Assembly: GCA_022825825.1 (NCBI GenBank)
Contig: JAJDWA010000011.1
Coordinates: forward strand, 1-64,000
Source: Candidatus Poribacteria bacterium
GTDB taxonomy: Bacteria; Poribacteria; WGA-4E; WGA-3G
Reading direction: 5' to 3'
DNA length: 64,000 nt
Below the pieces are notes generated by a model. That model ran no database searches. It was given only the letters and a program-made list of their open reading frames with translations, and had not been told where the DNA came from. Every line of letters starts with the position of its first letter. Position 1 is the stretch's first letter. The position numbers and the translations under genes are program-made. Below are positions 1-64,000 of the stretch, one piece after another.

Positions 1-1
1 T

Positions 2-91
2 CATCAGATCCAACTTGAACTTTGTGGACAAAGACAGATGCTGTTTGACCTGAGCGAGCATTTTCATGAACATATACAAGAAAAACACTGA
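2..91 (+). CDS. C-terminal end of an unidentified plus-strand gene (partial)
   Basis: An open frame enters from the left edge and runs 29 codons to a TGA at 89-91. The residues are charged and rich in Gln, His and Glu, like the helical tail of a real protein. It is too short to identify. The only support is its open reading and the lack of a better use for this stretch, so chance remains possible. Confidence 0.35.
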   Translation, partial: HQIQLELCGQRQMLFDLSEHFHEHIQEKH

Positions 92-217
92 TAAACACTG
101 ATTTCAGAAGAATTTTGAGAAATATCAGATAAATTAATCTTCATATAAGGGGACTTAAGAGGAATGCGTCCATCCTGCCCATAAGAGGGAAATGGATAGA
201 ATTTTAGGTTTGACAAT

Positions 218-275
218 AAAAAAATTAGGCAGATAAGGATGTGTGGTATGAATATCCACCTATCCTTATCTGCCT
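218..275 (-). terminator. rho-independent terminator after the DUF1549/DUF1553 gene
   Basis: A perfect 14-bp inverted repeat (arms 227-240 and 262-275) with a smaller GTGG/CCAC pairing in its loop. Read on the minus strand it is followed by a T-rich run (plus-strand A run at 218-224). It lies about 25 nt beyond the stop of the minus-strand gene ending at 300, as expected for its terminator. Nothing else is seen between 92 and 299 apart from AT-rich sequence. Confidence 0.75.
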
Positions 276-299
276 TAAAGGTTAATGCTACGGGCAAGC

Positions 300-2558
300 T
301 TATCGATTGAAAAGGAAAGAACGGGATGAAATAAGTGCCCAGAGTAGGTCTTCTGTGTCCTCGCGCCTTGTAGAACTATCCGCAAGATATGTCTTAGCCT
401 TTTCAAGTTCCACTTCGGTGGGAGGACGACTTAAGGTCATTAGATACAACTCAGTAACCAATTCTGCCGGTTGTAGTTTTTCCCCAGTCTTCGGTTCAAG
501 CAGTCGCGTAATTGTGCCATTGCGGGCTTTCAACTTCTGGTTCACATAACCGGAGTTGATGATATGAAGTGCTTGGGTAAGTGTCGGTTCAAGTAACGGG
601 TCTAAGTTCCCCAAGAACTCCCTATCGGAACGACCAAAAAGATTAAGGAAATTTGAATTAACCGGAAGCTCTACTTCAATAGAGCGGAAACCTGTCGGAT
701 ACCGCCCATATTTCTCTGATGTTCCCGTCACATCATTTAGCACATCCAGCAACACCTGTGCCATTAGAGGCCGTGGCATGAAACGGGAGAAAAATCTATC
801 GTCTAATTCGTTCGTTTCATTTGGTTCTGCGGAAAGTTGATAGGTCCGGGAGTTAAGCATCAATTTTATAATATGTTTGGTATCATACCCGCTGCGTACA
901 AACTCTTCCGCTAATGCTTCCAAGAGCCCTTCAACACTTGCAGGTGTAGTCGCACGCATATCGTCAACGGGGTCAACAATCCCTCTACCGAAATAGTAAC
1001 TCCACAAACGGTTGACAGTCGCTTTTGCGAAATATGGATTTGAATCGGAAGTAATCCAATCTGCCAGATGATCTATCGCCTCCGCTCTATGCGCCTCTGG
1101 AAGCGTTTCACCACCAAGGAATGTGGGTTGGGCAACCTGCCCCCGATTCCCTTGAACAGATTGGTTAATAACACGCCCCGCTGGGTTGTGATAAACGACC
1201 AGTTCTTGATAGATATTACCACCACGGGTATTAACCTTGCCCGTGAATGCGGCGAAGTTCCAATAATCATCAGTTGTCCATTCGTCAAAAGGATGTTTGT
1301 GGCATCGAGCGCAACTGAGACGAATACCGAGAAATACTTGTGCAGTGGTTTCAGCTCTACCTGAAGGTTGCCGCTCAATCCGATAATAGTTAGTCGGACC
1401 GTTTTGATAGGTACTACCAGTGGCTGTCAATATTTCGTGTACAAACTTATTATAAGGTTTGTTTTCGGCAACGGAATCCCGAATAAATTCGTGGAATAGA
1501 ACAGCAGCGCGTTCACCGAATTGTCCATTTCCTAACCGACGTGGATGCACACGTAACATATCTGCCATTTTTAATGTGCGCAGATGAACCCATTCGGGAG
1601 TTTCGATGAGCGCATCAATTAGGCGTGAACGTTTTTCTGGGTTTGAATCAGCGATGAACTTTCTGACTTTATCGGATGTAGGTAACTTTCCGACAGTATC
1701 CAGATAGACTCTTCGAATGAATTCGGTATCTGAAGTGAGTTCAGAGGGAAGCACATTCAATTTTTTAAGTTTTGCCGCAACGAATTCATCTATGAAATTG
1801 TTTGTTAGGATTTCCGGGTACGGTTTCCCGTCCGCTTCTCTCGGAACGGTGATAAAAGAGGAGGTGACGACTCCTAAATATCTTGCTAAGATAGCAGTTC
1901 CACCCCAACGTTCACTTGTTACCAGTCCGGATTCTGTCACACTCGCAACCGGCTCGTCTTTGGATTCATAGACAGCCTGATTTGTAACATCTTCCACTGA
2001 CCCGTCAGTAAAACGTGCAAGGACCTTTACCTGCTTCGTTTCACCAACAGAAGTAAACGCAGTTTCACTCGGTTCAATTTCAAGTTTTTCCAAACGTGGT
2101 TCATCCGGTGAAAAAGGAGCACCTGCGGAGATCCACTTAAGAATGGTTTCCGCTTCATCAGAGTTAACTCCAAATCTTGCACCACCTGTATGTGGAATCT
2201 GTCCAGTCGGTTTCAGATAAAGGAGGCTCTGTTCAGGATCGAGTAGGTTGATACGTCTTCCCCGATTGTGATGCACAATCGGTTCATAATCACTTTCCGG
2301 GTTCAGCGTCAGCAATGATAGATTTAAACCACCTTGCCCGCCGAATTTGCCATGGCAGAGTCCCGCGGAACACCCTTGCTTATCAAGGATAGGTGCAATA
2401 TCTTTAAGAAAAAGAGGTGTGCGATCTTTTGCTTCATTATCAAGTTGTACATTTTCTGTATTTCCCCAACAGGTTGAGATAGTTAACATGGTTGTACATG
2501 CAGTAAAAACACATATTATGAGAATAGGAACAATACTGTTCCATCTTACGCTTTTCAT
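300..2558 (-). CDS. DUF1549/DUF1553 protein with heme-binding motifs and an Ig-like domain
   Basis: Secreted protein of about 752 residues, of the planctomycete-type cytochrome-like family. An N-terminal signal peptide (hydrophobic stretch after MKSVRWNS) precedes a cytochrome-like segment with CSAGLCH, a possible heme site with four residues between the cysteines. A bacterial Ig-like (Big_2) stretch follows, then the DUF1549 half with a canonical CARCH motif, then the DUF1553 half. Family members are common in Planctomycetes and Poribacteria and usually sit beside DUF1501 proteins. No such partner lies inside the window, although the left edge is close. The biochemical role is unknown; electron transfer or polysaccharide-related functions have been proposed for the family. 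The ATG at 2558 is preferred over an upstream start because AGGAG lies 7 nt before it. Confidence 0.85.
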   Translation of the reverse strand: MKSVRWNSIVPILIICVFTACTTMLTISTCWGNTENVQLDNEAKDRTPLFLKDIAPILDKQGCSAGLCHGKFGGQGGLNLSLLTLNPESDYEPIVHHNRGRRINLLDPEQSLLYLKPTGQIPHTGGARFGVNSDEAETILKWISAGAPFSPDEPRLEKLEIEPSETAFTSVGETKQVKVLARFTDGSVEDVTNQAVYESKDEPVASVTESGLVTSERWGGTAILARYLGVVTSSFITVPREADGKPYPEILTNNFIDEFVAAKLKKLNVLPSELTSDTEFIRRVYLDTVGKLPTSDKVRKFIADSNPEKRSRLIDALIETPEWVHLRTLKMADMLRVHPRRLGNGQFGERAAVLFHEFIRDSVAENKPYNKFVHEILTATGSTYQNGPTNYYRIERQPSGRAETTAQVFLGIRLSCARCHKHPFDEWTTDDYWNFAAFTGKVNTRGGNIYQELVVYHNPAGRVINQSVQGNRGQVAQPTFLGGETLPEAHRAEAIDHLADWITSDSNPYFAKATVNRLWSYYFGRGIVDPVDDMRATTPASVEGLLEALAEEFVRSGYDTKHIIKLMLNSRTYQLSAEPNETNELDDRFFSRFMPRPLMAQVLLDVLNDVTGTSEKYGRYPTGFRSIEVELPVNSNFLNLFGRSDREFLGNLDPLLEPTLTQALHIINSGYVNQKLKARNGTITRLLEPKTGEKLQPAELVTELYLMTLSRPPTEVELEKAKTYLADSSTRREDTEDLLWALISSRSFLFNR

Positions 2559-2610
2559 TTTATATCTCCTTACCTTCAACAAGGAATTTATAATGATATT
2601 GTGCTTGCCA

Positions 2611-2642
2611 GTTTAACGAGATTATGTGGAACCTCGTTAAAC
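2611..2642 (-). terminator. hairpin immediately after lon
   Basis: A perfect 10-bp inverted repeat (2611-2620 and 2633-2642) directly abuts the lon stop codon on the minus strand. It lacks a clear T run, so it may stabilise the 3' end or attenuate transcription into the next minus-strand gene rather than act as a full terminator. Confidence 0.5.
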
Positions 2643-5084
2643 TTATACAAATACCTCGGAAAAAACTTCGTCCATATTTTCAACAAAGCGAAATGCGAGT
2701 CCTTCTTGAATATCCTCTGGAATCTCAACAAAATCTTTTTGATTGCCTTGTGGAATAATGACTTTTTTTATACCTGCCTGTTTAGCAGCGAGAATTTTCT
2801 CCTTAACACCGCCAATAGGCAGTACTCTACCTCTTAAGGTCAATTCGCCGGTCATAGCGACTTCAGGGTCAATACCCCGCTTCATTGCAATGGAAGCGAG
2901 GGCTGCAGCGATTGTGATTCCTGCAGAAGGGCCATCTTTCGGAATACCTCCAGCAGGTACATGAATATGAATATCATCTTGAAGTGCAATTGTGTCAAAT
3001 TCCAGTGCAGATGACTGGGATTTGACATAAGTGAGTGCGGTTTGTGCTGATTCCTGCATCACATCCCCTATTTGTCCAGTGATAAGAAGTTCTCCCTTTC
3101 CGGCCTGTTTTTGTGAGGCATTAGCTTCCACAAAAAGTATTTCACCCCCCGCAGGCGTAACAGAGAGCCCCGTAGCAACACCGACATCAGCAGTTCTACC
3201 AGCAATTTCAGCATCAAACTTCGGAGGACCGAGATAATTAGGTATTTCCTTAACTCCGATTTTAGTGCGATCATTTTGCCCTTCTGCTACGCGCCTCGCA
3301 GATTTACGGCAGAGCGTACCGAGTTCGCGCTCCAAATTCCGAACGCCAGCCTCCCGGGTATATTCTTTGATAACTTTTCCAATCGCTGCAGCGGAAATAC
3401 CCAACTGTTTCTTAGTAATACCGTTCTCCTTAAGCTGACGCGGAATGAGATACTGTTTAGCAATCTGCTTCTTCTCGTTTGATGTGTAGCCGGGCAACTC
3501 AATTGTTTCCATTCGGTCACGAAGTGGTGGTGGTATTGTGTAAATCTGGTTTGCCGTTGTGATAAACATAATTTGTGACAGATCAAATGGAACATCTAAA
3601 TAGTTATCAGTAAATGCGTGGTTTTGTTCAGGGTCAAGCACTTCAAGCAGTGCAGCTGCTGGATCACCGCGAAAATCAGAACCGAGTTTGTCTATTTCGT
3701 CAAGCATAAAAACGGGATTATTGGATTCCGCTTGCCGTATCCCTTTAATGATACGTCCGGGCATTGAACCAATATAGGTACGTCGATGCCCGCGTATCTC
3801 CGCTTCATCGTGCATACCGCCGAGGGAGATACGGGCAAATTTTCTACCGATAGCGCGTGCAATAGACTTACCGAGCGATGTTTTCCCCACCCCAGGCGGA
3901 CCTACGAAGCAAAAGATGGGCCCCTTCATGTCAGACTTGAGTATTCGCACCGCAAGATGTTCAACAATACGCTCCTTGACTTTCGTTAAATTGTAGTGGT
4001 CCTCATCAAGAATTTTCATCGCTTTCGTAAGGTTTATAGAGTCCTCGGTGTGAACAGACCACGGTAAATTGAGTAGCCAATCCAAATAATTCCGTGAAAC
4101 GGTGGATTCTGGAGAAAAGGACTGCATTTTAGAAAGACGATTGAGTTCTTTGGTAGCCGCTTTATGTGCTTTTGGCGGCAAGTCAGCGTTTTTCAGCTGC
4201 TCGCGCATTTCGTCAACATCAGCAGCTAAATCATCCGATTCACCCAGTTCTGTCTGAATCGCTTTCAGTTGCTCACGTAGGAAGTATTCACGTTGTCCTT
4301 TGTTAATAACAGCTTGTGCATTAGACTGAATTTTGCTTTCCAACTCATGAAGGTCAACCTCTTTTGCAAGGATGACAGCAAGTCTATTAAGCCGCTCGGT
4401 AATAGGGATCGCCTCAAGAACCTGCTGCTTTTCTTGAGGTTTGAGGTCTAAGACAGCGGCAATATAATCTGCTAACCGTCCAGGTTCATCAATGTTTTTG
4501 GCCATAATCCCATGTTCTTCTTGATAACGGGAGGAGAGTTGTACAATACGTTGGAACATTTCGTCAGCGCTTCGCACGAGCGCTTCAATCTCTAAATCAT
4601 CATCATTAGCCTGTTCAGTGTCTTCCTCATCTTCTAAAAGGCGGACGCGTGCTTTTAAAAACGGTTCATTGTGTAGTATTTCCTCAATTTGGACGCGTGC
4701 ACGACCGTTCGCAAGAAACAGCACATCTTCATCATCTTTTTTCGCCCGAAGAATATGAATTAAACTGCCAATAGGGCTTAACTCTTCCAGCGTCATATCT
4801 TTAACTGCGCGCGGGTCTATATCAAGGCTACGTCCTGAAGTGGTTTGGAAAATACAGAGCACTCGCTCACCGTTTAACATCGCATCGTCAACAGCATCCA
4901 TGACCATTTTTCCTGAAAGCGCAACATGGTGTGGCGGAAAAGGTGGCACCGGTGGCATATAAGGAAAAATCACAAGATCGTTCACCGGAAGTATTGGTAG
5001 TTCCGCTGTCTCTAAGATTTCTTCAGAATCCTCATGTTCTTCAGGATTTTCAGGGTCTGTAATAGATTCGTGTTCGTTAGCCAT
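2643..5084 (-). CDS. lon: ATP-dependent Lon protease
   Basis: Cytoplasmic AAA+ serine protease that unfolds and degrades damaged and regulatory proteins. At 813 residues it has the normal LonA length. An N-terminal substrate-binding (LAN) domain begins near residue 28 (ELPILPVNDLVIFPYM). A helical region follows, then Walker A (GPPGVGKTS, about residue 394), Walker B (FMLDEID, about 458), and the C-terminal protease domain. That domain carries the Ser of DGPSAGI (about 718) and the Lys of GGVKEKILAA (about 760) as the catalytic dyad. The ATG has an AGGAG ribosome site about 10 nt upstream. The acidic N-terminal extension (EHEDSEEILE) is somewhat longer than in E. coli. It is flanked by unrelated minus-strand genes and is probably transcribed alone. 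Confidence 0.97.
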   Translation of the reverse strand: MANEHESITDPENPEEHEDSEEILETAELPILPVNDLVIFPYMPPVPPFPPHHVALSGKMVMDAVDDAMLNGERVLCIFQTTSGRSLDIDPRAVKDMTLEELSPIGSLIHILRAKKDDEDVLFLANGRARVQIEEILHNEPFLKARVRLLEDEEDTEQANDDDLEIEALVRSADEMFQRIVQLSSRYQEEHGIMAKNIDEPGRLADYIAAVLDLKPQEKQQVLEAIPITERLNRLAVILAKEVDLHELESKIQSNAQAVINKGQREYFLREQLKAIQTELGESDDLAADVDEMREQLKNADLPPKAHKAATKELNRLSKMQSFSPESTVSRNYLDWLLNLPWSVHTEDSINLTKAMKILDEDHYNLTKVKERIVEHLAVRILKSDMKGPIFCFVGPPGVGKTSLGKSIARAIGRKFARISLGGMHDEAEIRGHRRTYIGSMPGRIIKGIRQAESNNPVFMLDEIDKLGSDFRGDPAAALLEVLDPEQNHAFTDNYLDVPFDLSQIMFITTANQIYTIPPPLRDRMETIELPGYTSNEKKQIAKQYLIPRQLKENGITKKQLGISAAAIGKVIKEYTREAGVRNLERELGTLCRKSARRVAEGQNDRTKIGVKEIPNYLGPPKFDAEIAGRTADVGVATGLSVTPAGGEILFVEANASQKQAGKGELLITGQIGDVMQESAQTALTYVKSQSSALEFDTIALQDDIHIHVPAGGIPKDGPSAGITIAAALASIAMKRGIDPEVAMTGELTLRGRVLPIGGVKEKILAAKQAGIKKVIIPQGNQKDFVEIPEDIQEGLAFRFVENMDEVFSEVFV

Positions 5085-5180
5085 TGCTATCTGTTCTCCT
5101 TTCCATAATTCCAGGTGTCTTGCAAACTTCTTTGGATGGTGTTATTTTCAAATACTTCAACAAGTACCCTTTAAATACTT

Positions 5181-6281
5181 CTACTGAGTTTTGTGGACAC
5201 TGTTGATCCATCCGCGTTCTCCTTCAATAAGGACCTCTGTATTAAGTTCAGCGCACCTTTTTTGATAGTTTTGCAATGTTTCTATGGCAGATTCTTCTAA
5301 ATTTTTATCTGTATCTTCTGCAGAAGGGCTTTTAGCTTTGAGGAGGCTGGGTTGAGGTATTGACTGCCCCTGTTTATCTACCAATATAGGTATTAATTCA
5401 ATAGATTTGAGAGTTCCGTCTACAAAAGTTACTTTCGGCATAATTGTGCGCGCATGCTGTAATGAATAAGTATCATAGATAAAGTCTGCCAAGCTATAGA
5501 CAATCGGTTTTCCGTTGTAGAGTTCAATACCTCCGAGTGTATGGAGTTGTTGGCATAAAACCAGATCGGCACCAGCATCAATGAGTGCTTGTGCAAAAAT
5601 GCGTTGACGTCCGATACTCGCTTGTTGTGCCGTTAGTTCTACGTCCCTTTTACCCCAATGGAGCCAAACAACGACAAGTTCAGCAGCATCGTCAACCTCT
5701 CGAACAGCTCGCGTCATTTGACTATAAGCAGCAGCGGCAACAGAGTCTAACGATGCCATATTGAATTCATTCCCGCGCAAATAAGCGAATAAGGCAATTT
5801 TTTTATCCTTAACTTCTATCCATGCAGGCGCATTTGCTGCAGCTGGTGATACTCCCGCCCCCATAGATTTAACGTTATACCACTCCAAATTGGTTACCGT
5901 ATCTTCAAGTGCTTCAATTCCAAAATCCATGATGTGTGGGGTCGCTAAGGAAATTGCATCAAACCCTGCATTTGCAAGTGCGCGTGCAAGCCCAGGAGTA
6001 GCGCGAAAACGTAGTTCTTGCCTTGGGTCTGGCTCTCCTCTGTCCGAAATGCTGGTGTTGAGGGATACTGTGGCAATATCCGCTGATTGAATGACCGAGG
6101 CTATGCCTTCAAAAAACACACTTGCACCCTGCTGTTCAATGAGCGGTGTTAAGTTGCTTCCTATTGTTATATCGCCAACGGCAATAATGGAAATCTCTTC
6201 GGTTGCGGGTGATGCTGCAAATGTTGGCCCACACGGTATAAACAAAAACACAGAAATGAGAAAAAATATTGTACTTTTCAT
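5181..6281 (-). CDS. CapA-family (PGA_cap) metallophosphatase-fold protein, secreted
   Basis: About 366 residues with a cleavable signal peptide (MKSTIFFLISVFLFIPCGPTFA). The fold is recognised from an ordered series of motifs: VGDITIGS, the SLNTSI position of the usual N-L-E segment, ATPHIMDFG in place of ANNH..D.G, WLHWGKRD in place of HWG.E, and CQQLHTLGG in place of GHHPH. CapA/PgsA proteins are calcineurin-like enzymes linked to poly-gamma-glutamate capsule formation. Here several metal-site residues differ from consensus, so the catalytic chemistry may be altered. Its ATG overlaps the stop of the upstream coiled-coil gene (ATGA at 6278-6281), which suggests translational coupling. Confidence 0.8.
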   Translation of the reverse strand: MKSTIFFLISVFLFIPCGPTFAASPATEEISIIAVGDITIGSNLTPLIEQQGASVFFEGIASVIQSADIATVSLNTSISDRGEPDPRQELRFRATPGLARALANAGFDAISLATPHIMDFGIEALEDTVTNLEWYNVKSMGAGVSPAAANAPAWIEVKDKKIALFAYLRGNEFNMASLDSVAAAAYSQMTRAVREVDDAAELVVVWLHWGKRDVELTAQQASIGRQRIFAQALIDAGADLVLCQQLHTLGGIELYNGKPIVYSLADFIYDTYSLQHARTIMPKVTFVDGTLKSIELIPILVDKQGQSIPQPSLLKAKSPSAEDTDKNLEESAIETLQNYQKRCAELNTEVLIEGERGWINSVHKTQ

Positions 6282-6748
6282 GATTCTTTTTTAAGTTGCG
6301 TACCAATCGTTATCAAAGCGTTTGCGAGCACTTGTCGGTCAGACTGACCATCATTTTGGAGCTTTTGCGTTTCCGTGTGCAGTCCATCAATTTGTGCCTG
6401 AAAATCAGTTGCAAACTCATTGATAAGCATTGACAATTTTTCAAGATCGTTTTCACTACGGCTAATAAGTTCGTCAATTCGATTATCAACACGTTGTGCT
6501 ATGTCCTCGGGTATATCACCGTATTGCTCTTTGACAGCCGTTATTTCTTTCAACAACCTCGTTTCCATTTCAACAATACTCTGTTGGGCATTCTCAAGTT
6601 CTTGGGTCAATTTCTCCAGTTTTTCATTGTAATCACGGAATTCATCTCCAAATATACTCTCCCTGAGATAGGCTTCTAAGTTTTGCGGTTTTGCTTGTGG
6701 TGATTCTTCTGTCTCTTTAATCACAGGCGGTTGTGGTGTTTCTTTCAT
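6278..6748 (-). CDS. coiled-coil protein, cytoplasmic, unknown function
   Basis: A 156-residue protein without signal peptide or membrane segment. The middle (about residues 30-130) is a long charged heptad-type coiled coil rich in Glu, Lys, Leu and Gln. The start at 6748 has GAGGAA about 8 nt upstream. The earlier in-frame start at 6766 lacks such a site. It overlaps the following CapA-family gene by 4 nt, so the two are probably co-translated and may act together. No family was recognised. Confidence 0.75.
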   Translation of the reverse strand: MKETPQPPVIKETEESPQAKPQNLEAYLRESIFGDEFRDYNEKLEKLTQELENAQQSIVEMETRLLKEITAVKEQYGDIPEDIAQRVDNRIDELISRSENDLEKLSMLINEFATDFQAQIDGLHTETQKLQNDGQSDRQVLANALITIGTQLKKES

Positions 6749-6832
6749 AAAATATCTTCCTCGCAAATCTTAGTATCTAACATTATACATCCTATCTAAT
6801 ACAGTATGGAATCGTTTTCAAGGTTAAGAGTC

Positions 6833-7912
6833 CTATGGATAGTTATATAGATTATCTGGTGTGCGGTTTTCCTGTTCAACGTCTAATGGCACTGTGGATT
6901 CACTCTGTTCTGTCGATTCATTATTTGACGGTGTGCGGCTGGCGTTAAATTCACGGAGGATACAGTTAACAATTTCTTCGCTATATGCTTCTGCTGAGAC
7001 TTGTCTCTGATTTGCTTCCCATGCCATTCGGGCTACTGCTTCAAAGTACTCGGCGTGTTTATAAGCATCTAAAAGGTCTATCCCACGTGAAAAAGTACCG
7101 TGTCCGACCCAGTAAAGGATATGGCGCATCGGAGCAGAACCGTTTTCAAAAAGCCGCAAACTCTCATAAGATAACTCCGGTATTCCCGGCACCCGTTCCT
7201 GAACAAACCCAATCCCGCCAGATGCATCATAAATGATTGGGGTTTCTGGTTCATACCCCTTAAGAAAACTATAAAAACGATCCGGATCACCGTGTTCTGT
7301 ACGTGAGATCAGGTTTAGAAACTTGGGTTGCAAGTGGACTAATGCTTGAAATCCGTGTTTTTCAAGTTGTTCAAAAACTAAGAGATAATGGAACATCTCA
7401 CTCGTTGGAACACAAGATTGTGAGGCATTTTTTGATTCTGTAGAATTTTCTATCTCAGCCTGTGTCTGTGTGCCGAAGCGCATTCTATAATGTGTTCCAT
7501 CCGGTTCTACTTCAATTACCGTCAGATTTAGTGCGGGGTGCTCAATACCTACCATGTCCAACCGTGACCCCGATTTGGTTAAAAGCACATGTCTACCCGC
7601 TAAACCTTTCACGACAATCGCTGAGGGTAATGCGTACCGTGGTGCTTCATCATAGGCAATAAGGCATTTCGCATCTACCGGTTCTGATAGTATCACCCCC
7701 ATATTACCTGCTGAAGCCCATAAGTAATCATGAGCATGTGCATGTGCTCCTACCCATCCCATTTGACCGATACATGCACCTAATTCGCTATCGGGTGAAA
7801 TAGGTTGAAGACCTGGTTGATAACCTCTTGCACGCCATTGTCGGTATAAGTAACTGTGTACTGGCGGCGGTTGCTGATGCGTCAAGTAAGGATTGACTAA
7901 TGTTAATTCCAC
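6833..7912 (-). CDS. class II aldolase/adducin-family protein (rhamnulose-1-phosphate-aldolase-like)
   Basis: A 359-residue cytoplasmic protein. The class II aldolase fold is suggested by the N-terminal ASAGNMGVIL and the following TKSGSRLD, by ALVHLQPKFL (where RhaD and FucA have a zinc-binding H-x-H), and by YWVGHGTFSRG with a downstream helix HAEYFEAVARM matching the third zinc-His region. The enzymes cleave phosphorylated ketoses. Here the H-x-H is H-x-Q, so the zinc site and the activity are uncertain. Translation starts at GTG with AAAAGG 5 nt before it. The C-terminal ~40 residues are low-complexity and polar. It is not in an obvious operon. Confidence 0.6.
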   Translation of the reverse strand: MELTLVNPYLTHQQPPPVHSYLYRQWRARGYQPGLQPISPDSELGACIGQMGWVGAHAHAHDYLWASAGNMGVILSEPVDAKCLIAYDEAPRYALPSAIVVKGLAGRHVLLTKSGSRLDMVGIEHPALNLTVIEVEPDGTHYRMRFGTQTQAEIENSTESKNASQSCVPTSEMFHYLLVFEQLEKHGFQALVHLQPKFLNLISRTEHGDPDRFYSFLKGYEPETPIIYDASGGIGFVQERVPGIPELSYESLRLFENGSAPMRHILYWVGHGTFSRGIDLLDAYKHAEYFEAVARMAWEANQRQVSAEAYSEEIVNCILREFNASRTPSNNESTEQSESTVPLDVEQENRTPDNLYNYP

Positions 7913-8048
7913 TTGTGCCTTTTTGATATAAATCTCTATTGCAAAGACTTTATCTTAAAATATACCATGTTTTAGAGGCTTTGGCAAGTAAAATTGCTGA
8001 ATTCTGTTAGTGTATGTCCACAAATACGATTTTGCAATACTGCAATAG

Positions 8049-8080
8049 AAAAAGCCTACCGTCAAACGACGATAGTCTTT
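8049..8080 (-). terminator. terminator after the methyltransferase-nuclease gene
   Basis: An imperfect 13-bp hairpin with a 4-nt loop; on the minus strand it is followed by TTTTTC. It lies about 50 nt past the stop of the minus-strand gene ending at 8131. Confidence 0.55.
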
Positions 8081-8130
8081 CTATTTTCAACTATAGAATT
8101 TTGAATTTGAAATTTACATCGTCAAAAATG

Positions 8131-9600
8131 TTACAACAATTGCTTTACACCGTAAGGCATTTTGGGTAGGATACCCTTAAAATAATCTTGAATCTCATAA
8201 ATCTGAACACACGGAATTGACATTTCATAAACCGGATGCTGATAGATTCCTGATCGCTGTGCTTCGTTTAGCATGCCCTGTGTCGGTTTCCTTGTGACAA
8301 CTAAAACCCCGAGGTCAGCTTTCTCATTCTGCATCGCTGTCCGAAAATCGCGCACTTGACTCAGCGTATAAGTACCGCCTTTAACCTGCGCGACCATTTT
8401 GCCGTACGCCTGCCTACCTTTTACCTTACCAATAGGAAATGTGTACGTGCCATCAATCCCACCGTCCGCCACCTTTTTCGCGTTTGATTTGAACTTCAAC
8501 ACGTGCGTCACACACCACTCTTCGAAACCTCTCGAATCGGTGCGGGCGAGTTGCAATGCTGTTGTTTCGTCTTCAGGCGTACCTGTAATAGTGACATTAT
8601 CCCGTAGTTGTGGAAAAAATTTCTCTATTTGCATTTTGACAGCACCCGTAGCAAGGTAGGTGAGATCTATCCCTATCCATTGTCTTTCTTGTGATTCGGC
8701 TGCCATGAGTGTTGTTCCGCAACCGCAGAACGGATCTAAAACAAGATCACCCTTATTTGATGATGCTTTGACGATACGTTCATAAAGCGCAATAGGTTTT
8801 TGCGTTGGATAGCCAGCGCGTTCCTTGGCTTGAGAGTTCAATATGGGAATGTCTAACCATCCATCCGAAAATGCTGCGCCTTTTTTCTCTGTTCTGTACA
8901 CAATATTGTCGTATTGACCCGACTCAATCTTTGTTTTCGCCTTTTCTCGATCATAAACAATAAGTTGGCTTTTGCCATCAACACGGTTTGTATCCCAGCC
9001 GCGCTCATAGACAGCATCTCGTGCCTTAGTGATATTGAATAGTTTATTGAAGGTGTGGTTCTCTGATTTGCTGTAAAAAAAGATAATGTCGTGATTTCTT
9101 TGGAATTGGTTTGTAACATTTGTCCATTTACCATAATGCCAGACAATTTCGTTCCGAAAATTTTTATTGCCGAAAACAGCATCTGTAACGATCTTGAGAT
9201 AGTGGCTTGCAGAAGGATCGCAGTGGAGATAAAGTGAACCTGTATCTTTGAGAATACGGTGCATTTCAACGATTCTTGCAGCCATCATTACAAGATATGC
9301 CATCATTGGCGTTTCATGCAAGAATTGTTGCAAACCCTGAATGGTTGCACCTATCTGTCCACCTTCCTCAACAATGAGATGTCTGCAGGTCTCCTCCGCA
9401 GCATCGCCCCAAGTCCAAGTATCGGTAAACGCCTTGACAAGGGAGTCAGGTTCTTGGCCTCGTTCGTCACGATATGGAACAAAGTAGTCGCGTTTGGAAT
9501 TGAACGGCGGGTCTGTGGCGATGAGGTCCACACATGCGTCCGGAAATTTCCGCATTTCTTCTAAATTGTCGCCGCGAATTAAGGTGCGGTTGTCATGCAT
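8131..9600 (-). CDS. DNA methyltransferase fused to an Mrr-like PD-(D/E)xK nuclease domain
   Basis: About 489 residues with two parts. The N-terminal methyltransferase has DPPF (residues 30-33), the catalytic motif IV of amino-methyltransferases, followed later by LDPFCGCGTTL (about 287), the AdoMet-binding motif. This order is that of the beta group (N4-cytosine or N6-adenine). The C-terminal ~150 residues contain GGIDGTY (about 380) and VAQVKGG (about 403), matching D...(E/Q)xK of Mrr-type nucleases. One polypeptide may therefore modify and cut DNA, as in type IIG systems, or the nuclease part may act on modified DNA. No separate restriction or specificity subunit is adjacent. The start at 9600 is preferred because AAGGA lies about 7 nt upstream; an earlier ATG is at 9618. 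Confidence 0.85.
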   Translation of the reverse strand: MHDNRTLIRGDNLEEMRKFPDACVDLIATDPPFNSKRDYFVPYRDERGQEPDSLVKAFTDTWTWGDAAEETCRHLIVEEGGQIGATIQGLQQFLHETPMMAYLVMMAARIVEMHRILKDTGSLYLHCDPSASHYLKIVTDAVFGNKNFRNEIVWHYGKWTNVTNQFQRNHDIIFFYSKSENHTFNKLFNITKARDAVYERGWDTNRVDGKSQLIVYDREKAKTKIESGQYDNIVYRTEKKGAAFSDGWLDIPILNSQAKERAGYPTQKPIALYERIVKASSNKGDLVLDPFCGCGTTLMAAESQERQWIGIDLTYLATGAVKMQIEKFFPQLRDNVTITGTPEDETTALQLARTDSRGFEEWCVTHVLKFKSNAKKVADGGIDGTYTFPIGKVKGRQAYGKMVAQVKGGTYTLSQVRDFRTAMQNEKADLGVLVVTRKPTQGMLNEAQRSGIYQHPVYEMSIPCVQIYEIQDYFKGILPKMPYGVKQLL

Positions 9601-9781
9601 GATTGATTCCTTAATCAAGTAGAATTGGAAGGGCGGACATTCCTAACGGTATGCTTCCAGTACCCCTCTAAACTTGTTAATTCAATTATACTACAAACGC
9701 AAAAAAAATTGCAAATCATCTGACAAAACCCTCAGAGGCATTCAATTGTCAGTTTATTATCCGTTTTAGTCGAAATGTCGT

Positions 9782-9840
9782 GAGCGAAGCTCGCTCCTAT
9801 AGGAAGAGGTTTTAAGATCCTACAGGAAGAGGTTTTAAGA
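9782..9840. repeat. short palindrome followed by a 23-bp tandem duplication
   Basis: A GAGCGA/TCGCTC hairpin (9782-9796) is followed by two copies of a 23-bp unit (9795-9817 and 9818-9840) differing at one base. It lies upstream of the fumC promoter and belongs to the type of intergenic palindrome seen elsewhere in the window. Confidence 0.7.
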
Positions 9841-9887
9841 AAAGAAAGAAATTATTGCAAAATTGAATGACTCTGATAAAACCCTGC

Positions 9888-9916
9888 TTGACACCTCCCT
9901 ATTTTTGCGTTAAAAT
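9888..9916 (+). promoter_or_regulatory. sigma70-type promoter of fumC
   Basis: TTGACA at 9888-9893 and TAAAAT at 9911-9916 with an exact 17-nt spacer. Transcription would begin near 9923, giving a leader of about 85 nt before fumC. Confidence 0.8.
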
Positions 9917-10007
9917 TGAAATCTCTAAACAGAACGGACGAAATTTTTGCGCAATAAAAAATAACGCCCGTCAACATAAAACGCAATTATTTTAAAAAGA
10001 GGTTTTG

Positions 10008-11399
10008 ATGAAAACACGAATAGAAAAAGATAGTTTAGGCGATGTAGAGGTGCCTGAGGAGGCATATTGGGGTGCACAGACACAGCGCGCATATATCAAT
10101 TTTGACATCGGAGATGAACATTTTCCACCAACCTTTATTCGTGCACTTGCGATTATTAAACATGCAGCGGCTACCGTCAATGCTGAACTTGGAGGCATTA
10201 CCCCAGAAATCGCTGACCTTATCTGCCGTGCTGCAGATGAAGTTGCTGATGGCAACCTTGCAGACCAATTCCCGCTTCGGATTTGGCAGACAGGCAGCGG
10301 CACGCAGACACACATGAATATCAACGAAGTTATCGCAAACCGTGCGAATGAACTGGCAGGTGGAAGTCGTGGCATAAAATCTCCTGTGCATCCGAATGAC
10401 CATGTGAACCGTTCGCAGTCAACAAATGATGTTTTTCCGACTGCTATTCACATAGCCGTTGTAACGCAGTGTGTTGAACGTTTGTTGCCCGCTGCTGCAG
10501 CGTTACAAGATGCATTGGAAGATAAAGCACAAGAATTTTCAGATATTGTAAAAACAGGTCGCACGCATCTGATGGATGCGACACCTTTGACATTAGGACA
10601 AGTATTCAGTGGATATGCGCAGCAGGTAGCACATGCACAGGAGGCGATTAGAAATACGTTACCGCATCTGTCTGAACTTCCTATTGGTGGCACGGCAGTC
10701 GGCACAGGATTGAATACACACCCAGATTATGCGGACGCGGTAGCATCTCGTATTGCTGAACGGACTGGACATCCGTTTGTGAGCGCACCGAATAAGTTTG
10801 AAGCGTTGGGAAGTCGAGACGCACTCGTATCAGCAAGCGGTGCAATGAAACGGTTTGCCTGTGCATTATATAAAATTGCAAACGACATTCGTTGGTTAGG
10901 GAGCGGCCCCCGATGCGGTATCGGCGAATTGATTCTGCCAGAGAACGAACCGGGGAGCTCTATCATGCCCGGCAAAGTTAATCCAACACAGTGCGAAGCG
11001 ATGACAATGGTATGCGCGCAGGTGATAGGGAACGATACCACAATTTCACTCGCTGGTAGTGCAGGCAACTTTGAATTGAACGTTTTTATGCCTGTGATAG
11101 CCTACAATAGCCTACAATCGATTCGGTTGTTATCGGATGCGTGTGATGCGTTCCGTCAGCATTGTGTTGTTGGGATCGAAGCAAACGCACCGGTAATCGC
11201 TGGCTATCTCGAAGCATCTTTGATGTTGGTAACAGCATTGACACCACGGATAGGATACGATGCAGCGGCAAAACTTGCACAGAAGGCACATCGGGAAGGT
11301 TCTACACTCCGCGAAGTAGCGGTTGAAGAGGGCGTGTTAACAGCGGAAGAGTTCGATGCGCTTGTTGTGCCGGGTGAAATGGTTACCCCGAATCTATAA
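10008..11399 (+). CDS. fumC: class II fumarate hydratase
   Basis: A 463-residue cytoplasmic TCA-cycle enzyme that interconverts fumarate and L-malate without an iron-sulfur cluster. The sequence aligns from the first residues ([13 protein letters not shown]) through [45 protein letters not shown] and the superfamily signature [16 protein letters not shown] (about residue 316). The length is normal. The ATG at 10008 follows AGAGG by 5 nt; the in-frame TTG at 10005 is not needed. It is monocistronic, with its own promoter and convergent with rpoC. Confidence 0.97.
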
Positions 11400-11430
11400 T
11401 ATTCCAAGTAAATTAGCAGCTCAACTGAAA

Positions 11431-11457
11431 TAGGGCGGAACACAGAGCCCCGCCCTA
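11431..11457. terminator. palindrome between convergent fumC and rpoC
   Basis: An 8-bp perfect stem TAGGGCGG/CCGCCCTA with an 11-nt loop, midway between the two convergent stops. It could act as a bidirectional terminator. Its right edge (CCTACA) also matches the intergenic palindrome family. Confidence 0.6.
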
Positions 11458-11479
11458 CAAACAATTTGGCAATCAGAGG

Positions 11480-14400
11480 TTATTCTTCAACCGTCTCGAG
11501 AATCGCTTCAGGTTCAGAAACTGGTTCGGGCAGTTCTTCTGGTTCCGGATCATCGATTGCGTCACTTGATACTTCAAGTTCCTGCCACTCAGAGAAACCT
11601 GTCCCTGCTGGGATGAGTCGTCCGAGGATGACGTTTTCTTTCAGACCCGTAAGCAGGTCCGTTTGTCCTTCAACAGCGGCATCGGTGAGAACTTTGGGTG
11701 TCTGTTGGAAACTCGCTGCAGAGATGAAACTATCCGTGCTAAGCGATGCTTTGCTGATACTCTGCAAGACAGGTTCACCTGTTGCGGGGATGCCACCTTC
11801 CTGTTCAACACGCCTATTTTCTGCATGGAACTTGTGTCGACTGACTTCATCGTTCGCGTAGAAATTTGTATCTCCAATAGTTAGGATACGTATCTTTTGA
11901 AGCATTTGCCGCACAATCACTTCCACGTGTTTATCGTTGATGGTATTAGTACCATAGACTGTCTGGACCTCATCCACAAGATATGTCCACAGTGCTTCTT
12001 CACCTTCAAGAGAATGCCCGTCAAGAGTAGTCCTACCAATTGCGAGAATATCGTGTGGGTTGAGATATCCATCCGTTAGAGGTTCTCCAGCTTTGACCCA
12101 GTCGCCATCGTCAACACGCCGTTTCTCGTCGGGAATAGAGTATAGACGACGGCTTTTGGTAGCACCATCTACAATGCGGTATTGGGGCACCCCAGCTTTC
12201 TGCCCAGTGAGTTGCACTTGTCCATCAATTTCAGCAATTTCAGCAGCATCTTCGCGTTTTGGACGACGTGCCTCAAAAAGTTCTGTCACGCGCGGAATAC
12301 CGGCAACAATGTCAAGGTTTGTCGTCTTCTCGTGCAATTCCGCCAACGGATGTTGTGCTTTAACACTTTGTCCATCCTTAACAGAAACCAAATAACCAGC
12401 GGGAATAAGGTGTGAGACACTTCCACCACCTGTGATGTCAATATCGATTCGGAAGGTTTCGATTAAGCCATCCACCTCAACGCCTGCATATTGTTCAAGC
12501 GCTGTGGTATATTCCCAATCTTTTAATTCTTGACCGACAGTAAGTGTGCAGTTAGGGTGCGTAACCTTCGTAACTTGATAGGTATTCTTTGAAGTGGAAG
12601 CCGACTCTTTTTTATAGTCAGCATCACTGAGAATATCACCTATAGCGACTTCAGTATTCGTTTCGGATAAACCCGTTACTTTGTAAACGCGTTCAGTATC
12701 AAAACCTTTGTAAAGCCGTTGTGCACGTTTATACTCTGTCTCGTCAATCTGCTGTCCAGCAGTAAAGGAACAATCGGCATGATGAACAGCAAGGACGTGA
12801 TAAACCAGTTTTATATCAGGTAGGGGTGTATCTGTGTCTCTATGCTGTTTAGCGAGTGCCTTGTAGTCGGCTTCTGTCAAAGTTTCCTCAGATTCGGCCC
12901 CCTCAGGCACATATACGTAAAGTTTCTCAAAATCAAATCCCTTATAGTTTCTCCGTAAGCGATTGGACTCAGATTGCGTGATAAGTTCGTCAACGGCAAT
13001 GGGAAAGTCAGGATGATGTGAGGCGATAACCCGGTAGAGCCGTTCAACCTCAAAACCACCTTCATTCTTAGTGACATCAACCTCAAAACCAGGATATGCC
13101 TTCAACACTGCTTTTTTCTCATTTTCAGAAAGCAGTGTCTCAAGTTCCATGTTACATTTGGGATGATGCACGGCGGTAATCCGGTACTTGAGTCGTTCTT
13201 CGGTAAATCCGCTGAATTTATTCTGAAGTGCCTCTAATTTTTCGGCTTCAATGAGTTCGTCTGGTTTTAGCGGGCATTCCGGGTGCATTACTTGTGTAAC
13301 ACGATAAAACTGCGTTGACGGGCGTTGTACATCAAATGTTCTAAATGTCTCCTGCGCGCGACGAAATTCTGCAGCAGTCAACTCTTGATCCACAGCTAAA
13401 TCAATATCATCACTTACTTCTGTTACGGTATACACCGGTTCGTCAAGTTCTAAGTGATATTGACTTTCTTCCTCTGGAGAGAGTAGTTTTCCCTCCTTAA
13501 ACGGACAGCTGGAATGTGTTACCTTCTGAATTTGATACATCATTTCCGCTTTAACACCGTTCTGCTTCTGTAAATACTCGCTTTCGGTAAGAATTGCACC
13601 TTTTTTCGTTTGATACACCCATTCACCGTCAAACGGACGAATTTCAGCACGCCATGTGTCCGCTTCGCTTTCTGTCAGCAATGTGCCTTCTTTCAGCGAA
13701 GTATCTGGATATTTTACACTTTTCACACGATAATGCGGTTCAGAGCAGCGGAACGGGGAAAGCTTGTGAAAATAGATGTTGTATTCCTGCTCTGTCAGAT
13801 ACTGTCCTTCTTGTAATGGAGCATCTGTTCCAGTGTTTGCCTCAACGACATCGGGGCGTGTCACTCTGGCAACCTCATAGGCGATAGGTTCTACCTCAAA
13901 ACCAGGAAAACGTTCAAGGTTTTCTTGATACTGTTTCTCGGTGAGAAATTCGCCCGGTTGCAGCTTGCATTCTGGATGTTGGACAGTTTTAACCTTATAT
14001 TTAGGTTGGTCAAGGTGTTCAGCAACTTGTTGCACGATCCAGAGTCCCCCTTCTTCGCGAACGGTGCGCCCGGGAATGAAATCACGAAATCGCACTTTCC
14101 CTGTAGCCTTCGCCAGAATCTTACGTGCAAGGCGTTCACTCATATCTTCAACCACACCACCTGTATGGAAGGTACGCATTGTCAACTGGGTTCCGGGTTC
14201 GCCAATAGATTGTGCTGCGATGATGCCGATAGCTTCTCCAACATTGGCGATTTGCCCTGATGTCAAATCAGCGCCGTAGCAGGCAGCACAAGCACCTTTC
14301 TCCGCCTCGCAAGTGAGTATAGAGCGAACCCGAACGCTCGGAACTTCCGCTTCCTCAATTACTTGTGCCATCTGCGGTGTAATTAATGTATCACTTTCAA

Positions 14401-17077
14401 CCAGTGTTTCCTCTGTTGTAGGATGTATTACAGATTCCACGGCAACACGCCCACTAATTTTGAACCCTATGGCACCAGCGTTTGTGGAAAATTTGAGGAT
14501 GCCATGCGTTGTGCCGCAATCCTCTTCGGTAATCATCACATCTTGTGCAACATCAACCAGTTTCCGCGTGAGATATCCAGAAGCCGCTGTTTTCATAGCG
14601 GTATCCACCAACCCCTTACGTGACCCATAGGTTGAAGTAAAGTAGTCAAGCACATCCAAACCTTCCCGATAAGAAGATTGAATCGGCGCAGACAGAATTT
14701 CACCGCTCTGTTTAGACTTCAATCCAACGATAGCACTAATTTGTATAAAAGGATTTTTGCGCGCGCGGGCACCACTATCTGCCATCAGATGCACCGGACT
14801 AAACCCTTTTACATCTTTATCTTGTTCAACCAGATATGTTTCTGTCGTCGGAAGCTCGGTAAACATTGTCTCTTCAATTTTTTCGATAGCGTCAAACCAT
14901 ATCCGAATCTTCTGGTTCTCAAATTCCTCAGCTTCAAGGTTTTCTTGCTCGCTTAAACGTTCAATTTGTTTACTTGCCTCCGCAAGAATTTTTGTTTTAT
15001 CAAGCGGTATCAAGTAATCTTGTATACCAGGCGATATTCCGCTGCGAGTCGCGTACTCAAAGCTAAGCTTCTGTAACCTATCTAACAGTGATACAGTTTC
15101 AGCAGTGCCAAGTTCGTTGAAACAACGTTTGATAAGTTGTGACAAACGTCTGCTTTGTGCTTCTTCGTTGAAAAATGGCAATTCAAGCCCTGTAGTCTCG
15201 TCTTCCCAAGTAAGTGAAGCAGTTCCGTTTGTATGCGGAAGTACTTCATTAAAGATTACTCTTCCGACGGTCGTAAGAATTGGTTCACGTTGTCCTTTGA
15301 AAAACAGTAGAACCGAATCATGTAGTTTGAGCGTTCCACAACCGTGTGCATGCGTCACCTCATCCATGGATGTAAAGCGGCGCTTCGCCCAAACTTCATT
15401 CTCTAACGCATCAAAGATTTTTTCTGTATAGGCAGCGTGGAGTTGTTCTGCTCGTTCTTGGTGTTCTGGGAGTGCTTTTGTTAGAAAACTTGCGCCCAGA
15501 ATCATATCAAGTTCTGGAACCGTAATCGGTTCACCGTGCGAGGGTTTGAGAATATTGCCGCTACTGAGCAGTAACATCTTCGCTTCAGCGCGGGCTTCAA
15601 TAGACAGAGGCACATGAACTGCCATCTGGTCCCCATCAAAATCAGCATTGAACGCCTTACAAACAAGCGGTGGAATTCGAATTGACTTTCCTTCAACAAG
15701 TACTGGCATGAACGCCTGAATTCCGAGCCTGTGGAGCGTAGGGGGACGATTTAATAACACGGGATGGTCAGCGATAACCTCTTCTAATGCTTCCCAAACA
15801 GGTGAGTCCGGTGTAACGTGCTCGGTCAGATATTTTCCACGTTTGATAGTCTGTACCTCTCCAGAGGCCAGAAGTTTCTCAATAATAAACGGCTTAAAAA
15901 GTTCAACAGCCATTAATTTGGGCACCCCGCACTGATGGAGTTCCAGTTCAGGACCGACAACAATGACACTTCTACCAGAATAGTCGACTCGTTTTCCAAG
16001 TAAGTTCTGTCGGAAACGTCCGACTTTACCTTTGAGAATATCAGATAAAGACTTGAGGGCGCGTTTACCCGGTCCAGTTACGCGGCGTCCATGTCTCCCG
16101 TTATCCAAAAACGCGTCAACGGATTCCTGGAGCATCCGCTTTTCATTTCGGAGGATAACTTCGGGAGAACGAAGATCAATAAGTTTTTGCAAGCGGTTGT
16201 TTCGGTTAATCACACGGCGATACAGATCGTTGAGATCACTCGTTGCAAATCTACCACCTTCCAAAGAAACTAAGGGTCGGAGATCCGGGCTAATGACAGG
16301 AAGCACATCAAGAATCATCCAATCAGGATGCATTTTTGCTTTGTCAAACCCTGCCACCATCTTGAGTTGCTTTGAGAGTTTAACTTTTTTCTGGTGGCTG
16401 GAGGTTGCCTCAAGTTCCTCCGTGAATTTTTTCACATCTTCAGGAAGATCTATTTTGCGGAGGAGCTCCTGAATTGCTTCAGCCCCTGTGCCTGCTCGAA
16501 ATGAATCCGGGTGTTCACGTAGCTTAGCCTCCATCTCCGATTCCGTCAGGATATCTTTTTCTACTAAACCACAGCTGTCATCAATGACTTCTGTAACAAT
16601 AAATGCCTCAAAGTAGAGAATCCGCTCAACCTGTCGGGAGGCAAGTTCAAGAAATGTGCCAAGCCGCGAAGGAATTCCTTTAAAAAACCATATATGAGAA
16701 ACTGGCGTGGCGAGTTTGATGTAACCGAGCCGTTCCCTTCGGACTTGTGATTTTGTCACCTCAACACCACACTGGTCACAAATAAGGCCTTTATGTTTAA
16801 TGCGTTTGTACTTGCCACAACTGCACTCAAAATCCTTCTGTGGTCCAAACGTTGCTTCACAAAATAGACCTTGATGTTCAGGCCGAAAACTACGGTAGTT
16901 AATCGTTTCTGCCTTTTTGATTTCGCCGCAATCGCAGGTATCTTTCTCGGGGCACGTCCAGGCATCACTTGCCGGATTCCGCCGCTTACAGGATGTCCGT
17001 TTGGCCCAATCTTTTATCTGTTCTGGCGAGGCGATACTAATAGAGATACGATTAAATTGATTTTCTTTGTCTGCCAT
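11480..17077 (-). CDS. rpoC: RNA polymerase beta' subunit with a large repeat insertion
   Basis: Catalytic beta' subunit, 1865 residues, far longer than the roughly 1200-1400 usual for bacteria. The N-terminal zinc region (CSCG...CDQCG) is preceded by an extra Cys-rich stretch. NADFDGDQM (about residue 476) is the catalytic Mg site. A second zinc site lies around TCEAEKGACAACYG. QSIGEPGTQLTMRTFHTGG (about 950-972) is the bridge-helix/trigger-loop region. From about 1025 to 1530 an array of degenerate ~40-residue repeats intervenes before the conserved end resumes at GIPRVTELFEARRPK and NDKHVEVIVRQM. The position corresponds to where E. coli carries SI3. The gene follows rpoB after an intercistronic hairpin. 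The ATG has GGAG about 8 nt upstream. The reading frame is uninterrupted, so the insertion is translated. Confidence 0.97.
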   Translation of the reverse strand: MADKENQFNRISISIASPEQIKDWAKRTSCKRRNPASDAWTCPEKDTCDCGEIKKAETINYRSFRPEHQGLFCEATFGPQKDFECSCGKYKRIKHKGLICDQCGVEVTKSQVRRERLGYIKLATPVSHIWFFKGIPSRLGTFLELASRQVERILYFEAFIVTEVIDDSCGLVEKDILTESEMEAKLREHPDSFRAGTGAEAIQELLRKIDLPEDVKKFTEELEATSSHQKKVKLSKQLKMVAGFDKAKMHPDWMILDVLPVISPDLRPLVSLEGGRFATSDLNDLYRRVINRNNRLQKLIDLRSPEVILRNEKRMLQESVDAFLDNGRHGRRVTGPGKRALKSLSDILKGKVGRFRQNLLGKRVDYSGRSVIVVGPELELHQCGVPKLMAVELFKPFIIEKLLASGEVQTIKRGKYLTEHVTPDSPVWEALEEVIADHPVLLNRPPTLHRLGIQAFMPVLVEGKSIRIPPLVCKAFNADFDGDQMAVHVPLSIEARAEAKMLLLSSGNILKPSHGEPITVPELDMILGASFLTKALPEHQERAEQLHAAYTEKIFDALENEVWAKRRFTSMDEVTHAHGCGTLKLHDSVLLFFKGQREPILTTVGRVIFNEVLPHTNGTASLTWEDETTGLELPFFNEEAQSRRLSQLIKRCFNELGTAETVSLLDRLQKLSFEYATRSGISPGIQDYLIPLDKTKILAEASKQIERLSEQENLEAEEFENQKIRIWFDAIEKIEETMFTELPTTETYLVEQDKDVKGFSPVHLMADSGARARKNPFIQISAIVGLKSKQSGEILSAPIQSSYREGLDVLDYFTSTYGSRKGLVDTAMKTAASGYLTRKLVDVAQDVMITEEDCGTTHGILKFSTNAGAIGFKISGRVAVESVIHPTTEETLVESDTLITPQMAQVIEEAEVPSVRVRSILTCEAEKGACAACYGADLTSGQIANVGEAIGIIAAQSIGEPGTQLTMRTFHTGGVVEDMSERLARKILAKATGKVRFRDFIPGRTVREEGGLWIVQQVAEHLDQPKYKVKTVQHPECKLQPGEFLTEKQYQENLERFPGFEVEPIAYEVARVTRPDVVEANTGTDAPLQEGQYLTEQEYNIYFHKLSPFRCSEPHYRVKSVKYPDTSLKEGTLLTESEADTWRAEIRPFDGEWVYQTKKGAILTESEYLQKQNGVKAEMMYQIQKVTHSSCPFKEGKLLSPEEESQYHLELDEPVYTVTEVSDDIDLAVDQELTAAEFRRAQETFRTFDVQRPSTQFYRVTQVMHPECPLKPDELIEAEKLEALQNKFSGFTEERLKYRITAVHHPKCNMELETLLSENEKKAVLKAYPGFEVDVTKNEGGFEVERLYRVIASHHPDFPIAVDELITQSESNRLRRNYKGFDFEKLYVYVPEGAESEETLTEADYKALAKQHRDTDTPLPDIKLVYHVLAVHHADCSFTAGQQIDETEYKRAQRLYKGFDTERVYKVTGLSETNTEVAIGDILSDADYKKESASTSKNTYQVTKVTHPNCTLTVGQELKDWEYTTALEQYAGVEVDGLIETFRIDIDITGGGSVSHLIPAGYLVSVKDGQSVKAQHPLAELHEKTTNLDIVAGIPRVTELFEARRPKREDAAEIAEIDGQVQLTGQKAGVPQYRIVDGATKSRRLYSIPDEKRRVDDGDWVKAGEPLTDGYLNPHDILAIGRTTLDGHSLEGEEALWTYLVDEVQTVYGTNTINDKHVEVIVRQMLQKIRILTIGDTNFYANDEVSRHKFHAENRRVEQEGGIPATGEPVLQSISKASLSTDSFISAASFQQTPKVLTDAAVEGQTDLLTGLKENVILGRLIPAGTGFSEWQELEVSSDAIDDPEPEELPEPVSEPEAILETVEE
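12480..14010 (-). repeat. coding repeat array inside rpoC (about 12-13 degenerate ~40-residue units)
   Basis: Each unit starts with a beta-strand-like Y-(K/R/Q)-V-x-x-V followed in the best copies by HPxC, then a G/E turn, LLTE or similar, and an acidic helix ending in a GF or PF motif. Clear copies include YKVKTVQHPEC, YRVTQVMHPEC, YRITAVHHPKC, YRVIASHHPD and YQVTKVTHPNC. Intermediate copies are more degenerate or shortened. The periodicity of about 115-150 bp in the DNA reflects old duplications rather than recent ones. Confidence 0.85.
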
Positions 17078-17106
17078 TCTTTGCTCCTTTATATGGTATC
17101 GGTTTT

Positions 17107-17144
17107 CAGTTAAGAGGTTTTTGTCTATAGAAACCTCTTAACTG
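17107..17144 (-). promoter_or_regulatory. intercistronic hairpin between rpoB and rpoC
   Basis: A perfect 14-bp inverted repeat (17107-17120 and 17131-17144, 10-nt loop) fills the 85-bp gap between the rpoB stop and the rpoC start. It has no T run on the minus strand. It could be an RNase III-type processing site, a partial attenuator, or a copy of a mobile palindrome. Confidence 0.6.
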
Positions 17145-17162
17145 ATGACCAATAACTGATAA

Positions 17163-20100
17163 CTATTCGCTGTCATCGGTGTCCCATGTGAGTTTCAGAG
17201 TTGGTTCCTCATCTACGGGTTCCATTGTATCCAACGTATGTAAGAGCGGGAATCCTGCTTCATGGAGTCCCACTTCTTCCGATTCAACATCTGCGGGATC
17301 GCCTTCAGATAACTCAACATTTAAGCCGAGACTCTGTAGTTCTCTCACCAACACGTTGAAAGATTCAGGGGTGCCAGGTTTTAAAGGACTTTGTCCTTTC
17401 ACGATAGATTCATAGATTTTGGTTCTGCCTTTTACATCGTCTGACTTGATAGTCAACATCTCTTGCAGTGTATGTGCAGCACCATAAGCCTCCAGTGCCC
17501 ATACTTCCATCTCACCGAGGCGTTGACCACCGTGTTGTGCTTTACCGCCTAAAGGTTGTTGCGTTACCAAGGAGTAAGGGCCTGTTGAACGCGCGTGCAT
17601 TTTATCCGCAACGAGGTGATTCAATTTGAGAAAATAGACATAACCAACTGTAACTTCCTGTCCGAACGGTTCACCGGTTCGTCCATCGTAGAGGAGGCTT
17701 TTGCCTGTCTGTTTGACATTTTCGGGTAATTTTGTGTCCGCCAATACCTCAAACACCTCTTCCTCTGTAGCCCCATCAAATACAGGTGAAGCAACATATC
17801 TACCAAGTTCTTTGCATGCCAATCCCAAGTGTATCTCAAGGATTTGGCCGACATTCATCCGAGAAGGCACACCGAGAGGATTCAAAACTATATCAACAGG
17901 GGTGCCATCCGGTAGATATGGCATATCTTCTTCAGGTAGAATCTTCGCAACAACGCCTTTATTTCCGTAGCGTCCAGCCATTTTATCCCCGATAGAGATA
18001 GGGCGACGACTTGCAACATAGACTTTGACAAGTTTCAAAACACCAGGTTTTAACTCTTCGCCTGCATCAAGTTTCTCCAGCGCTTCCTCTTTTTCCTGCG
18101 TATAGGCATTAATCCGTCCAGCGGCAAGTTCTTGAAGGTTTTTGATGTACGCTGTCACATCTGTATCTGTAATCTGAAGCGCTTCAAGTTCACTTTGCGA
18201 CAGTGCCTCCAGATATTCACGTGTCAACACATCTCCTGCTTTCAGGGGTTGTGGTGCTTCAGTGTCCTCGCCCTCTTCGGTCCTCTTATCATCCTCGAAA
18301 ATTGCTGGATAAGCGAGTTCTTTGTTAACCAAGGTATCACGCAATTCTTCGGTCAAGCGTTCAGCGATCTGTCCACACTGTTCCTCCCACGTTTGCTCAA
18401 TTTGCTTACGGAATGCCTCTTGGCGCCATGCGGTTTGCTCACTATTAGGGCTTGCTTGGCGGGAGAACACCTTTACATCAATGACAACGCCTTCTACGCC
18501 GGGACGGGTATAAGCGGATGCATCCTTCACCTCTTTGACTTTTTCCCCGAAAATGGCACGTAAGAGTTTTTCTTCAGGACCATATTCACTTTCGCCTTTT
18601 GGTGAAATCTTTCCTACAAGAATACTGCCAGTACCCACGACACTACCTATCCGAATAATACCTTCGTCATCAAGTTGTGCAAGGCTTCGGGCAGACATGT
18701 TTGGAATATCTCTGGTAATCTCCTCATCTCCCATCTTTGTTTGTCTCGCGGCGACCTCGAATTCTTCAATATGGATAGAGGTAAACGTGTCATTTTTTAT
18801 GAGTGATTCGCTGATAAGGATTGAGTCCTCAAAGTTGTGTCCACCCCACGGCATATAGGCACATAGCACATTCCTTCCAAGTGCAAGTTCACCGCCTTCA
18901 GTTGCTGTGCCATCGGCAATCACTTCACCGGCTTTAACAACATCACCTATATTTACGCGTGGGCGCTGGTGGATACAGGTGCCGCTGTTACTCCGCTTGA
19001 AGTTTTTCAGTTTATAGACATCGTACCCCATTTCACTGAAAGCATGCTCACCTTCTTCAACATGAAGCGCTTGCCCAGTACGGATCAATATCTCTTCTGC
19101 ATCAACACTGGAGACGACGCCACCCCGTTGTGCGATAACCATAGCATTAGCATCTCGTGCAGCACGATGCTCCATACCCGTTCCAACCCACGGGGCCTCT
19201 GGACGGATTAACGGTACTGCTTGTCGTTGGTGGTTAGCACCCATAAGTGCCCGGTTAGCATCTTCATGTTCTAAAAAAGGCACAAGTGCAGCGGAAACAC
19301 CCACAATTTGTTGCGGAGCGATACCGATGTAGTCGATATCTTTGAGATCACGCGCAACCACTTCCTCACCTTTTCGGCTGCGAAGTATTTTTGATTTGCG
19401 ACGAGAAGATATGGCATCTGCGGGAGCAATGTTGTACTTGTCCTCTGCATCTGCCGTTAAATATTCAACATCTTCGGTGATTTCGCCTCCTTTACGGACT
19501 GCTCGGTAAGGTGTTTCTAAAAATCCATAAGGGTTGACACGCGCAAAAGTCGCTAAGGAGACAATAAGACCGATAGAGGGTCCCTCAGGTGTTTCTAAAG
19601 GACAAACGCGTCCATAATGCGTGCGATGGACATCTCGCACCGCTGCGGTAGCACGATCGCGATGCAAACCGCCAGGACCGATCGCTGAAATACGCCGTTT
19701 ATGGGTAAGTTCATCCAACGGATTTATCTGTTGCATGAATTGGGACAGTTGATTAGAACCGAAAAACTCTCGGAGTCCCATCATAAGCGGCTTTGGATTA
19801 ACCAAATTCTTAGGGTTCTTTTGCTGCGCGTCAGCTATAGTGCTTAGTTTTTCGCGGGCTGCACGGCGGATTTGCAGAAGTGCGATACGGAATTGATTCT
19901 CAAGAAGTTCTCCAATAACGCGTACTCGACGATTACCAAGATGGTCCAAATCGTCTATCTCTCTGTGCCCATTGCGGATGTGCATGAGGTGTTGCAAGGT
20001 AGCTGCAATATCTTCCTTGCGAAGCACCCGAATATCTTCTGATGGCATCTCACCAGATTCATCAAGATAGATAAGTAAATCACTGAATTTAGAATTGATT

Positions 20101-21188
20101 TTATATCTTCCGACAGTGCCTAAATCGTAGCGTGCACTATCAAAAAAGAGACGTTCCAAACAGGCTGCTGCTGCTTCTCGTGTCGGCGCATCACCAGGGC
20201 GTAAGGTACGGAATATCTCAAGCAGGGCCCCCTCTTGCAATGTTCCTCCCGCATACGCCTTGACTGTGTCGCGTGAAAGCGTATTCCGCAAATATCGAAG
20301 TTCCTGTTCATCCGATTCCACTAACACTTCCACCTCTGGCACCTTCGCCTCGGTGAGTCGATCAAATTCTATCTCAGACAACTTTGTATTTGCTTCCAGC
20401 AGAACTTCGCCCGAATCGGTATCAACTACAGATTCAGCGATAACCCGTCCGATAACATCCTGTGTCATCGGAACGACCTCTGTGCTGCTGAAAAGTTTTA
20501 GGATTTCCGCATCTGTTTCCCAACCGAGCGCACGTAAGAGGACAGTGGCTAACAACTTCTTCTTTCGGTCTAATCGGACGTGGATACAGTCTTTTGAATC
20601 GAATTCAAATTCTATCCATGCACCACGATAAGGAATTATCTGTCCTGTTGGGAGTTTCTGAACGCTTGATGCACTCGATTTATCAAGAAAAATTACGCCT
20701 GGAGACCGATGTAATTGATTAACGATCACCCGTTCGGATCCGTTAATGATAAAAGTTCCATTCTCAGTCATCAAAGGGATATCACCAAAGTATACATCCG
20801 ATTCGGTGATATCTAAAACACGCGTCTGCCCTGTGTCCTCATCCTTTTCGCGTTCAACACACATTAAGCGGGCTTGTAACCGCACCTGATAGTTTAGCCC
20901 GCGTGCTTGACAATCTGAAAGGTCGTGTGTCGGCGGACTGAGCGTATAACTGACAAATTCAAGACTTGTTGTCTCTTTAAAATCATAAATCGGAAAAACT
21001 TCCTTGAACAATGCCTGAAGACCTTTCGACTCGCGTTCATCTTCCGCGACAAAACGTTGTAAAAATGCGGCGTAGGATAGTTTTTGGGTCTCAATTAAGT
21101 CGGGCAGTTCAAGAACTGAAGGGGTTTTGGCAAAGGAATGTCGTTCTCGTAATGCTGCTGAACTTCCATTAGTTTTAGTATTGGGCAT
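17163..21188 (-). CDS. rpoB: RNA polymerase beta subunit
   Basis: Beta subunit of the core polymerase, 1341 residues and normal for the family. Characteristic blocks are present in order: [17 protein letters not shown], the rifampicin region [16 protein letters not shown] (about residue 480), [58 protein letters not shown], and near the end [22 protein letters not shown]. In the rifampicin pocket the positions equivalent to E. coli D516, N518 and S522 are Gln, Ile and Asp, while H526 and S531 are kept. The ATG at 21188 is preceded by AAGGTG at suitable spacing; an upstream GTG (21197) overlaps that site. No rplJ or rplL precedes it, unlike the classic operon. Confidence 0.97.
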   Translation of the reverse strand: [1341 protein letters not shown]

Positions 21189-21869
21189 GAATTTCACCTT
21201 GCGTGGATCGCTGATGGGGTTGAAGGGTTTGTCCGATTCGGCTGTTGTTATTAACGAATTGACAGAGAAATATTAGCAGTTATCAGAAAGAGGTCTTTAT
21301 CAATAACAGATACTCGAAAACTATTCTCACTACTTGTTATTGGGTTTTCTTTCACGACTTCTGTTCTTAACTTAAAGGCGTAATGCTGCTTGACATAGTG
21401 AAACATTCGCTGAATTGCGAATAACAGATAATATAACGGTTCACACAACTAACAATTATGCTTGTTCATTTTATTTTTAAAGTGAACGTGAATTTACAGA
21501 AGACCGAATGTCGTCTGATTTTTGATATAAGGTTCATAAAATTAAGAGGTGCCACAGGTTAAATGGTTTCGTCTTTTTGCTGGCTCAATCACCTCGACTC
21601 CAGCAGAGCGATATGTGAACGTGATGAATCCGAGTTATTTGCTACTCTTGGGTAGTAGACGCGAAAAAACTCTTGACCCCACATATCTGAAAAAACATGT
21701 GAGATACTCGAAAATATGTGATACAACACTAAACAGTTATGAACACCCCTCATTTAGATGCGAAAACAGTTGCCTATTTTTCGTAGAAGCTATATACTTC
21801 CTATAGGGTCACTTTACCAAGAAGAAAGAAGACACATACTTTAGTAACTTCTTAAAAGCGTAACGTATA
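21189..21869 (-). other. long rpoB leader without a recognisable gene
   Basis: About 670 nt separate the predicted transcription start (near 21862) from the rpoB start codon. Six-frame inspection shows no convincing protein, no tRNA, and no remnant of rplJ or rplL. Short complementary stretches, for example a GCTGG/CCAGC pair near 21577-21605, could fold, but no named riboregulator was identified. Confidence 0.5.
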
Positions 21870-21899
21870 ATTATACATTAAGGTTTATACTAATGTCAA
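21870..21899 (-). promoter_or_regulatory. sigma70-type promoter of rpoBC
   Basis: On the minus strand TTGACA (21899-21894) and TATAAT (21875-21870) are both perfect consensus hexamers with an 18-nt spacer. Such a strong promoter fits expression of rpoBC. It reads away from the divergent gene starting at 22018. Confidence 0.8.
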
Positions 21900-22017
21900 G
21901 AAAAAACGTAGAAAATTGTAAATATTTTTAATTTCACACATATTTTGTGCAAAAGTGCGATAATTTAACGTTGCGGTATCGTAAAATATTCTTAAGATCA
22001 ATCTGTCACACGGAATT

Positions 22018-22548
22018 ATGGGAACACTTAGAGAACAATTACCTGTAAAAGCAATAATCGGTGTTCTGACAGCGGAACCGCCAATCTTGCCAAATGTCTA
22101 CCAACAGCTAACAAATCAACTTGGTCCCATTGACTATCGAAGTGAACTTTCACCTTTTACCAGCACGAATTACTATGAAGCTGAGATGGGAAAAAGGCTT
22201 CAACGCCAGTTTATTAGTTTTGAAAACCTGATTGATGCTGGGACCTTGGCAGACAAAAAACTCTTGACGAATGAGGTAGAACAAGCATTTGCAGAAAAAG
22301 ATACCTCACGGCGGCGCGTCAATTTAGATGTAGGGTACGTCTGTATGGCAAAGTTAGTGCTTGCGTCAACAAAGGATCACGCCCACCGTATCTATCTCCG
22401 TAACGGAATCTATGCGGAAATCACACTCCGTTTTTATCATAAAACTTTCCAACCGTGGGAATGGACCTATCCGGATTATCGTTCCCCAACTTATATTGCT
22501 ATTTTTAATCAAATCCGCACAATATACAGGGAGCAACTCAAAATATGA
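22018..22548 (+). CDS. DUF4416 family protein
   Basis: A 176-residue cytoplasmic protein matching the DUF4416 family over its whole length: an opening strand VKAIIGVLTAEP, FTSTNYYEAEMG, then RRRVNLDVGYV, KLVLASTKDHAHRIYL and FYHKTFQPWEWTYPDYRS near the end. The function of the family is unknown. It is divergent from rpoB. Its stop overlaps the start of the next gene (ATGA at 22545-22548), so the two are probably translated together. Confidence 0.85.
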   Translation: MGTLREQLPVKAIIGVLTAEPPILPNVYQQLTNQLGPIDYRSELSPFTSTNYYEAEMGKRLQRQFISFENLIDAGTLADKKLLTNEVEQAFAEKDTSRRRVNLDVGYVCMAKLVLASTKDHAHRIYLRNGIYAEITLRFYHKTFQPWEWTYPDYRSPTYIAIFNQIRTIYREQLKI

Positions 22549-23819
22549 ATACATGTATTAAGTTAACCCAAAAATCCAAAGTAGGAATTCTTGTCTCCTC
22601 AGAGTGCTTTTTAGTAAAATCGAAAACTATTTGCACACACCTTGATAGTTGCGATTTCAAATCGCATCTACACCAGCGTACAAGTAACTATCGGTTTTAT
22701 AAGAAAATCTTTGTTTTTTTAAGTATCTGTGCATTTTTGGTACAGCTGGTAAGTTTTGCGGATGCAGAGGCTGCCAGAGCGCGGGCGCGCGAACTCGGCA
22801 TTCATATCGGCACGCTTCCTACTGGCGAACACAATGCTATTACCGACGTTCCTGGCGTCAAGGTGGGACATGTCACGCTAAACGAGGGTGATTCAATTCG
22901 CACGGGTGTTACGGCAATCCTTCCACACGATGATATTTGGAAAATACGACTTTTCGGTGCGGCGCATACTATCCACGGTAATGGTGAAGCCACCGGTATT
23001 GCCCGAATCAACCAAGCTGGATGGATTGAGTCTCCGATTTTACTAACAAATACGTTGAGTGTTGGCGCTGTTCACGATGGTGTTGTGCAATATATTGTAA
23101 AGCGATATCCTGACGATAACATTATTCTCCCGATTGTTGCTGAATGTTATGATGGCGGGTTGAACGACATCAGCGGACTCCACGTAAAACCTGAACATGC
23201 GATTACGGCAGTAGAAAAAGCGACATCTGGTCCAATAGCAGAAGGTTGTGTCGGTGGCGGCACAGGTATGCGATGCTACGGTTTCAAAGCAGGTATCGGC
23301 ACTGCTTCGCGGGTTCTTCCACCAAATAGAGGCGGGTGGAAAGTCGGTGTGCTGGTAAACTCCAATGGTGGAAGACGACATCAGTTACGTATTGATGGCG
23401 TGCCGGTTGGTAAGGCATTAGAAGACGATCAATTGAAACCGGGAAGGGACGGATCGTTTATTATTGTTATCGCAACGGATGCACCTTTGACGCACCGTCA
23501 GTTGAAACAGCTGGCTATCCGTGCCACACACGGTCTTGCACGCACAGGCACGCCAAGCACAGACAGCAGCGGTGAGTTCGTGATTGCGTTTTCAACTGCA
23601 AATGTTTTTCCGAGTCATACTGAAAGCGGCACTTTTCCGATTCAGATGGTCGTCAATAGACGTTTGAGTCCGCTTTTTGAGGCAGCGATTGAGGCAACAG
23701 AAGAGGCGATTATCAACTCAATGACAATGGCAACAACGATGACGGGACGTAACGGTCGGACAATGCAGGCTATCCCGCTGGACAAGTTGAAACAGGTGAT
23801 GAAACAGTATGGACGTTGA
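22545..23819 (+). CDS. P1-family (DmpA-like) aminopeptidase, exported
   Basis: N-terminal nucleophile peptidase of the DmpA/L-aminopeptidase D-esterase family. Conserved blocks are AITDVPGVKVGHVTL, GGGTGMRCYGFKAGIG and DGSFIIVIATDAPL. In this family the bond before the Ser (here about S304) is self-cleaved to expose the nucleophile. RATHGLARTGTPSTDSSGE follows. A hydrophobic segment (about residues 50-66, ending SFADA) looks like a signal peptide but is preceded by nearly 50 residues without signal character. Those residues overlap a palindromic repeat at 22646-22670. The annotated ATG overlaps the previous stop. The natural start may have been lost or moved by the repeat. As drawn the protein has 424 residues, somewhat longer than the family norm. 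Confidence 0.85.
   Translation: MNTCIKLTQKSKVGILVSSECFLVKSKTICTHLDSCDFKSHLHQRTSNYRFYKKIFVFLSICAFLVQLVSFADAEAARARARELGIHIGTLPTGEHNAITDVPGVKVGHVTLNEGDSIRTGVTAILPHDDIWKIRLFGAAHTIHGNGEATGIARINQAGWIESPILLTNTLSVGAVHDGVVQYIVKRYPDDNIILPIVAECYDGGLNDISGLHVKPEHAITAVEKATSGPIAEGCVGGGTGMRCYGFKAGIGTASRVLPPNRGGWKVGVLVNSNGGRRHQLRIDGVPVGKALEDDQLKPGRDGSFIIVIATDAPLTHRQLKQLAIRATHGLARTGTPSTDSSGEFVIAFSTANVFPSHTESGTFPIQMVVNRRLSPLFEAAIEATEEAIINSMTMATTMTGRNGRTMQAIPLDKLKQVMKQYGR
22646..22670. repeat. short palindrome inside the P1 peptidase 5' region
   Basis: A 25-nt near-perfect palindrome with core GCGATTTCAAATCGC and TAG/CTA edges, one mismatch. It is of the same style as the intergenic palindromes but lies inside an open reading frame, before the signal peptide. 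Confidence 0.65.
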
Positions 23820-24041
23820 GTGTTTAGTGGGTTATACACTTTCAATTATTTTCGAGATGTAATGTTTATAAACCTTACCCTATTTAGGACGTTTTTAGCG
23901 GATTTTACTACCTCTTGATTTTATGTCTTATGTGTGATATAATTTGAGTTATCACTACGTTAAATAAACTTAATGCATCAAAACAAATTCTGACATTCTA
24001 AAATTGGCAATAGCGTTTCCATTGATTCGTAAGGATTAACC

Positions 24042-24372
24042 ATGAAAGGTAAATTTTCCGATGATACCTCACACATAGATAGCTTGCCTGAAGATAAACA
24101 AGAACCTAAAGAAGAAGGCAAAATTAAACTTCTGGGATGTCGTTGCGCTCACAGAGGATATACCTGAGCATAATCTCAAACGTGGAGAGGTCGGCACAGT
24201 CGTTGAAATCCTTGCAGATGGTGACGCATACGAGGTTGAATTCAGTGATGACAACGGACAAATGTATAAGTGTACCAGTTTCCTTGCATCTCAACTCACT
24301 GTGCTTCAAGAGAAACCGATAAAAAAGAACACCGCTGCACAACGTCTCATTAAAGCGATGGAGGAATGTTGA
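24042..24372 (+). pseudogene. DUF4926 family gene broken by a frameshift
   Basis: An ATG at 24042 (AAGGATT upstream) opens a 41-codon frame with a polar N-terminus that ends at 24167. From about 24121 a different frame (+1) encodes a clear DUF4926 domain: FWDVVALTEDIPEHNLKRG, GEVGTVVEIL, EVEFSDDNG and ASQLTVL, ending at 24372. The second frame has no start codon of its own near the domain. A single-base indel in the A-rich stretch around 24115-24125 would restore one protein of about 109 residues. DUF4926 proteins are small, of unknown function, and often lie beside toxin-like or effector genes. The stop abuts the patatin ATG at 24373. A sequencing error cannot be excluded. Confidence 0.75.
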
Positions 24373-25446
24373 ATGGGAGAATGTAAAACTTTCAAAGTGT
24401 TATCCATTGACGGTGGCGGAATACGTGGTATTATACCCGCAATGATCCTTCGTGAAATAGAAAATAAAATGTGCCGACCAATCCATTGTATCTTCGATCT
24501 CATTGCCGGCACCTCAACAGGCGGTATTATCGCGCTGGCACTTACCGCACCAGATTGCAACGGAAACCCAAGGTATTCAGCATGTAGTTTGATCGATTTG
24601 TATAGGGAAGACGGAAGTAACATTTTCCACAGAGACTTCAACCACACGTTCAATTCAGCTGGAGGATGGTTAGGACCGAAATACCCTGCAATAGGTAATT
24701 CCTCAAAAACAGGAATTAAGAACGTTTTAAAAAAATATTTTGGGTGTACCACCCTCAGTGAAACGCTCACCGATGTGTTAATCCCAAGTTATGACATGCG
24801 GGGTACACGTCTGTATTATAAGGAAAGATATAACAAACGAAAAGGAGGGCACCCGCGCTTCTTCAAAAGTCGTAATGCCAAGAAATGTAATCTGCCTGAA
24901 GAGAATTACTGTATGTGGGAAGTGGCATACGCAACCGCTGCCGCTCCAACCTTTTTTGCCCCTGTTAACACGGACTTTACGCCATCATCTAATGACAAAC
25001 TGGACGCAAAGTTAACTGAAACATTGCTTGATGGTGGTATCTTCGCTAACAACCCGGCAATGTGTGCTTATGCCGAAGCTAGAAAATATCTTAAAGAAAA
25101 GTGTCGGAATAAAGATAATATCCTGCTTGTTTCCTTGGGAACAGGAAACTTAACTAATATATTATACGCAGACGACGCAGAATATTGGGGAAAAGTTGAT
25201 TGGGTCATGCCACTTCTCAAAAATATCATTTTTGACGGTGCCAGTGATACCGTCGACTATCAACTCAAACAATTATTGGACGAAAATATGTATTATCGCT
25301 TACAACCGGATTTACCCGAAGATTGTGATCAGATGGACGATACCAGTCAGAAAAACTTGGATAAACTACAGTGTGTAGCAAATTCTTTTATTAAGAATAA
25401 AAAGTGTTTGTTAGAAAAAGTAACTAATAGTTTGTGCAAGTGTTGA
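24373..25446 (+). CDS. patatin-like phospholipase
   Basis: A 357-residue cytoplasmic acyl hydrolase. The oxyanion hole DGGGIRG is at residues 13-19, the nucleophile elbow GTSTG has Ser48, and the catalytic Asp is in LLDGGIFANNP (about D220), so the Ser-Asp dyad is complete. Its arrangement resembles the CapV-type patatins used as phospholipase effectors in CBASS anti-phage systems. No nucleotide cyclase or ubiquitin-like partner is nearby, so a defence role is only a possibility. The protein is unusually rich in cysteine, with several in the C-terminal 100 residues. It directly follows the frameshifted DUF4926 gene (TGAATG) with GGAGG inside the end of that gene as its ribosome site. Confidence 0.88.
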   Translation: MGECKTFKVLSIDGGGIRGIIPAMILREIENKMCRPIHCIFDLIAGTSTGGIIALALTAPDCNGNPRYSACSLIDLYREDGSNIFHRDFNHTFNSAGGWLGPKYPAIGNSSKTGIKNVLKKYFGCTTLSETLTDVLIPSYDMRGTRLYYKERYNKRKGGHPRFFKSRNAKKCNLPEENYCMWEVAYATAAAPTFFAPVNTDFTPSSNDKLDAKLTETLLDGGIFANNPAMCAYAEARKYLKEKCRNKDNILLVSLGTGNLTNILYADDAEYWGKVDWVMPLLKNIIFDGASDTVDYQLKQLLDENMYYRLQPDLPEDCDQMDDTSQKNLDKLQCVANSFIKNKKCLLEKVTNSLCKC

Positions 25447-25479
25447 ATCCTAAAATACTTGAGTTATCAGAGTTACCCC

Positions 25480-25572
25480 ATGCCCACACTTGAATTCAAA
25501 GGAAAACAACACATCTACGCCCACCACTTCACCGTTCCCTATTGCCACTTGAAAATTGACCAATCCCGCTGA
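25480..25572 (+). pseudogene. N-terminal remnant of a DNA methyltransferase
   Basis: A 30-codon frame beginning MPTLEFKGKQHIYAHH resembles the first residues of site-specific DNA methyltransferases of the type III Mod kind, which commonly start MPTLE(F/W).GK. It stops at a TGA after 30 codons, and no methyltransferase motif follows. It is probably the leftover start of a deleted restriction-modification gene. The assignment rests on this short stretch only. Confidence 0.4.
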
Positions 25573-25637
25573 ATTCTTTAACATAAAACATACTGTATAT
25601 GCTATAATAACCACAAAACCTATTTTGGAGCGTGGAG

Positions 25638-27824
25638 ATGGTAATTGCTGTAGATGCAGCGTCCCTTGACAAACGAAACCGAACAGAACAACAACTTTTC
25701 ACAGTGGTTGAGCAGAATACCCCCGACTCAATCAAATCCCCCCTTTTTCCCCAAGACGAATCCGAAGCATTCACATTCCTGCTCAATAAGGAACTGATTG
25801 AACGTCTGGACCTGTGGGAATGGTTTGGCAACTATGCGAAGGAAGCACAAGTATCAACTGCTGGGGTCCGCGGTCCACAAAACGTCCTGTATCCCTGGGA
25901 TACGCGGTTTCCAATTAATCAAGTTGGCATTATCTTGGCGACACTCGGAAAAAGTTTGGTGGCAAAGGAGAAATCTGATGGCAAACTTGTAGAAAAACTT
26001 GCAGGATGTGAGGTACGCTACAACTCACAAAAATATGTTGAATTCATTGCGCGGATTCAGGCAGCACAAGGCATACGGACTTATATACCGAAAGGGTTTG
26101 GTACACTACCGATTTGGATGGCATCGTTCCTTATTTTTATACTCGACTTGGACGGTGGTGAACATGTCACATCGAGCCACTCTGTTAGCACGAAGAACGC
26201 AACAAAAGACCTCAACAATCAGGGAAGTCAATACCTACCCGAAGAATCCATGCAATTTGTCAAAAAGATTGAGGAGATTCTCAAAACTGCTGAAACGGAA
26301 GGATATCCGATTCAATTCAGTGCAATCAACGATGAGCATATAGATTTTGAAAGGTTAGACGAACTCCATGATGGCGTGCAGCTTTATGTCGGCTATCTCA
26401 AAAGCGGGGTCGCCACAGATGCGAATCTAAACCTTATTCGAAAGACAAAACCTCCCATCGTAGTTGATTGTGTGGGTGGATGTATGTATCGTCCGATGCG
26501 TGCGATCTTTGAGCGATTAGGTATTGCCAGCTCTGTGCGTTGGCTTCACATTGAAGCAGACCCACTCTATCATAACATCGGGAAACTGGACAGAAATCCG
26601 AAAACAGGTGCGGCGGAATTTTATGACCTTGGATGTGATTTTAGTATTCTGGATGTCGTGAAATCGGCAGAGTACGCGACGAAACTTAAAAATCAACCTG
26701 TCGGAACGATTATTGAAGCAACCGATCCAGATGGAGATCGACTCATCGTTTGTCAAATAGAAGAAGCATCACGTGCTAAAACACTCCAGCGTCTCGGTGT
26801 TGATTTTCTAATGCTTGATGATAATCGGTTATTAACAATTTACACACCTAATCAGGCGTTTTTAATGCTGATGGACTTCCACACGAAGCAGCTAAAAACC
26901 GCAGGACTTTGGGCAGATCATCCGCGGTTTATGATAAAAACGACTCCTTCTGCACTTGCCTGGGACCAATGGGCTGCTGCTAACGGGGTAAACGTAATTA
27001 ATGTGCCGGTCGGTTTTAAGGAGATCGCTGCGGTAATGAAAAAGATTGAAAAGCAGATAGCCGATGCGCCGGACACACCAGTTGTTATCCAAGATGTTTA
27101 CGGTGAAACAATTTCGATCGGTGTGCAACCGCGCCTAATTTTCGCGGGTGAAGAGAGTGGCGGCATGATTACCGGGCCCGAAGAACTTATCCAGAGTCAA
27201 GGTGGTAGGACTGCCATTGCAATGCGGGAGAAATCAGCAGGCGAATCTATGGTGTTGGTCACAGCGCTTGCCGCGCATTGTAAACAGGCGGATATGCCTC
27301 TGTCTGATTACCTTGCCTCTATTTTTTCTGAGAGTCAGATCACTGCAACGTGTGATGTGCGGGAGGATATTACCTATTACAATGAGTCTGAACCGAATCC
27401 TGAAAAACTCCGCGCCGCAAAGCAGGAGGGAGAAGCAAAACGCGATAAAAATGACCTGTTTTTCCTTGGGATTGCTATTGCCCTGCGCGAAGGAAAAATA
27501 GAGATGGAACAAGCGCGAGCTATCCTTTCTGATGCACTTCCAGGACTTGATTTTACAAATCTTGAAGATGTCCGATTTGTTGGGGATGGGACCTATCTTA
27601 AGTTTGCAGATAAATTTGTTGAGGTTAGAAAGTCCGGAACAGATGCTAAAACAAAAGCCTACGCCTCTGGTAGTGATAAAGCGGAATGTAGGCAGTATGC
27701 CAAAGCCTTTGGCGAGGCAAGCGGAGACCTCACTGAACTTTACCGCGCGCAAATCGGTGAGACCTATTTAAAGGAGGTTGAAAAGCGGGCACGGGAGATT
27801 TATGATGCGTTTCAGTCTGCTTAG
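25638..27824 (+). CDS. phosphoglucomutase/phosphomannomutase superfamily protein
   Basis: A 728-residue alpha-D-phosphohexomutase, longer than the usual 450-580. The four signature loops are visible. STAGVRGP is the N-terminal R-G loop. SSHSVSTKN (about residue 180) holds the phosphoserine position, normally TASHNP. DPDGDR (about 364) is the metal loop. GEESGG is the sugar loop and RKSGTDAKTKAY the phosphate loop near the end. The enzyme would move phosphate between C1 and C6 of a hexose phosphate, but the unusual serine loop and extra length make the substrate uncertain. The ATG at 25638 has GGAG 7 nt before it; an upstream GTG (25632) also reads in frame. A TATAAT at 25602-25607 may be its -10 box. 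Confidence 0.88.
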   Translation: MVIAVDAASLDKRNRTEQQLFTVVEQNTPDSIKSPLFPQDESEAFTFLLNKELIERLDLWEWFGNYAKEAQVSTAGVRGPQNVLYPWDTRFPINQVGIILATLGKSLVAKEKSDGKLVEKLAGCEVRYNSQKYVEFIARIQAAQGIRTYIPKGFGTLPIWMASFLIFILDLDGGEHVTSSHSVSTKNATKDLNNQGSQYLPEESMQFVKKIEEILKTAETEGYPIQFSAINDEHIDFERLDELHDGVQLYVGYLKSGVATDANLNLIRKTKPPIVVDCVGGCMYRPMRAIFERLGIASSVRWLHIEADPLYHNIGKLDRNPKTGAAEFYDLGCDFSILDVVKSAEYATKLKNQPVGTIIEATDPDGDRLIVCQIEEASRAKTLQRLGVDFLMLDDNRLLTIYTPNQAFLMLMDFHTKQLKTAGLWADHPRFMIKTTPSALAWDQWAAANGVNVINVPVGFKEIAAVMKKIEKQIADAPDTPVVIQDVYGETISIGVQPRLIFAGEESGGMITGPEELIQSQGGRTAIAMREKSAGESMVLVTALAAHCKQADMPLSDYLASIFSESQITATCDVREDITYYNESEPNPEKLRAAKQEGEAKRDKNDLFFLGIAIALREGKIEMEQARAILSDALPGLDFTNLEDVRFVGDGTYLKFADKFVEVRKSGTDAKTKAYASGSDKAECRQYAKAFGEASGDLTELYRAQIGETYLKEVEKRAREIYDAFQSA

Positions 27825-27959
27825 TGCGAATATTACGAGCGTAGTAAGTTATAGTAAAATTTCATGATATTCCATTATATAACGGAGGGTTTTACCAAAA
27901 TGGACAGGATATCCCTATAATTCAATGGTAATAGGAGCACTCTCACTTTTCAATACTTT

Positions 27960-29012
27960 CTATCGAAATGAACGTGAAGGTTCTTTCCCAAAATACCACT
28001 TACCTTCTACACGCAAGTTTTTATGTCCATTGATGAATGAAAAATCCATTATCGTTTTTTTTGACTCTGCATACACAGCGTCAACCCACGCATACCGTAA
28101 AAACCACTGTCCCTGAATAGCATCACAGTGAAAGCAACCATTAGAAAGATAAGCTTCTTGCATTGTATTAGAGTAACGTGGTTTAATTGGTGCAATACTA
28201 TTTTTCGCAAGTTCTGAATTATTTAAATGTTGTAAAATGAATTTAGGCACAGAAATTTCATCACCATGGAAATACAAATATGAAAGATTGATTCCTTCCT
28301 TATCATAAATTCCTATGCCTAAAATAACTCTTGTTCTTCTTTTACACCTCCAACACTGGTTATAATCAGTTATCAATTTCCCTATAAGTTCTTCATTCTG
28401 TTTCGGTCTCCATTTTAATTTTCCTTCCAACATTCCTCTAACAAATTCATCTATTGGCAGGTCAAATTGCGGCACGGACATTTTTCCCGAGTCGCTTTTA
28501 ATTTGAATTCCGAAAGCAGGGATCTCGTACACTGCAGGTAGATAATCCTGATTTCGCCTTAGTTTATACAGCCAAGCTGTCCGCACACCGGATGCAATAT
28601 ATTTCTCTTGCCTTCTTTTAAATTCTGTTTCCGTTTGGGGTGACCATTGTATTTCAAAGGCTATTTTCGCTTTTCCTTTGATACAAAAAACGTCGGCAAT
28701 CCAACGTTCTCCTTCAGGCGTTTCACCTATTTTTTCTGTTGTTACATCCCATCCAAGTGAACGCGCGATTTTAGCAATTAGTGTTTTTAAGAAGATGTGC
28801 TCAAAAGTCTCTGGCGCGGATGTACATCCAGATCTCCGAGCATGTGCAAAGAAGTAGTTGTTTAGTTTGCTTATTTTAGGGATAGCCTTGTTATCGCAAC
28901 AAGGCATCATCAATGTTTCTTGCTTATATGATGCTTTCAACTGATTCCATGAATCTTCATCAAACTCATAAGAGAAAACATCTTTTTGATTAAGTATTGC
29001 TCTTAAAGGCAT
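27960..29012 (-). CDS. CoiA-like competence/nuclease family protein
   Basis: A 350-residue protein resembling CoiA. The N-terminal part has a Cys/His element (MPCCDNKAIPK..., FFAHARRSGC) like the zinc region of that family. It is followed by a PD-(D/E)xK nuclease-type core with DVFCIKGKAKIAFEIQWS (about residues 106-123). A C-terminal half carries two further Cys pairs (CWRC and CFHC). CoiA is needed for recombination of incoming DNA in competent Gram-positive bacteria, and similar proteins occur widely with unknown roles. It is a single gene with no competence partners nearby. The ribosome site is weak. Confidence 0.72.
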   Translation of the reverse strand: MPLRAILNQKDVFSYEFDEDSWNQLKASYKQETLMMPCCDNKAIPKISKLNNYFFAHARRSGCTSAPETFEHIFLKTLIAKIARSLGWDVTTEKIGETPEGERWIADVFCIKGKAKIAFEIQWSPQTETEFKRRQEKYIASGVRTAWLYKLRRNQDYLPAVYEIPAFGIQIKSDSGKMSVPQFDLPIDEFVRGMLEGKLKWRPKQNEELIGKLITDYNQCWRCKRRTRVILGIGIYDKEGINLSYLYFHGDEISVPKFILQHLNNSELAKNSIAPIKPRYSNTMQEAYLSNGCFHCDAIQGQWFLRYAWVDAVYAESKKTIMDFSFINGHKNLRVEGKWYFGKEPSRSFR

Positions 29013-29146
29013 CTCTACTTACATCACCTAATATCCAAAAATGGAAATAGTGTTTGTGTGGAATCCGCTTTATGGAAGTGGCCAGCAGATTCCACAAAGT
29101 TCAAAATTTATAAACAGTTTCTACGAGAATTCTTCCATAAATTATC

Positions 29147-30520
29147 TTAAAACGTGGTTTCTCGGTTCGTCAATGCACACCATCGCGTGCCTTCTAAATA
29201 TTTAAGAAGCACCGATTTTGCTTGTGGCGAACCGATTCGATAAAGGGCGTGTACCGCATCACCACGGACATAACGATTTTCATGAAAAAGCAAGTTTTCT
29301 AACCCCTCAACCGCGTCCGCTGCGTTCTCCCCGATCCGAGCAAGTGCAAACACCGCGTTGCGTTTAATCCCATCGTTCGGTTCTTCCAACGCTTCAATCA
29401 ATCCCGGAACCGCTAATCTGCTTGATTGACTCGTTGTGCCTAACGCCTCAATCGTACGTACACGGACATTGGCAGATTCATCCTGTAATGCCTCAACCAA
29501 TGCAGGAACGGCGGATTCTGCCTTCGTCCCAAGGTCTCCGAGTGCCTCTGCTGCATTCGCACGAGCATGTTCAGGTGAATCTTTCAAGGCATTTTGCAAT
29601 GCATTTACAGCGGTAGCACCGACCGCGTTAAGTGCATAACACGCGTTTCGGCGCGTCATATCCGACTCCTCATATAGACATCTCACCAACGCGCGTACAG
29701 CCTCTTCGCCAAACTTCGGCACTTGGTATGCAGCCTGCAATCCTATAGATTCAGTGGTGTTGTTCAACGCGCTGATTAAATCTGATAACGATTCACCGTT
29801 AGATGATGATGGCGAATTGCCATTCTTTGGTCCAAGATGCCAGTTCCAGAGATGCTTAAACATCTCCTGGTGTTCAGCAGGTCCAATCGCTGTTCCGTTT
29901 GCCCATTCTGCTTCCTTATTTGCCCACGTAGGTTCTTGTGGTTCTGTCATCCGAGCATAGAGGAACTTCATCATGTAACGTCTCTCATCCGTTTGATTCG
30001 GCATGGCACGGTGCCATAGGTCATAATTCGCGAAAGCAACAGTCCCTGCTTTTCCAGAAATGGGTTGTTCAGGGGATACTTGCGAACCTTCATTTGTACT
30101 GAAGTAATGACTTATGGGAACAACACCGGTCGGCCCACGCTCAACAGGTGTATCTTGTGGATAGTAGAAAACAAGCAACCTGCGTGTATGGTGCGACCAT
30201 CTTTTGCCACCATCTTGATGCATGCCTTGCCCTTTGCTACCGGGCGGATTATAGTGCGGATGCCGATGCGGCTGCATATAGTAGTCTGGTCCCAACAGAC
30301 TTGTCAAAGCACCTTTTACGTTCGCATCGTCAAAGACTCTCTGAATTTCTGGTATTCGTGGTAATAGATTATTGCCAGGATTGCCTTCTTTATCAAAGAC
30401 AACAGCCGTTTTTGCAAAAATGTCATCGTGAAATGCTGGCGGTAATGCAGTGTTAACGGTAACAAAACCGTTCACGATAAAACTCCGCATCTGTGCGTCA
30501 GTTAATAGGTTTTCTGCCAT
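29147..30520 (-). CDS. phytanoyl-CoA dioxygenase family protein with C-terminal HEAT repeats
   Basis: A 457-residue two-part protein. The N-terminal ~240 residues form an Fe(II)/2-oxoglutarate dioxygenase of the PhyH family, with GMHQDGG giving the H-x-D iron pair and LWHRAMPN the distal His. The Arg of DERRYMMKF is a likely 2-oxoglutarate ligand. The C-terminal ~200 residues are HEAT/PBS-lyase-type repeats (about six units such as ALGDLGTKAESAVPALVEAL and ALARIGENAADAVEGLENLL), a scaffold for protein contacts. The start at 30520 has AGGAG about 6 nt upstream. An extra 55 in-frame codons upstream run through a palindromic repeat and are unlikely to be translated. The substrate is unknown. Confidence 0.9.
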   Translation of the reverse strand: MAENLLTDAQMRSFIVNGFVTVNTALPPAFHDDIFAKTAVVFDKEGNPGNNLLPRIPEIQRVFDDANVKGALTSLLGPDYYMQPHRHPHYNPPGSKGQGMHQDGGKRWSHHTRRLLVFYYPQDTPVERGPTGVVPISHYFSTNEGSQVSPEQPISGKAGTVAFANYDLWHRAMPNQTDERRYMMKFLYARMTEPQEPTWANKEAEWANGTAIGPAEHQEMFKHLWNWHLGPKNGNSPSSSNGESLSDLISALNNTTESIGLQAAYQVPKFGEEAVRALVRCLYEESDMTRRNACYALNAVGATAVNALQNALKDSPEHARANAAEALGDLGTKAESAVPALVEALQDESANVRVRTIEALGTTSQSSRLAVPGLIEALEEPNDGIKRNAVFALARIGENAADAVEGLENLLFHENRYVRGDAVHALYRIGSPQAKSVLLKYLEGTRWCALTNRETTF

Positions 30521-30589
30521 TTTCTTCTCCTCCAAAGGTTTCGATATTTCAACCCATTCAATTCTGCGAAACTCTTTCCTCTTGTAGGA

Positions 30590-30604
30590 GGGCTTTGTAA
30601 GCCC
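30590..30604. repeat. short intergenic palindrome
   Basis: GGGCTT-TGT-AAGCCC preceded by TTGTAGGAG. It belongs to the TGTAG-edged palindrome group and lies between divergent genes. Confidence 0.6.
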
Positions 30605-30713
30605 AATTGATTGAGATACAACATTCAGAAAGCCTAATGGTTCCGCTAATGTGTATCTAAACCTAAATTTAGTATAGTATGTCATTAATTTGCACGATTT
30701 ACAACAAAAAATG

Positions 30714-30741
30714 TTGAGACAGGGGTAAATTGTGGTATACT
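30714..30741 (+). promoter_or_regulatory. promoter of the aminotransferase-PhyH pair
   Basis: TTGAGA (30714-30719) and TATACT (30736-30741) with a 16-nt spacer, about 28 nt before the start codon at 30770. Confidence 0.65.
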
Positions 30742-30769
30742 ATCTATCAAATTGCGTAGAGGTGCTAAT

Positions 30770-31969
30770 ATGGGAAGAAGTTTTGAAAAATCGTTGGCGT
30801 GGCGGGAACGTGCAAAAGCTGCGTTAGTCGGTGGCGGACAACCACATAAACAGAGCAATCCGCCGCAACCGGTTATGGTTGCTGGTGGAAAAGGTTCGCA
30901 TTTCTGGGATGCGGATGGAAATGACTATATTGACTATCTGATGGGATATGGACCGATGATTCTTGGACATGCCTATCCTGCTGTGATAGAAGCAGTAGCA
31001 AAGGCATTGGAACGCGGCAATGTCTATAATGTCGGGCATACATTAGAGATAGAGCTTGCAGAGAAACTGGTTGAGATTATCCCGTCTGCGGATAGAGTCG
31101 CTTACTTTGTCGGCGGTTCTGATGCGACAACAGGCGCACTTAAGTTTGCTCGCGCATACACCGAAAAAGAGAAGGTAATTCGGTGCGGATACCACGGTTG
31201 GCACGATTGGTGTCATAACACTCGTGGACACTTGCCGGGCAGCGCTGCATCAACGCTGAGCGTAGGCTTTAACGATATAGATGCACTGGAAGACCTTTTT
31301 AAGGAACACCCTGGTGAAATAGCGTGTTTGATTATGGAACCTTCTGGACACGATCTGCCTGCAGAAAGATATTTGGAAAATGTGAAATCAGTTGTTAACG
31401 CTAACGATGCTTTGTTAATTTTTGATGAAGTTAAAACTGGATTCCGATATGCTTTAGGTGGCGCGCAGGCGTATTTCGGTGTGACACCTGATATGTCGGT
31501 TTTTGGAAAGGCGTTAGCGAATGGATTTGCCACTGCCGTTGTTGTCGGTAGACAGGAGATTATGGACGAAGTTGCTGGCGTATGGGTCGCCGCGACCTTC
31601 CACGGAGAGGTTTCGCTTGTTGCTGCCGCTATTGCAACGATTGCGGAATTGGAAGCAAAAGACGGTGTGGCTTTTATGTGGAAACAGGGGCAAAAATTGT
31701 TAGATGGCTATAAAGAAATGACAGACCGCTTAGGTATTGACCAAGTGCGTATTGGTGGCATTGGTCCGATGCCTTTTTTCGGTTTGAATGCTGAGGGTGA
31801 AAAGCAGAGTCAATTTCGTAAAGCTTTCTATGAAGCAACGTTAGATGGTGGATTGTATCTGCCAGAGGGACATATATGGTTTATGTCCATTTCGCACACC
31901 GATGAAGACATCGCAAAGACACTGAGTGTCTCTGAAGATGCGCTGAAACGCGCGAAAGCGATGACATAA
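30770..31969 (+). CDS. class III aminotransferase, glutamate-1-semialdehyde-aminomutase-like
   Basis: A 399-residue PLP enzyme of fold type I. Family marks are WDADGNDYIDYLMGYGPMILGHA near the N-terminus, GGSDATTGALKFAR (PLP phosphate cup, where true HemL has GSGTEA), CGYHGWHDW, the Asp of IFDEVKTGFR, and the Schiff-base Lys in FGKALANG. It is closest in layout to the GSAM-like group, but the changed cup and its position next to a PhyH gene rather than heme genes argue for transamination of another substrate. Start at 30770 follows AGAGGT by 6 nt. It forms a two-gene operon with the PhyH gene 24 nt downstream. Confidence 0.88.
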   Translation: MGRSFEKSLAWRERAKAALVGGGQPHKQSNPPQPVMVAGGKGSHFWDADGNDYIDYLMGYGPMILGHAYPAVIEAVAKALERGNVYNVGHTLEIELAEKLVEIIPSADRVAYFVGGSDATTGALKFARAYTEKEKVIRCGYHGWHDWCHNTRGHLPGSAASTLSVGFNDIDALEDLFKEHPGEIACLIMEPSGHDLPAERYLENVKSVVNANDALLIFDEVKTGFRYALGGAQAYFGVTPDMSVFGKALANGFATAVVVGRQEIMDEVAGVWVAATFHGEVSLVAAAIATIAELEAKDGVAFMWKQGQKLLDGYKEMTDRLGIDQVRIGGIGPMPFFGLNAEGEKQSQFRKAFYEATLDGGLYLPEGHIWFMSISHTDEDIAKTLSVSEDALKRAKAMT

Positions 31970-31993
31970 ACAAGTAAATTAGGAAATATTATT

Positions 31994-32866
31994 ATGGAAC
32001 AAGCAACAAACTATACAAAACCTTTTATCGTTGATAAAAACTTGGGGGCAGCACTTGATGTAGACAATGCTGAACTCCCACAAACCACTTCCGATGGCAC
32101 GGCTGTTGTGCCACCTACACAGGAACAGAAATATCTGTTTGATATGCGCGGTTGGCTCTTAGTCCCTGGTGTATTGCAAGGTGATGAACTGGAAGAGATG
32201 CAGGAGTTCTGCCTCCGGCTTCGTCATGAACCGGAGTCTATTCCGGAACATGAGCGTTCACCGCTCGGCGGCCCGATGGAAAAGTTATCCGATCACCCAA
32301 ACGTTGTCGGATTTCTGAACGAGTTCCTCGCGCATCCAGCACTTTCAAGCCAAGAATGTTACGGCTTCCGAATGGAATCGTGCAGCCTGTTTTACCGCAC
32401 TGTCGGAGATGGTAACTTTGGACCACACAACGGCAACGGTATGCTCCGTTTTCCTGGCGATTCACATCTTTATCGGTGTATCCCTGGGCGAGCCTACAGC
32501 GGTTTAACGCGTATTGTTTGGGAGCTCAACCCTGTCAAATACAGACAGGGCGGCACCTTGTTTATTACGGGAAGCCATAAGGCAGTCTATACTGCCCCCG
32601 ATAGTATTCGGACTCCAGATTCTCCGATTTGGGATACCTATGAATGCCCTGCCGGGTCATTGCTGTTTTTCACAGAAGCGTTGACACATAGCACACATCG
32701 ATGGACAAATGAGGATAACGACAGGTTGGCAATTTTCAGTTGTTATAACACTGTGAATAGCAAGTGGCACGATTGGAATCCACATCCGAAGTTACTGGAA
32801 GAGATGCCACCAAAACGGCAGACATTATTTAGACCCGTTCGTGCTGCGAATAACTTGATTGCGTAA
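31994..32866 (+). CDS. phytanoyl-CoA dioxygenase family protein with an altered metal motif
   Basis: A 290-residue cytoplasmic protein of the PhyH fold: MRGWLLVPGVL at the family start, a central jelly-roll region and LTHSTHRWTNED carrying the distal His. The iron-binding H-x-D expected in the middle reads PHNGNGM, with the His present but Gly at the Asp position. A neighbouring acidic residue could substitute, or the enzyme may work without iron or be inactive. It is co-transcribed behind the aminotransferase, which suggests a shared pathway on an amino-acid-like substrate. Confidence 0.83.
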   Translation: MEQATNYTKPFIVDKNLGAALDVDNAELPQTTSDGTAVVPPTQEQKYLFDMRGWLLVPGVLQGDELEEMQEFCLRLRHEPESIPEHERSPLGGPMEKLSDHPNVVGFLNEFLAHPALSSQECYGFRMESCSLFYRTVGDGNFGPHNGNGMLRFPGDSHLYRCIPGRAYSGLTRIVWELNPVKYRQGGTLFITGSHKAVYTAPDSIRTPDSPIWDTYECPAGSLLFFTEALTHSTHRWTNEDNDRLAIFSCYNTVNSKWHDWNPHPKLLEEMPPKRQTLFRPVRAANNLIA

Positions 32867-32967
32867 ACAGAGTTGTGGCGATGATTATGAGGACAAGCAT
32901 AAGGCATGTTCCTATATTCATTGCCACTTAATTTTGGTTTTCAGACTACAACATTAGAGCAGGTACG

Positions 32968-34194
32968 ATGCTATTCCTAAAAACCGGGGTTACAAAACCT
33001 CCCTATAAAAACAATTTACCCATTGTAAAATCTTACACATGTGTTTTATTATCTGTTCTTATTTTGACAACATGGTCTGTTATTGGTTGCGAAAGTATTC
33101 CGACAGAAGTTATCACTACAGCACCTGTAAATAAGGTCGCGGTTGCTACTATCTCAGCGATAGGCGGCAGTGATTTGACCGGTACAGCCACGTTCATGGA
33201 AACTGACAGCGGTGTTCACGTTGTGATTGAGATTGAGGATGCTACGGCGGGTTTGCATGCAGCACATCTTCATATAGGCAGTTGTGCTGACATTGGACCG
33301 CACTGGCATCCGATAGGTGTTCCAGCGGGTACAGTTGGCGTGCCTGTGGCAGAAGCGACACTTGGGACACCACCTATCGGCGTAGGTGAAATCGGCAACA
33401 TTTCGGTTGGTGAAGATGGCACGGGTGTATTAGAATTCACTACGCCGTTCTGGTCTGTTGGTGGCGATCCAAGCACCGATATTCTCGGTAAACTGATACT
33501 TATCCACGAAACAGGTGATACCTTCCAAACAAATCCTCACGCTGGCACAGGTACACATTCTCATAATATGGGACAAATGCAGGTGGGAACGGAGATGGCG
33601 CAAGCCACTCACGTTTGCACACTGGCAGTACTTGGTCAACAGATTGATTTGGAAACGGACCACCATCTCCCCGGTCAAGCAGTAAGTCCGCATAGCCATG
33701 ATATACTGGAGCTATTGCTAAAATGCTTTGTAAGTGCTGAACAGTTAGCGGATCCGGCAATTTTATTTACAATTCCACTTAAGGGATCCCCAACGTATCA
33801 AGCATTTTTGGAAATAGAACCCAATAGTTTAGCTGCGTATTACGAATTCTTTATATCTATAGGATTGCCCGTAGCCCCCGATTTCTTCACAAATCAGTAT
33901 CAACAGACTTTTCCTACCGGAACACCTGAAGAATATGAACAGGAGATGCGAAAACGGTTAACACATCTCTATATCGTATCAGGTATAGATTTTGAAAATC
34001 TAACAGATATGGCTGGTTATAATGTGCTTCTTACAAGGTTTCTGGATGATCGGACGACTGCCTGGGTGTTAGGTTATTTCCAAGGGGACGATGCGGCGTT
34101 TAGTGAGTGGATTGTTTCTGTGCTTGAAGCGGTGCAAGTTAGACCGGGAGGCGGTTCTCGTATCGGCTGTGGTGTGATTGGGTTAGGGGAATAA
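32968..34194 (+). CDS. Cu/Zn superoxide-dismutase-like lipoprotein with an internal insertion
   Basis: A 408-residue exported lipoprotein with lipobox VIGC (Cys about residue 41). Residues about 60-190 look like the first part of a SodC domain: GLHAAHLHIGSC (copper H-x-H and the disulfide Cys), GPHWHP (bridging His position), GEIGNISVGEDG, and LILIHETGDTFQTNP. The last ~15 residues, GGGSRIGCGVIGLGE, are the SodC C-terminus with the second disulfide Cys. Between them lie about 195 residues with no SodC similarity, including HSH and HHLP stretches and a helical, acidic second half. The usual zinc His/Asp ligands before GEIGNI are not evident. It may be a copper-binding or CHRD-like protein rather than an active dismutase. 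The ribosome site is weak. Confidence 0.75.
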   Translation: MLFLKTGVTKPPYKNNLPIVKSYTCVLLSVLILTTWSVIGCESIPTEVITTAPVNKVAVATISAIGGSDLTGTATFMETDSGVHVVIEIEDATAGLHAAHLHIGSCADIGPHWHPIGVPAGTVGVPVAEATLGTPPIGVGEIGNISVGEDGTGVLEFTTPFWSVGGDPSTDILGKLILIHETGDTFQTNPHAGTGTHSHNMGQMQVGTEMAQATHVCTLAVLGQQIDLETDHHLPGQAVSPHSHDILELLLKCFVSAEQLADPAILFTIPLKGSPTYQAFLEIEPNSLAAYYEFFISIGLPVAPDFFTNQYQQTFPTGTPEEYEQEMRKRLTHLYIVSGIDFENLTDMAGYNVLLTRFLDDRTTAWVLGYFQGDDAAFSEWIVSVLEAVQVRPGGGSRIGCGVIGLGE

Positions 34195-34613
34195 ATTTCA
34201 ATTTGAAATAGAATCGGAAACAGTTAGAAAATAAATTGAATAGAAATTTTATCCGTGTAAACTACCGCCTACGATTTTCCTTGTCCGCAGCATAAACAAA
34301 CAAGTTCAAAAACAGTGTAAACGGTGATCCGCATCCCCGAGATTTAGAGACATTAACATTACTTCGTCGTTTCCCTACAATGTGGTTTACTCGTGCAATA
34401 ACAGGGAGATGAACAGATGTCAAGCGGATGTAGGAGCAACTTTTGAATGACCATTATCTTACAAAGGCACTACTTGCGGAGAAGTCCCCACCCATGCCAC
34501 TTTGATGAATGAAAAAGCACATCATCTATTTTTATGTTGTCGGCATCAGTGATCAGTTTTTTCAATTCACTCATCTGTCATAGTCTTCAATTGCCTTTTC
34601 ATGGTCACCTTGC
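34195..34613. other. intergenic region without an assigned gene
   Basis: About 420 bp with no convincing coding frame. It contains an imperfect hairpin near 34465-34498 (GGCA/TGCC ends around GGAGAAGTCCCC) that loosely resembles an IS200/IS605 end, and a GTAGGAG motif at 34429. Neither is enough to name an element. Confidence 0.4.
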
Positions 34614-34642
34614 TTGAATTAAACACCAAATTACGCTATTAT
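34614..34642 (+). promoter_or_regulatory. promoter of the SurA-like gene
   Basis: TTGAAT (34614-34619) and TATTAT (34637-34642) with a 17-nt spacer. Transcription would start near 34649, only a few nucleotides before the ATG at 34652, so the message may be leaderless. Confidence 0.55.
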
Positions 34643-34651
34643 ATCAAAGCC

Positions 34652-35659
34652 ATGAGAACACCAAAACACCTTTCAAACATAGGAATATACATTACCTTTC
34701 TGCTTTTCCTATTTGTCGGAAATGCGGACGCGCAGGTTCTAATAGACTCCGTGATTGCTGTTGTCAATGGGCAAGCAATTACGCAAAGCGAGCTTACAAA
34801 CGAATTTCGCCTCGAGACAATTATAGGTAAACCGCTTTTGCAGGAACCGACTGAGGCAGAAAAACAGGAATATTTGGATCGTATTATCAGTCGTAGATTT
34901 GTATTGCTGGGGGCTGAAAAAATCGGAGTCACAGCTGTTGATCACAAAAAGCAGGTTTCCGAACAGATCGCAGCGATACGTTCTAAATTCTCCTCTAATT
35001 CGGCGTTCCAAAAGGCTTTGCGGGAACAAGAATTAGAAATTGAAACGTTAGAGAAGTGGGTATCCGATTATATAATTTACGAGGAATATTTTAGGCGTCA
35101 GTTTTTCAGGGCCGTTAATAGTAAAGAGATTGATGAATTAGCACCGCAACACTTTGAAGCGAACAAAGCACGGTTTGTTGTTCCAGCTACGGTTACGTTT
35201 CGCTCCGCGCTTGTAGCCGTGGCGTCAGATAGTTCAGCAAAAGAGAAACAAGCCGCTAAACGTCTTGCGGGACAGATATATTTACGCCTCCAGCAAGGCG
35301 AAACTTATGAAGCTATTAAGCAAAGTGCCAAAACAGAAAAATCTATTAGTTTTAATTCGCTTACCCTAACGACAGATACGCCATTAGGTGCAATTGTCGC
35401 GCAATTGGAACCTTCTGAGCATAAAGGACCGTTACCTGTTCCAGGGGGATATCGGATTGTTGAACTTGTTAAGAAAACACCGAAACGTCAAAAACAGTAT
35501 TCGGAAGTTAAAGACCAGATTGCAAATCTGATTCGCCATAATAAGGCGGACATAGCGTTTAACGAATGGTTAGCAAAACAAAAAGCAGATGAACCTTGGT
35601 ATATCTTAGAAGATGCGTTTAAGCGTGTTTCAGGAATAAAAATTCAACCGACAAAATAA
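34652..35659 (+). CDS. SurA-like periplasmic chaperone (peptidyl-prolyl isomerase family)
   Basis: A 335-residue exported protein. A signal peptide (IGIYITFLLFLFVGNADA) is followed by the hallmark SurA N-terminal segment IDSVIAVVNGQAITQSEL and a helical chaperone domain (about residues 40-170). A parvulin-like region (about 180-300) includes AIVAQLEPSEHKGPLPVPGGYRIVELV. Only one, weakly conserved, parvulin domain is present, against two in E. coli SurA. It would assist folding of outer-membrane proteins. The start at 34652 gives a proper signal peptide. An upstream ATG (34601) would add 17 residues that overlap the predicted promoter. It is followed at 4 nt by a TPR gene. Confidence 0.8.
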   Translation: MRTPKHLSNIGIYITFLLFLFVGNADAQVLIDSVIAVVNGQAITQSELTNEFRLETIIGKPLLQEPTEAEKQEYLDRIISRRFVLLGAEKIGVTAVDHKKQVSEQIAAIRSKFSSNSAFQKALREQELEIETLEKWVSDYIIYEEYFRRQFFRAVNSKEIDELAPQHFEANKARFVVPATVTFRSALVAVASDSSAKEKQAAKRLAGQIYLRLQQGETYEAIKQSAKTEKSISFNSLTLTTDTPLGAIVAQLEPSEHKGPLPVPGGYRIVELVKKTPKRQKQYSEVKDQIANLIRHNKADIAFNEWLAKQKADEPWYILEDAFKRVSGIKIQPTK

Positions 35660-35663
35660 TCTG

Positions 35664-37274
35664 ATGAATTTGGCACAGCACCGAACAGTTATCTGTTCTC
35701 TTTTTTTTATATTCACTGTATCAGTATTTGGTGATGTTTCATCCTGGGATATATCTACCTATCCTGAAAAGGTCCAGGAGCAGTTGGAAAATGCGCAGCG
35801 GGCCTTTCAAGAAGAGAAGTTCAGTGAAGCACTTCATTTATATCAGTTACTTGCTAAAGATGCACCTAAACTGCCGATTGTCCACATCGGCGCAGGAGAT
35901 GCATCCGCGAAATTGGGTGATTATCCAAATGCGATTACTGCTTTTCAACATGCCTTAAAACTGATTTTAGAGTTTCCACAAGTCAAACGTTTTGCTTTTG
36001 AACCGACTGTGCAAGCCAAATTGGCTACCGCTTATCATCGCAATAAACAACTTGATGCAGCTGATGAATGGTTTCAGAAAGCGGTCAAAGGTGCAGGTGA
36101 AAACGCACCTGTTGCGTGGTATGTGGCCTTGGGACAAATTGAAACCGAAAGAGGGAATTTGGAGCTGGCACGTCGATATTATATCGTTGCGGTGCAACTT
36201 TATCCAGAGACACCAGCTGCTTATAACAATCTTGGGCATGTGCTACTCAAACTCAACCGTATTGATGAGGCTGATGCTGTATTTCGGGAGGCACTTACTT
36301 TAGATAAAACGCTTGCCAGTGCTGCTTTCGGTAGAGGTGAAGTTGCAGTGAAACGCGGTAAACTCGTTGTTGCGCGACGTTTTTATGAACAGGCTATTCA
36401 AGAAACGCCACATGAACCGATATTTTATAAAGCAATCGCGAATGTTCATGAACAACTTGGCAATACGGCAGAAGCCAACGCTGCACTTTCGCGTCATCGA
36501 CAAGCATTATCAGAAGTTTACCGTCAACAGGCACACCATTTTATTCAAAAGCAGCAAGGGCAACCTGCGTTGGCGTTATTACAAAAAGCACTCGAAACAG
36601 ATGCGGCATACATTCCTGCTCTGAAAGATTACGCGTATGTTCAGATGCAAATGGACAAATTGGCATCTGCCAAGAATACATACCAACGTGTGCTTAAGTT
36701 AGAGCCTACCTCGCGTCAAGCACTGTTACACTTAGGTATGATAGAGGCAAGACTTGGGAATCGAGCCGAAGCTGAATCATACTTCCTCACGCTCATCCAA
36801 CACGAACCGGACTTCATGGATACCTATTCTCAACTTGCAAATCTCCGCGAGGCATCAGGTGACTTGCGGGGTGCCGAGAATGTTTGGACGATGGGTATTC
36901 AACATGAACCAGCATGGGCACCGGGGTATTGGTGGCGCGGACAGATTTACCAAAAACTTGGTGAATCTACCAAAGCAGAAACCGATTTCCGCCGTGCAAT
37001 AAAACTTGCTCCAGATGTTCCGTTTCCAAAAGATGCGTTAGCATCTCTGCTCGCAGCAGAAAATAGATCACTTGATGAGGCACTATCACTTGCTGAATCA
37101 GTAATAGCAAGTGATAGACGACCAACACATCTTGCGACACTTGCGCTTGTCTATTACCAACTCAAACGGACTTCTGATGCGCGGCGCGAAATTGCAAAAG
37201 CTTTTTCACAAAACCCAGAGCATCCTTATATCTTACGGATCCGTTCAGAAATCCTACAGACTAACCAAAAGTAG
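35664..37274 (+). CDS. exported tetratricopeptide-repeat protein
   Basis: A 536-residue protein with signal peptide (TVICSLFFIFTVSVFG) and about twelve TPR units from residue ~35 to the end, for example APVAWYVALGQIETERGNLE, AAYNNLGHVLLKLNRIDEAD and ALLHLGMIEARLGNRAEAES. No catalytic domain is visible, so it is likely a periplasmic scaffold. It starts 4 nt after the stop of the SurA-like gene, so a joint role in envelope assembly is plausible but inferred. Confidence 0.88.
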   Translation: MNLAQHRTVICSLFFIFTVSVFGDVSSWDISTYPEKVQEQLENAQRAFQEEKFSEALHLYQLLAKDAPKLPIVHIGAGDASAKLGDYPNAITAFQHALKLILEFPQVKRFAFEPTVQAKLATAYHRNKQLDAADEWFQKAVKGAGENAPVAWYVALGQIETERGNLELARRYYIVAVQLYPETPAAYNNLGHVLLKLNRIDEADAVFREALTLDKTLASAAFGRGEVAVKRGKLVVARRFYEQAIQETPHEPIFYKAIANVHEQLGNTAEANAALSRHRQALSEVYRQQAHHFIQKQQGQPALALLQKALETDAAYIPALKDYAYVQMQMDKLASAKNTYQRVLKLEPTSRQALLHLGMIEARLGNRAEAESYFLTLIQHEPDFMDTYSQLANLREASGDLRGAENVWTMGIQHEPAWAPGYWWRGQIYQKLGESTKAETDFRRAIKLAPDVPFPKDALASLLAAENRSLDEALSLAESVIASDRRPTHLATLALVYYQLKRTSDARREIAKAFSQNPEHPYILRIRSEILQTNQK

Positions 37275-37345
37275 ACATCAATTCTGCATAACGTTATTCA
37301 ATGTTTCTGTAACTTCTCAAACCTTATGTAAAACCGTAAAAATTC

Positions 37346-37374
37346 TTGAAAAAAAACAGCACTTGTGGTATCAT
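37346..37374 (+). promoter_or_regulatory. promoter of the cytochrome P460-like gene
   Basis: TTGAAA (37346-37351) and TATCAT (37369-37374) with a 17-nt spacer, followed by a leader of about 130 nt and an AAGGAG ribosome site before the ATG at 37511. Confidence 0.6.
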
Positions 37375-37510
37375 TAAAATTAGGTTGTGTAGTACATAAA
37401 CCCGAAGAGTGACTAATTAACTTGAAACGGCTTATTATCTTAAAGCCTCACAATAGATGTGTAACTCTTCCCAAATTTACTTTAGAATTCTATAGATAAG
37501 GAGTATTATA

Positions 37511-38164
37511 ATGCTAAAATTTCAGATAACCCTGATTGCCATCTTAATCGGTTGTATGGCCTTTGTAGCCTGTGAACGCACACAGGACGTATTAGAGGAT
37601 GTCATAATGGACCCAGGACCGGAAATGATGGATATGGAGGCACACAAGTCGTGGATGAGTGTTGACCTTCCTGCACCAACAATGACAGTTGAAGAAGCTG
37701 CTGCAGCAATGAATGCAGCGGGAACTGGTCAGGCACACGGAACAGGCATTCGTACCGTCTATTTCAACGAAGCCGCTGCTATGGCAAACATGGCAGAAGG
37801 TGATAAAATGTATCCTGTCGGCTCCATGATTATTAAGGAAGTCATGGATGCTACTGACACGATGGTCGTACATGTCGCGAAGATGACAAAGACCGACGAC
37901 GCGATGTATATGGACCGTGGTGGATGGATATATGGTGTGGATGGAAATAACCTAGATCTACAAAATAGTGTAGGATGTGACACGTGCCATGCAAAAGCTG
38001 GTGCAGGTAATGATTACGTCTTCGTATCGCTTAAAGGTGATGAAACCGGCGGCACAGAAAACGGTGAAACCGGCGGCAACGGTAATGGTGCTAACGGTGG
38101 CACAGGCGATGGCAACGGTAATGGCACTGGTGACGGCAACGGTAATGGTGCTAACGGCAACTAA
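37511..38164 (+). CDS. cytochrome P460-like c-type heme lipoprotein
   Basis: A 217-residue exported lipoprotein (lipobox FVAC, Cys about residue 20). The core matches cytochrome P460-type domains: KMYPVGSMIIKEV, MVVHVAKMTKTDDA, GGWIYG, and the heme site CDTCH (C156, C159, H160) followed by KAGAGNDYVFVSL. Cytochrome P460 proteins oxidise hydroxylamine, but many relatives are uncharacterised electron carriers. The last ~45 residues are a Gly-Asn-Thr-Asp repeat. The DNA repeat continues past the stop in another frame (to about 38191), so the tail length has probably changed by slippage. It is monocistronic, with its own promoter and a strong terminator. Confidence 0.8.
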   Translation: MLKFQITLIAILIGCMAFVACERTQDVLEDVIMDPGPEMMDMEAHKSWMSVDLPAPTMTVEEAAAAMNAAGTGQAHGTGIRTVYFNEAAAMANMAEGDKMYPVGSMIIKEVMDATDTMVVHVAKMTKTDDAMYMDRGGWIYGVDGNNLDLQNSVGCDTCHAKAGAGNDYVFVSLKGDETGGTENGETGGNGNGANGGTGDGNGNGTGDGNGNGANGN

Positions 38165-38191
38165 TCCTGGTGGCACAGGCGATTTTGACTA
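38047..38191 (+). repeat. imperfect tandem repeat at the end of the cytochrome P460-like gene
   Basis: Overlapping units of the type GGCAACGGTAATGG and GGTGGCACAGGCGAT encode the Gly/Asn-rich tail. One further GGTGGCACAGGCGAT copy (from 38169) lies after the TAA in a shifted frame. Confidence 0.75.
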
Positions 38192-38233
38192 ACGGTGGTG
38201 CCTAAATAAAACATCTCACATTACTTACATACA

Positions 38234-38283
38234 AAAACAACGGATTGGCAGTAACGTTCTCGTTATTGTCAATCCGTTGTTTT
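38234..38283. terminator. rho-independent terminator after the cytochrome P460-like gene
   Basis: A perfect 14-bp inverted repeat (38234-38247 and 38270-38283) with an inner TAACG/CGTTA pairing, ending in TTTT. It would end transcription of the plus-strand gene. Confidence 0.8.
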
Positions 38284-38468
38284 GCATAAAGTTAAGTTAT
38301 TCATTCGGTAATTCTATTTTTATCCTTAGACATGATAACGTTTTAATTGTGTTATTGGTCTTTAATAAAATCTAAAGTTCGCTGCTACCCGACCTACAAA
38401 ATAATGCTACATTACTACATTATCATTCAGAAATGGTATGATTCAAATTGGCTTATGCCACTGCAAAT

Positions 38469-38501
38469 AAAAAAGCCGTGTATTAGATACACGGCTTTTT
38501 T
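38469..38501. terminator. bidirectional rho-independent terminator
   Basis: A perfect 15-bp stem with loop TAG, flanked by A and T runs on both sides. It lies 26 nt beyond the stop of the minus-strand gene at 38528 and works in either direction. The 38284-38468 stretch between the two terminators holds nothing recognisable. Confidence 0.85.
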
Positions 38502-38527
38502 ATTTTTACCATACAATAAGATATTAA

Positions 38528-39454
38528 CTATTTATCACCCCAAGCAGGCCCGCGAGGGATCAATAACAGTTGCCCCACACTCAATTTCGTCCGATCAAAG
38601 ATATAATCATCCTGATTTGCTGCAACTAATCGCGTCCACTTCTCAGGATTATCAAATATCTCTGGACGGGAGGCGATACGTTTTAGTGCTGCCTCACCGT
38701 TTTCTTCCTGAATATCCTCTTCTCTGACGTAATACTTGTAGACAGGTTCCGGGCTGGTCACACTAAAACTAAAACTGTGTGCAGTAGCGAGGGCATTTCC
38801 AGCCATATCAGTTGCACCTGATACAGTGACAGTATACATGCGTCCGCAGCGCATCGGCATATCTGAAGTAAACGTCACAGAATCGCCGCTACCACTTACT
38901 GTGCCTATAAGTGTAGCTTCCGCGGGTTCACTCATGGCATCTTCTGTTTTAGCAACTGCAACTTCAATTGAAACGCTATTTGCATTAATTGGTTCACTAA
39001 AAGTAACCGTGAGACTATCCCGTACATTCAAAGAATCTTCATATTCAGAGAAAACAGTGCCATCAGCAGGGTCGGTACTCTTTACTGTTGGCGGTGTTGC
39101 ATCCGTATAGGTAAACTTTTGTGAGAGCGTAACAGGAACATCCGGTTTTCCCTTATTGGTAATAACAACATCGACTGATTGCCCCGCTTCACCTGCAGGG
39201 GTTACCACAGTAACTTCTGTCTTACTCGGCACTGTAGCGTTTTGACCTTCCTTTCCGCCGAAGGTTACAGTCACACCATTTTTCATATCAAAATTTTCAC
39301 CGGTAATACGGACAGTGGTCCCGCCGGTTTCCTTCCCTTCAGTAGGGGACATATCTGACGGCACAGGTTCCGGATTACAGCCTCCACATCCTACCATCCA
39401 TATACAGACAGCTGTAAAGATAGCATAAATGGCTATGTTTTTATGTCTTTTCAT
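38528..39454 (-). CDS. lipoprotein with IPT/TIG and bacterial Ig-like domains and a LysM-like end
   Basis: A 308-residue surface or periplasmic lipoprotein (lipobox VGCGGC). An IPT/TIG domain (about residues 33-115) begins PVPSDMSPTEGKETGGTTVRI. A Big_5-type Ig-like domain (about 120-230) carries the typical VTFSEPINANSVS and MAGNALATAHSFSF. The last ~70 residues (YKYYVREEDIQ..., VGQLLLIPRG) resemble a LysM-like module with its closing L-x-I-P, which would bind peptidoglycan. The start at 39454 has AAGGAG about 9 nt upstream. It is probably structural, with no enzymatic motif. It has its own terminator downstream. Confidence 0.82.
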   Translation of the reverse strand: MKRHKNIAIYAIFTAVCIWMVGCGGCNPEPVPSDMSPTEGKETGGTTVRITGENFDMKNGVTVTFGGKEGQNATVPSKTEVTVVTPAGEAGQSVDVVITNKGKPDVPVTLSQKFTYTDATPPTVKSTDPADGTVFSEYEDSLNVRDSLTVTFSEPINANSVSIEVAVAKTEDAMSEPAEATLIGTVSGSGDSVTFTSDMPMRCGRMYTVTVSGATDMAGNALATAHSFSFSVTSPEPVYKYYVREEDIQEENGEAALKRIASRPEIFDNPEKWTRLVAANQDDYIFDRTKLSVGQLLLIPRGPAWGDK

Positions 39455-39627
39455 CAATCACTTCTCCTTCATCATCAAGAACGGGTTTGTTGTGTCTAAA
39501 CTAAAAATGATTTCTTGCTACCTTGGACATCACATTCCAAGTTGTAATATCGGTTTGCAAACTACGGCCCAAATCCCCGATTTTTAAAATTATACATGCA
39601 AACTGATGTAGTTGTCAACCTTTTTTC

Positions 39628-40476
39628 TTATCCACGCCAAGTTGTGCGCTTTAATGGGTCGTGTACGTCGACGATTAACGCCGGGCCGAAGCCTTCAATG
39701 GCTAACTGCACCGTATCACCGTCCCCCACTGCAGTGAGTGCTTCGTGATGTGTGCCTGTAGAGACTACGTCTCCAGGTTCCAGAGTGATCACATTAGTTA
39801 CTTCAGCGAGCAATTCTGGAACGAAACGTGCCATGGAGTTTGTGGAGAAATCGTGTTGTAAACGGTCGTTAATCCAGAGTTGCACACCAAGTGCATTTGG
39901 GTCATCAACTTCATCAGCAGTGACAAGCACAGGTCCCATCGGTGCGAAGGTATGCCAACTTTTTCCTAAAAAGAAACCCCCTGGTAAACCGCGCGCGGAC
40001 ACATCAATAAATTGTGTGTATCCAAATACGCAGTCAAGCGCATTTTCTTCTGTTAGATGTTTTGCCGTTTTTCCGATGACAATTGCTAACTCCGGTTCGA
40101 AATGGAACACGGTTACATCCGCTTCGGGCAGCCCTACGGTTTCTTGCGTGGAAATGACGCTGGTTGGCGATTTGAGGAATGCGTTAAAATCGAGACGGGA
40201 AGGACTATCTGGCTCAATGTAATTACCAGCAAGACATACAAGTTGTCCCGGTTGCGGCAGTGGGGCTTTAAGGTTAACGTTGTCTAAAGCAATTGGGGCA
40301 CCATTTTCAGATGCGTCCGCTATTGATGAACGCAGATTATCAAAATCCTCAATCACCATTTGTATGAGTTCCTGCGGCGTATGGGCCGAAATATCACTGA
40401 GTGCATCACTAATGTCAACAATTTCGTTTTCTGTAATCACACCGAGTTGGTAATCATCAAAGAATGCAAGTTTCAT
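39628..40476 (-). CDS. fumarylacetoacetate hydrolase family protein
   Basis: A 282-residue cytoplasmic enzyme of the FAH superfamily, which cleaves or isomerises carbon-carbon bonds in diketo acids. The metal site is visible as FEPELAIVIG (E-x-E) and the later Asp of FIDVSARG. Further marks are PLPQPGQLVCLAGNY, LGKSWHTFAPMGP and the C-terminal LEPGDVVSTGTHHE. The N-terminal ~70 residues form the small FAH_N-like domain. Its ATG immediately follows the stop of the Gfo/Idh/MocA gene, so the two are translated as a pair. This fits catabolism of a sugar acid or similar substrate. Confidence 0.88.
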   Translation of the reverse strand: MKLAFFDDYQLGVITENEIVDISDALSDISAHTPQELIQMVIEDFDNLRSSIADASENGAPIALDNVNLKAPLPQPGQLVCLAGNYIEPDSPSRLDFNAFLKSPTSVISTQETVGLPEADVTVFHFEPELAIVIGKTAKHLTEENALDCVFGYTQFIDVSARGLPGGFFLGKSWHTFAPMGPVLVTADEVDDPNALGVQLWINDRLQHDFSTNSMARFVPELLAEVTNVITLEPGDVVSTGTHHEALTAVGDGDTVQLAIEGFGPALIVDVHDPLKRTTWRG

Positions 40477-41601
40477 TCAGTTGTTTGCTCCTATTTTAAG
40501 ACGTTTCATAAGCGGATGGCTCCGCTCTTCTAAAGGTAGTTGTACTTTTGCTCCATTGAAATGGGAAGTGTAGGTTGCGCTAACACACTCAAGGGATGTA
40601 AGCGCGTTGCGTCCGCCGAGTTCTGGTTGATTTTCATCAAGAATTGCGTCTCGGACATTTTTGGCACTCCAGATTGTGTGGCGAGACTTCCACGCTTTTC
40701 CAGAGATTATAAATGCTGATGTGTCAAGTTCTATCTGCTCCCATGCGGGTGTATGTGCTGCAAATGAAACATCAAAAGGACAGTACCACATCTCATCTAT
40801 GCCTGTCTTTGGATTTGGTTTTATTATCAATTGCCCTTCTGAACCGAGGAGATGCGGTCCCATCATCCACCCGTGTCTCTGTTGACGTAGATAAAGTTCC
40901 ATAATTCCGTAAGCTCCGCTTGCACCGCCGATATGCACAAGCATTGTATCTCCCGCGACCATGCCGTTGTCACGCCGATCAGTTTTGCACAACTCACTGC
41001 TGTGCATAATATCTGCGTTTGTTACATCATGTCCTTGATATGTGATATGTGCCTGAATCCAAAAAAGACCGTCCAAGAAAAAATCCATCTCGTCAAAGTA
41101 GTGGACACCCATCTCCATTAACTCAAATCCTGCTTCACGTCCTTTACCGACCTCGCGAATTGATCGCAGTTCGCCAATCTTCCCCGCATCAATAAGAGAC
41201 TTTGCGTACCGAAACAGTGGTGTGAATCGGAATTGATGGCTGACCGCTAAATGGACACCTGCTTCGTTACACGCCGCAAGCATCTTGTCAGCAGTTTCTA
41301 AATCAACTGATAGAGGTTTTTCACATAAAACATGGATCCCCGCTTGTGCCGCCGCAATTGTTATTGGGGCGTGTAAGGGAGCATGTGTACACACGCTCAC
41401 AATATCAAGCGTTTCATTCGCAAACATCTCCGCATAGTCAGTATATCGGTTTGGAACACCGTATTCATCGGCGCGGTTATTGAGGGCATCGCGATTAATG
41501 TCGCACATAGCGACGAGTGCAACGTCTTCTAAACCGTTGTAAGCTGCCGCGTGGCTACGGCTTATTCCACCACAACCGACAATCCCCACACGTAATGTCA
41601 C
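40477..41601 (-). CDS. Gfo/Idh/MocA family oxidoreductase
   Basis: A 374-residue NAD(P)-dependent sugar or cyclitol dehydrogenase. An N-terminal Rossmann fold with VGIVGCGGISRSHA is followed by the family motif EKPLSVD (Lys of the EKP motif) and the C-terminal alpha/beta domain. The GTG at 41601 is chosen because GGAG lies 7 nt before it and the Rossmann strand follows at once. The 27 in-frame codons upstream (to 41682) run through a palindromic repeat and are very probably untranslated. It heads a two-gene unit with the FAH-family gene. Confidence 0.9.
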   Translation of the reverse strand: MTLRVGIVGCGGISRSHAAAYNGLEDVALVAMCDINRDALNNRADEYGVPNRYTDYAEMFANETLDIVSVCTHAPLHAPITIAAAQAGIHVLCEKPLSVDLETADKMLAACNEAGVHLAVSHQFRFTPLFRYAKSLIDAGKIGELRSIREVGKGREAGFELMEMGVHYFDEMDFFLDGLFWIQAHITYQGHDVTNADIMHSSELCKTDRRDNGMVAGDTMLVHIGGASGAYGIMELYLRQQRHGWMMGPHLLGSEGQLIIKPNPKTGIDEMWYCPFDVSFAAHTPAWEQIELDTSAFIISGKAWKSRHTIWSAKNVRDAILDENQPELGGRNALTSLECVSATYTSHFNGAKVQLPLEERSHPLMKRLKIGANN

Positions 41602-41658
41602 AAGTTTTCTCCGATTCCATTTAATAGTTAAACCAATAATTATTTCTGCATTGCGGTA

Positions 41659-41680
41659 GGTGCGGTTTCCCAACCGAACC
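41659..41680. repeat. short intergenic palindrome, copy 1 of a pair
   Basis: A near-perfect palindrome around CGGTTTCCCAACCG with GTAGG on its left edge. It lies in the untranslated region before the Gfo/Idh/MocA gene. Confidence 0.7.
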
Positions 41681-41694
41681 ATTTATCCATCCTA

Positions 41695-41720
41695 TAGATG
41701 CGGTTAGGAAACCGCATCTA
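41695..41720. repeat. short intergenic palindrome, copy 2 of a pair
   Basis: A perfect 11-bp stem TAGATGCGGTT/AACCGCATCTA with loop AGGA. It shares the GCGGTT...AACCGC core with the copy 15 bp to its left and with 63948-63967. Confidence 0.75.
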
Positions 41721-41762
41721 CCAAGAGTGTTTATATATTTTAGATTTTACTATAAAGTAAGG

Positions 41763-42782
41763 TCAAAGTGTCTCATCCTTATTCATCTCCAACAATGCCT
41801 GCCACTGTGCTTCGTCCACAAGAACACCCTTTTCAAGGCTTTCCTGCCGTGTACGCAACATACCTTCTCCAGGATACCGCACCTTTTCGTTTTCATCTAA
41901 TGGCACAGTAGTATGAAAATCGTTAATAATTGCCTCTACGGTTTCGCTCAAAACCGCTTGTCCCATTATTCCAGTAGCATTAATAGCGATGTAAACCTGA
42001 GAAACAGCGTATTCTGATTTCTGTTTGCCTATCTGATGTGTGGCTTGCCCACCTGAGATAACGGCAGCCATTGTGTCAAGCACCAGTGCTAACCCAGAAC
42101 CCTTCCAATAGCCGATAGGCAATGCTCTCTGCGAGTCAAGAATTTCTGCAGGTTCGACCGTTAGGTTACCTTTAGTATCGTAACCGCCGGGTAGCGGAAG
42201 TTGTTTGTCTTGTAACTTGAGTACTTCTAATTTTCCGTTCGAATACTGGCTCATCGCCATATCAAGCAGAATATGTCCTTCTTCGCGTGGTACTGCAATT
42301 GCCATCGGATTGTTACCGATCTTTTTCTCCGCAGAACCCCACGGCGGCATGAGTTTCGTTGTGTTTGTCCAACAGATACCGATATATCCTGCTTCTGCTG
42401 CCTGTAGTGCGTAAGCACCGCCACGCATCCAGTGGTTTGTGTTTGAAAGTCCTACACAACCGATACTGTGCGTTTCTGCCAGTTCCGTTGCGCGTTGCAT
42501 ACAGATGTGCGCGTTGACAAGTCCTACGCCCATCTTGCCATCCCAACGTTCTAATGCTCCGAAACTCTCAATTTTCTCAGGTTTTGCGTTAAAATCAATC
42601 TGTTTGCTTTGCAATCCAGCAACAAATCCCGGGAAGCGATTGAGGCCGTGTGAGTAGACACCGTCTCGTTGATTTTCGGCGAATAACTTGGCACATAATT
42701 TCGCCCGTTCACCGGTAAATCCGACTGCTACAAGCACACGATAAAATTCATTATACAAAGTTTGGAAAGGTACACGGACCAT
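41763..42782 (-). CDS. dlgD: 2,3-diketo-L-gulonate reductase-like dehydrogenase (Ldh/malate dehydrogenase family)
   Basis: A 339-residue NAD-dependent oxidoreductase of the LDH2/MDH2 family. It tracks E. coli YiaK/DlgD closely in motif order: GVYSHGLNRFPGF, HSIGCVGLSNTNHWMRGG, GYIGICWTNTTKLMPPWG, IGNNPMAIAVPR, DMAMSQYSNGKLEV, GYDTKGNLT and MGYWKGSG-like IGYWKGSGLALVLD. YiaK reduces 2,3-diketo-L-gulonate to 3-dehydro-L-gulonate in pentose and ascorbate-type sugar catabolism. The start at 42782 (AAGGA upstream) matches the N-terminus of the family. An earlier ATG (42845) would add 21 unrelated residues. It stands upstream of the Gfo/Idh/MocA-FAH pair on the same strand, separated by two palindromes. 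Confidence 0.85.
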   Translation of the reverse strand: MVRVPFQTLYNEFYRVLVAVGFTGERAKLCAKLFAENQRDGVYSHGLNRFPGFVAGLQSKQIDFNAKPEKIESFGALERWDGKMGVGLVNAHICMQRATELAETHSIGCVGLSNTNHWMRGGAYALQAAEAGYIGICWTNTTKLMPPWGSAEKKIGNNPMAIAVPREEGHILLDMAMSQYSNGKLEVLKLQDKQLPLPGGYDTKGNLTVEPAEILDSQRALPIGYWKGSGLALVLDTMAAVISGGQATHQIGKQKSEYAVSQVYIAINATGIMGQAVLSETVEAIINDFHTTVPLDENEKVRYPGEGMLRTRQESLEKGVLVDEAQWQALLEMNKDETL

Positions 42783-42898
42783 GCAATTCTTCCTTAATAA
42801 TGGGTTGTTCAATATTATTATGCCTAATGTATGAGAAGAATGCAAGATATTTTGTGTGTATTACGGAGGGATTCAGTTTTTGATAGAAAAAATCAGAT

Positions 42899-42909
42899 GG
42901 ACAAAGTCC
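42899..42909. repeat. minor palindrome next to a CCTACA edge
   Basis: GGAC-AAA-GTCC followed by GCCTACAAG. It is short and counts as a member of the palindrome group only because of its edge. Confidence 0.4.
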
Positions 42910-42974
42910 GCCTACAAGAGAGAAAGAATAAATAAGGATTGTTAGGGCGAGTTTACATTATTGATGTATACTGT

Positions 42975-42997
42975 AGGCGCGCTTTAAAAGCACGCCT
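42975..42997. repeat. short intergenic palindrome after the PhyH gene
   Basis: A 23-nt palindrome AGGCGCGCTTT/AAAGCACGCCT around one central base with a single mismatch, preceded by CTGT. It lies 7 bp from the stop of the minus-strand PhyH gene and could act as its transcript end. Confidence 0.65.
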
Positions 42998-43003
42998 GTG
43001 ATG

Positions 43004-43861
43004 CTACCACATTTCAAGCCATTGGGCAAGGGTTGTCAGGGGTTGTGTTTGGCTGCGGATAACCCATTTAAAATCAGGGTCTTTCCAGTAAATGCTGCCC
43101 GGATGGTCCCCATCACGAAGATAGCGAATGTCAATAGCCCATCGGATAATCTCGCTTGTGGTGTGCGGTAAAGATCGGTGGAGTGTGAGGTTATGAAACA
43201 CCAGCGCATCACCTATCTCCATAGGACAGGTTACAATACGAGAGTCATCCACAAGTTCATCCATTACCTCAAGGAATTTGCCCTCTCGGTTTTCTGTTCG
43301 ATGGTCAACTACACCTAATTGATGTGAACCAGCAACTACCTGCAAACAACCGTTGGTCTCATCTACCGGCACAAGCGGAATCCAGGCAGTTGGGATGAGT
43401 GATTGTTCACTGACTGTGCCGAAATAACCGCTATCCTGATGCCAGGGAACCACAGTCAATTGTTGTCCAGGTAGTTTAGGACGCGCATTGAAGACAGGAT
43501 GTCCAATAACGTCTGTGCCTGTAAGTTGACCAATTGCATCTACAAGAGGACCGGCATAATGTAGATCGAAAATTTCGGATGTTGCGATTTGTCCACGCCA
43601 GGATCGACCGAAGCGATTGGCATGTTCACCAGCAACTTGCCAGAACCTTGTTTCAAATGGTAGGTCCGGCCCTTCATCTTCAACGATGCCCTGCTCTTTG
43701 AGTTGGTCAATTATACCGTCTACGACATGTGCAAATCTATCGCGCACACCATTGATAAAAGATGCTGGAACAACGTCTTTTAGTAGCAAGTATCCATCGT
43801 TTTCCCATTGATGCATCTGTTCGGGGGAGAGTGGGGTTGGTTGTTTTCTATCTGTTTCCAT
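43004..43861 (-). CDS. phytanoyl-CoA dioxygenase family protein
   Basis: A 285-residue Fe(II)/2-oxoglutarate dioxygenase of the PhyH family. The iron pair is in VPWHQDSGYFG (H-x-D) and the distal His in HNLTLHRSLPH. The Arg after EIIRWAIDIRY is the likely co-substrate ligand. The N-terminus carries the family's WENDGYLLLKDVV. All expected catalytic residues are present, unlike the copy at 31994. The substrate is unknown. It lies 41 nt downstream of the BrnA gene on the same strand. Confidence 0.9.
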   Translation of the reverse strand: METDRKQPTPLSPEQMHQWENDGYLLLKDVVPASFINGVRDRFAHVVDGIIDQLKEQGIVEDEGPDLPFETRFWQVAGEHANRFGRSWRGQIATSEIFDLHYAGPLVDAIGQLTGTDVIGHPVFNARPKLPGQQLTVVPWHQDSGYFGTVSEQSLIPTAWIPLVPVDETNGCLQVVAGSHQLGVVDHRTENREGKFLEVMDELVDDSRIVTCPMEIGDALVFHNLTLHRSLPHTTSEIIRWAIDIRYLRDGDHPGSIYWKDPDFKWVIRSQTQPLTTLAQWLEMW

Positions 43862-43902
43862 ATTTTTCTCACTTCCGTATCAACATTTTCTATGTTGATG
43901 AT

Positions 43903-44136
43903 TTACCTATGTGTCTCCATATACGCTCGGAGCACCGTATTTATCCGAGTGTGGAAATCTTGTCCTTGTTTTTTGAACCATTCTAATATTTCAGGTTCAA
44001 TTTGGAGGTAATTTTCAGGGACAGTCCGTTTAGCATTTTCCCAAAAGTCGTCATCAAGTTCGGGAATCTCTGATGTGTCAATCGAGTCCTCAGGGAGACT
44101 CTCGATTTCAGAGAGTCGTGTCTTTGAAAGCTGCAT
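43903..44136 (-). CDS. BrnA-like antitoxin (DUF4415)
   Basis: A 77-residue ribbon-helix-helix-type protein. The C-terminal half, EPEILEWFKKQGQDFHTRIN followed by TVLRAYM, is typical of BrnA, the DNA-binding antitoxin that also represses its own operon. BrnT, the RNase toxin, normally sits just upstream of brnA, but here no such frame exists between 44137 and 44334, so the antitoxin is orphaned. An AAGGAG site precedes the ATG. Confidence 0.78.
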   Translation of the reverse strand: MQLSKTRLSEIESLPEDSIDTSEIPELDDDFWENAKRTVPENYLQIEPEILEWFKKQGQDFHTRINTVLRAYMETHR

Positions 44137-44207
44137 AATATTTTCTCCTTTCCTTGAAGGTTGCTTTTCTGGCGGAGAGAATTCATTGCCCCTATTCCGA
44201 CATGAAT

Positions 44208-44236
44208 ATTATATCACTTTTCTGTAAAATTGACGA
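44208..44236 (-). promoter_or_regulatory. promoter of the orphan BrnA gene
   Basis: On the minus strand TCGTCA (44236-44231) and a perfect TATAAT (44213-44208), 17-nt spacer. Confidence 0.6.
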
Positions 44237-44284
44237 ATTTTTTAATTTTACATTTTTATTGCTCTGAAAATTGTCTTTATACCG

Positions 44285-44313
44285 TTGACATTTCAGTGAA
44301 AAAGTGATACCCT
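44285..44313 (+). promoter_or_regulatory. promoter of the dimethylformamidase-like/sulfatase pair
   Basis: TTGACA (44285-44290) and TACCCT (44308-44313), 17-nt spacer, with AAGGAGG 8 nt before the ATG at 44335. Confidence 0.7.
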
Positions 44314-44334
44314 ACACATCAAGGAGGACGCATC

Positions 44335-45708
44335 ATGGCAACTTTAACGCAAACTGAAAATCGTATTAGACCACTCTATATTGACGGATACACCCACCAA
44401 CTGAGTTACGCACCTGGTGAGGAAATTGCGTTCCATGTCTCAACCAGTGCAGGAAGCCATTCTCTTGAAATTGCTCGTATTGGTGCGGAACGCGAGGTTG
44501 TATTCAACGAATCTGGACTTCCGGGGAAGGCACAACCAATTCCCATAAATGCTTCATCACACGGATGTGGTTGGGAGGCTACCTATACGTTTGAAGTGCC
44601 AGATACATGGCAGAGCGGATACTATGAAGGCATACTCCGCGCATCAGATGGTGGCGGTGACCCTATCTATAGAAATCACCGCACGGCTGAAAGTTCCCTG
44701 TTTTTCATTGTCCGTCCAGCAGAACCGGGAATAAAAACCTCAATTCTGTTTCAACTCTCTACCAACACCTATAACGCCTACACCAATTGGGGAGGTTTTA
44801 GTCTTTACGGGTATCACGGGCAGAATGGCATGCAAGGGCGGCGTGTTTCATTTGACCGACCTCTTGGGAGCCAGTTTAGGACTTGGGAGTTGCCCTTTGT
44901 TGTCTGGGCAGAACAGAACGGATATACCCTTGATTATGCCGCGAATAGTGATCTTGAGTTCCGTCCTGAAATGTTGGAACATTACAAGCTTGTCCTGAGC
45001 CTTGGACATGACGAATACTGGTCTGCCCCAATGCGTGACAATCTTGAAGCGTTTATTACGAAGGGGGGAAACGCTGCTTTCTTCAGCGGAAATGCTGTGT
45101 GTTGGCAGGTGCGTTCTGAAGACGAAGGACGTGCGCTTGTTTGTTGGAAACAGAGTTACAACCAAGACCCTGTTTACAAAACCGATGATTACAGCACGTT
45201 GAGTACCTTGTGGAGTCACTATTTAGTAGACCGTCCTGAAAACGAGTTGACCGGTGTCGGTTTCCGACAAGGCGGTTATCATTTGAGTCATGGGCAATTT
45301 ATGGATGGAGATGGTGCATATATGGCACACCGTCCGGAACATTGGGTATTTGAAGGCACAGACTTGGCAAGGGATAACAAGTTTGGTGGACAAAATACCA
45401 TTGTCGGCTACGAATGTGATGGATGTGAATTTACTCTGCAAGATGGCTTGCCTGTGCCGACCTATCAAGACGGCACTCCCGAAGGATTTACAATCCTCGC
45501 GACTGCGCCTGTTCGTTGGCATCCAGATGATTGCGAATGGTATGAACGTTGGGAACAAGGGCATACTGGTGCAGCAACGATGGGTATTTATACGAAAGGT
45601 GGCACTGTCTTTACTGCTGCTACAACAGATTGGTCACACGGATTGTCAGGTGGGGATGCTGTCGTTGAACAGATTACGCATAACGTTTTGAAACGGCTTA
45701 CGAGGTAA
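44335..45708 (+). CDS. N,N-dimethylformamidase large-subunit-like protein
   Basis: A 457-residue cytoplasmic protein matching the C-terminal family domain of the dimethylformamidase beta subunit. Motifs include SSLFFIVRP, QLSTNTYNAYTNWGG(F)SLYGY, RVSFDRPLG, DLEFRPEMLEHYKLVLSLGH with DEYWS, and a Rossmann-like middle (LEAFITKGGNAAFFSGN). The N-terminal ~110 residues form a beta-sandwich. Dimethylformamidase hydrolyses DMF; these distant relatives, frequent in Poribacteria and Actinobacteria, may act on other amides or bind carbohydrate. The sulfatase gene starts 5 nt after its stop, so the two form an operon. Confidence 0.82.
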   Translation: MATLTQTENRIRPLYIDGYTHQLSYAPGEEIAFHVSTSAGSHSLEIARIGAEREVVFNESGLPGKAQPIPINASSHGCGWEATYTFEVPDTWQSGYYEGILRASDGGGDPIYRNHRTAESSLFFIVRPAEPGIKTSILFQLSTNTYNAYTNWGGFSLYGYHGQNGMQGRRVSFDRPLGSQFRTWELPFVVWAEQNGYTLDYAANSDLEFRPEMLEHYKLVLSLGHDEYWSAPMRDNLEAFITKGGNAAFFSGNAVCWQVRSEDEGRALVCWKQSYNQDPVYKTDDYSTLSTLWSHYLVDRPENELTGVGFRQGGYHLSHGQFMDGDGAYMAHRPEHWVFEGTDLARDNKFGGQNTIVGYECDGCEFTLQDGLPVPTYQDGTPEGFTILATAPVRWHPDDCEWYERWEQGHTGAATMGIYTKGGTVFTAATTDWSHGLSGGDAVVEQITHNVLKRLTR

Positions 45709-45713
45709 TTGAA

Positions 45714-47162
45714 ATGTCTGATGCTCGTCCAAATATCGTGCTTATAACTACTGACCAACAACGCGGCGACTGTTTAGGTATTGATCCTGACGGTCCCGAC
45801 TGCCTGCAGACACCGAACCTGGACTGGATCGGCCGTAGCGGCACGCACTTCCGCCGCGGGTATGCCGAATGCCCGAGTTGTATCCCTGCCCGACGTGGCA
45901 TAATGACCGGTACCGCACCAGCTGCCAACGGAATGGTTGGGTATACAGGAGCACAATGGAATCCACCCCATACCCTTGCTGGCGAATTATCTGCTGCCGG
46001 TTATCAAACCGAGATGATAGGCAAACTACACCTAAGTCCACCGCGTAAACGATACGGTTTCGATCATCTCCAATTGTCCGATGCTACACATGGAACTGTG
46101 AACAACGACTATGTTGAATGGTTGCAGCAATATCACCGTCGCAACGATTATGATCCGGGAATGGCACACGGTGTTTCTGCTAACGGATGGGTTGGTCGTC
46201 CGCATCACCTGCCCGAAGAGCAGATGCACACCTTTTGGTGTGTTGACCGCGCTCTCAAATTCCTACGAAAACGTGATCCGTCAGTGCCGTATTTTCTCAA
46301 CATCTCCTTTATAGACCCGCATCCGCCTTTGACACCACCGCTCCACTATTACCAACGCTATATTCAGCGGGAACTTCCGCCACCTGTGGTCGGCGATTGG
46401 GCGCCAGAATTCGAGGGGGAGCAGAAGGGATTGAATCCAAATGCTTGGGAAATTTGCCTTGATAGCCACGATATGCAGTGTGCCCGTGCTGCTTATTACG
46501 GGATGATCAATTTCATTGACGATCAGATCGGCAGACTGCTCCAGAATGTCGGTAGTCTGAATGACTGTCTCGTCATTTTCACTTCCGACCACGGTGAGAT
46601 GCTGGGTGATCACAACATGTTCCGAAAAACCTTTCCGTACGAAGCTTCTGCACGAGTGCCTTTTCTCATGCGCGCACCAGCGAGATGGGGTTATCCGAAA
46701 GAAACCATCTGCCATAGTCCTGTCGGTTTACAGGACATCATGCCCACGATTCTTGACGCTGCAAAAATTGAGATTCCCAGCACCTGTACCGGTAAAAGTC
46801 TACTCCCAATCATGCGCGGCGATACTGATCGAGTAAGAGACTGTCTACACGGTGAACACTCCGGTTGCTACAATTACAAGCACGGCAACCATTATGTAAC
46901 TGATGGCCACCATAAGTACATCTGGTATTCCCAAACTGGCAGAGAACATCTTTTTAATCTGCAAGATGATCCGCACGAAACAATTGATTTGGCAGGCAAG
47001 GACGATGCAGAAACTCGACTAACGCCTTGGAGAAAGAGACTAATTGCGTTTCTACGTGACCGTCCTGAAGGTTTTACCGATGGCACAAGTCTGATAGCAG
47101 GGCAACCTCATAATGCTTTGCTGCCGGACTATCAACCCGATGCTACCTATCCTTATTTATAA
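45714..47162 (+). CDS. type I sulfatase (arylsulfatase family)
   Basis: A 482-residue sulfate-ester hydrolase without signal peptide. The N-terminal NIVLITTDQQRGD provides calcium-site Asp residues. The activation motif C-x-P-x-R is CIPAR with Cys56, to be converted to formylglycine by a maturation enzyme. The later SDHGEMLGDHNMFRK holds the remaining metal and catalytic residues, and the C-terminal part has the typical HKYIWYSQTGREHLFNLQDDPHE. Marine bacteria use such enzymes on sulfated polysaccharides or choline-O-sulfate-like esters. It follows the dimethylformamidase-like gene at 5 nt. No formylglycine-generating enzyme is in the window. Confidence 0.92.
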   Translation: MSDARPNIVLITTDQQRGDCLGIDPDGPDCLQTPNLDWIGRSGTHFRRGYAECPSCIPARRGIMTGTAPAANGMVGYTGAQWNPPHTLAGELSAAGYQTEMIGKLHLSPPRKRYGFDHLQLSDATHGTVNNDYVEWLQQYHRRNDYDPGMAHGVSANGWVGRPHHLPEEQMHTFWCVDRALKFLRKRDPSVPYFLNISFIDPHPPLTPPLHYYQRYIQRELPPPVVGDWAPEFEGEQKGLNPNAWEICLDSHDMQCARAAYYGMINFIDDQIGRLLQNVGSLNDCLVIFTSDHGEMLGDHNMFRKTFPYEASARVPFLMRAPARWGYPKETICHSPVGLQDIMPTILDAAKIEIPSTCTGKSLLPIMRGDTDRVRDCLHGEHSGCYNYKHGNHYVTDGHHKYIWYSQTGREHLFNLQDDPHETIDLAGKDDAETRLTPWRKRLIAFLRDRPEGFTDGTSLIAGQPHNALLPDYQPDATYPYL

Positions 47163-47193
47163 AGTTTCTGCTTAGGGAAAACCTTAAATTCTG

Positions 47194-47222
47194 TTGCGTC
47201 CTCGGTGATAGCGTGCTATCCT
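47194..47222 (+). promoter_or_regulatory. promoter of the radical SAM selenoprotein gene
   Basis: TTGCGT (47194-47199) and TATCCT (47217-47222) with a 17-nt spacer. The expected transcription start falls within one or two bases of the ATG at 47230, and no ribosome site precedes it, so the transcript may be leaderless. Confidence 0.55.
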
Positions 47223-47229
47223 ATTCAGT

Positions 47230-48624
47230 ATGGATAAGGAAACACAAAACTTCTCTGGTGCGGTACTCTTAATCTCCTGCTACGAACTCGGACACCGGCC
47301 GATGGGACTGACGCGTCCACTCGGTGCGCTTGAAGCTGCTGGATTTTTCCCTGATACCATTGACATTGCAGTTGAAACCTTGGACGCAGAAAAAGTTAAA
47401 CGCGCCCGGTTTATCGGTATCTCTGTTCCAATGCATACTGCCTTGCGGCTTGGTGTTCACCTTCTCCAACGAATTCGCGATCTCAATCCAGATGTTTCAA
47501 TATGCATGTATGGACTTTACGCTGAACTTAATTCGGATTATCTACTTTCACACGGGGTTGACTTTTGCATCGGTGGTGCAGCATCAACGCGACTTGTTGA
47601 ATTAGTGCAATCCCTTGTAGAAGAAAAAGGATTTGAGGCACAAAAACCTCGCCCTACAATTATAAAAAACGGAAAACTACCCTCTTTGGAAAAGTATGCA
47701 CGATTTGAGGATAACGGTGAGGTGCGAACCGTCGGATATACGGAGACAACGCACGGATGCAAGCATCTTTGCACGCACTGTCCTATCCCACCTGTCTATA
47801 ATGGCAAGTTTTTCGCTGTGAAACGAGAAACTGTGTTAGACGAAATTCAGAAACAGGTAGCTGAAGGGGCAACGCATATCACATTCGGAGATCCAGATTT
47901 TCTCAACGGACCGATGCATGGACTCCGAATTCTGCGCGCAATGCATGAGGCATTCCCTAATCTTACTTTTGACTTTACAACGAAGATTGAGCATATTCTC
48001 AAACACAGCAAACACTTCCCCGAATTTGCGAAACTCGGATGCCGATTTGTCATCTCTGCTGTGGAATCGCTGAGCGAAAAGGTGTTAACGATTTTAGAGA
48101 AACACCATACCCGCGCAGATGTTGAAACTGCAATTGACATCGTTCATGGTGCTGGCATCGCGCTGCGCCCAACATGGGTACCGTTCACACCGTGGACAAC
48201 CTTAGACGACTATCTTGAAATCCTTGAATTCGTTGGGACGCATCGCCTCATTTATCATGTTGATCCTGTGCAGTTTGCTGTTCGGTTGCTAATTCCTCCC
48301 GGTTCATATCTACTTAACAGTCCCGAAACGAAAGCACTTTCCCTTACACTTGATGAAACCGCCTTTAGTTATATTTGGGCACATCCCGATGCACGGATGG
48401 ATGAACTTCATAAAACGATTAATGCCCTTGTCCAAAATGATGCTCGAACCGGTGTTGATACGTTAGATACTTTCTATCGGATATGGGAACTTGCTGCTGA
48501 TATGCAGGGACAGGCTGCGCCGAAACCAAACAAGACTACCAATTTACCCGCACCTCGGATTACCGAGGCGTGGTTCTGCTGAGCAGAGCCTACTGAGGGG
48601 CAGTTTGCGCCGATTCAGGTTTAG
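47230..48624 (+). CDS. CUAEP-tail radical SAM selenoprotein (in-frame TGA read as Sec)
   Basis: A 464-residue protein if the TGA at 48580-48582 is read as selenocysteine. An N-terminal B12-binding-like domain (about residues 1-150, with RFIGISVPMHTALRLG) precedes a radical SAM core whose CKHLCTHC gives the 4Fe-4S ligands C177, C181 and C184. Next come ITFGDPDFLNG and a C-terminal helical part. The frame then reads TGC TGA GCA GAG CCT, that is Cys-Sec-Ala-Glu-Pro, and continues ten more codons to TAG at 48622. This is the C-terminal motif of the CUAEP/CCAEP-tail radical SAM family, in which Sec and Cys alternate at one site. The sequence after the TGA can fold as a hairpin. The exact reaction is unknown. 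Standard gene callers would stop at 48582. Confidence 0.85.
48583..48622 (+). promoter_or_regulatory. candidate bacterial SECIS hairpin
   Basis: Directly after the TGA, CTGA/TCAG (48593-48596 with 48615-48618) and GG.GC/GC.CC pairings around a loop near 48602-48606 form an imperfect stem-loop. Its apex lies about 20 nt after the TGA, in the distance range of bacterial SECIS elements. Folding was judged by eye. Confidence 0.5.
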
Positions 48625-48695
48625 TTTGTCAGAACAAGTATTTCCGATAAACGAGAATCAGATATTCAATTTACCTACAACAGGAGGTTGAAATA

Positions 48696-50933
48696 ATGAA
48701 AAAGTTGTTTCTGGCATTCGCCCTATTTTTCTCTGTAACATTGTGTCTATCAACTGCTTTCGCGCAATATGAACCCTCCACACAGATAGGTTTACCCGAA
48801 GGTGCCATTGCACGTTTCTGCAAAGGGACTATAGAGGAGATAATGTATTCCCCGGATGGCACGCGGTTTGCTGTTACCACATCCATTGGCGTTTGGATCT
48901 ACGATTCTCAAACTGGTGAAGAACTTGACCTAATAACAGGAAAACATACTGATAGCGTCTATTCCGCTGCGTATTCACCGGATAGTAAAACAATCGCAAT
49001 AACCAGTCGAGACGGGACGGTGAGATTATGGGATGCACGTACAGGTAAACTTCAAAAAACGCTCACTGGACATAAGCACTCGGTTTTGTCTGTTGCATAT
49101 TCCCCAGATGGTGGTACACTGGCAACTAGAGGTGTAGACGATACAATCCGACTTTGGAATGCACGCACAGATAAATATATAAAAACACTTAAAGGGCATA
49201 CAAAGGCCGTCTTGTCAGTTGTGTTCTCACCAGACAGTAAAACAATCGCAAGTAGCAGTAATGATGGCACAATCCGATTTTGGGATGTGGAGAGAGGACA
49301 ACTGATAAATACACTTTCTGGATATCCTCTATATCGGGACCTGATTGCTTACTCTCCAGATGGCAGGACGCTCCTGGTAGCAAACGATCCACATTACAAC
49401 CCAAATCGTAGGACGCAGATAATAGCACTTGATAAAATATACACGATACACATGTTGAATGTGGCTACTGGAAAACTTATAAGAACATTCTCTTCGCTGA
49501 ACTATATTAATTGTTTTACATTTTCTCCGGATGGAGAAACTATCGCAATTAGCGATGGAGAAAGATTTGGACTCTGGAATGCTACCACTGGGAAACATCT
49601 AAAAACCTTTATTGAGGAGATACATGAAGTCAATTCTATCGCATATTCACCCGATGGCAAAACAATCGCTACTGCAAGCATGGACGGGACGATTCGCTGG
49701 TGGAATGTGCAAACCGGAGAAAACATAGAAACATTCCCAAGGTTTATTGATGCGTATGGTCCTATAAAATACTCCCCCAACGGTAAAACCATTGCAATTA
49801 CTGAAGGGAAAGAGATAAGTCTATGGAATGTCACCACTGGAAAACATCTAAAAACACTTAAAGGACATGAACGTTTTATTTTTGGTATGGCGTTTTCTCC
49901 GGATGGAGATACCATTGCAACTGGTAGTACCGACGGGACAGCACGGTTGTGGAACGCACATACAGGAGAAACCATAAAAATACTCGTTACACATAGGAAC
50001 CATGTCAATACTCCTATTCGTATTGATACGCCTGTGTATTCACCAGATGGCAAAACAATTGCCGCTCATAGTAAGGACAATTGGGTGTGGCTATGGGAGA
50101 CACACACAGGAAAAACCATAATTGCGATTCCAGGGAAGGTTAGTCATTTTAGACGTTTCATGTTTTCACCAGATGGTCGGATACTTGCAACTAATAGTAG
50201 AGACAAGCCAGTACAATTGTGGGACACAATAACGGGAAAGAATATTAATACACTCATGGGACATGCATGGCACATTATGTTTTCGCCAGATGGCAAAACA
50301 ATTGCAACTTATACTGACGACATGGTGCAATTGTGGGATACAATTACAGGAGAAAACATCAATACACTTTTTGCACCAAATGCATACGTCATCGCAGTTT
50401 TGCATCTACATAATAAACCATTCGCAATTACTATCTACGAGGATAAAACATCGTCACTATGGGATGTTACCACGGGGCAGCTCATAAAAAAATTTAAGAG
50501 ACCTGGAGATGTATTTTCTAAATTTTTTGGATGGCTGAACCTTGAAAAAGTATCACGTTTTGACTATGATATCCAGTGTTCACCGACCAGCAATACATTT
50601 GTGACTATTGCAGATCACACCCCCGTACGGTTATGGAATATTACCACAGGAAAACTAATAGGAAAACCAATAAAACACCTCAAAGGCGAAGACGGATACA
50701 TCCGCGTTATGTATTCACCAGATGGGAAGACATTCGCGACCATTCCAGTTGGTGATGATTTTGAAGGAGGCACAGTTCGACTGTGGGATGCTGCCACAGG
50801 TAAACACTTGAAAACACTCAGAGGGCATTCGAATTGTGATTATGACTCAGTTACGTATTCCCCTGACAGCAAGACAATCGCAACGGGACATTATGATGGT
50901 ACAATCATACTATGGGATATACCCTCACGGTAA
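48696..50933 (+). CDS. exported WD40-repeat protein
   Basis: A 745-residue secreted protein: signal peptide (LFLAFALFFSVTLCLSTAFA) followed by about 14 WD40 units from residue 40 to the end, probably two beta-propellers. The units are of the high-identity bacterial style (YSPDGKTIA, GTIRLWD, LKGH). No kinase or other enzyme domain is attached. Proteins of this kind act as binding scaffolds, and many copies per genome are typical of Poribacteria. AGGAGG lies 8 nt before the ATG. Some blades are diverged (around residues 215-250 and 560-640). Confidence 0.9.
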   Translation: MKKLFLAFALFFSVTLCLSTAFAQYEPSTQIGLPEGAIARFCKGTIEEIMYSPDGTRFAVTTSIGVWIYDSQTGEELDLITGKHTDSVYSAAYSPDSKTIAITSRDGTVRLWDARTGKLQKTLTGHKHSVLSVAYSPDGGTLATRGVDDTIRLWNARTDKYIKTLKGHTKAVLSVVFSPDSKTIASSSNDGTIRFWDVERGQLINTLSGYPLYRDLIAYSPDGRTLLVANDPHYNPNRRTQIIALDKIYTIHMLNVATGKLIRTFSSLNYINCFTFSPDGETIAISDGERFGLWNATTGKHLKTFIEEIHEVNSIAYSPDGKTIATASMDGTIRWWNVQTGENIETFPRFIDAYGPIKYSPNGKTIAITEGKEISLWNVTTGKHLKTLKGHERFIFGMAFSPDGDTIATGSTDGTARLWNAHTGETIKILVTHRNHVNTPIRIDTPVYSPDGKTIAAHSKDNWVWLWETHTGKTIIAIPGKVSHFRRFMFSPDGRILATNSRDKPVQLWDTITGKNINTLMGHAWHIMFSPDGKTIATYTDDMVQLWDTITGENINTLFAPNAYVIAVLHLHNKPFAITIYEDKTSSLWDVTTGQLIKKFKRPGDVFSKFFGWLNLEKVSRFDYDIQCSPTSNTFVTIADHTPVRLWNITTGKLIGKPIKHLKGEDGYIRVMYSPDGKTFATIPVGDDFEGGTVRLWDAATGKHLKTLRGHSNCDYDSVTYSPDSKTIATGHYDGTIILWDIPSR

Positions 50934-50974
50934 GCAATCGGTATTCATACCGACAATAATAAAAAGGAGAAGAT

Positions 50975-51661
50975 ATGACAGAACAATTACAAGAACTACT
51001 CGATTTAGAAACTGCACCTATTGCAGTAACATTTCACGACGCGCAACCTGATGGTGTTTCCCGCGTGGAAAAAGCTGAGGCATCCGGCTGCACCTATTGG
51101 AAACGTGCATCGGAAGGTAAGACCTTCTACACCGAGGCATCCGACCACTACAACTGTCCGATTGGGTGTTATACCCATAATGTTGAACTACCTGACGCAC
51201 AGATGGAGGAATTGGAAAACACGCTCGGACTGATGGGTGAACTCGGTTATATTAGTATGGACGAGGTCCCTGGCATTCCTCGGAGGGAAGACGCTTTTAA
51301 AAATGCGGTTTACGCTCCTTTAGCAGACACAACTGACATACCAGATGTTGTTCTTATCTCTGGCACGCCGAAGCAGATGATGCTCTTAGTAGAAGCTGCA
51401 ACCGCTGCAGGAATCGGTACAGAAAACGGTGTGATGGGCAGACCGACGTGTGCTGTCATACCGGCCGTTATGCAGTCTGATAAAGGGGCAAGTAGTTTAG
51501 GGTGCATCGGCAACCGCGTTTATACTGCACTCTCTGATGATGATTTCTACTTCGCCTTCCCGGGCAAACACATTGATGCACTCGTTAAAAAGTTAGAGAC
51601 AATTGTGAATGCAAACCGTGCATTAGAAGAATATCATCAGCAGCGCCAAGCGGAGATTTAA
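50975..51661 (+). CDS. DUF169 family protein
   Basis: A 228-residue cytoplasmic protein of the DUF169 family. Conserved parts are the opening LLDLETAPIAVTF, the Cys-containing GCTYW and YNCPIGCYTHN (possible metal or cofactor ligands), VVLISGTPKQMMLL, and GMPTC-like GRPTCAVIPAVM, SSLGCIGNR and YFAFPG towards the end. The family is of unknown function and is often found near oxidoreductases in anaerobes. An AAGGAG site precedes the ATG. Its stop is immediately followed by the SDR start (TAAATG), so the two are coupled. Confidence 0.85.
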   Translation: MTEQLQELLDLETAPIAVTFHDAQPDGVSRVEKAEASGCTYWKRASEGKTFYTEASDHYNCPIGCYTHNVELPDAQMEELENTLGLMGELGYISMDEVPGIPRREDAFKNAVYAPLADTTDIPDVVLISGTPKQMMLLVEAATAAGIGTENGVMGRPTCAVIPAVMQSDKGASSLGCIGNRVYTALSDDDFYFAFPGKHIDALVKKLETIVNANRALEEYHQQRQAEI

Positions 51662-52468
51662 ATGCATACCGTTGCAGTTATTACGGGTGCAGCGAGGGGT
51701 ATCGGCCGGGGTTTGGCAGAACGGTTCGCTGCAGAAGGGATGGCGGTTGTCCTTGCAGATATTGAAGAAGAACCTTTAGCCAATCTTGAGGCTGACTTGT
51801 GTGCGAAAGGTGCGACTGTACTTGCTGTAAAAACAGATGTCTCAAACGCTGAAGATGTTGAAAATCTTGCAGTCCAAACGTATGATACATTTGGTGCGGT
51901 GCATATTCTCTGCAACAATGCAGGTGTTGTTTGTAGTCGTCCTATCTGGGAGCATACCGTCGCCGATTGGGAATGGGTGTTAGGCGTTAACCTATGGGGT
52001 GTAATTCACGGTATCCGTACGTTTGTTCCCCGCATGCTCGCGCAAGATACTGAGTGTCATATCGTCAACACCGCTTCGATTCTTGGTTTAGTACGCGGTC
52101 CGGGTGAAGGTATTTATAAGGTAAGTAAACACGGTGTTGTTACGCTTTCGGAAACGCTCGCTGATGAATTGGCACAAAAAGGATCGCAGATTCAGGTGCA
52201 TGTGTTGTGTCCCGGTTGGGTTCGGACAGGTATCTTAGACTCTGTCCGAAACCGCCCAGATGCTTTACAAAACCCAACAGAGAAAACGCAGCTTCAACAA
52301 ACTATAGGTGCTTCTCGGAATGTACGCGCTGAGATGGAGGCGGGGATGTCGCCTGTGGAAGTAGCTGAACATGTCTATAAGGCTATCCAGACTGGCACTT
52401 TTTATATTTTTACACATCCTGAACACAAAACGTGGATTCAGGTGCGTATGGAAAGTATCCTTGGATAG
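51662..52468 (+). CDS. short-chain dehydrogenase/reductase
   Basis: A 268-residue NAD(P)-dependent oxidoreductase of the classical SDR type: TGAARGIGRG cofactor loop at the N-terminus, an acidic residue after the second strand (LADIEEE) that favours NAD, CNNAG at about residue 84, the catalytic Ser in NTASILG and Tyr-x-x-x-Lys as YKVSK. The substrate cannot be told. The start codon abuts the DUF169 stop, so the two probably share a pathway. Confidence 0.92.
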   Translation: MHTVAVITGAARGIGRGLAERFAAEGMAVVLADIEEEPLANLEADLCAKGATVLAVKTDVSNAEDVENLAVQTYDTFGAVHILCNNAGVVCSRPIWEHTVADWEWVLGVNLWGVIHGIRTFVPRMLAQDTECHIVNTASILGLVRGPGEGIYKVSKHGVVTLSETLADELAQKGSQIQVHVLCPGWVRTGILDSVRNRPDALQNPTEKTQLQQTIGASRNVRAEMEAGMSPVEVAEHVYKAIQTGTFYIFTHPEHKTWIQVRMESILG

Positions 52469-52629
52469 TGCCAATGTCATTGCCTTACTGATAACAAGTT
52501 GTATGTTCCTACAGCAAATCTTGCACAGGAAAAGTCTAAAAAGAATTCTATAACCATAACATTCATTGCCACATCATAATGATTTATGGTGAATTAGAAA
52601 AATAAATAAACACTTTCTTCCCACGGTAG

Positions 52630-52649
52630 GCGAGGTTTCCTAACCTCGC
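52630..52649. repeat. short intergenic palindrome
   Basis: A perfect 8-bp stem GCGAGGTT/AACCTCGC with loop TCCT, preceded by GGTAG. The core GGTTTCCTAACC recurs in the pair at 41.7 kb and near 63.95 kb. Confidence 0.75.
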
Positions 52650-52709
52650 TGGTGTGTAAAGTGTTCAATTAATTCTAAAATTTACCATAATATCATTAGG
52701 AGTGAAGCC

Positions 52710-53111
52710 ATGTTGAAATCTATTTTCCGTTTCTCAGTTTTTTTATCTGCAATTGCATTGCCATCTTTCGCCGATCTGACACAGCAAGACCTTAATGAGA
52801 TTCGCTTGATTGTCAAAGAGGAAATTGAGAAGGAAATCATGCCTATGAAAACAGAGATAACCTCAATAAAGATAGAGATTGCAGCTGTTAAAGGAGAAAT
52901 TGCGCGGGTACAAGGCAAACTTGACCGTTTTGGCAGAAATATTATATGGGCAATTGCTATGTTTGCAGTTGGGATTATCCCTCACAGAATTATCGCATGG
53001 CGCAAAAGAAGGCTTCGCTTACAAGAAGAACATATTAAAGAAAAGAAGACTCAAGCAGAACTCATAGCAGAGATAGAAAAACTTAAACAACAACGTATTG
53101 TAAATCCTTGA
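52710..53111 (+). CDS. small exported coiled-coil membrane protein
   Basis: A 133-residue protein: signal peptide (FRFSVFLSAIALPSFA), a coiled coil with regular Ile/Glu/Lys heptads (about residues 25-72), one transmembrane helix (about 78-97) and a basic, helical cytoplasmic tail (WRKRRLRLQEE...). No family was recognised; similar small proteins occur in families expanded in Poribacteria-like genomes. It may oligomerise through its coiled coil. An AGGAG site precedes the ATG. Confidence 0.75.
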   Translation: MLKSIFRFSVFLSAIALPSFADLTQQDLNEIRLIVKEEIEKEIMPMKTEITSIKIEIAAVKGEIARVQGKLDRFGRNIIWAIAMFAVGIIPHRIIAWRKRRLRLQEEHIKEKKTQAELIAEIEKLKQQRIVNP

Positions 53112-53121
53112 AAAGCATCGC

Positions 53122-54012
53122 CTATCCCATTGCAAGCCGTTTTTTCTGCTCTTCCAACATCTTCTTTTGACGTTTTACTCGTTCCGGCACTAAACGTTCT
53201 CGCTGTGCTGTCGGCTTAAAATCTAATCGGTCTTTGCCCAACCCATATAGAACTGCCATCTCTACTGGCGAGAAATCATCAGGATTTTCGCGATTGAAAT
53301 TCATCGGTTCCTTGAGGGCAACCGGAGGATTTGTGATAAAGCGCGCGCGTCCCGAAGGATTCTGTGATGCTGAATGCAAGATGAACGGGTGTAAGAGGAC
53401 AACGTCACCAGCATTCCCAGTAATTTCTACAAAGTCTTTACATTTTTCATATAATTGCCCGAAACCTTGTCCCGGTAGCAAACCTTCTGGATGTGCATAT
53501 AGATGTTGTGCCACATGTTGCACCGAATCGCAGGCGACATAAGTGCCACCGCTTTTCGGATAAATATCAGACCAGACAACAATAGTAAGCAATCCTTGCT
53601 CAGGACTATCTAAAAAGTGGCGAAAGAAATCTCCATCCTTATGCCAACCGCTGAAGTGAGACTCAGGCGGTTGCCATTCTGTGTCTGCACCTAACGCAAA
53701 GTTGATAATAAAACCATCCCCCCAAGAAGGTTCTGTATTGGCAATCCTGTCTTCGCCACCGAGCAGGTCACAAATAGCATCCCATGCTCTCGGCGCGATT
53801 TCTCGAATTGGCATGCGATTCATTGAGGGGAGATGGATGCGTGGTTCTTCCCAAGTTGTAGAGTCGTCAGGGGCATAACCGAGCCGTTTGAAAGCAAATG
53901 CTCGCCACTCTGCTGCTAATTCTCGCGAAAAGCAGTCTTTCAGGACAACATGTCCCTTTTTAATAAAATGGTCTATATCTGATTCTGTAAGTGTTTTGTA
54001 AGTTTTTGACAT
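53122..54012 (-). CDS. phytanoyl-CoA dioxygenase family protein
   Basis: A 296-residue Fe(II)/2-oxoglutarate dioxygenase of the PhyH family. The iron pair is in SGWHKDGDFF (H-x-D), the distal His in LHPFILHSASQN, and the co-substrate Arg in GRARFITNPPV. The length is usual, with a basic C-terminal tail (ERVKRQKKMLEEQKKR). It lies 9 nt after the stop of the Tm-1-like gene on the same strand, so the pair is an operon. The substrate is unknown. Confidence 0.9.
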   Translation of the reverse strand: MSKTYKTLTESDIDHFIKKGHVVLKDCFSRELAAEWRAFAFKRLGYAPDDSTTWEEPRIHLPSMNRMPIREIAPRAWDAICDLLGGEDRIANTEPSWGDGFIINFALGADTEWQPPESHFSGWHKDGDFFRHFLDSPEQGLLTIVVWSDIYPKSGGTYVACDSVQHVAQHLYAHPEGLLPGQGFGQLYEKCKDFVEITGNAGDVVLLHPFILHSASQNPSGRARFITNPPVALKEPMNFNRENPDDFSPVEMAVLYGLGKDRLDFKPTAQRERLVPERVKRQKKMLEEQKKRLAMG

Positions 54013-54021
54013 CTGTTTCTC

Positions 54022-55230
54022 TTATTTCAGGCTATCCAACAATGTTTCTGCAAGTTTGGTAGCAAATTCGTCATCGTTGATATGAGCGTCCATTTCAATT
54101 ACTGTAACATTGTCACCGATGTGTGCGTTTAGATTTTCTCGCCAGGCATCTCGCGCTTCGGGTGAATCAAAAGGTTGCCCTGTTTTATCAATTGCGGATA
54201 CGCCTTGTGTCGGAATGAGGACAGTTGTGGGTCCTTTTGCTTCACTGAGTTTGTGTGCCATGATTTTGCCTAACTCGGCAGTTTCTTCAGGGGTTGTCCG
54301 CATCAGCGTGACAGTTGGATTGTGCTGATAGAAATGTCGTTCACTAAACTTTTCTGGCACGGTGTCAGGAGGACCGAAGTTCACCATGTCCAAGGCACCG
54401 GGAGCAATCACTTGAGGTAAGCCTGCTTGTCCTACAGCTTCCAACCGTTCAGGGCCGGCACTGAGAATTCCGCCTACCAATTCGTCTGCAAGTTCTGTTG
54501 TTGTTACGTCTAACACGCCAGCAAGGAATCCGCCTTTGACGAGGTCCTCCATCGCGCGCCCGCCTGTACCTGTTGCATGAAAAACGAGCACTTCGTAGCC
54601 AGCGGCTTCAAGAATTTCACGCGCTTTTGTAACGCATGGTGTTGTTACACCAAACATTGTGGCAGCAATTAAGGGCTTATCGTCTGCTTCCTCTGGTGCT
54701 TCAGCAGTAACCATGCCGACAATTGCCCCAGCAGCGTTTGCAAGAATCTGTCGGGACAAACGGTTGATACCAGCAATATCAACGACAGAATACATCATAC
54801 TTATGTCTTTAGATTGTACATAGGGACTTGTGTCTCCTGATGCCAGCGTTGATACCATGAGTTTCGGAACGCCCACAGGTAACGCCTGCATTGCTGTCGT
54901 CCCAATTGTGGTGCCAGCAGACCCACCGAGCGAGATGATACCATCAATTTCACCAGCAGCATGTTTCTGGGCAATCAACGTAGCTGCTCCTTGTGCCATT
55001 ACAGCGACACTATTGCCTCGGTCACCTTCGTCCCGCAATGCCTTTAGAGATGAACCACCAGCCTGTGCCACTTCATCAGCAGAAATATCGGGGGTTAACT
55101 GTGGTTCTCCCAAGATTCCTGTATTGACAACACATGTTGAAACACCGCTTGATTCTATTTGTGCTTTGATGAAGCCAAATTCTATACCTTTAGTATCCAT
55201 TGTTCCGACAATGCAAACTGTTTTCGCCAT
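54022..55230 (-). CDS. Tm-1-like ATP-binding domain protein (UPF0261)
   Basis: A 402-residue cytoplasmic protein of the Tm-1/UPF0261 family. It starts KTVCIVGTMDTKGIEFGFIK and contains GIISLGGSAGTTIGTTAM and GVPKLMVSTLASGDTSPYV. The C-terminal half has FHATGTGGRAMEDLV and PTVTLMRTTPEE, and ends with PTQGVSAIDKTGQPFDSPEA. The plant homologue Tm-1 binds ATP and blocks tobamovirus replication; bacterial members are of unknown role and are often linked to catabolic genes. The start at 55230 has GGAGG about 8 nt upstream; the longer frame to 55326 lacks one. Confidence 0.88.
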   Translation of the reverse strand: MAKTVCIVGTMDTKGIEFGFIKAQIESSGVSTCVVNTGILGEPQLTPDISADEVAQAGGSSLKALRDEGDRGNSVAVMAQGAATLIAQKHAAGEIDGIISLGGSAGTTIGTTAMQALPVGVPKLMVSTLASGDTSPYVQSKDISMMYSVVDIAGINRLSRQILANAAGAIVGMVTAEAPEEADDKPLIAATMFGVTTPCVTKAREILEAAGYEVLVFHATGTGGRAMEDLVKGGFLAGVLDVTTTELADELVGGILSAGPERLEAVGQAGLPQVIAPGALDMVNFGPPDTVPEKFSERHFYQHNPTVTLMRTTPEETAELGKIMAHKLSEAKGPTTVLIPTQGVSAIDKTGQPFDSPEARDAWRENLNAHIGDNVTVIEMDAHINDDEFATKLAETLLDSLK

Positions 55231-55401
55231 CAGCAGAATCCTCCAATTTGTTTGCTGAATTGTGTTGACAATTATATGTAGTGAAATAAAATGTGTCAAG
55301 TACATTTTGTAATACAACTCATTCAAAATTATGCACCTTTTTCACCCTAACTCGCGTCATTATATATGAGTGAGTAAAGATATGCTTTCTGGAGGCTTTT
55401 G

Positions 55402-56658
55402 GTGAAAAACGAAGATGTTGTGTTGATTCAACTTATCCTTGCAGGCGATGAGAATGCCTTTGCATGTTTGATTGGAAAGTACCGGAAACAGGTTCACGCA
55501 CATGCCTGGCGGAAAACAGGAGATTTCCATATCGCTGAGGATATTACGCAAGAGGCCTTCCTACAAGTGTATCAGAAACTGGAAACTTTGGAAGATTCGA
55601 CACAGTTTTCAAGATGGCTTTATAAGATTGTAAATAATCTCTGTAACGCATGGTTTCGCAAAAATCGGATAAAGACTGAATCGCTGGAAGAAACCGACAT
55701 GTCAGAAATAGAGACAGAGGCGTATTCCCAGTATGTCGCTGCAGAACAAGCGAAAACTACTGCGGAAGCACAACGCGACCTCGTCAAGAAATTGCTTGCG
55801 AAGTTGAAGGAGAGTGATAGAGAAGTGATTACGCTCCACTACTTTGAAGAGATGACATCTGCTGAGATAGGGTCGTATTTAGGCGTATCAGAAAATACCG
55901 CCAAGAGTCGAATCCGCCGTGCGAGACAGCGATTAAAGAAGTATGAACCCCTGATACAAGAAATTTTAGACATTACAATTGAAAAGGAACAACGTTCCCA
56001 ACACCAATTGAAAGGAGATATTATCATGGCAAAAGAAGTGAAAGATGAAACCAAAGTTGAGGAAAATTCTGAGGAAACCCTGCATAACCTAACGGGGATG
56101 CAAGTAAAGATTTTACCTGATTTGCAAGAAGACATAGTTGAACTTCGTGAACAGATTCATTCTCTCTCGGATCAACTAAGTGAAAAATTTGATATACCGC
56201 ATCCTCCCGGATCACAACGAGGTGATGCATTTAAAACATTAAGTACGCTTCCGGATGATGCTGAAAATCACGTAGCATGGGGTTATGTTGGTGTATATAA
56301 GACCGCTGCCAATGCAGGAAAATCACGTATCGCATATTGGTCGGATAGCATTGATATTTTCCTAAACAAAGCACCGGATGCTGACATCGTAAATTTTGCG
56401 CATCTCTTCACAAATCCCGCTATAGCCGCTGTTTTAAGACAGTTGATAAAGGGGGACAAATCTATTTCGGATTTAGCAGAGGAATCCGACATCCCAGAAA
56501 GTGAAATAGAGAAGGCTGTGCAGACATTAATGGACGCAACTTTAGTGGCGCGCACAGAAGATAACCTTATTGCACCGAAAAACGATGTGATTTCCTTTTT
56601 CCTGAATTTTGTCAGTATGACAATCGTACATCTCGGACATATCAAACCAAAGAATTAA
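55402..56658 (+). CDS. ECF-family RNA polymerase sigma factor with a long C-terminal extension
   Basis: A 418-residue protein. Residues about 1-185 form an ECF sigma factor: region 2 with AWRKTGDFHIAEDITQEAFLQVYQKL (split here as two stretches), and region 4 with LKESDREVITLHYFEEMTSA followed by EIGSYLGVSENTAKSRIRRA. The remaining ~230 residues comprise a charged linker, a helical segment (QEDIVELREQIHSLSDQL), a middle part (HVAWGYVGVYKTAANAGKS) and a C-terminal winged-helix-like region (LIKGDKSISDLAEESDIPES). The extension may sense a signal or bind a regulator. No anti-sigma factor gene adjoins it. The GTG at 55402 follows GGAGG by about 7 nt. Confidence 0.82.
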   Translation: MKNEDVVLIQLILAGDENAFACLIGKYRKQVHAHAWRKTGDFHIAEDITQEAFLQVYQKLETLEDSTQFSRWLYKIVNNLCNAWFRKNRIKTESLEETDMSEIETEAYSQYVAAEQAKTTAEAQRDLVKKLLAKLKESDREVITLHYFEEMTSAEIGSYLGVSENTAKSRIRRARQRLKKYEPLIQEILDITIEKEQRSQHQLKGDIIMAKEVKDETKVEENSEETLHNLTGMQVKILPDLQEDIVELREQIHSLSDQLSEKFDIPHPPGSQRGDAFKTLSTLPDDAENHVAWGYVGVYKTAANAGKSRIAYWSDSIDIFLNKAPDADIVNFAHLFTNPAIAAVLRQLIKGDKSISDLAEESDIPESEIEKAVQTLMDATLVARTEDNLIAPKNDVISFFLNFVSMTIVHLGHIKPKN

Positions 56659-56721
56659 ACTTAGTTCAATAATCCGTAGAGCATTTAGACGAGTTATTAG
56701 AGCGCATCTCAAAAATCATTT

Positions 56722-56837
56722 GTAGGGCGAGGCCTCCGGGGAATGCCAAAAGACGAATGCGCGTGGTAGAATACGCGTGTGGTATTCTACATGATTCGCC
56801 ATGATTCATACCGTTGATTTGGCGCCTCGCCATCTAC
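56722..56837. repeat. composite inverted-repeat element with nested hairpins
   Basis: Outer arms GGCGAGGC (56726-56733) and GCCTCGCC (56824-56831), flanked by GTAG on the left and CTAC on the right, enclose a second hairpin GTAGAATAC/GTATTCTAC (56766-56790). About 110 bp in total; non-coding. Confidence 0.65.
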
Positions 56838-56901
56838 TATCCTTCCATTATAACAACCCTCCTACAAATACTCCTTCTAAATCCACTCCCAATCTATCCC
56901 A

Positions 56902-56924
56902 CCGAATGCCATAGGCGCATTCGG
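56902..56924. repeat. short intergenic palindrome
   Basis: A perfect 8-bp stem CCGAATGC/GCATTCGG with a 7-nt loop, 65 bp beyond the composite element. Confidence 0.6.
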
Positions 56925-56958
56925 TTGTTGATTCCCTATGCGATTTATCAAGCTTACG

Positions 56959-57236
56959 TTAGTTTACTAATTCAGGTTCTGGACCTTCACACATAATTTT
57001 AAAATCAAATTTCTCTGTTTTGAGAAGGGATCCGTTTTTTCCAACCAATTGAATATCTAAAGATGTATCTCTCGCCTTTGCTTCTTTGTCAGCTATAATT
57101 TCATTACCTGTTTCTCTATAAGCACAAAACTCAAAATCAGTGAGGACTAATTAGGGCGTATTTTAACAATTCGGTTTAATTGTTCAAGGAAAATACGTTG
57201 CTGGTTAGCTCTTCTATGAATTTTTTCACTTGACAT
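56959..57236 (-). pseudogene. small gene of unknown family broken by a frameshift
   Basis: On the minus strand an ATG at 57236 opens MSSEKIHRRANQQRIFLEQL and stops after 29 codons at 57147. An overlapping frame carries on for about 63 codons (TDFEFCAYRETGNEIIADKE, then DIQLVGKNG and FDFKIMCEGPEPEL) to a TAA at 56959, without a start of its own. Joined, they make a protein of about 90 residues with balanced composition, so one indel near 57148 probably inactivated it. No ribosome site is evident. Its 5' end overlaps the -35 box of the tyrA promoter. The family is unknown. Confidence 0.5.
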
Positions 57237-57259
57237 AAACCATAAGATTCACTTAAAAT
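57230..57259 (+). promoter_or_regulatory. promoter of tyrA-cmk
   Basis: TTGACA (57230-57235) and TAAAAT (57254-57259), 18-nt spacer; the leader is about 25 nt. Confidence 0.7.
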
Positions 57260-57290
57260 AAGATAACACTGTCTATAGGAATTCTGCTGT

Positions 57291-58229
57291 ATGTTTATAG
57301 ATCACAAACCGAAACTTGCCACGCAACAGATAAAAGAAATTCATAAAATCACGATATGGGGTGTCGGTTTAATAGGTGGTTCACTTGGGTTAGCGCTAAA
57401 GAAAAATGGATTTAGGGGACAGCGCGTCGGTTTAGGTAGAAACATCAGCAGACTCCAAAATGCACTACAGCACGATGCGGTTGATGATGTCACAACTGAG
57501 TTGACTAAAGGAATTAACGGCAGTGACCTTATAGTGCTATGCACACCAGTCAAACTAATACCGATGTTGGTAAATCGCATCATTGAATCTGCTGGGAAGC
57601 AGAAAAAGCATATTGTGATTACGGATGTTGGAAGCACAAAATCGTTATTAGTCCAGTCGGTTGAGACGCAGGTGCGGGCAGAGCCGTCATCAGGTATCTC
57701 TTTTGTAGGTGGACACCCGATGGCAGGTTCACATGAAACGGGGGTTGATGCTGCGCGTGCAGACCTTTTTGAAAATGCAAAGTGTATTCTGACACCAACA
57801 GAAGATACAGATAGCGATGCCCTGCAATTGGTAAAGGATCTATGGGAATTTGTCGGGGCGAGCCCGTATTTGTGTTCACCTCAAGTTCATGATCAACTGA
57901 TCGGTGCTGCAAGCCATTTTCCGCATCTAATTGCAAGCATACTTGCTAACAGTGTAGCAAACGTAGAAACACCAGATGGTACAGCATTAGACTTTGCAGC
58001 AACAGGTTTTCGTGACACCACGCGTATTGCTGCGGGGTCACCTGAATTATGGACGGGTATTTTTACGCAGAATGCGGATGTTCTTTTATTTTTAATAGAC
58101 GCTTTCACCAAAAATTTGAATGATTTTAGAACTTTTCTTGAGACACATAATCAGGCAGAAATTGAACAGACACTTATAAAAGCTCAGGATATAGTGATAA
58201 AACAGAGAGAAAATCTACAAAAGAAATGA
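57291..58229 (+). CDS. tyrA: prephenate dehydrogenase
   Basis: A 312-residue NAD(P)-dependent enzyme of tyrosine synthesis that decarboxylates prephenate to 4-hydroxyphenylpyruvate. The Rossmann motif WGVGLIGGSLGLAL opens the protein. VGGHPMAGSHETGVDAA carries the family's substrate-binding His and Ser, and GAASHFPHLIAS and FRDTTRIAAGSPELW follow. There is no fused chorismate mutase or ACT domain. Its stop overlaps the cmk start by 4 nt. Pairing of tyrA with cmk and aroA-type genes is common in bacteria. Confidence 0.93.
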   Translation: MFIDHKPKLATQQIKEIHKITIWGVGLIGGSLGLALKKNGFRGQRVGLGRNISRLQNALQHDAVDDVTTELTKGINGSDLIVLCTPVKLIPMLVNRIIESAGKQKKHIVITDVGSTKSLLVQSVETQVRAEPSSGISFVGGHPMAGSHETGVDAARADLFENAKCILTPTEDTDSDALQLVKDLWEFVGASPYLCSPQVHDQLIGAASHFPHLIASILANSVANVETPDGTALDFAATGFRDTTRIAAGSPELWTGIFTQNADVLLFLIDAFTKNLNDFRTFLETHNQAEIEQTLIKAQDIVIKQRENLQKK

Positions 58230-58927
58230 AACAGATTGGAGTCCATGTGACGATTGCGATGGATGGTCCTGCTGGCTCAGGAAAAAGCACTGTTGCTCGA
58301 CTTGTTGCAGAAAAACTTGGATTGCTTTACCTTGATTCTGGGGCAATGTACAGAGCGGTAACAGTGCTTGCAATACAAAATGAATCTGAAAATGATATTT
58401 CAAAACTCATTGCGCTTGTGAAAACATGTCATATCGAATTTAAAGACAATGGCAAAAAGATTTTTCTTAATTCAGAGGATGTCTCTGTTCAAATACGGAC
58501 TCCAGAAGTCAACAAATTGGTTGCAGATGTCGCAAAAGTTCCAGAAATTCGTCACGAGATTGTTAAACATCAACAAAAAATCGGAGAGGAAGGGAGTATC
58601 ATCGCAGAAGGAAGAGATTTGACGACTATTGTGTTCCCAGATGCTGATTTTAAATTTTATCTTGATGCCTCTGTAAAGGAACGTGCCAAACGAAGATTCG
58701 CTGAACTGCAAGCACAAAACGTAGATACTACATTAAGATCCGTTGAAGCGGAAATTAAGGCGCGCGATGAGAAGGATATCTCCCGGGAACATAGCCCCCT
58801 GCGAGCTGCTAAAGATGCTATTCGCATAGACACAACTGGCAAAACGATTGAAGAAGTTGTAGACTTTATCGTTGCCCAAGTAACATTCAAGCTTACAAAG
58901 GATCAAAACAATTACACGGAGGGTTAG
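58226..58927 (+). CDS. cmk: cytidylate kinase
   Basis: A 233-residue nucleotide kinase that phosphorylates CMP and dCMP. It shows the P-loop DGPAGSGKST near residue 12, LYLDSGAMYRAVT, the insert domain with VNKLVADVAKVPEIR, EGRDLTTIVFPDADFKFYL, ERAKRRFAEL, and RDEKDISREHSPLR. The drawn ATG overlaps the tyrA stop. A GTG at 58247 with GGAG 5 nt before it would give a start closer to the usual one, so the first 7 residues are uncertain. Confidence 0.95.
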   Translation: MKQIGVHVTIAMDGPAGSGKSTVARLVAEKLGLLYLDSGAMYRAVTVLAIQNESENDISKLIALVKTCHIEFKDNGKKIFLNSEDVSVQIRTPEVNKLVADVAKVPEIRHEIVKHQQKIGEEGSIIAEGRDLTTIVFPDADFKFYLDASVKERAKRRFAELQAQNVDTTLRSVEAEIKARDEKDISREHSPLRAAKDAIRIDTTGKTIEEVVDFIVAQVTFKLTKDQNNYTEG

Positions 58928-58951
58928 AGCACATACGCTAAAACAAGATTC

Positions 58952-59605
58952 ATGTGGTATACCAATAACCAGTTCTGGTCGCCACGCAGGTTGTATCGGT
59001 GGGGACACAGACTTACAAATCTGTTTTGTAAAGTAATGGGAAACCTTAAAGCCCGTGGTGTTAGTCACATCCCACGCGAAGGAGGAGTTCTGCTTGTCTC
59101 AAATCACATTAGCATTTTAGACCCGGTAATTGTAGGGTCTGCCGCAAATCGTGAAATACATTTCATGGGACGGAGTAATCTTTTCAAAATACCCGGTTTA
59201 GGTAAGTTGATTACTGCTTTTAATGCTTATCCTGTGAATAGATGGTCAGCTGACTTCGGAGCTTTACGAAGAACAATTTCTCTTCTGAAAGAAGGCAAAG
59301 CAGTGCTAATTTTTCCGGAAGGTACGCGGAGCGCTGATGGCACTATGGGCAAAGCGCATGACGGTGCTTGCTTTATAGCGCATAGGGCAAATGTGCCAAC
59401 AATTCCGGTATATCATTGTGGTGCAAAAGAGATGTTACCGCGCGGGAGTAGTCGTGTTCGGCGGGCGGAATTGAATGTCATTTTTGGAGAACCAATTGAT
59501 TTTAGCGGAATCGTTGAAACTGAAGTTAAACGGGAAATGTATCAGCAAATGGGAGTAAGAATGAGAGAAGCTATTATGAAATTGCGAGATGAATTATCGA
59601 ATTAA
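58952..59605 (+). CDS. plsC: 1-acyl-sn-glycerol-3-phosphate acyltransferase
   Basis: A 217-residue membrane-associated acyltransferase of phospholipid synthesis that adds the second acyl chain to lysophosphatidate. The catalytic HX4D is NHISILD (H52, D57). Block III is FPEGTRS (residues 121-127), and block IV is around NVPTIPVYHCG. It follows cmk by 24 nt, as in many genomes where cmk-plsC-rpsA are adjacent; rpsA is absent here. No strong ribosome site is seen before the ATG. Confidence 0.93.
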   Translation: MWYTNNQFWSPRRLYRWGHRLTNLFCKVMGNLKARGVSHIPREGGVLLVSNHISILDPVIVGSAANREIHFMGRSNLFKIPGLGKLITAFNAYPVNRWSADFGALRRTISLLKEGKAVLIFPEGTRSADGTMGKAHDGACFIAHRANVPTIPVYHCGAKEMLPRGSSRVRRAELNVIFGEPIDFSGIVETEVKREMYQQMGVRMREAIMKLRDELSN

Positions 59606-59647
59606 GGGTTGATAATAAAATGAACTTGCAAACAATTATGAGTCTGC

Positions 59648-60763
59648 TCAATTAGTTGCATTTGCTAAAATTGTCAGCACATCGCCCTCTTGAACCTGAT
59701 ATGTTTTTCCTTCCGCTCTCAGCAATCCTCTGCTTCTGGCTTGCGTATAGCTGCCACAATTGACTAAGTCCTCCCAGTTAATGCATTCTGAACGAACAAA
59801 CCCCCGTTCAAAATCAGTATGTACCAATCCAGCAGCTTCCACAGCAGTTTGTCCATTCCGGAGCGTCCATGCTCGCGCCTCTTTTTCCCCACCTGTAAAA
59901 AATGTTATTAACCCCATTAATTGGTATGACGTTTGTATAAACCGCTCTAAAGCAGATTCATTCAATCCCATTTCAGTCATAAATATTTCAGCATCTGCAG
60001 CATCAAGTTGGGCAATTTCCATTTCTAATTGCGCTGCGAGGACAATTACTGCGGTCTGTGGCTGCGTCTCATATTCCGCAAAACGTTTAGAAATTCCGTT
60101 CATCTCTTGTAGTTGCGTTTCACTAATGTTGCATATCAGGAGTAGAGGCTTTTGCGTTAAGAACCCATAACCACGTATTAACTTTTCTTCATTTTCTGAT
60201 ATGGTAAGAGAACGGAGCGGTTTTCCTTCCTCAAGGGTTTGTTTACATTCTTCTAAAATCCGAAGTTCATTTTGATGTTCAGCTGACTTCTGGTTTTTCA
60301 ATAGTTTTTCAAGTCTACTAATTCGTCCATCAATAATTTGAAGGTCGGCGAATACAAATTCTAAATCGACAGATTCAATATCTCTTTCAGCATCAATGTT
60401 TCCGTCAACGTGAGGCACCGTCTCATCTTCAAAAAGTCTAACAACATGCGCGAGAGCATCAACAGTGCGTAGTTGACCAAGCACTTCAGCATCTAACTCT
60501 GTGCGCTGGGAACTTTCGACGTTAGAATTAATTGCCGTCCGAGAAGTGCCGCCACCATCTATATAATCAATTGTCGCGGGTACGGTTTTGTCAGATTGAA
60601 AAACCTTTGCCAAAGGTTCTAAACGGTCATCTGGAACAGATACAGTGCTAAGATTTATCTGCTTTTTGCCGGTGTAGTCCCCAATTTCAGCATTGGAATG
60701 TGCTAAAGCATTAAAAACGGTAGTTTTCCCCACATGTGGTCTACCTACTATACCAATTTTCAT
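59648..60763 (-). CDS. ychF: YchF-type GTPase/ATPase (Obg family), divergent
   Basis: A 371-residue TRAFAC-class P-loop NTPase that binds ATP and associates with ribosomes. The G1 loop GRPHVGKTT replaces the usual GLPNVGKST, and the NxxE variant G4 motif is CNISET. An inserted helical domain (about residues 150-210) and the C-terminal TGS domain (HTDFERGFVRSECINWEDL) are as in YchF. The G3 region reads DYIDGGGTS where other YchF proteins have DIAGLV, and the following GEGLGN stretch is missing. Nucleotide hydrolysis may therefore differ. It could be a paralogue; another copy elsewhere in the genome cannot be ruled out. Confidence 0.85.
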   Translation of the reverse strand: MKIGIVGRPHVGKTTVFNALAHSNAEIGDYTGKKQINLSTVSVPDDRLEPLAKVFQSDKTVPATIDYIDGGGTSRTAINSNVESSQRTELDAEVLGQLRTVDALAHVVRLFEDETVPHVDGNIDAERDIESVDLEFVFADLQIIDGRISRLEKLLKNQKSAEHQNELRILEECKQTLEEGKPLRSLTISENEEKLIRGYGFLTQKPLLLICNISETQLQEMNGISKRFAEYETQPQTAVIVLAAQLEMEIAQLDAADAEIFMTEMGLNESALERFIQTSYQLMGLITFFTGGEKEARAWTLRNGQTAVEAAGLVHTDFERGFVRSECINWEDLVNCGSYTQARSRGLLRAEGKTYQVQEGDVLTILANATN

Positions 60764-60841
60764 ATATACTTGACACCTATTTGTAGGAGTGTGTTACAGT
60801 TCTCGCTATTCCACTAATTCATCCAAGTTGCTACTTATGTA

Positions 60842-60889
60842 GCACAATCTGTTAGATTGTGCATATTAGTCCGCAAACTGACAGTTTGC
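60842..60889. repeat. two adjacent palindromes with TGTAG/CTACA edges
   Basis: GCACAATCT/AGATTGTGC (60842-60862, loop GTT) and GCAAACT/AGTTTGC (60873-60889, loop GAC), 10 bp apart. The pair is bounded by TATGTA on the left and CTCTACAATA on the right. The rest of the 60764-61037 gap is AT-rich with no gene. Confidence 0.75.
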
Positions 60890-61037
60890 TCTACAATATT
60901 TCACCAATAACAGCCTGTTTTCTATTAAAAATGGCGTCTATGTGTCTAAAAACTTATAGGTAGCAACTTAGGTTAATTCGCGTAATCAGTGTAATATGAG
61001 AAAATCCATAATTCAGAAGTTGTCAAAATTTACAGCC

Positions 61038-61066
61038 TTGACAACATTCATGTATAATGCTAATAT
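61038..61066 (+). promoter_or_regulatory. promoter of the small membrane protein/methyltransferase pair
   Basis: TTGACA (61038-61043) and TAATAT (61061-61066), 17-nt spacer. An overlapping alternative is TTTACA (61029-61034) with TATAAT (61053-61058), 18-nt spacer. Confidence 0.6.
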
Positions 61067-61128
61067 ATTCTATTATATCTTATGCAAATTATATTAGTTC
61101 TGAGCAAAATTATAGAGGTAAATTCAAA

Positions 61129-61521
61129 ATGAGCACAGGAAATCGGAATTGGAAACGCCATCTTACCAAGGCACTAACGATATTGTTAATATTCATGGTT
61201 TGCCTTTCTATTTTACAGTGGTTTATCATCAAAGCACTTTTCGGGTTTGGTACGGAAATGTTGAAAGATGCGATGGTTAGACAAGCACCAGAAGGTGTAA
61301 ATCGTGATGATATAATAAATACATTTGAGAGAGTCAAAAATAGAGCACAACAACTGCCGTTTAGTTTTATCGCAGGAAAAATTAACCTACGTAAACTCAA
61401 AACTGCTGGTGAATATGCGATCGAAGCAAATGCTAATGAAACCTGGGACGTAGAGGAAATCAATACCCTCCTAAGGATGCTCAATGCTTCTGTTGGATAT
61501 AAACAAGAATTGAGTCATTAA
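61129..61521 (+). CDS. small membrane-anchored protein, unknown function
   Basis: A 130-residue protein with one N-terminal transmembrane helix (about residues 14-36, ALTILLIFMVCLSILQWFI) after a basic start, and a soluble, helical remainder. No family was recognised. The start at 61129 has GAGG 10 nt upstream; the frame extends 24 codons further upstream through the promoter. Its stop lies 5 nt before the methyltransferase gene, so they are co-transcribed. Confidence 0.7.
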   Translation: MSTGNRNWKRHLTKALTILLIFMVCLSILQWFIIKALFGFGTEMLKDAMVRQAPEGVNRDDIINTFERVKNRAQQLPFSFIAGKINLRKLKTAGEYAIEANANETWDVEEINTLLRMLNASVGYKQELSH

Positions 61522-61526
61522 TATCA

Positions 61527-62279
61527 ATGCTATTAACACCGCCTTACGAAAAATTTGCCTATGCTTACGACCGGATGATGAGAAACGTCAACTATCTACG
61601 ATGGAGCGATTATATTGAATCGCTTTTTAAAATGTACGGTCGTGAACCACGTAATATCCTTGATTTGGCGTGCGGCACTGGAGCATTGACCGTACTTTTT
61701 GCATCAAAGGGATATCTCATGACCGGGATAGATAGGGCTAAGGGAATGCTGAACATTGCTCGCGAAAAAGCCAAAGAACAAAATTTGCAGATCACATTTC
61801 ATCACGGAGATATGCTCAATTTCCGGTTAGATCAGCAGTTTGACGCGATCCTTTGCACTTATGACAGCATAAATTATGCAGACAACGAAAATGAATTGCG
61901 TGGTGTGTTTGAAACTGTGTCTAAACATCTCACCCAGGAAGGGTTGTTTATCTTTGACGTTACGACAGAACGGAATATTGTCCAACATTTCCACAACAAA
62001 ACATTTTCTGAAAATCACGAAGATTATTCCTATATTTGGAAAAATAATTATCTACACCATACCAAAATGTGTCGAACCTTCCTGACTTTTTTTATACGGG
62101 AAGGCGAACTATTTAGACGCTACGAAGAAATTCACCATCAACGAATTTTTGAAGTGCAAACGGTGAATGAATTGCTCAAAAAAGCGGGCTACAAAATGCT
62201 AAGTGCTTTCGATATGTATACCTTTAACAAGTGGACTCGCACTTCAGATCGGATTAATTTTACTGCACAATTAGCATGA
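61527..62279 (+). CDS. class I SAM-dependent methyltransferase
   Basis: A 250-residue Rossmann-type methyltransferase with motif I ILDLACGTGALT (about residue 43), the acidic end of strand 2 in GIDRAKGML, GDMLNFRL, and motif IV as FDAILCTYDSINY. The C-terminal part (YEEIHHQRIFEVQTVNELLKKAGY) is typical of small-molecule O- or N-methyltransferases in the methyltransferase 25/11 group. The substrate is unknown. It is second in the operon with the small membrane protein. Confidence 0.88.
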   Translation: MLLTPPYEKFAYAYDRMMRNVNYLRWSDYIESLFKMYGREPRNILDLACGTGALTVLFASKGYLMTGIDRAKGMLNIAREKAKEQNLQITFHHGDMLNFRLDQQFDAILCTYDSINYADNENELRGVFETVSKHLTQEGLFIFDVTTERNIVQHFHNKTFSENHEDYSYIWKNNYLHHTKMCRTFLTFFIREGELFRRYEEIHHQRIFEVQTVNELLKKAGYKMLSAFDMYTFNKWTRTSDRINFTAQLA

Positions 62280-62295
62280 GAACTATTAAAAAGCT

Positions 62296-63348
62296 TTACA
62301 ATCCTTCTGCGATTAGGTCTCCGACTTCTTCAGTAGTATATCCCATTCTTCCAGCGCCGAGGTCTTTAATTTTTCCGCTTGCGAGCAGATCACTGATAGA
62401 TTTTTCCACTTTTGCTGCAGCATCAGCATGTCCAAGATGATCTAACATCATACCTGCTGCACCAACAGCAGCGATCGGGTTAATCTGATTTTTGCCGGTA
62501 TACCGTGGCGCTGAACCGTGGATCGGCTCAAACATAGCGGTACTCTCTGGATTTAAATTCCCCGATGCTGCAACTCCCATACCGCCTTGAATCATTGCAC
62601 CAAGGTCAGTGATAATGTCTCCGAACATATTACAGGTAACAATTACATCAAACCATTCAGGATTTTTGACCATCCACATCGTTGTAGCATCAACGATTGC
62701 ATATTCTTTTTTTATATCTGGATAATCTTCCCCGACCTCGTCAAAAACGCGTCGCCACAAGTCGTGTGCGTATGTAAGGACGTTTGCTTTATCGCATGAG
62801 GTTAAGGTATTCGTCTTATTCCGTTTTCGGGTGAGTTCATACGCATAACGCACACATCGTTCTACCCCTTTATAGGTGTTAATCATCTCTTGAATTGCCA
62901 CTTCATCGCGTGTACCGCGTTTCAAAAAGCCACCGATTCCAGAATATAAGCCTTCTGTATTTTCACGAACGATAATGAAATCAATATCTTCAGGGCCTTT
63001 GTCCTTTAACGGTGTAGGCACACCAGGATAGAGTTTGACAGGACGCAAGTTAATATAGAGATCAAGCTCAAACCGTACCTTAAGTAGAATTCCTTTCTCT
63101 AAAATTCCGGGTTTGACATCGGGATGACCGATGGCACCGAGATAAATGGCATCAAGCCCACGTAGTTCTTCAAGCACTGAATCGGGTAGCACTTCGCCAG
63201 TTGCCAGATATCTATCTCCACCGACATCATATTCAACAGTTTCGTATTTAATACCTTCTTGTGCAGCTGCCGCCCCGAAGACCTTCATCGCTTCGCGTGT
63301 TACTTCGGGGCCAATTCCATCTCCAGGAATGAGACCGATTTTATACAT
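62296..63348 (-). CDS. leuB: 3-isopropylmalate dehydrogenase (isocitrate/isopropylmalate dehydrogenase family)
   Basis: A 350-residue NAD-dependent beta-decarboxylating dehydrogenase. The N-terminal [13 protein letters not shown], the [14 protein letters not shown] loop, CDKANVL, the metal-binding block around [18 protein letters not shown], and [20 protein letters not shown] are all in place. The [11 protein letters not shown] loop is of the type shared by isopropylmalate, homoisocitrate and tartrate dehydrogenases, so leucine synthesis is the best but not the only reading. No leuA, leuC or leuD adjoins it. The start at 63348 has GGAGG about 8 nt upstream. Confidence 0.85.
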
Positions 63349-63439
63349 CAATTTCCTCCAAATGACTATGTCGTAGTTTTGACTCGCTATATTTTAACAT
63401 ATCTGAGGCGATATTGCAAATTTACAGATTTAATAGCGC

Positions 63440-63562
63440 GGCAAAAAAACTTGACTCATTAAATCAAAAATACGGTATAATAAATAATACGATAAATTGG
63501 TAAACTCTGATGAATAGAACAGATGCAAAACGGATGGACTAATTTTAGGACCAAAACCGATA
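63440..63562 (+). repeat. 123-bp direct repeat containing a promoter, copy 1
   Basis: It is identical to 63789-63911 except for four substitutions. It holds TTGACT (63451-63456) and TATAAT (63476-63481) on the plus strand with a 19-nt spacer. No gene follows this copy directly. Confidence 0.85.
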
Positions 63563-63615
63563 CGTGTTATCCCTGTCGATATTACGGTTGCAATCGTTTT
63601 TTTCATCATCTTGTT

Positions 63616-63753
63616 GTCAGAATCGCGGATTGTCGCGGAGAACGCAGAGGACGCGGAAAAAGAGATATTTGGACACAACGGCACATTTTGTGAGTATGAT
63701 TTAGGTTGTGCAAGACCATTTTCCGTGTTCTCCGCGCTTTCCGCGATTCTGAC
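63616..63753. mobile_element. MITE-like palindromic element
   Basis: Imperfect terminal inverted repeats of about 35 bp begin GTCAGAATCGCGGA and end TCCGCGATTCTGAC, enclosing about 70 bp of non-coding sequence; total 138 bp. It sits between the two copies of the 123-bp repeat. It has no transposase. Target-site duplications were not clear by eye. Confidence 0.65.
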
Positions 63754-63788
63754 GAAAAAGGAGGACAAAAACTTTACACACCTATAGT

Positions 63789-63911
63789 GGCAAAAAAACT
63801 TGACTCATTAAATCAAAAGTACGGTATAATAAAAAACATGATAAATTGGTAAACTCTGATGAATAGAACAGATGCAAAACGGATGGACTAATTTTAGGAC
63901 CAAAACCGATA
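63789..63911 (+). repeat. 123-bp direct repeat containing a promoter, copy 2
   Basis: Second copy, starting 349 bp after the first. TTGACT is at 63800-63805 and TATAAT at 63825-63830. This copy is nearest to a likely gene beyond the right edge. Confidence 0.85.
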
Positions 63912-63947
63912 TAATTAAAAAAATCGGTCCTTTTCTATTGATGCTCG

Positions 63948-63967
63948 GTGTGGTTAGGAAACCGCAC
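63948..63967. repeat. short palindrome in the leader at the right edge
   Basis: GTGTGGTT/AACCGCAC around AGGA, with one G-T pair; the core matches the 41.7-kb and 52.6-kb palindromes. Confidence 0.65.
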
Positions 63968-63982
63968 TTTATGTGTTAATTT

Positions 63983-63988
63983 AAGGAG
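63983..63988 (+). promoter_or_regulatory. ribosome-binding site of a gene beyond the right edge
   Basis: AAGGAG stands 12 nt before the end of the window, after the second promoter copy. It suggests a plus-strand gene starting just outside. Confidence 0.4.
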
Positions 63989-64000
63989 ATAATAACGTTT

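Follow-up and report, generated by a model that had tools for sequence, protein, structure and literature searches.

The window analysed here is a stretch of 64,000 nucleotides (contig C61) from a Candidatus Poribacteria genome that is 84% complete and comprises 75 contigs and 5.14 Mb. Its forward strand carries a gene at 47,230–48,624 that opens with ATG at 47,230 and runs for 450 codons to Trp-Phe-Cys, where a single in-frame TGA (48,580–48,582) is followed by GCA GAG CCT and a further ten codons (AEPTEGQFAPIQV) before a TAG at 48,622–48,624. These coordinates are exactly those of an earlier note on this DNA, and the 14 residues (Sec and 13 more) which it expected standard annotation to lose agree with what termination at the TGA would cost the product. 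Read through the TGA, the gene has 464 codons and would encode a CUAEP-tail radical SAM (rSAM) selenoprotein. A repeat-protein gene, WD40-like by eye (48,696–50,933, forward strand), sits between it and a DUF169 (COG2043) protein gene (50,975–51,661, forward strand; PF02596, 106.6 bits). The nearest relatives are by title Candidatus Poribacteria, the top one being 90% identical.

The rSAM protein matched the NCBIfam model NF040546 (‘CUAEP/CCAEP-tail radical SAM (seleno)protein’) with 628.3 bits, over the curated cut-off of 500 bits and across profile positions 1–467 of 468, and the match crosses the TGA and extends to residue 460. The radical SAM domain (PF04055) scored 50.9 bits, and a B12-binding-type N-terminal domain 25.0 bits, below its cut-off of 32.1. 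The radical SAM motif CX3CX2C (Cys177, Cys181, Cys184; 47,758–47,781, forward strand) is invariant in all 50 rows aligned, as are E446, W448, F449, C450, C/U451, E453 and P454 in the tail. This tail motif, TEAWFC-U-AEP, lies at 48,565–48,594 on the same strand, with Cys450 at 48,577–48,579 and the putative Sec451 codon being the TGA. The predicted structure has a mean pLDDT of 91.4, with values of about 86 for residues 441–450 and about 82 for residues 451–460. The window gene is a further member of this family of unknown function, as the earlier note had recognised from the tail, which aligns with 80 relatives. It shares the full-length match over the cut-off, the radical SAM motif and the C-U-A-E-P tail with the family, and itself shows no difference from it. 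The family is already named in NCBIfam, and beyond this naming our analysis adds genomic partners and a tested Sec machinery and hairpin; NCBIfam and RefSeq names, like the Foldseek matches discussed below, are annotations and not function tests. The open literature searched, without preprints and most subscription papers, returned no ‘CUAEP’ family and no paper on Poribacteria together with a selenoprotein. The accessible part of a 2026 review of the prokaryotic selenoproteome (PMC13188914) has no NF040546, CUAEP, CCAEP, ATP-grasp, ligase or DUF169, and PMC12013277 does not mention ‘radical SAM’ or ‘CUAEP’.

The tail beyond the TGA is conserved across the family, with Cys and TGA exchanging at a single position. 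In a set of 81 tails (the window and the best 80 of 137 relatives found), WFC[U/C][A/S]EP was present in frame in all 81, and codon 451 was TGA in 64, including two rows reading USEP, and Cys (TGC or TGT) in 17. A quick tree of 52 rows, 18 of whose 49 inner branches are weak, requires five changes between the Sec and Cys states, compared with a mean of 13.9 when shuffled. In a phylum set of 84 genomes, 48 carried the rSAM gene over the NF040546 cut-off. They account for 49 listed places, and the single internal stop of each is a TGA, so that Poribacteria use TGA in this gene at 49 of 49 places over the cut-off. The rSAM gene of one genome (G069) is split, and its other piece contains TAA. Were the TGA at 48,580 a plain stop, the enzyme would end at Cys450 and the conserved tail would be made rarely or never. 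RefSeq does end the copy from Thermomicrobium roseum at WFC in this manner, but all 81 rows conserve the protein sequence downstream, 17 of them with Cys in place of the TGA, which argues against such a stop.

Downstream of the TGA, a SECIS-like hairpin was detected at 48,596–48,612 (forward strand), with arms at 48,596–48,601 and 48,607–48,612, one G.G mismatch, and a loop (AGTTT, 48,602–48,606) beginning 20 nt past the TGA. In the part of PMC1088965 available, bacterial SECIS elements are described as hairpins right after the TGA with a small loop containing G; the covarying stem and AGTTT loop found here correspond to this description, the window copy being weak. Folded alone, the 45 nt from the window were unremarkable (z −0.91; of 200 dinucleotide shuffles, 38 were as stable), as would be expected of a plain stop. 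As plain folding was uninformative for this hairpin, synonymous recoding and covariation were used instead. Among synonymous recodings of the same peptide, 11 of 300 were as stable. Covariation was measured in 19 Sec tails hand-chosen from the 64, omitting near-copies and the Rokubacterial tails, which have a 4-nt loop and pair in another register. Stem columns 17–22 with 28–33 formed 85.1% standard pairs in these tails (64.3% in shuffles; 45.6% or less in slid registers), 24 cells were changed on both sides (7.8 in shuffles), and the covariation score of 0.560 (0.162 when shuffled) was reached by 0 of 500 shuffles. Five pairs showed change on both sides, compared with 3.4 when shuffled (35 of 500). 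Furthermore, a synonymous-codon test gave a mean z of −1.55 for 62 Sec rows and +0.17 for 16 of the 17 Cys rows, one being dropped as too short; exceptions were one Sec row (L035, z +1.17) and one Cys row (L070, z −2.47). The imperfect hairpin of the earlier note exists and covaries in Sec tails, which counts against a plain stop, whereas the window's own copy is weak. An Rfam scan of 48,400–48,800 (E up to 10) gave four matches to eukaryotic snoRNA or Salmonella sRNA families, none of which reached its gathering score or overlapped the hairpin, and these were dismissed as chance.

The genome carrying the window encodes all of the Sec genes that the earlier note had placed outside it, which again counts against a plain stop. 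SelA was found with 530 bits, SelB by a match to its C-terminal domain and recovery of the whole gene, and SelD with 372 bits and one internal TGA. A single tRNA-Sec match exceeded the gathering score (78.7 versus 47; 17 others fell below), its TCA anticodon was confirmed by ARAGORN, and it adjoins SelB, about 20 bases from the SelB frame. Across 50 of the genomes that hold the loci, in which Poribacteria are represented by L013 only, SelB was over the cut-off in 31 of 33 genomes with the Sec form compared with 7 of 17 with the Cys form; the two Sec-form genomes without it (L054, L060) are perhaps incomplete. SelA was present in 72 of the 84 phylum-set genomes (E up to 1e-40) and does not separate Poribacteria with the rSAM gene from those without, so that Sec use in the phylum extends beyond this gene.

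Machinery, Cys exchange, hairpin, SelB distribution and phylum-wide TGA all agree, and on these comparative grounds the TGA at 48,580 is almost certainly decoded as selenocysteine, as the earlier note had proposed. The homologues keep AEP beyond the TGA or Cys position, and a plain stop appears highly improbable. SelB and Sec-tRNA(UCA), guided by the hairpin, would insert Sec451, and translation would continue to the TAG at 48,622. The SelD gene of this genome (contig C51; L101, 3,811–4,857, reverse strand) itself reads KCAGU at residue 17 (Sec17), and this selenium donor enzyme is thus a predicted selenoprotein as well.

The neighbourhoods of the rSAM gene were surveyed in fetched stretches of mostly up to 4 kb per side. 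Clustering of neighbours was first clouded by antisense ORFs in GC-rich loci, and a GC3 filter revealed the real neighbours. Outside Poribacteria, an ATP-grasp protein of about 410 residues lies near the rSAM gene in 38 of 49 loci and an Nfu/NifU-domain protein in 37 of 49. The Poribacterial loci, window included, have a DUF169 protein nearby in 25 of 32 and the ATP-grasp ligase in none of 32 of the fetched stretches; DUF169 also occurs in five non-Poribacterial loci. In domain searches, all three ligases tested had ATP-grasp_4 and LAL_C2, both Nfu proteins had NifU (one also Nfu_N), and both DUF169 proteins matched that domain. Rokubacteria and Planctomycetes have the ligase downstream of the rSAM gene, and in Actinobacteria it is upstream. 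Some Chloroflexi also have it upstream, others on the opposite strand, where it lies in one Elusimicrobia locus too. Many relatives have DUF169 about 70–330 bases after the rSAM gene, as opposed to the window with its intervening repeat-protein gene. Because DUF169 directly follows the rSAM gene in so many of them, this repeat-protein gene is probably not part of the system. The co-occurring DUF169 protein is a probable helper in the same pathway.

In Poribacteria, the ligase is found elsewhere in the genome. The genome of the window has exactly one ligase match, on contig C53 (45% identity, 330.7 bits), and one Nfu match, on contig C29. Of the 84 phylum-set genomes, 50 carry the rSAM gene (48 over the cut-off and two, G109 and G117, as fragments) and 54 carry the ligase, with both in 49, neither in 29, the rSAM gene only in one (G104, 86% complete) and the ligase only in five (G085, G097, G100, G103, G126). 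The association is strong (Fisher p = 2.6e-16, a value that ignores kinship). Within the window's own genus (18 genomes), all 11 genomes that carry the rSAM gene have the ligase, compared with one of the seven that do not, and this patchy pattern inside one genus is a stronger argument for the link than p-values.

The DUF169 gene follows a similar distribution in the window's own family (58 genomes), with rSAM and DUF169 genes both present in 39, neither in 18, DUF169 only in one and rSAM only in none (p-values for such counts ignore kinship). In the one DUF169-only genome (G103) the match begins 58 bases into a contig, and its rSAM gene may have been lost to assembly. Of 11 sister-family genomes with the rSAM gene, seven have distant DUF169 relatives only (34–37% identity), and the other four gave no match at E up to 1e-20. 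Four Cys are conserved in the DUF169 proteins in all 29 rows kept, and none of the genes in these rows has an in-frame stop.

The rSAM enzyme very probably shares a pathway with this ATP-grasp protein of the L-amino-acid-ligase type, the link being a statistical one. Like the L-amino-acid ligases BL00235 and BacD, the partner has ATP-grasp_4 and LAL_C2, and the ligase of the window's own genome matches BL00235, a solved relative that joins amino acids, with 130.8 bits. It differs from them in that it falls short of the cut-offs set for the named ligase models, has a conserved GGL-Cys (TGA in three genomes) and pairs with a radical SAM enzyme. If borne out, the link would place this orphan family in a pathway that comprises two or three enzymes and can be tested, and it would supply a setting for the DUF169 domain, whose function is unknown. 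A paper on the set of rSAM, ligase and DUF169 genes was not found in the open literature searched, which does not prove its absence in print.

The ligase carries a TGA of its own in three Poribacterial genomes. The ligases of G119, G127 and G129 (L107, L108 and L106) each have one internal TGA, which falls on the Cys of GGL-C; in the ATP-grasp fold, this Cys would come after the Glu/Arg signature that binds metal. GGL-C was read in 43 ligase genes, of which 40 have Cys, among them that of the window's genome (TGT), and three have TGA; one more (L048) ends before the site, and a further 48 of the 54 Poribacterial ligase genomes were screened for internal stops only. The 116–117 codons past the TGA are open and, by simple counts with gaps not modelled, show up to 35.5 synonymous changes, with a dN/dS among the three of 0.06–0.09 compared with 0.04–0.09 before the TGA. 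Such a pattern would not be expected of a dead tail. All three genomes carry SelA and a TGA-bearing rSAM gene. Comparison of the hairpin after the ligase TGA with synonymous recodings gave mixed results (18, 154 and 11 of 500 as stable). On this pattern of conservation, the ligase of these genomes is likely a second selenoprotein, and the three TGAs may be one event. If true, amino-acid ligases containing Sec would form a new family of selenoproteins; no paper on such a ligase was among the matches listed in the open literature, the sole ATP-grasp match concerning RiPP cyclisation.

The nearest characterised relative of the rSAM enzyme by sequence is ArsL. The ArsL model NF040542 matched the window protein with 315 bits over residues 12–397, under its cut-off of 450, and the kinship is reciprocal (336 bits). 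According to the part of PMC8552651 available, ArsL is required for hydroxyarsinothricin formation and is predicted to transfer a 3-amino-3-carboxypropyl group from SAM to arsenite. Both proteins end in a vicinal pair, which is Cys450-Sec451 in the window and lies within FKRCCLKC in the ArsL read here. The core homology and this shared pair would suit an enzyme that is ArsL in all but name, making an arsinothricin-type organoarsenical from arsenite. Against this stand the score below the ArsL cut-off, a very long tree branch to ArsL (3.85), and a CUAEP tail with Sec rather than RCCLKC. Furthermore, single-query searches with seven proteins of one ars cluster (E up to 1e-4) recovered no homologue from the window, from the surroundings of the 80 loci or from those of the T. 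roseum gene, and the ars cluster fetched is without the ligase, the usual partner of the rSAM enzyme. We therefore regard this identity as improbable; for want of any homologue of the seven ars-cluster proteins near a locus, arsenic itself is also unlikely to be the element handled. The broader explanation, in which Sec451 is read through in an ArsL-related enzyme that acts in a pathway with the ligase and DUF169 protein, is by contrast probable.

The chemistry of the enzyme is less clear. Among solved structures, sequence searches recovered only MiaB (E 1.5e-4) and weaker relatives, and the Foldseek matches (AprD4, OxsB, TsrM, MgmA and MiaB) are annotations that do not fix the substrate. SAM would be cleaved at the [4Fe-4S] cluster held by Cys177/181/184 and a SAM-derived group, predicted to be 3-amino-3-carboxypropyl for ArsL, moved to an acceptor. 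The Cys450-Sec451 pair may fold over the active site and hold or reduce a soft, thiol-loving atom or intermediate. By analogy to ArsL, such a group transfer is possible, though we would sooner doubt it than expect it. Alternatively, no SAM-derived group would be transferred: the enzyme would carry out an ordinary oxidation, epimerisation or peptide modification by way of the 5'-deoxyadenosyl radical, with the tail pair serving as a redox relay, a hydrogen-atom relay or a ligand to Fe-S. We give this alternative somewhat less than an even chance. It fits the canonical CX3CX2C that is retained, best fold matches that are general radical SAM enzymes (AprD4, OxsB, TsrM, MiaB), and the view, in the accessible part of PMC9312934, that most Sec families are redox active. 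It sits less well with the aminocarboxypropyl transfer predicted for ArsL (PMC8552651, as far as available) and with a ligase partner that suits an amino-acid product.

With group transfer, the rSAM product would be an amino acid which the ligase joins to another amino acid, while Nfu would supply Fe-S and the DUF169 protein would act as a helper. We tentatively suggest an undescribed pathway spanning several phyla, in which an ArsL-like rSAM enzyme with a Cys-Sec tail might make an amino acid that bears As, Se or S in the form of a soft element or thiol-reactive group, and from it an ATP-grasp ligase, with Cys or, in three Poribacteria, Sec, might make a dipeptide, aided by DUF169 and Nfu proteins; in this form, with two successive enzymes having exchangeable Cys/Sec, the proposal is rather unlikely to hold.

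Two further genomes deserve mention. The cultured Thermomicrobium roseum DSM 5159 carries its rSAM copy on a plasmid (NC_011961.1; L104, 4,941–6,377). Its protein, WP_012643191.1, ends at WFC although TGA and AEP continue in frame in the DNA, and this RefSeq annotation is truncated at the predicted Sec codon; the plasmid record carries the family name despite the protein ending there. In a search with the ligase, ten plasmid records matched at E up to 1e-20, and the T. roseum plasmid was not among them. In the Poribacterial genome G107 (contamination 9%), two CUAEP and two DUF169 genes were observed across contigs C72 and C105, and this doubling may reflect two mixed strains or a duplication.
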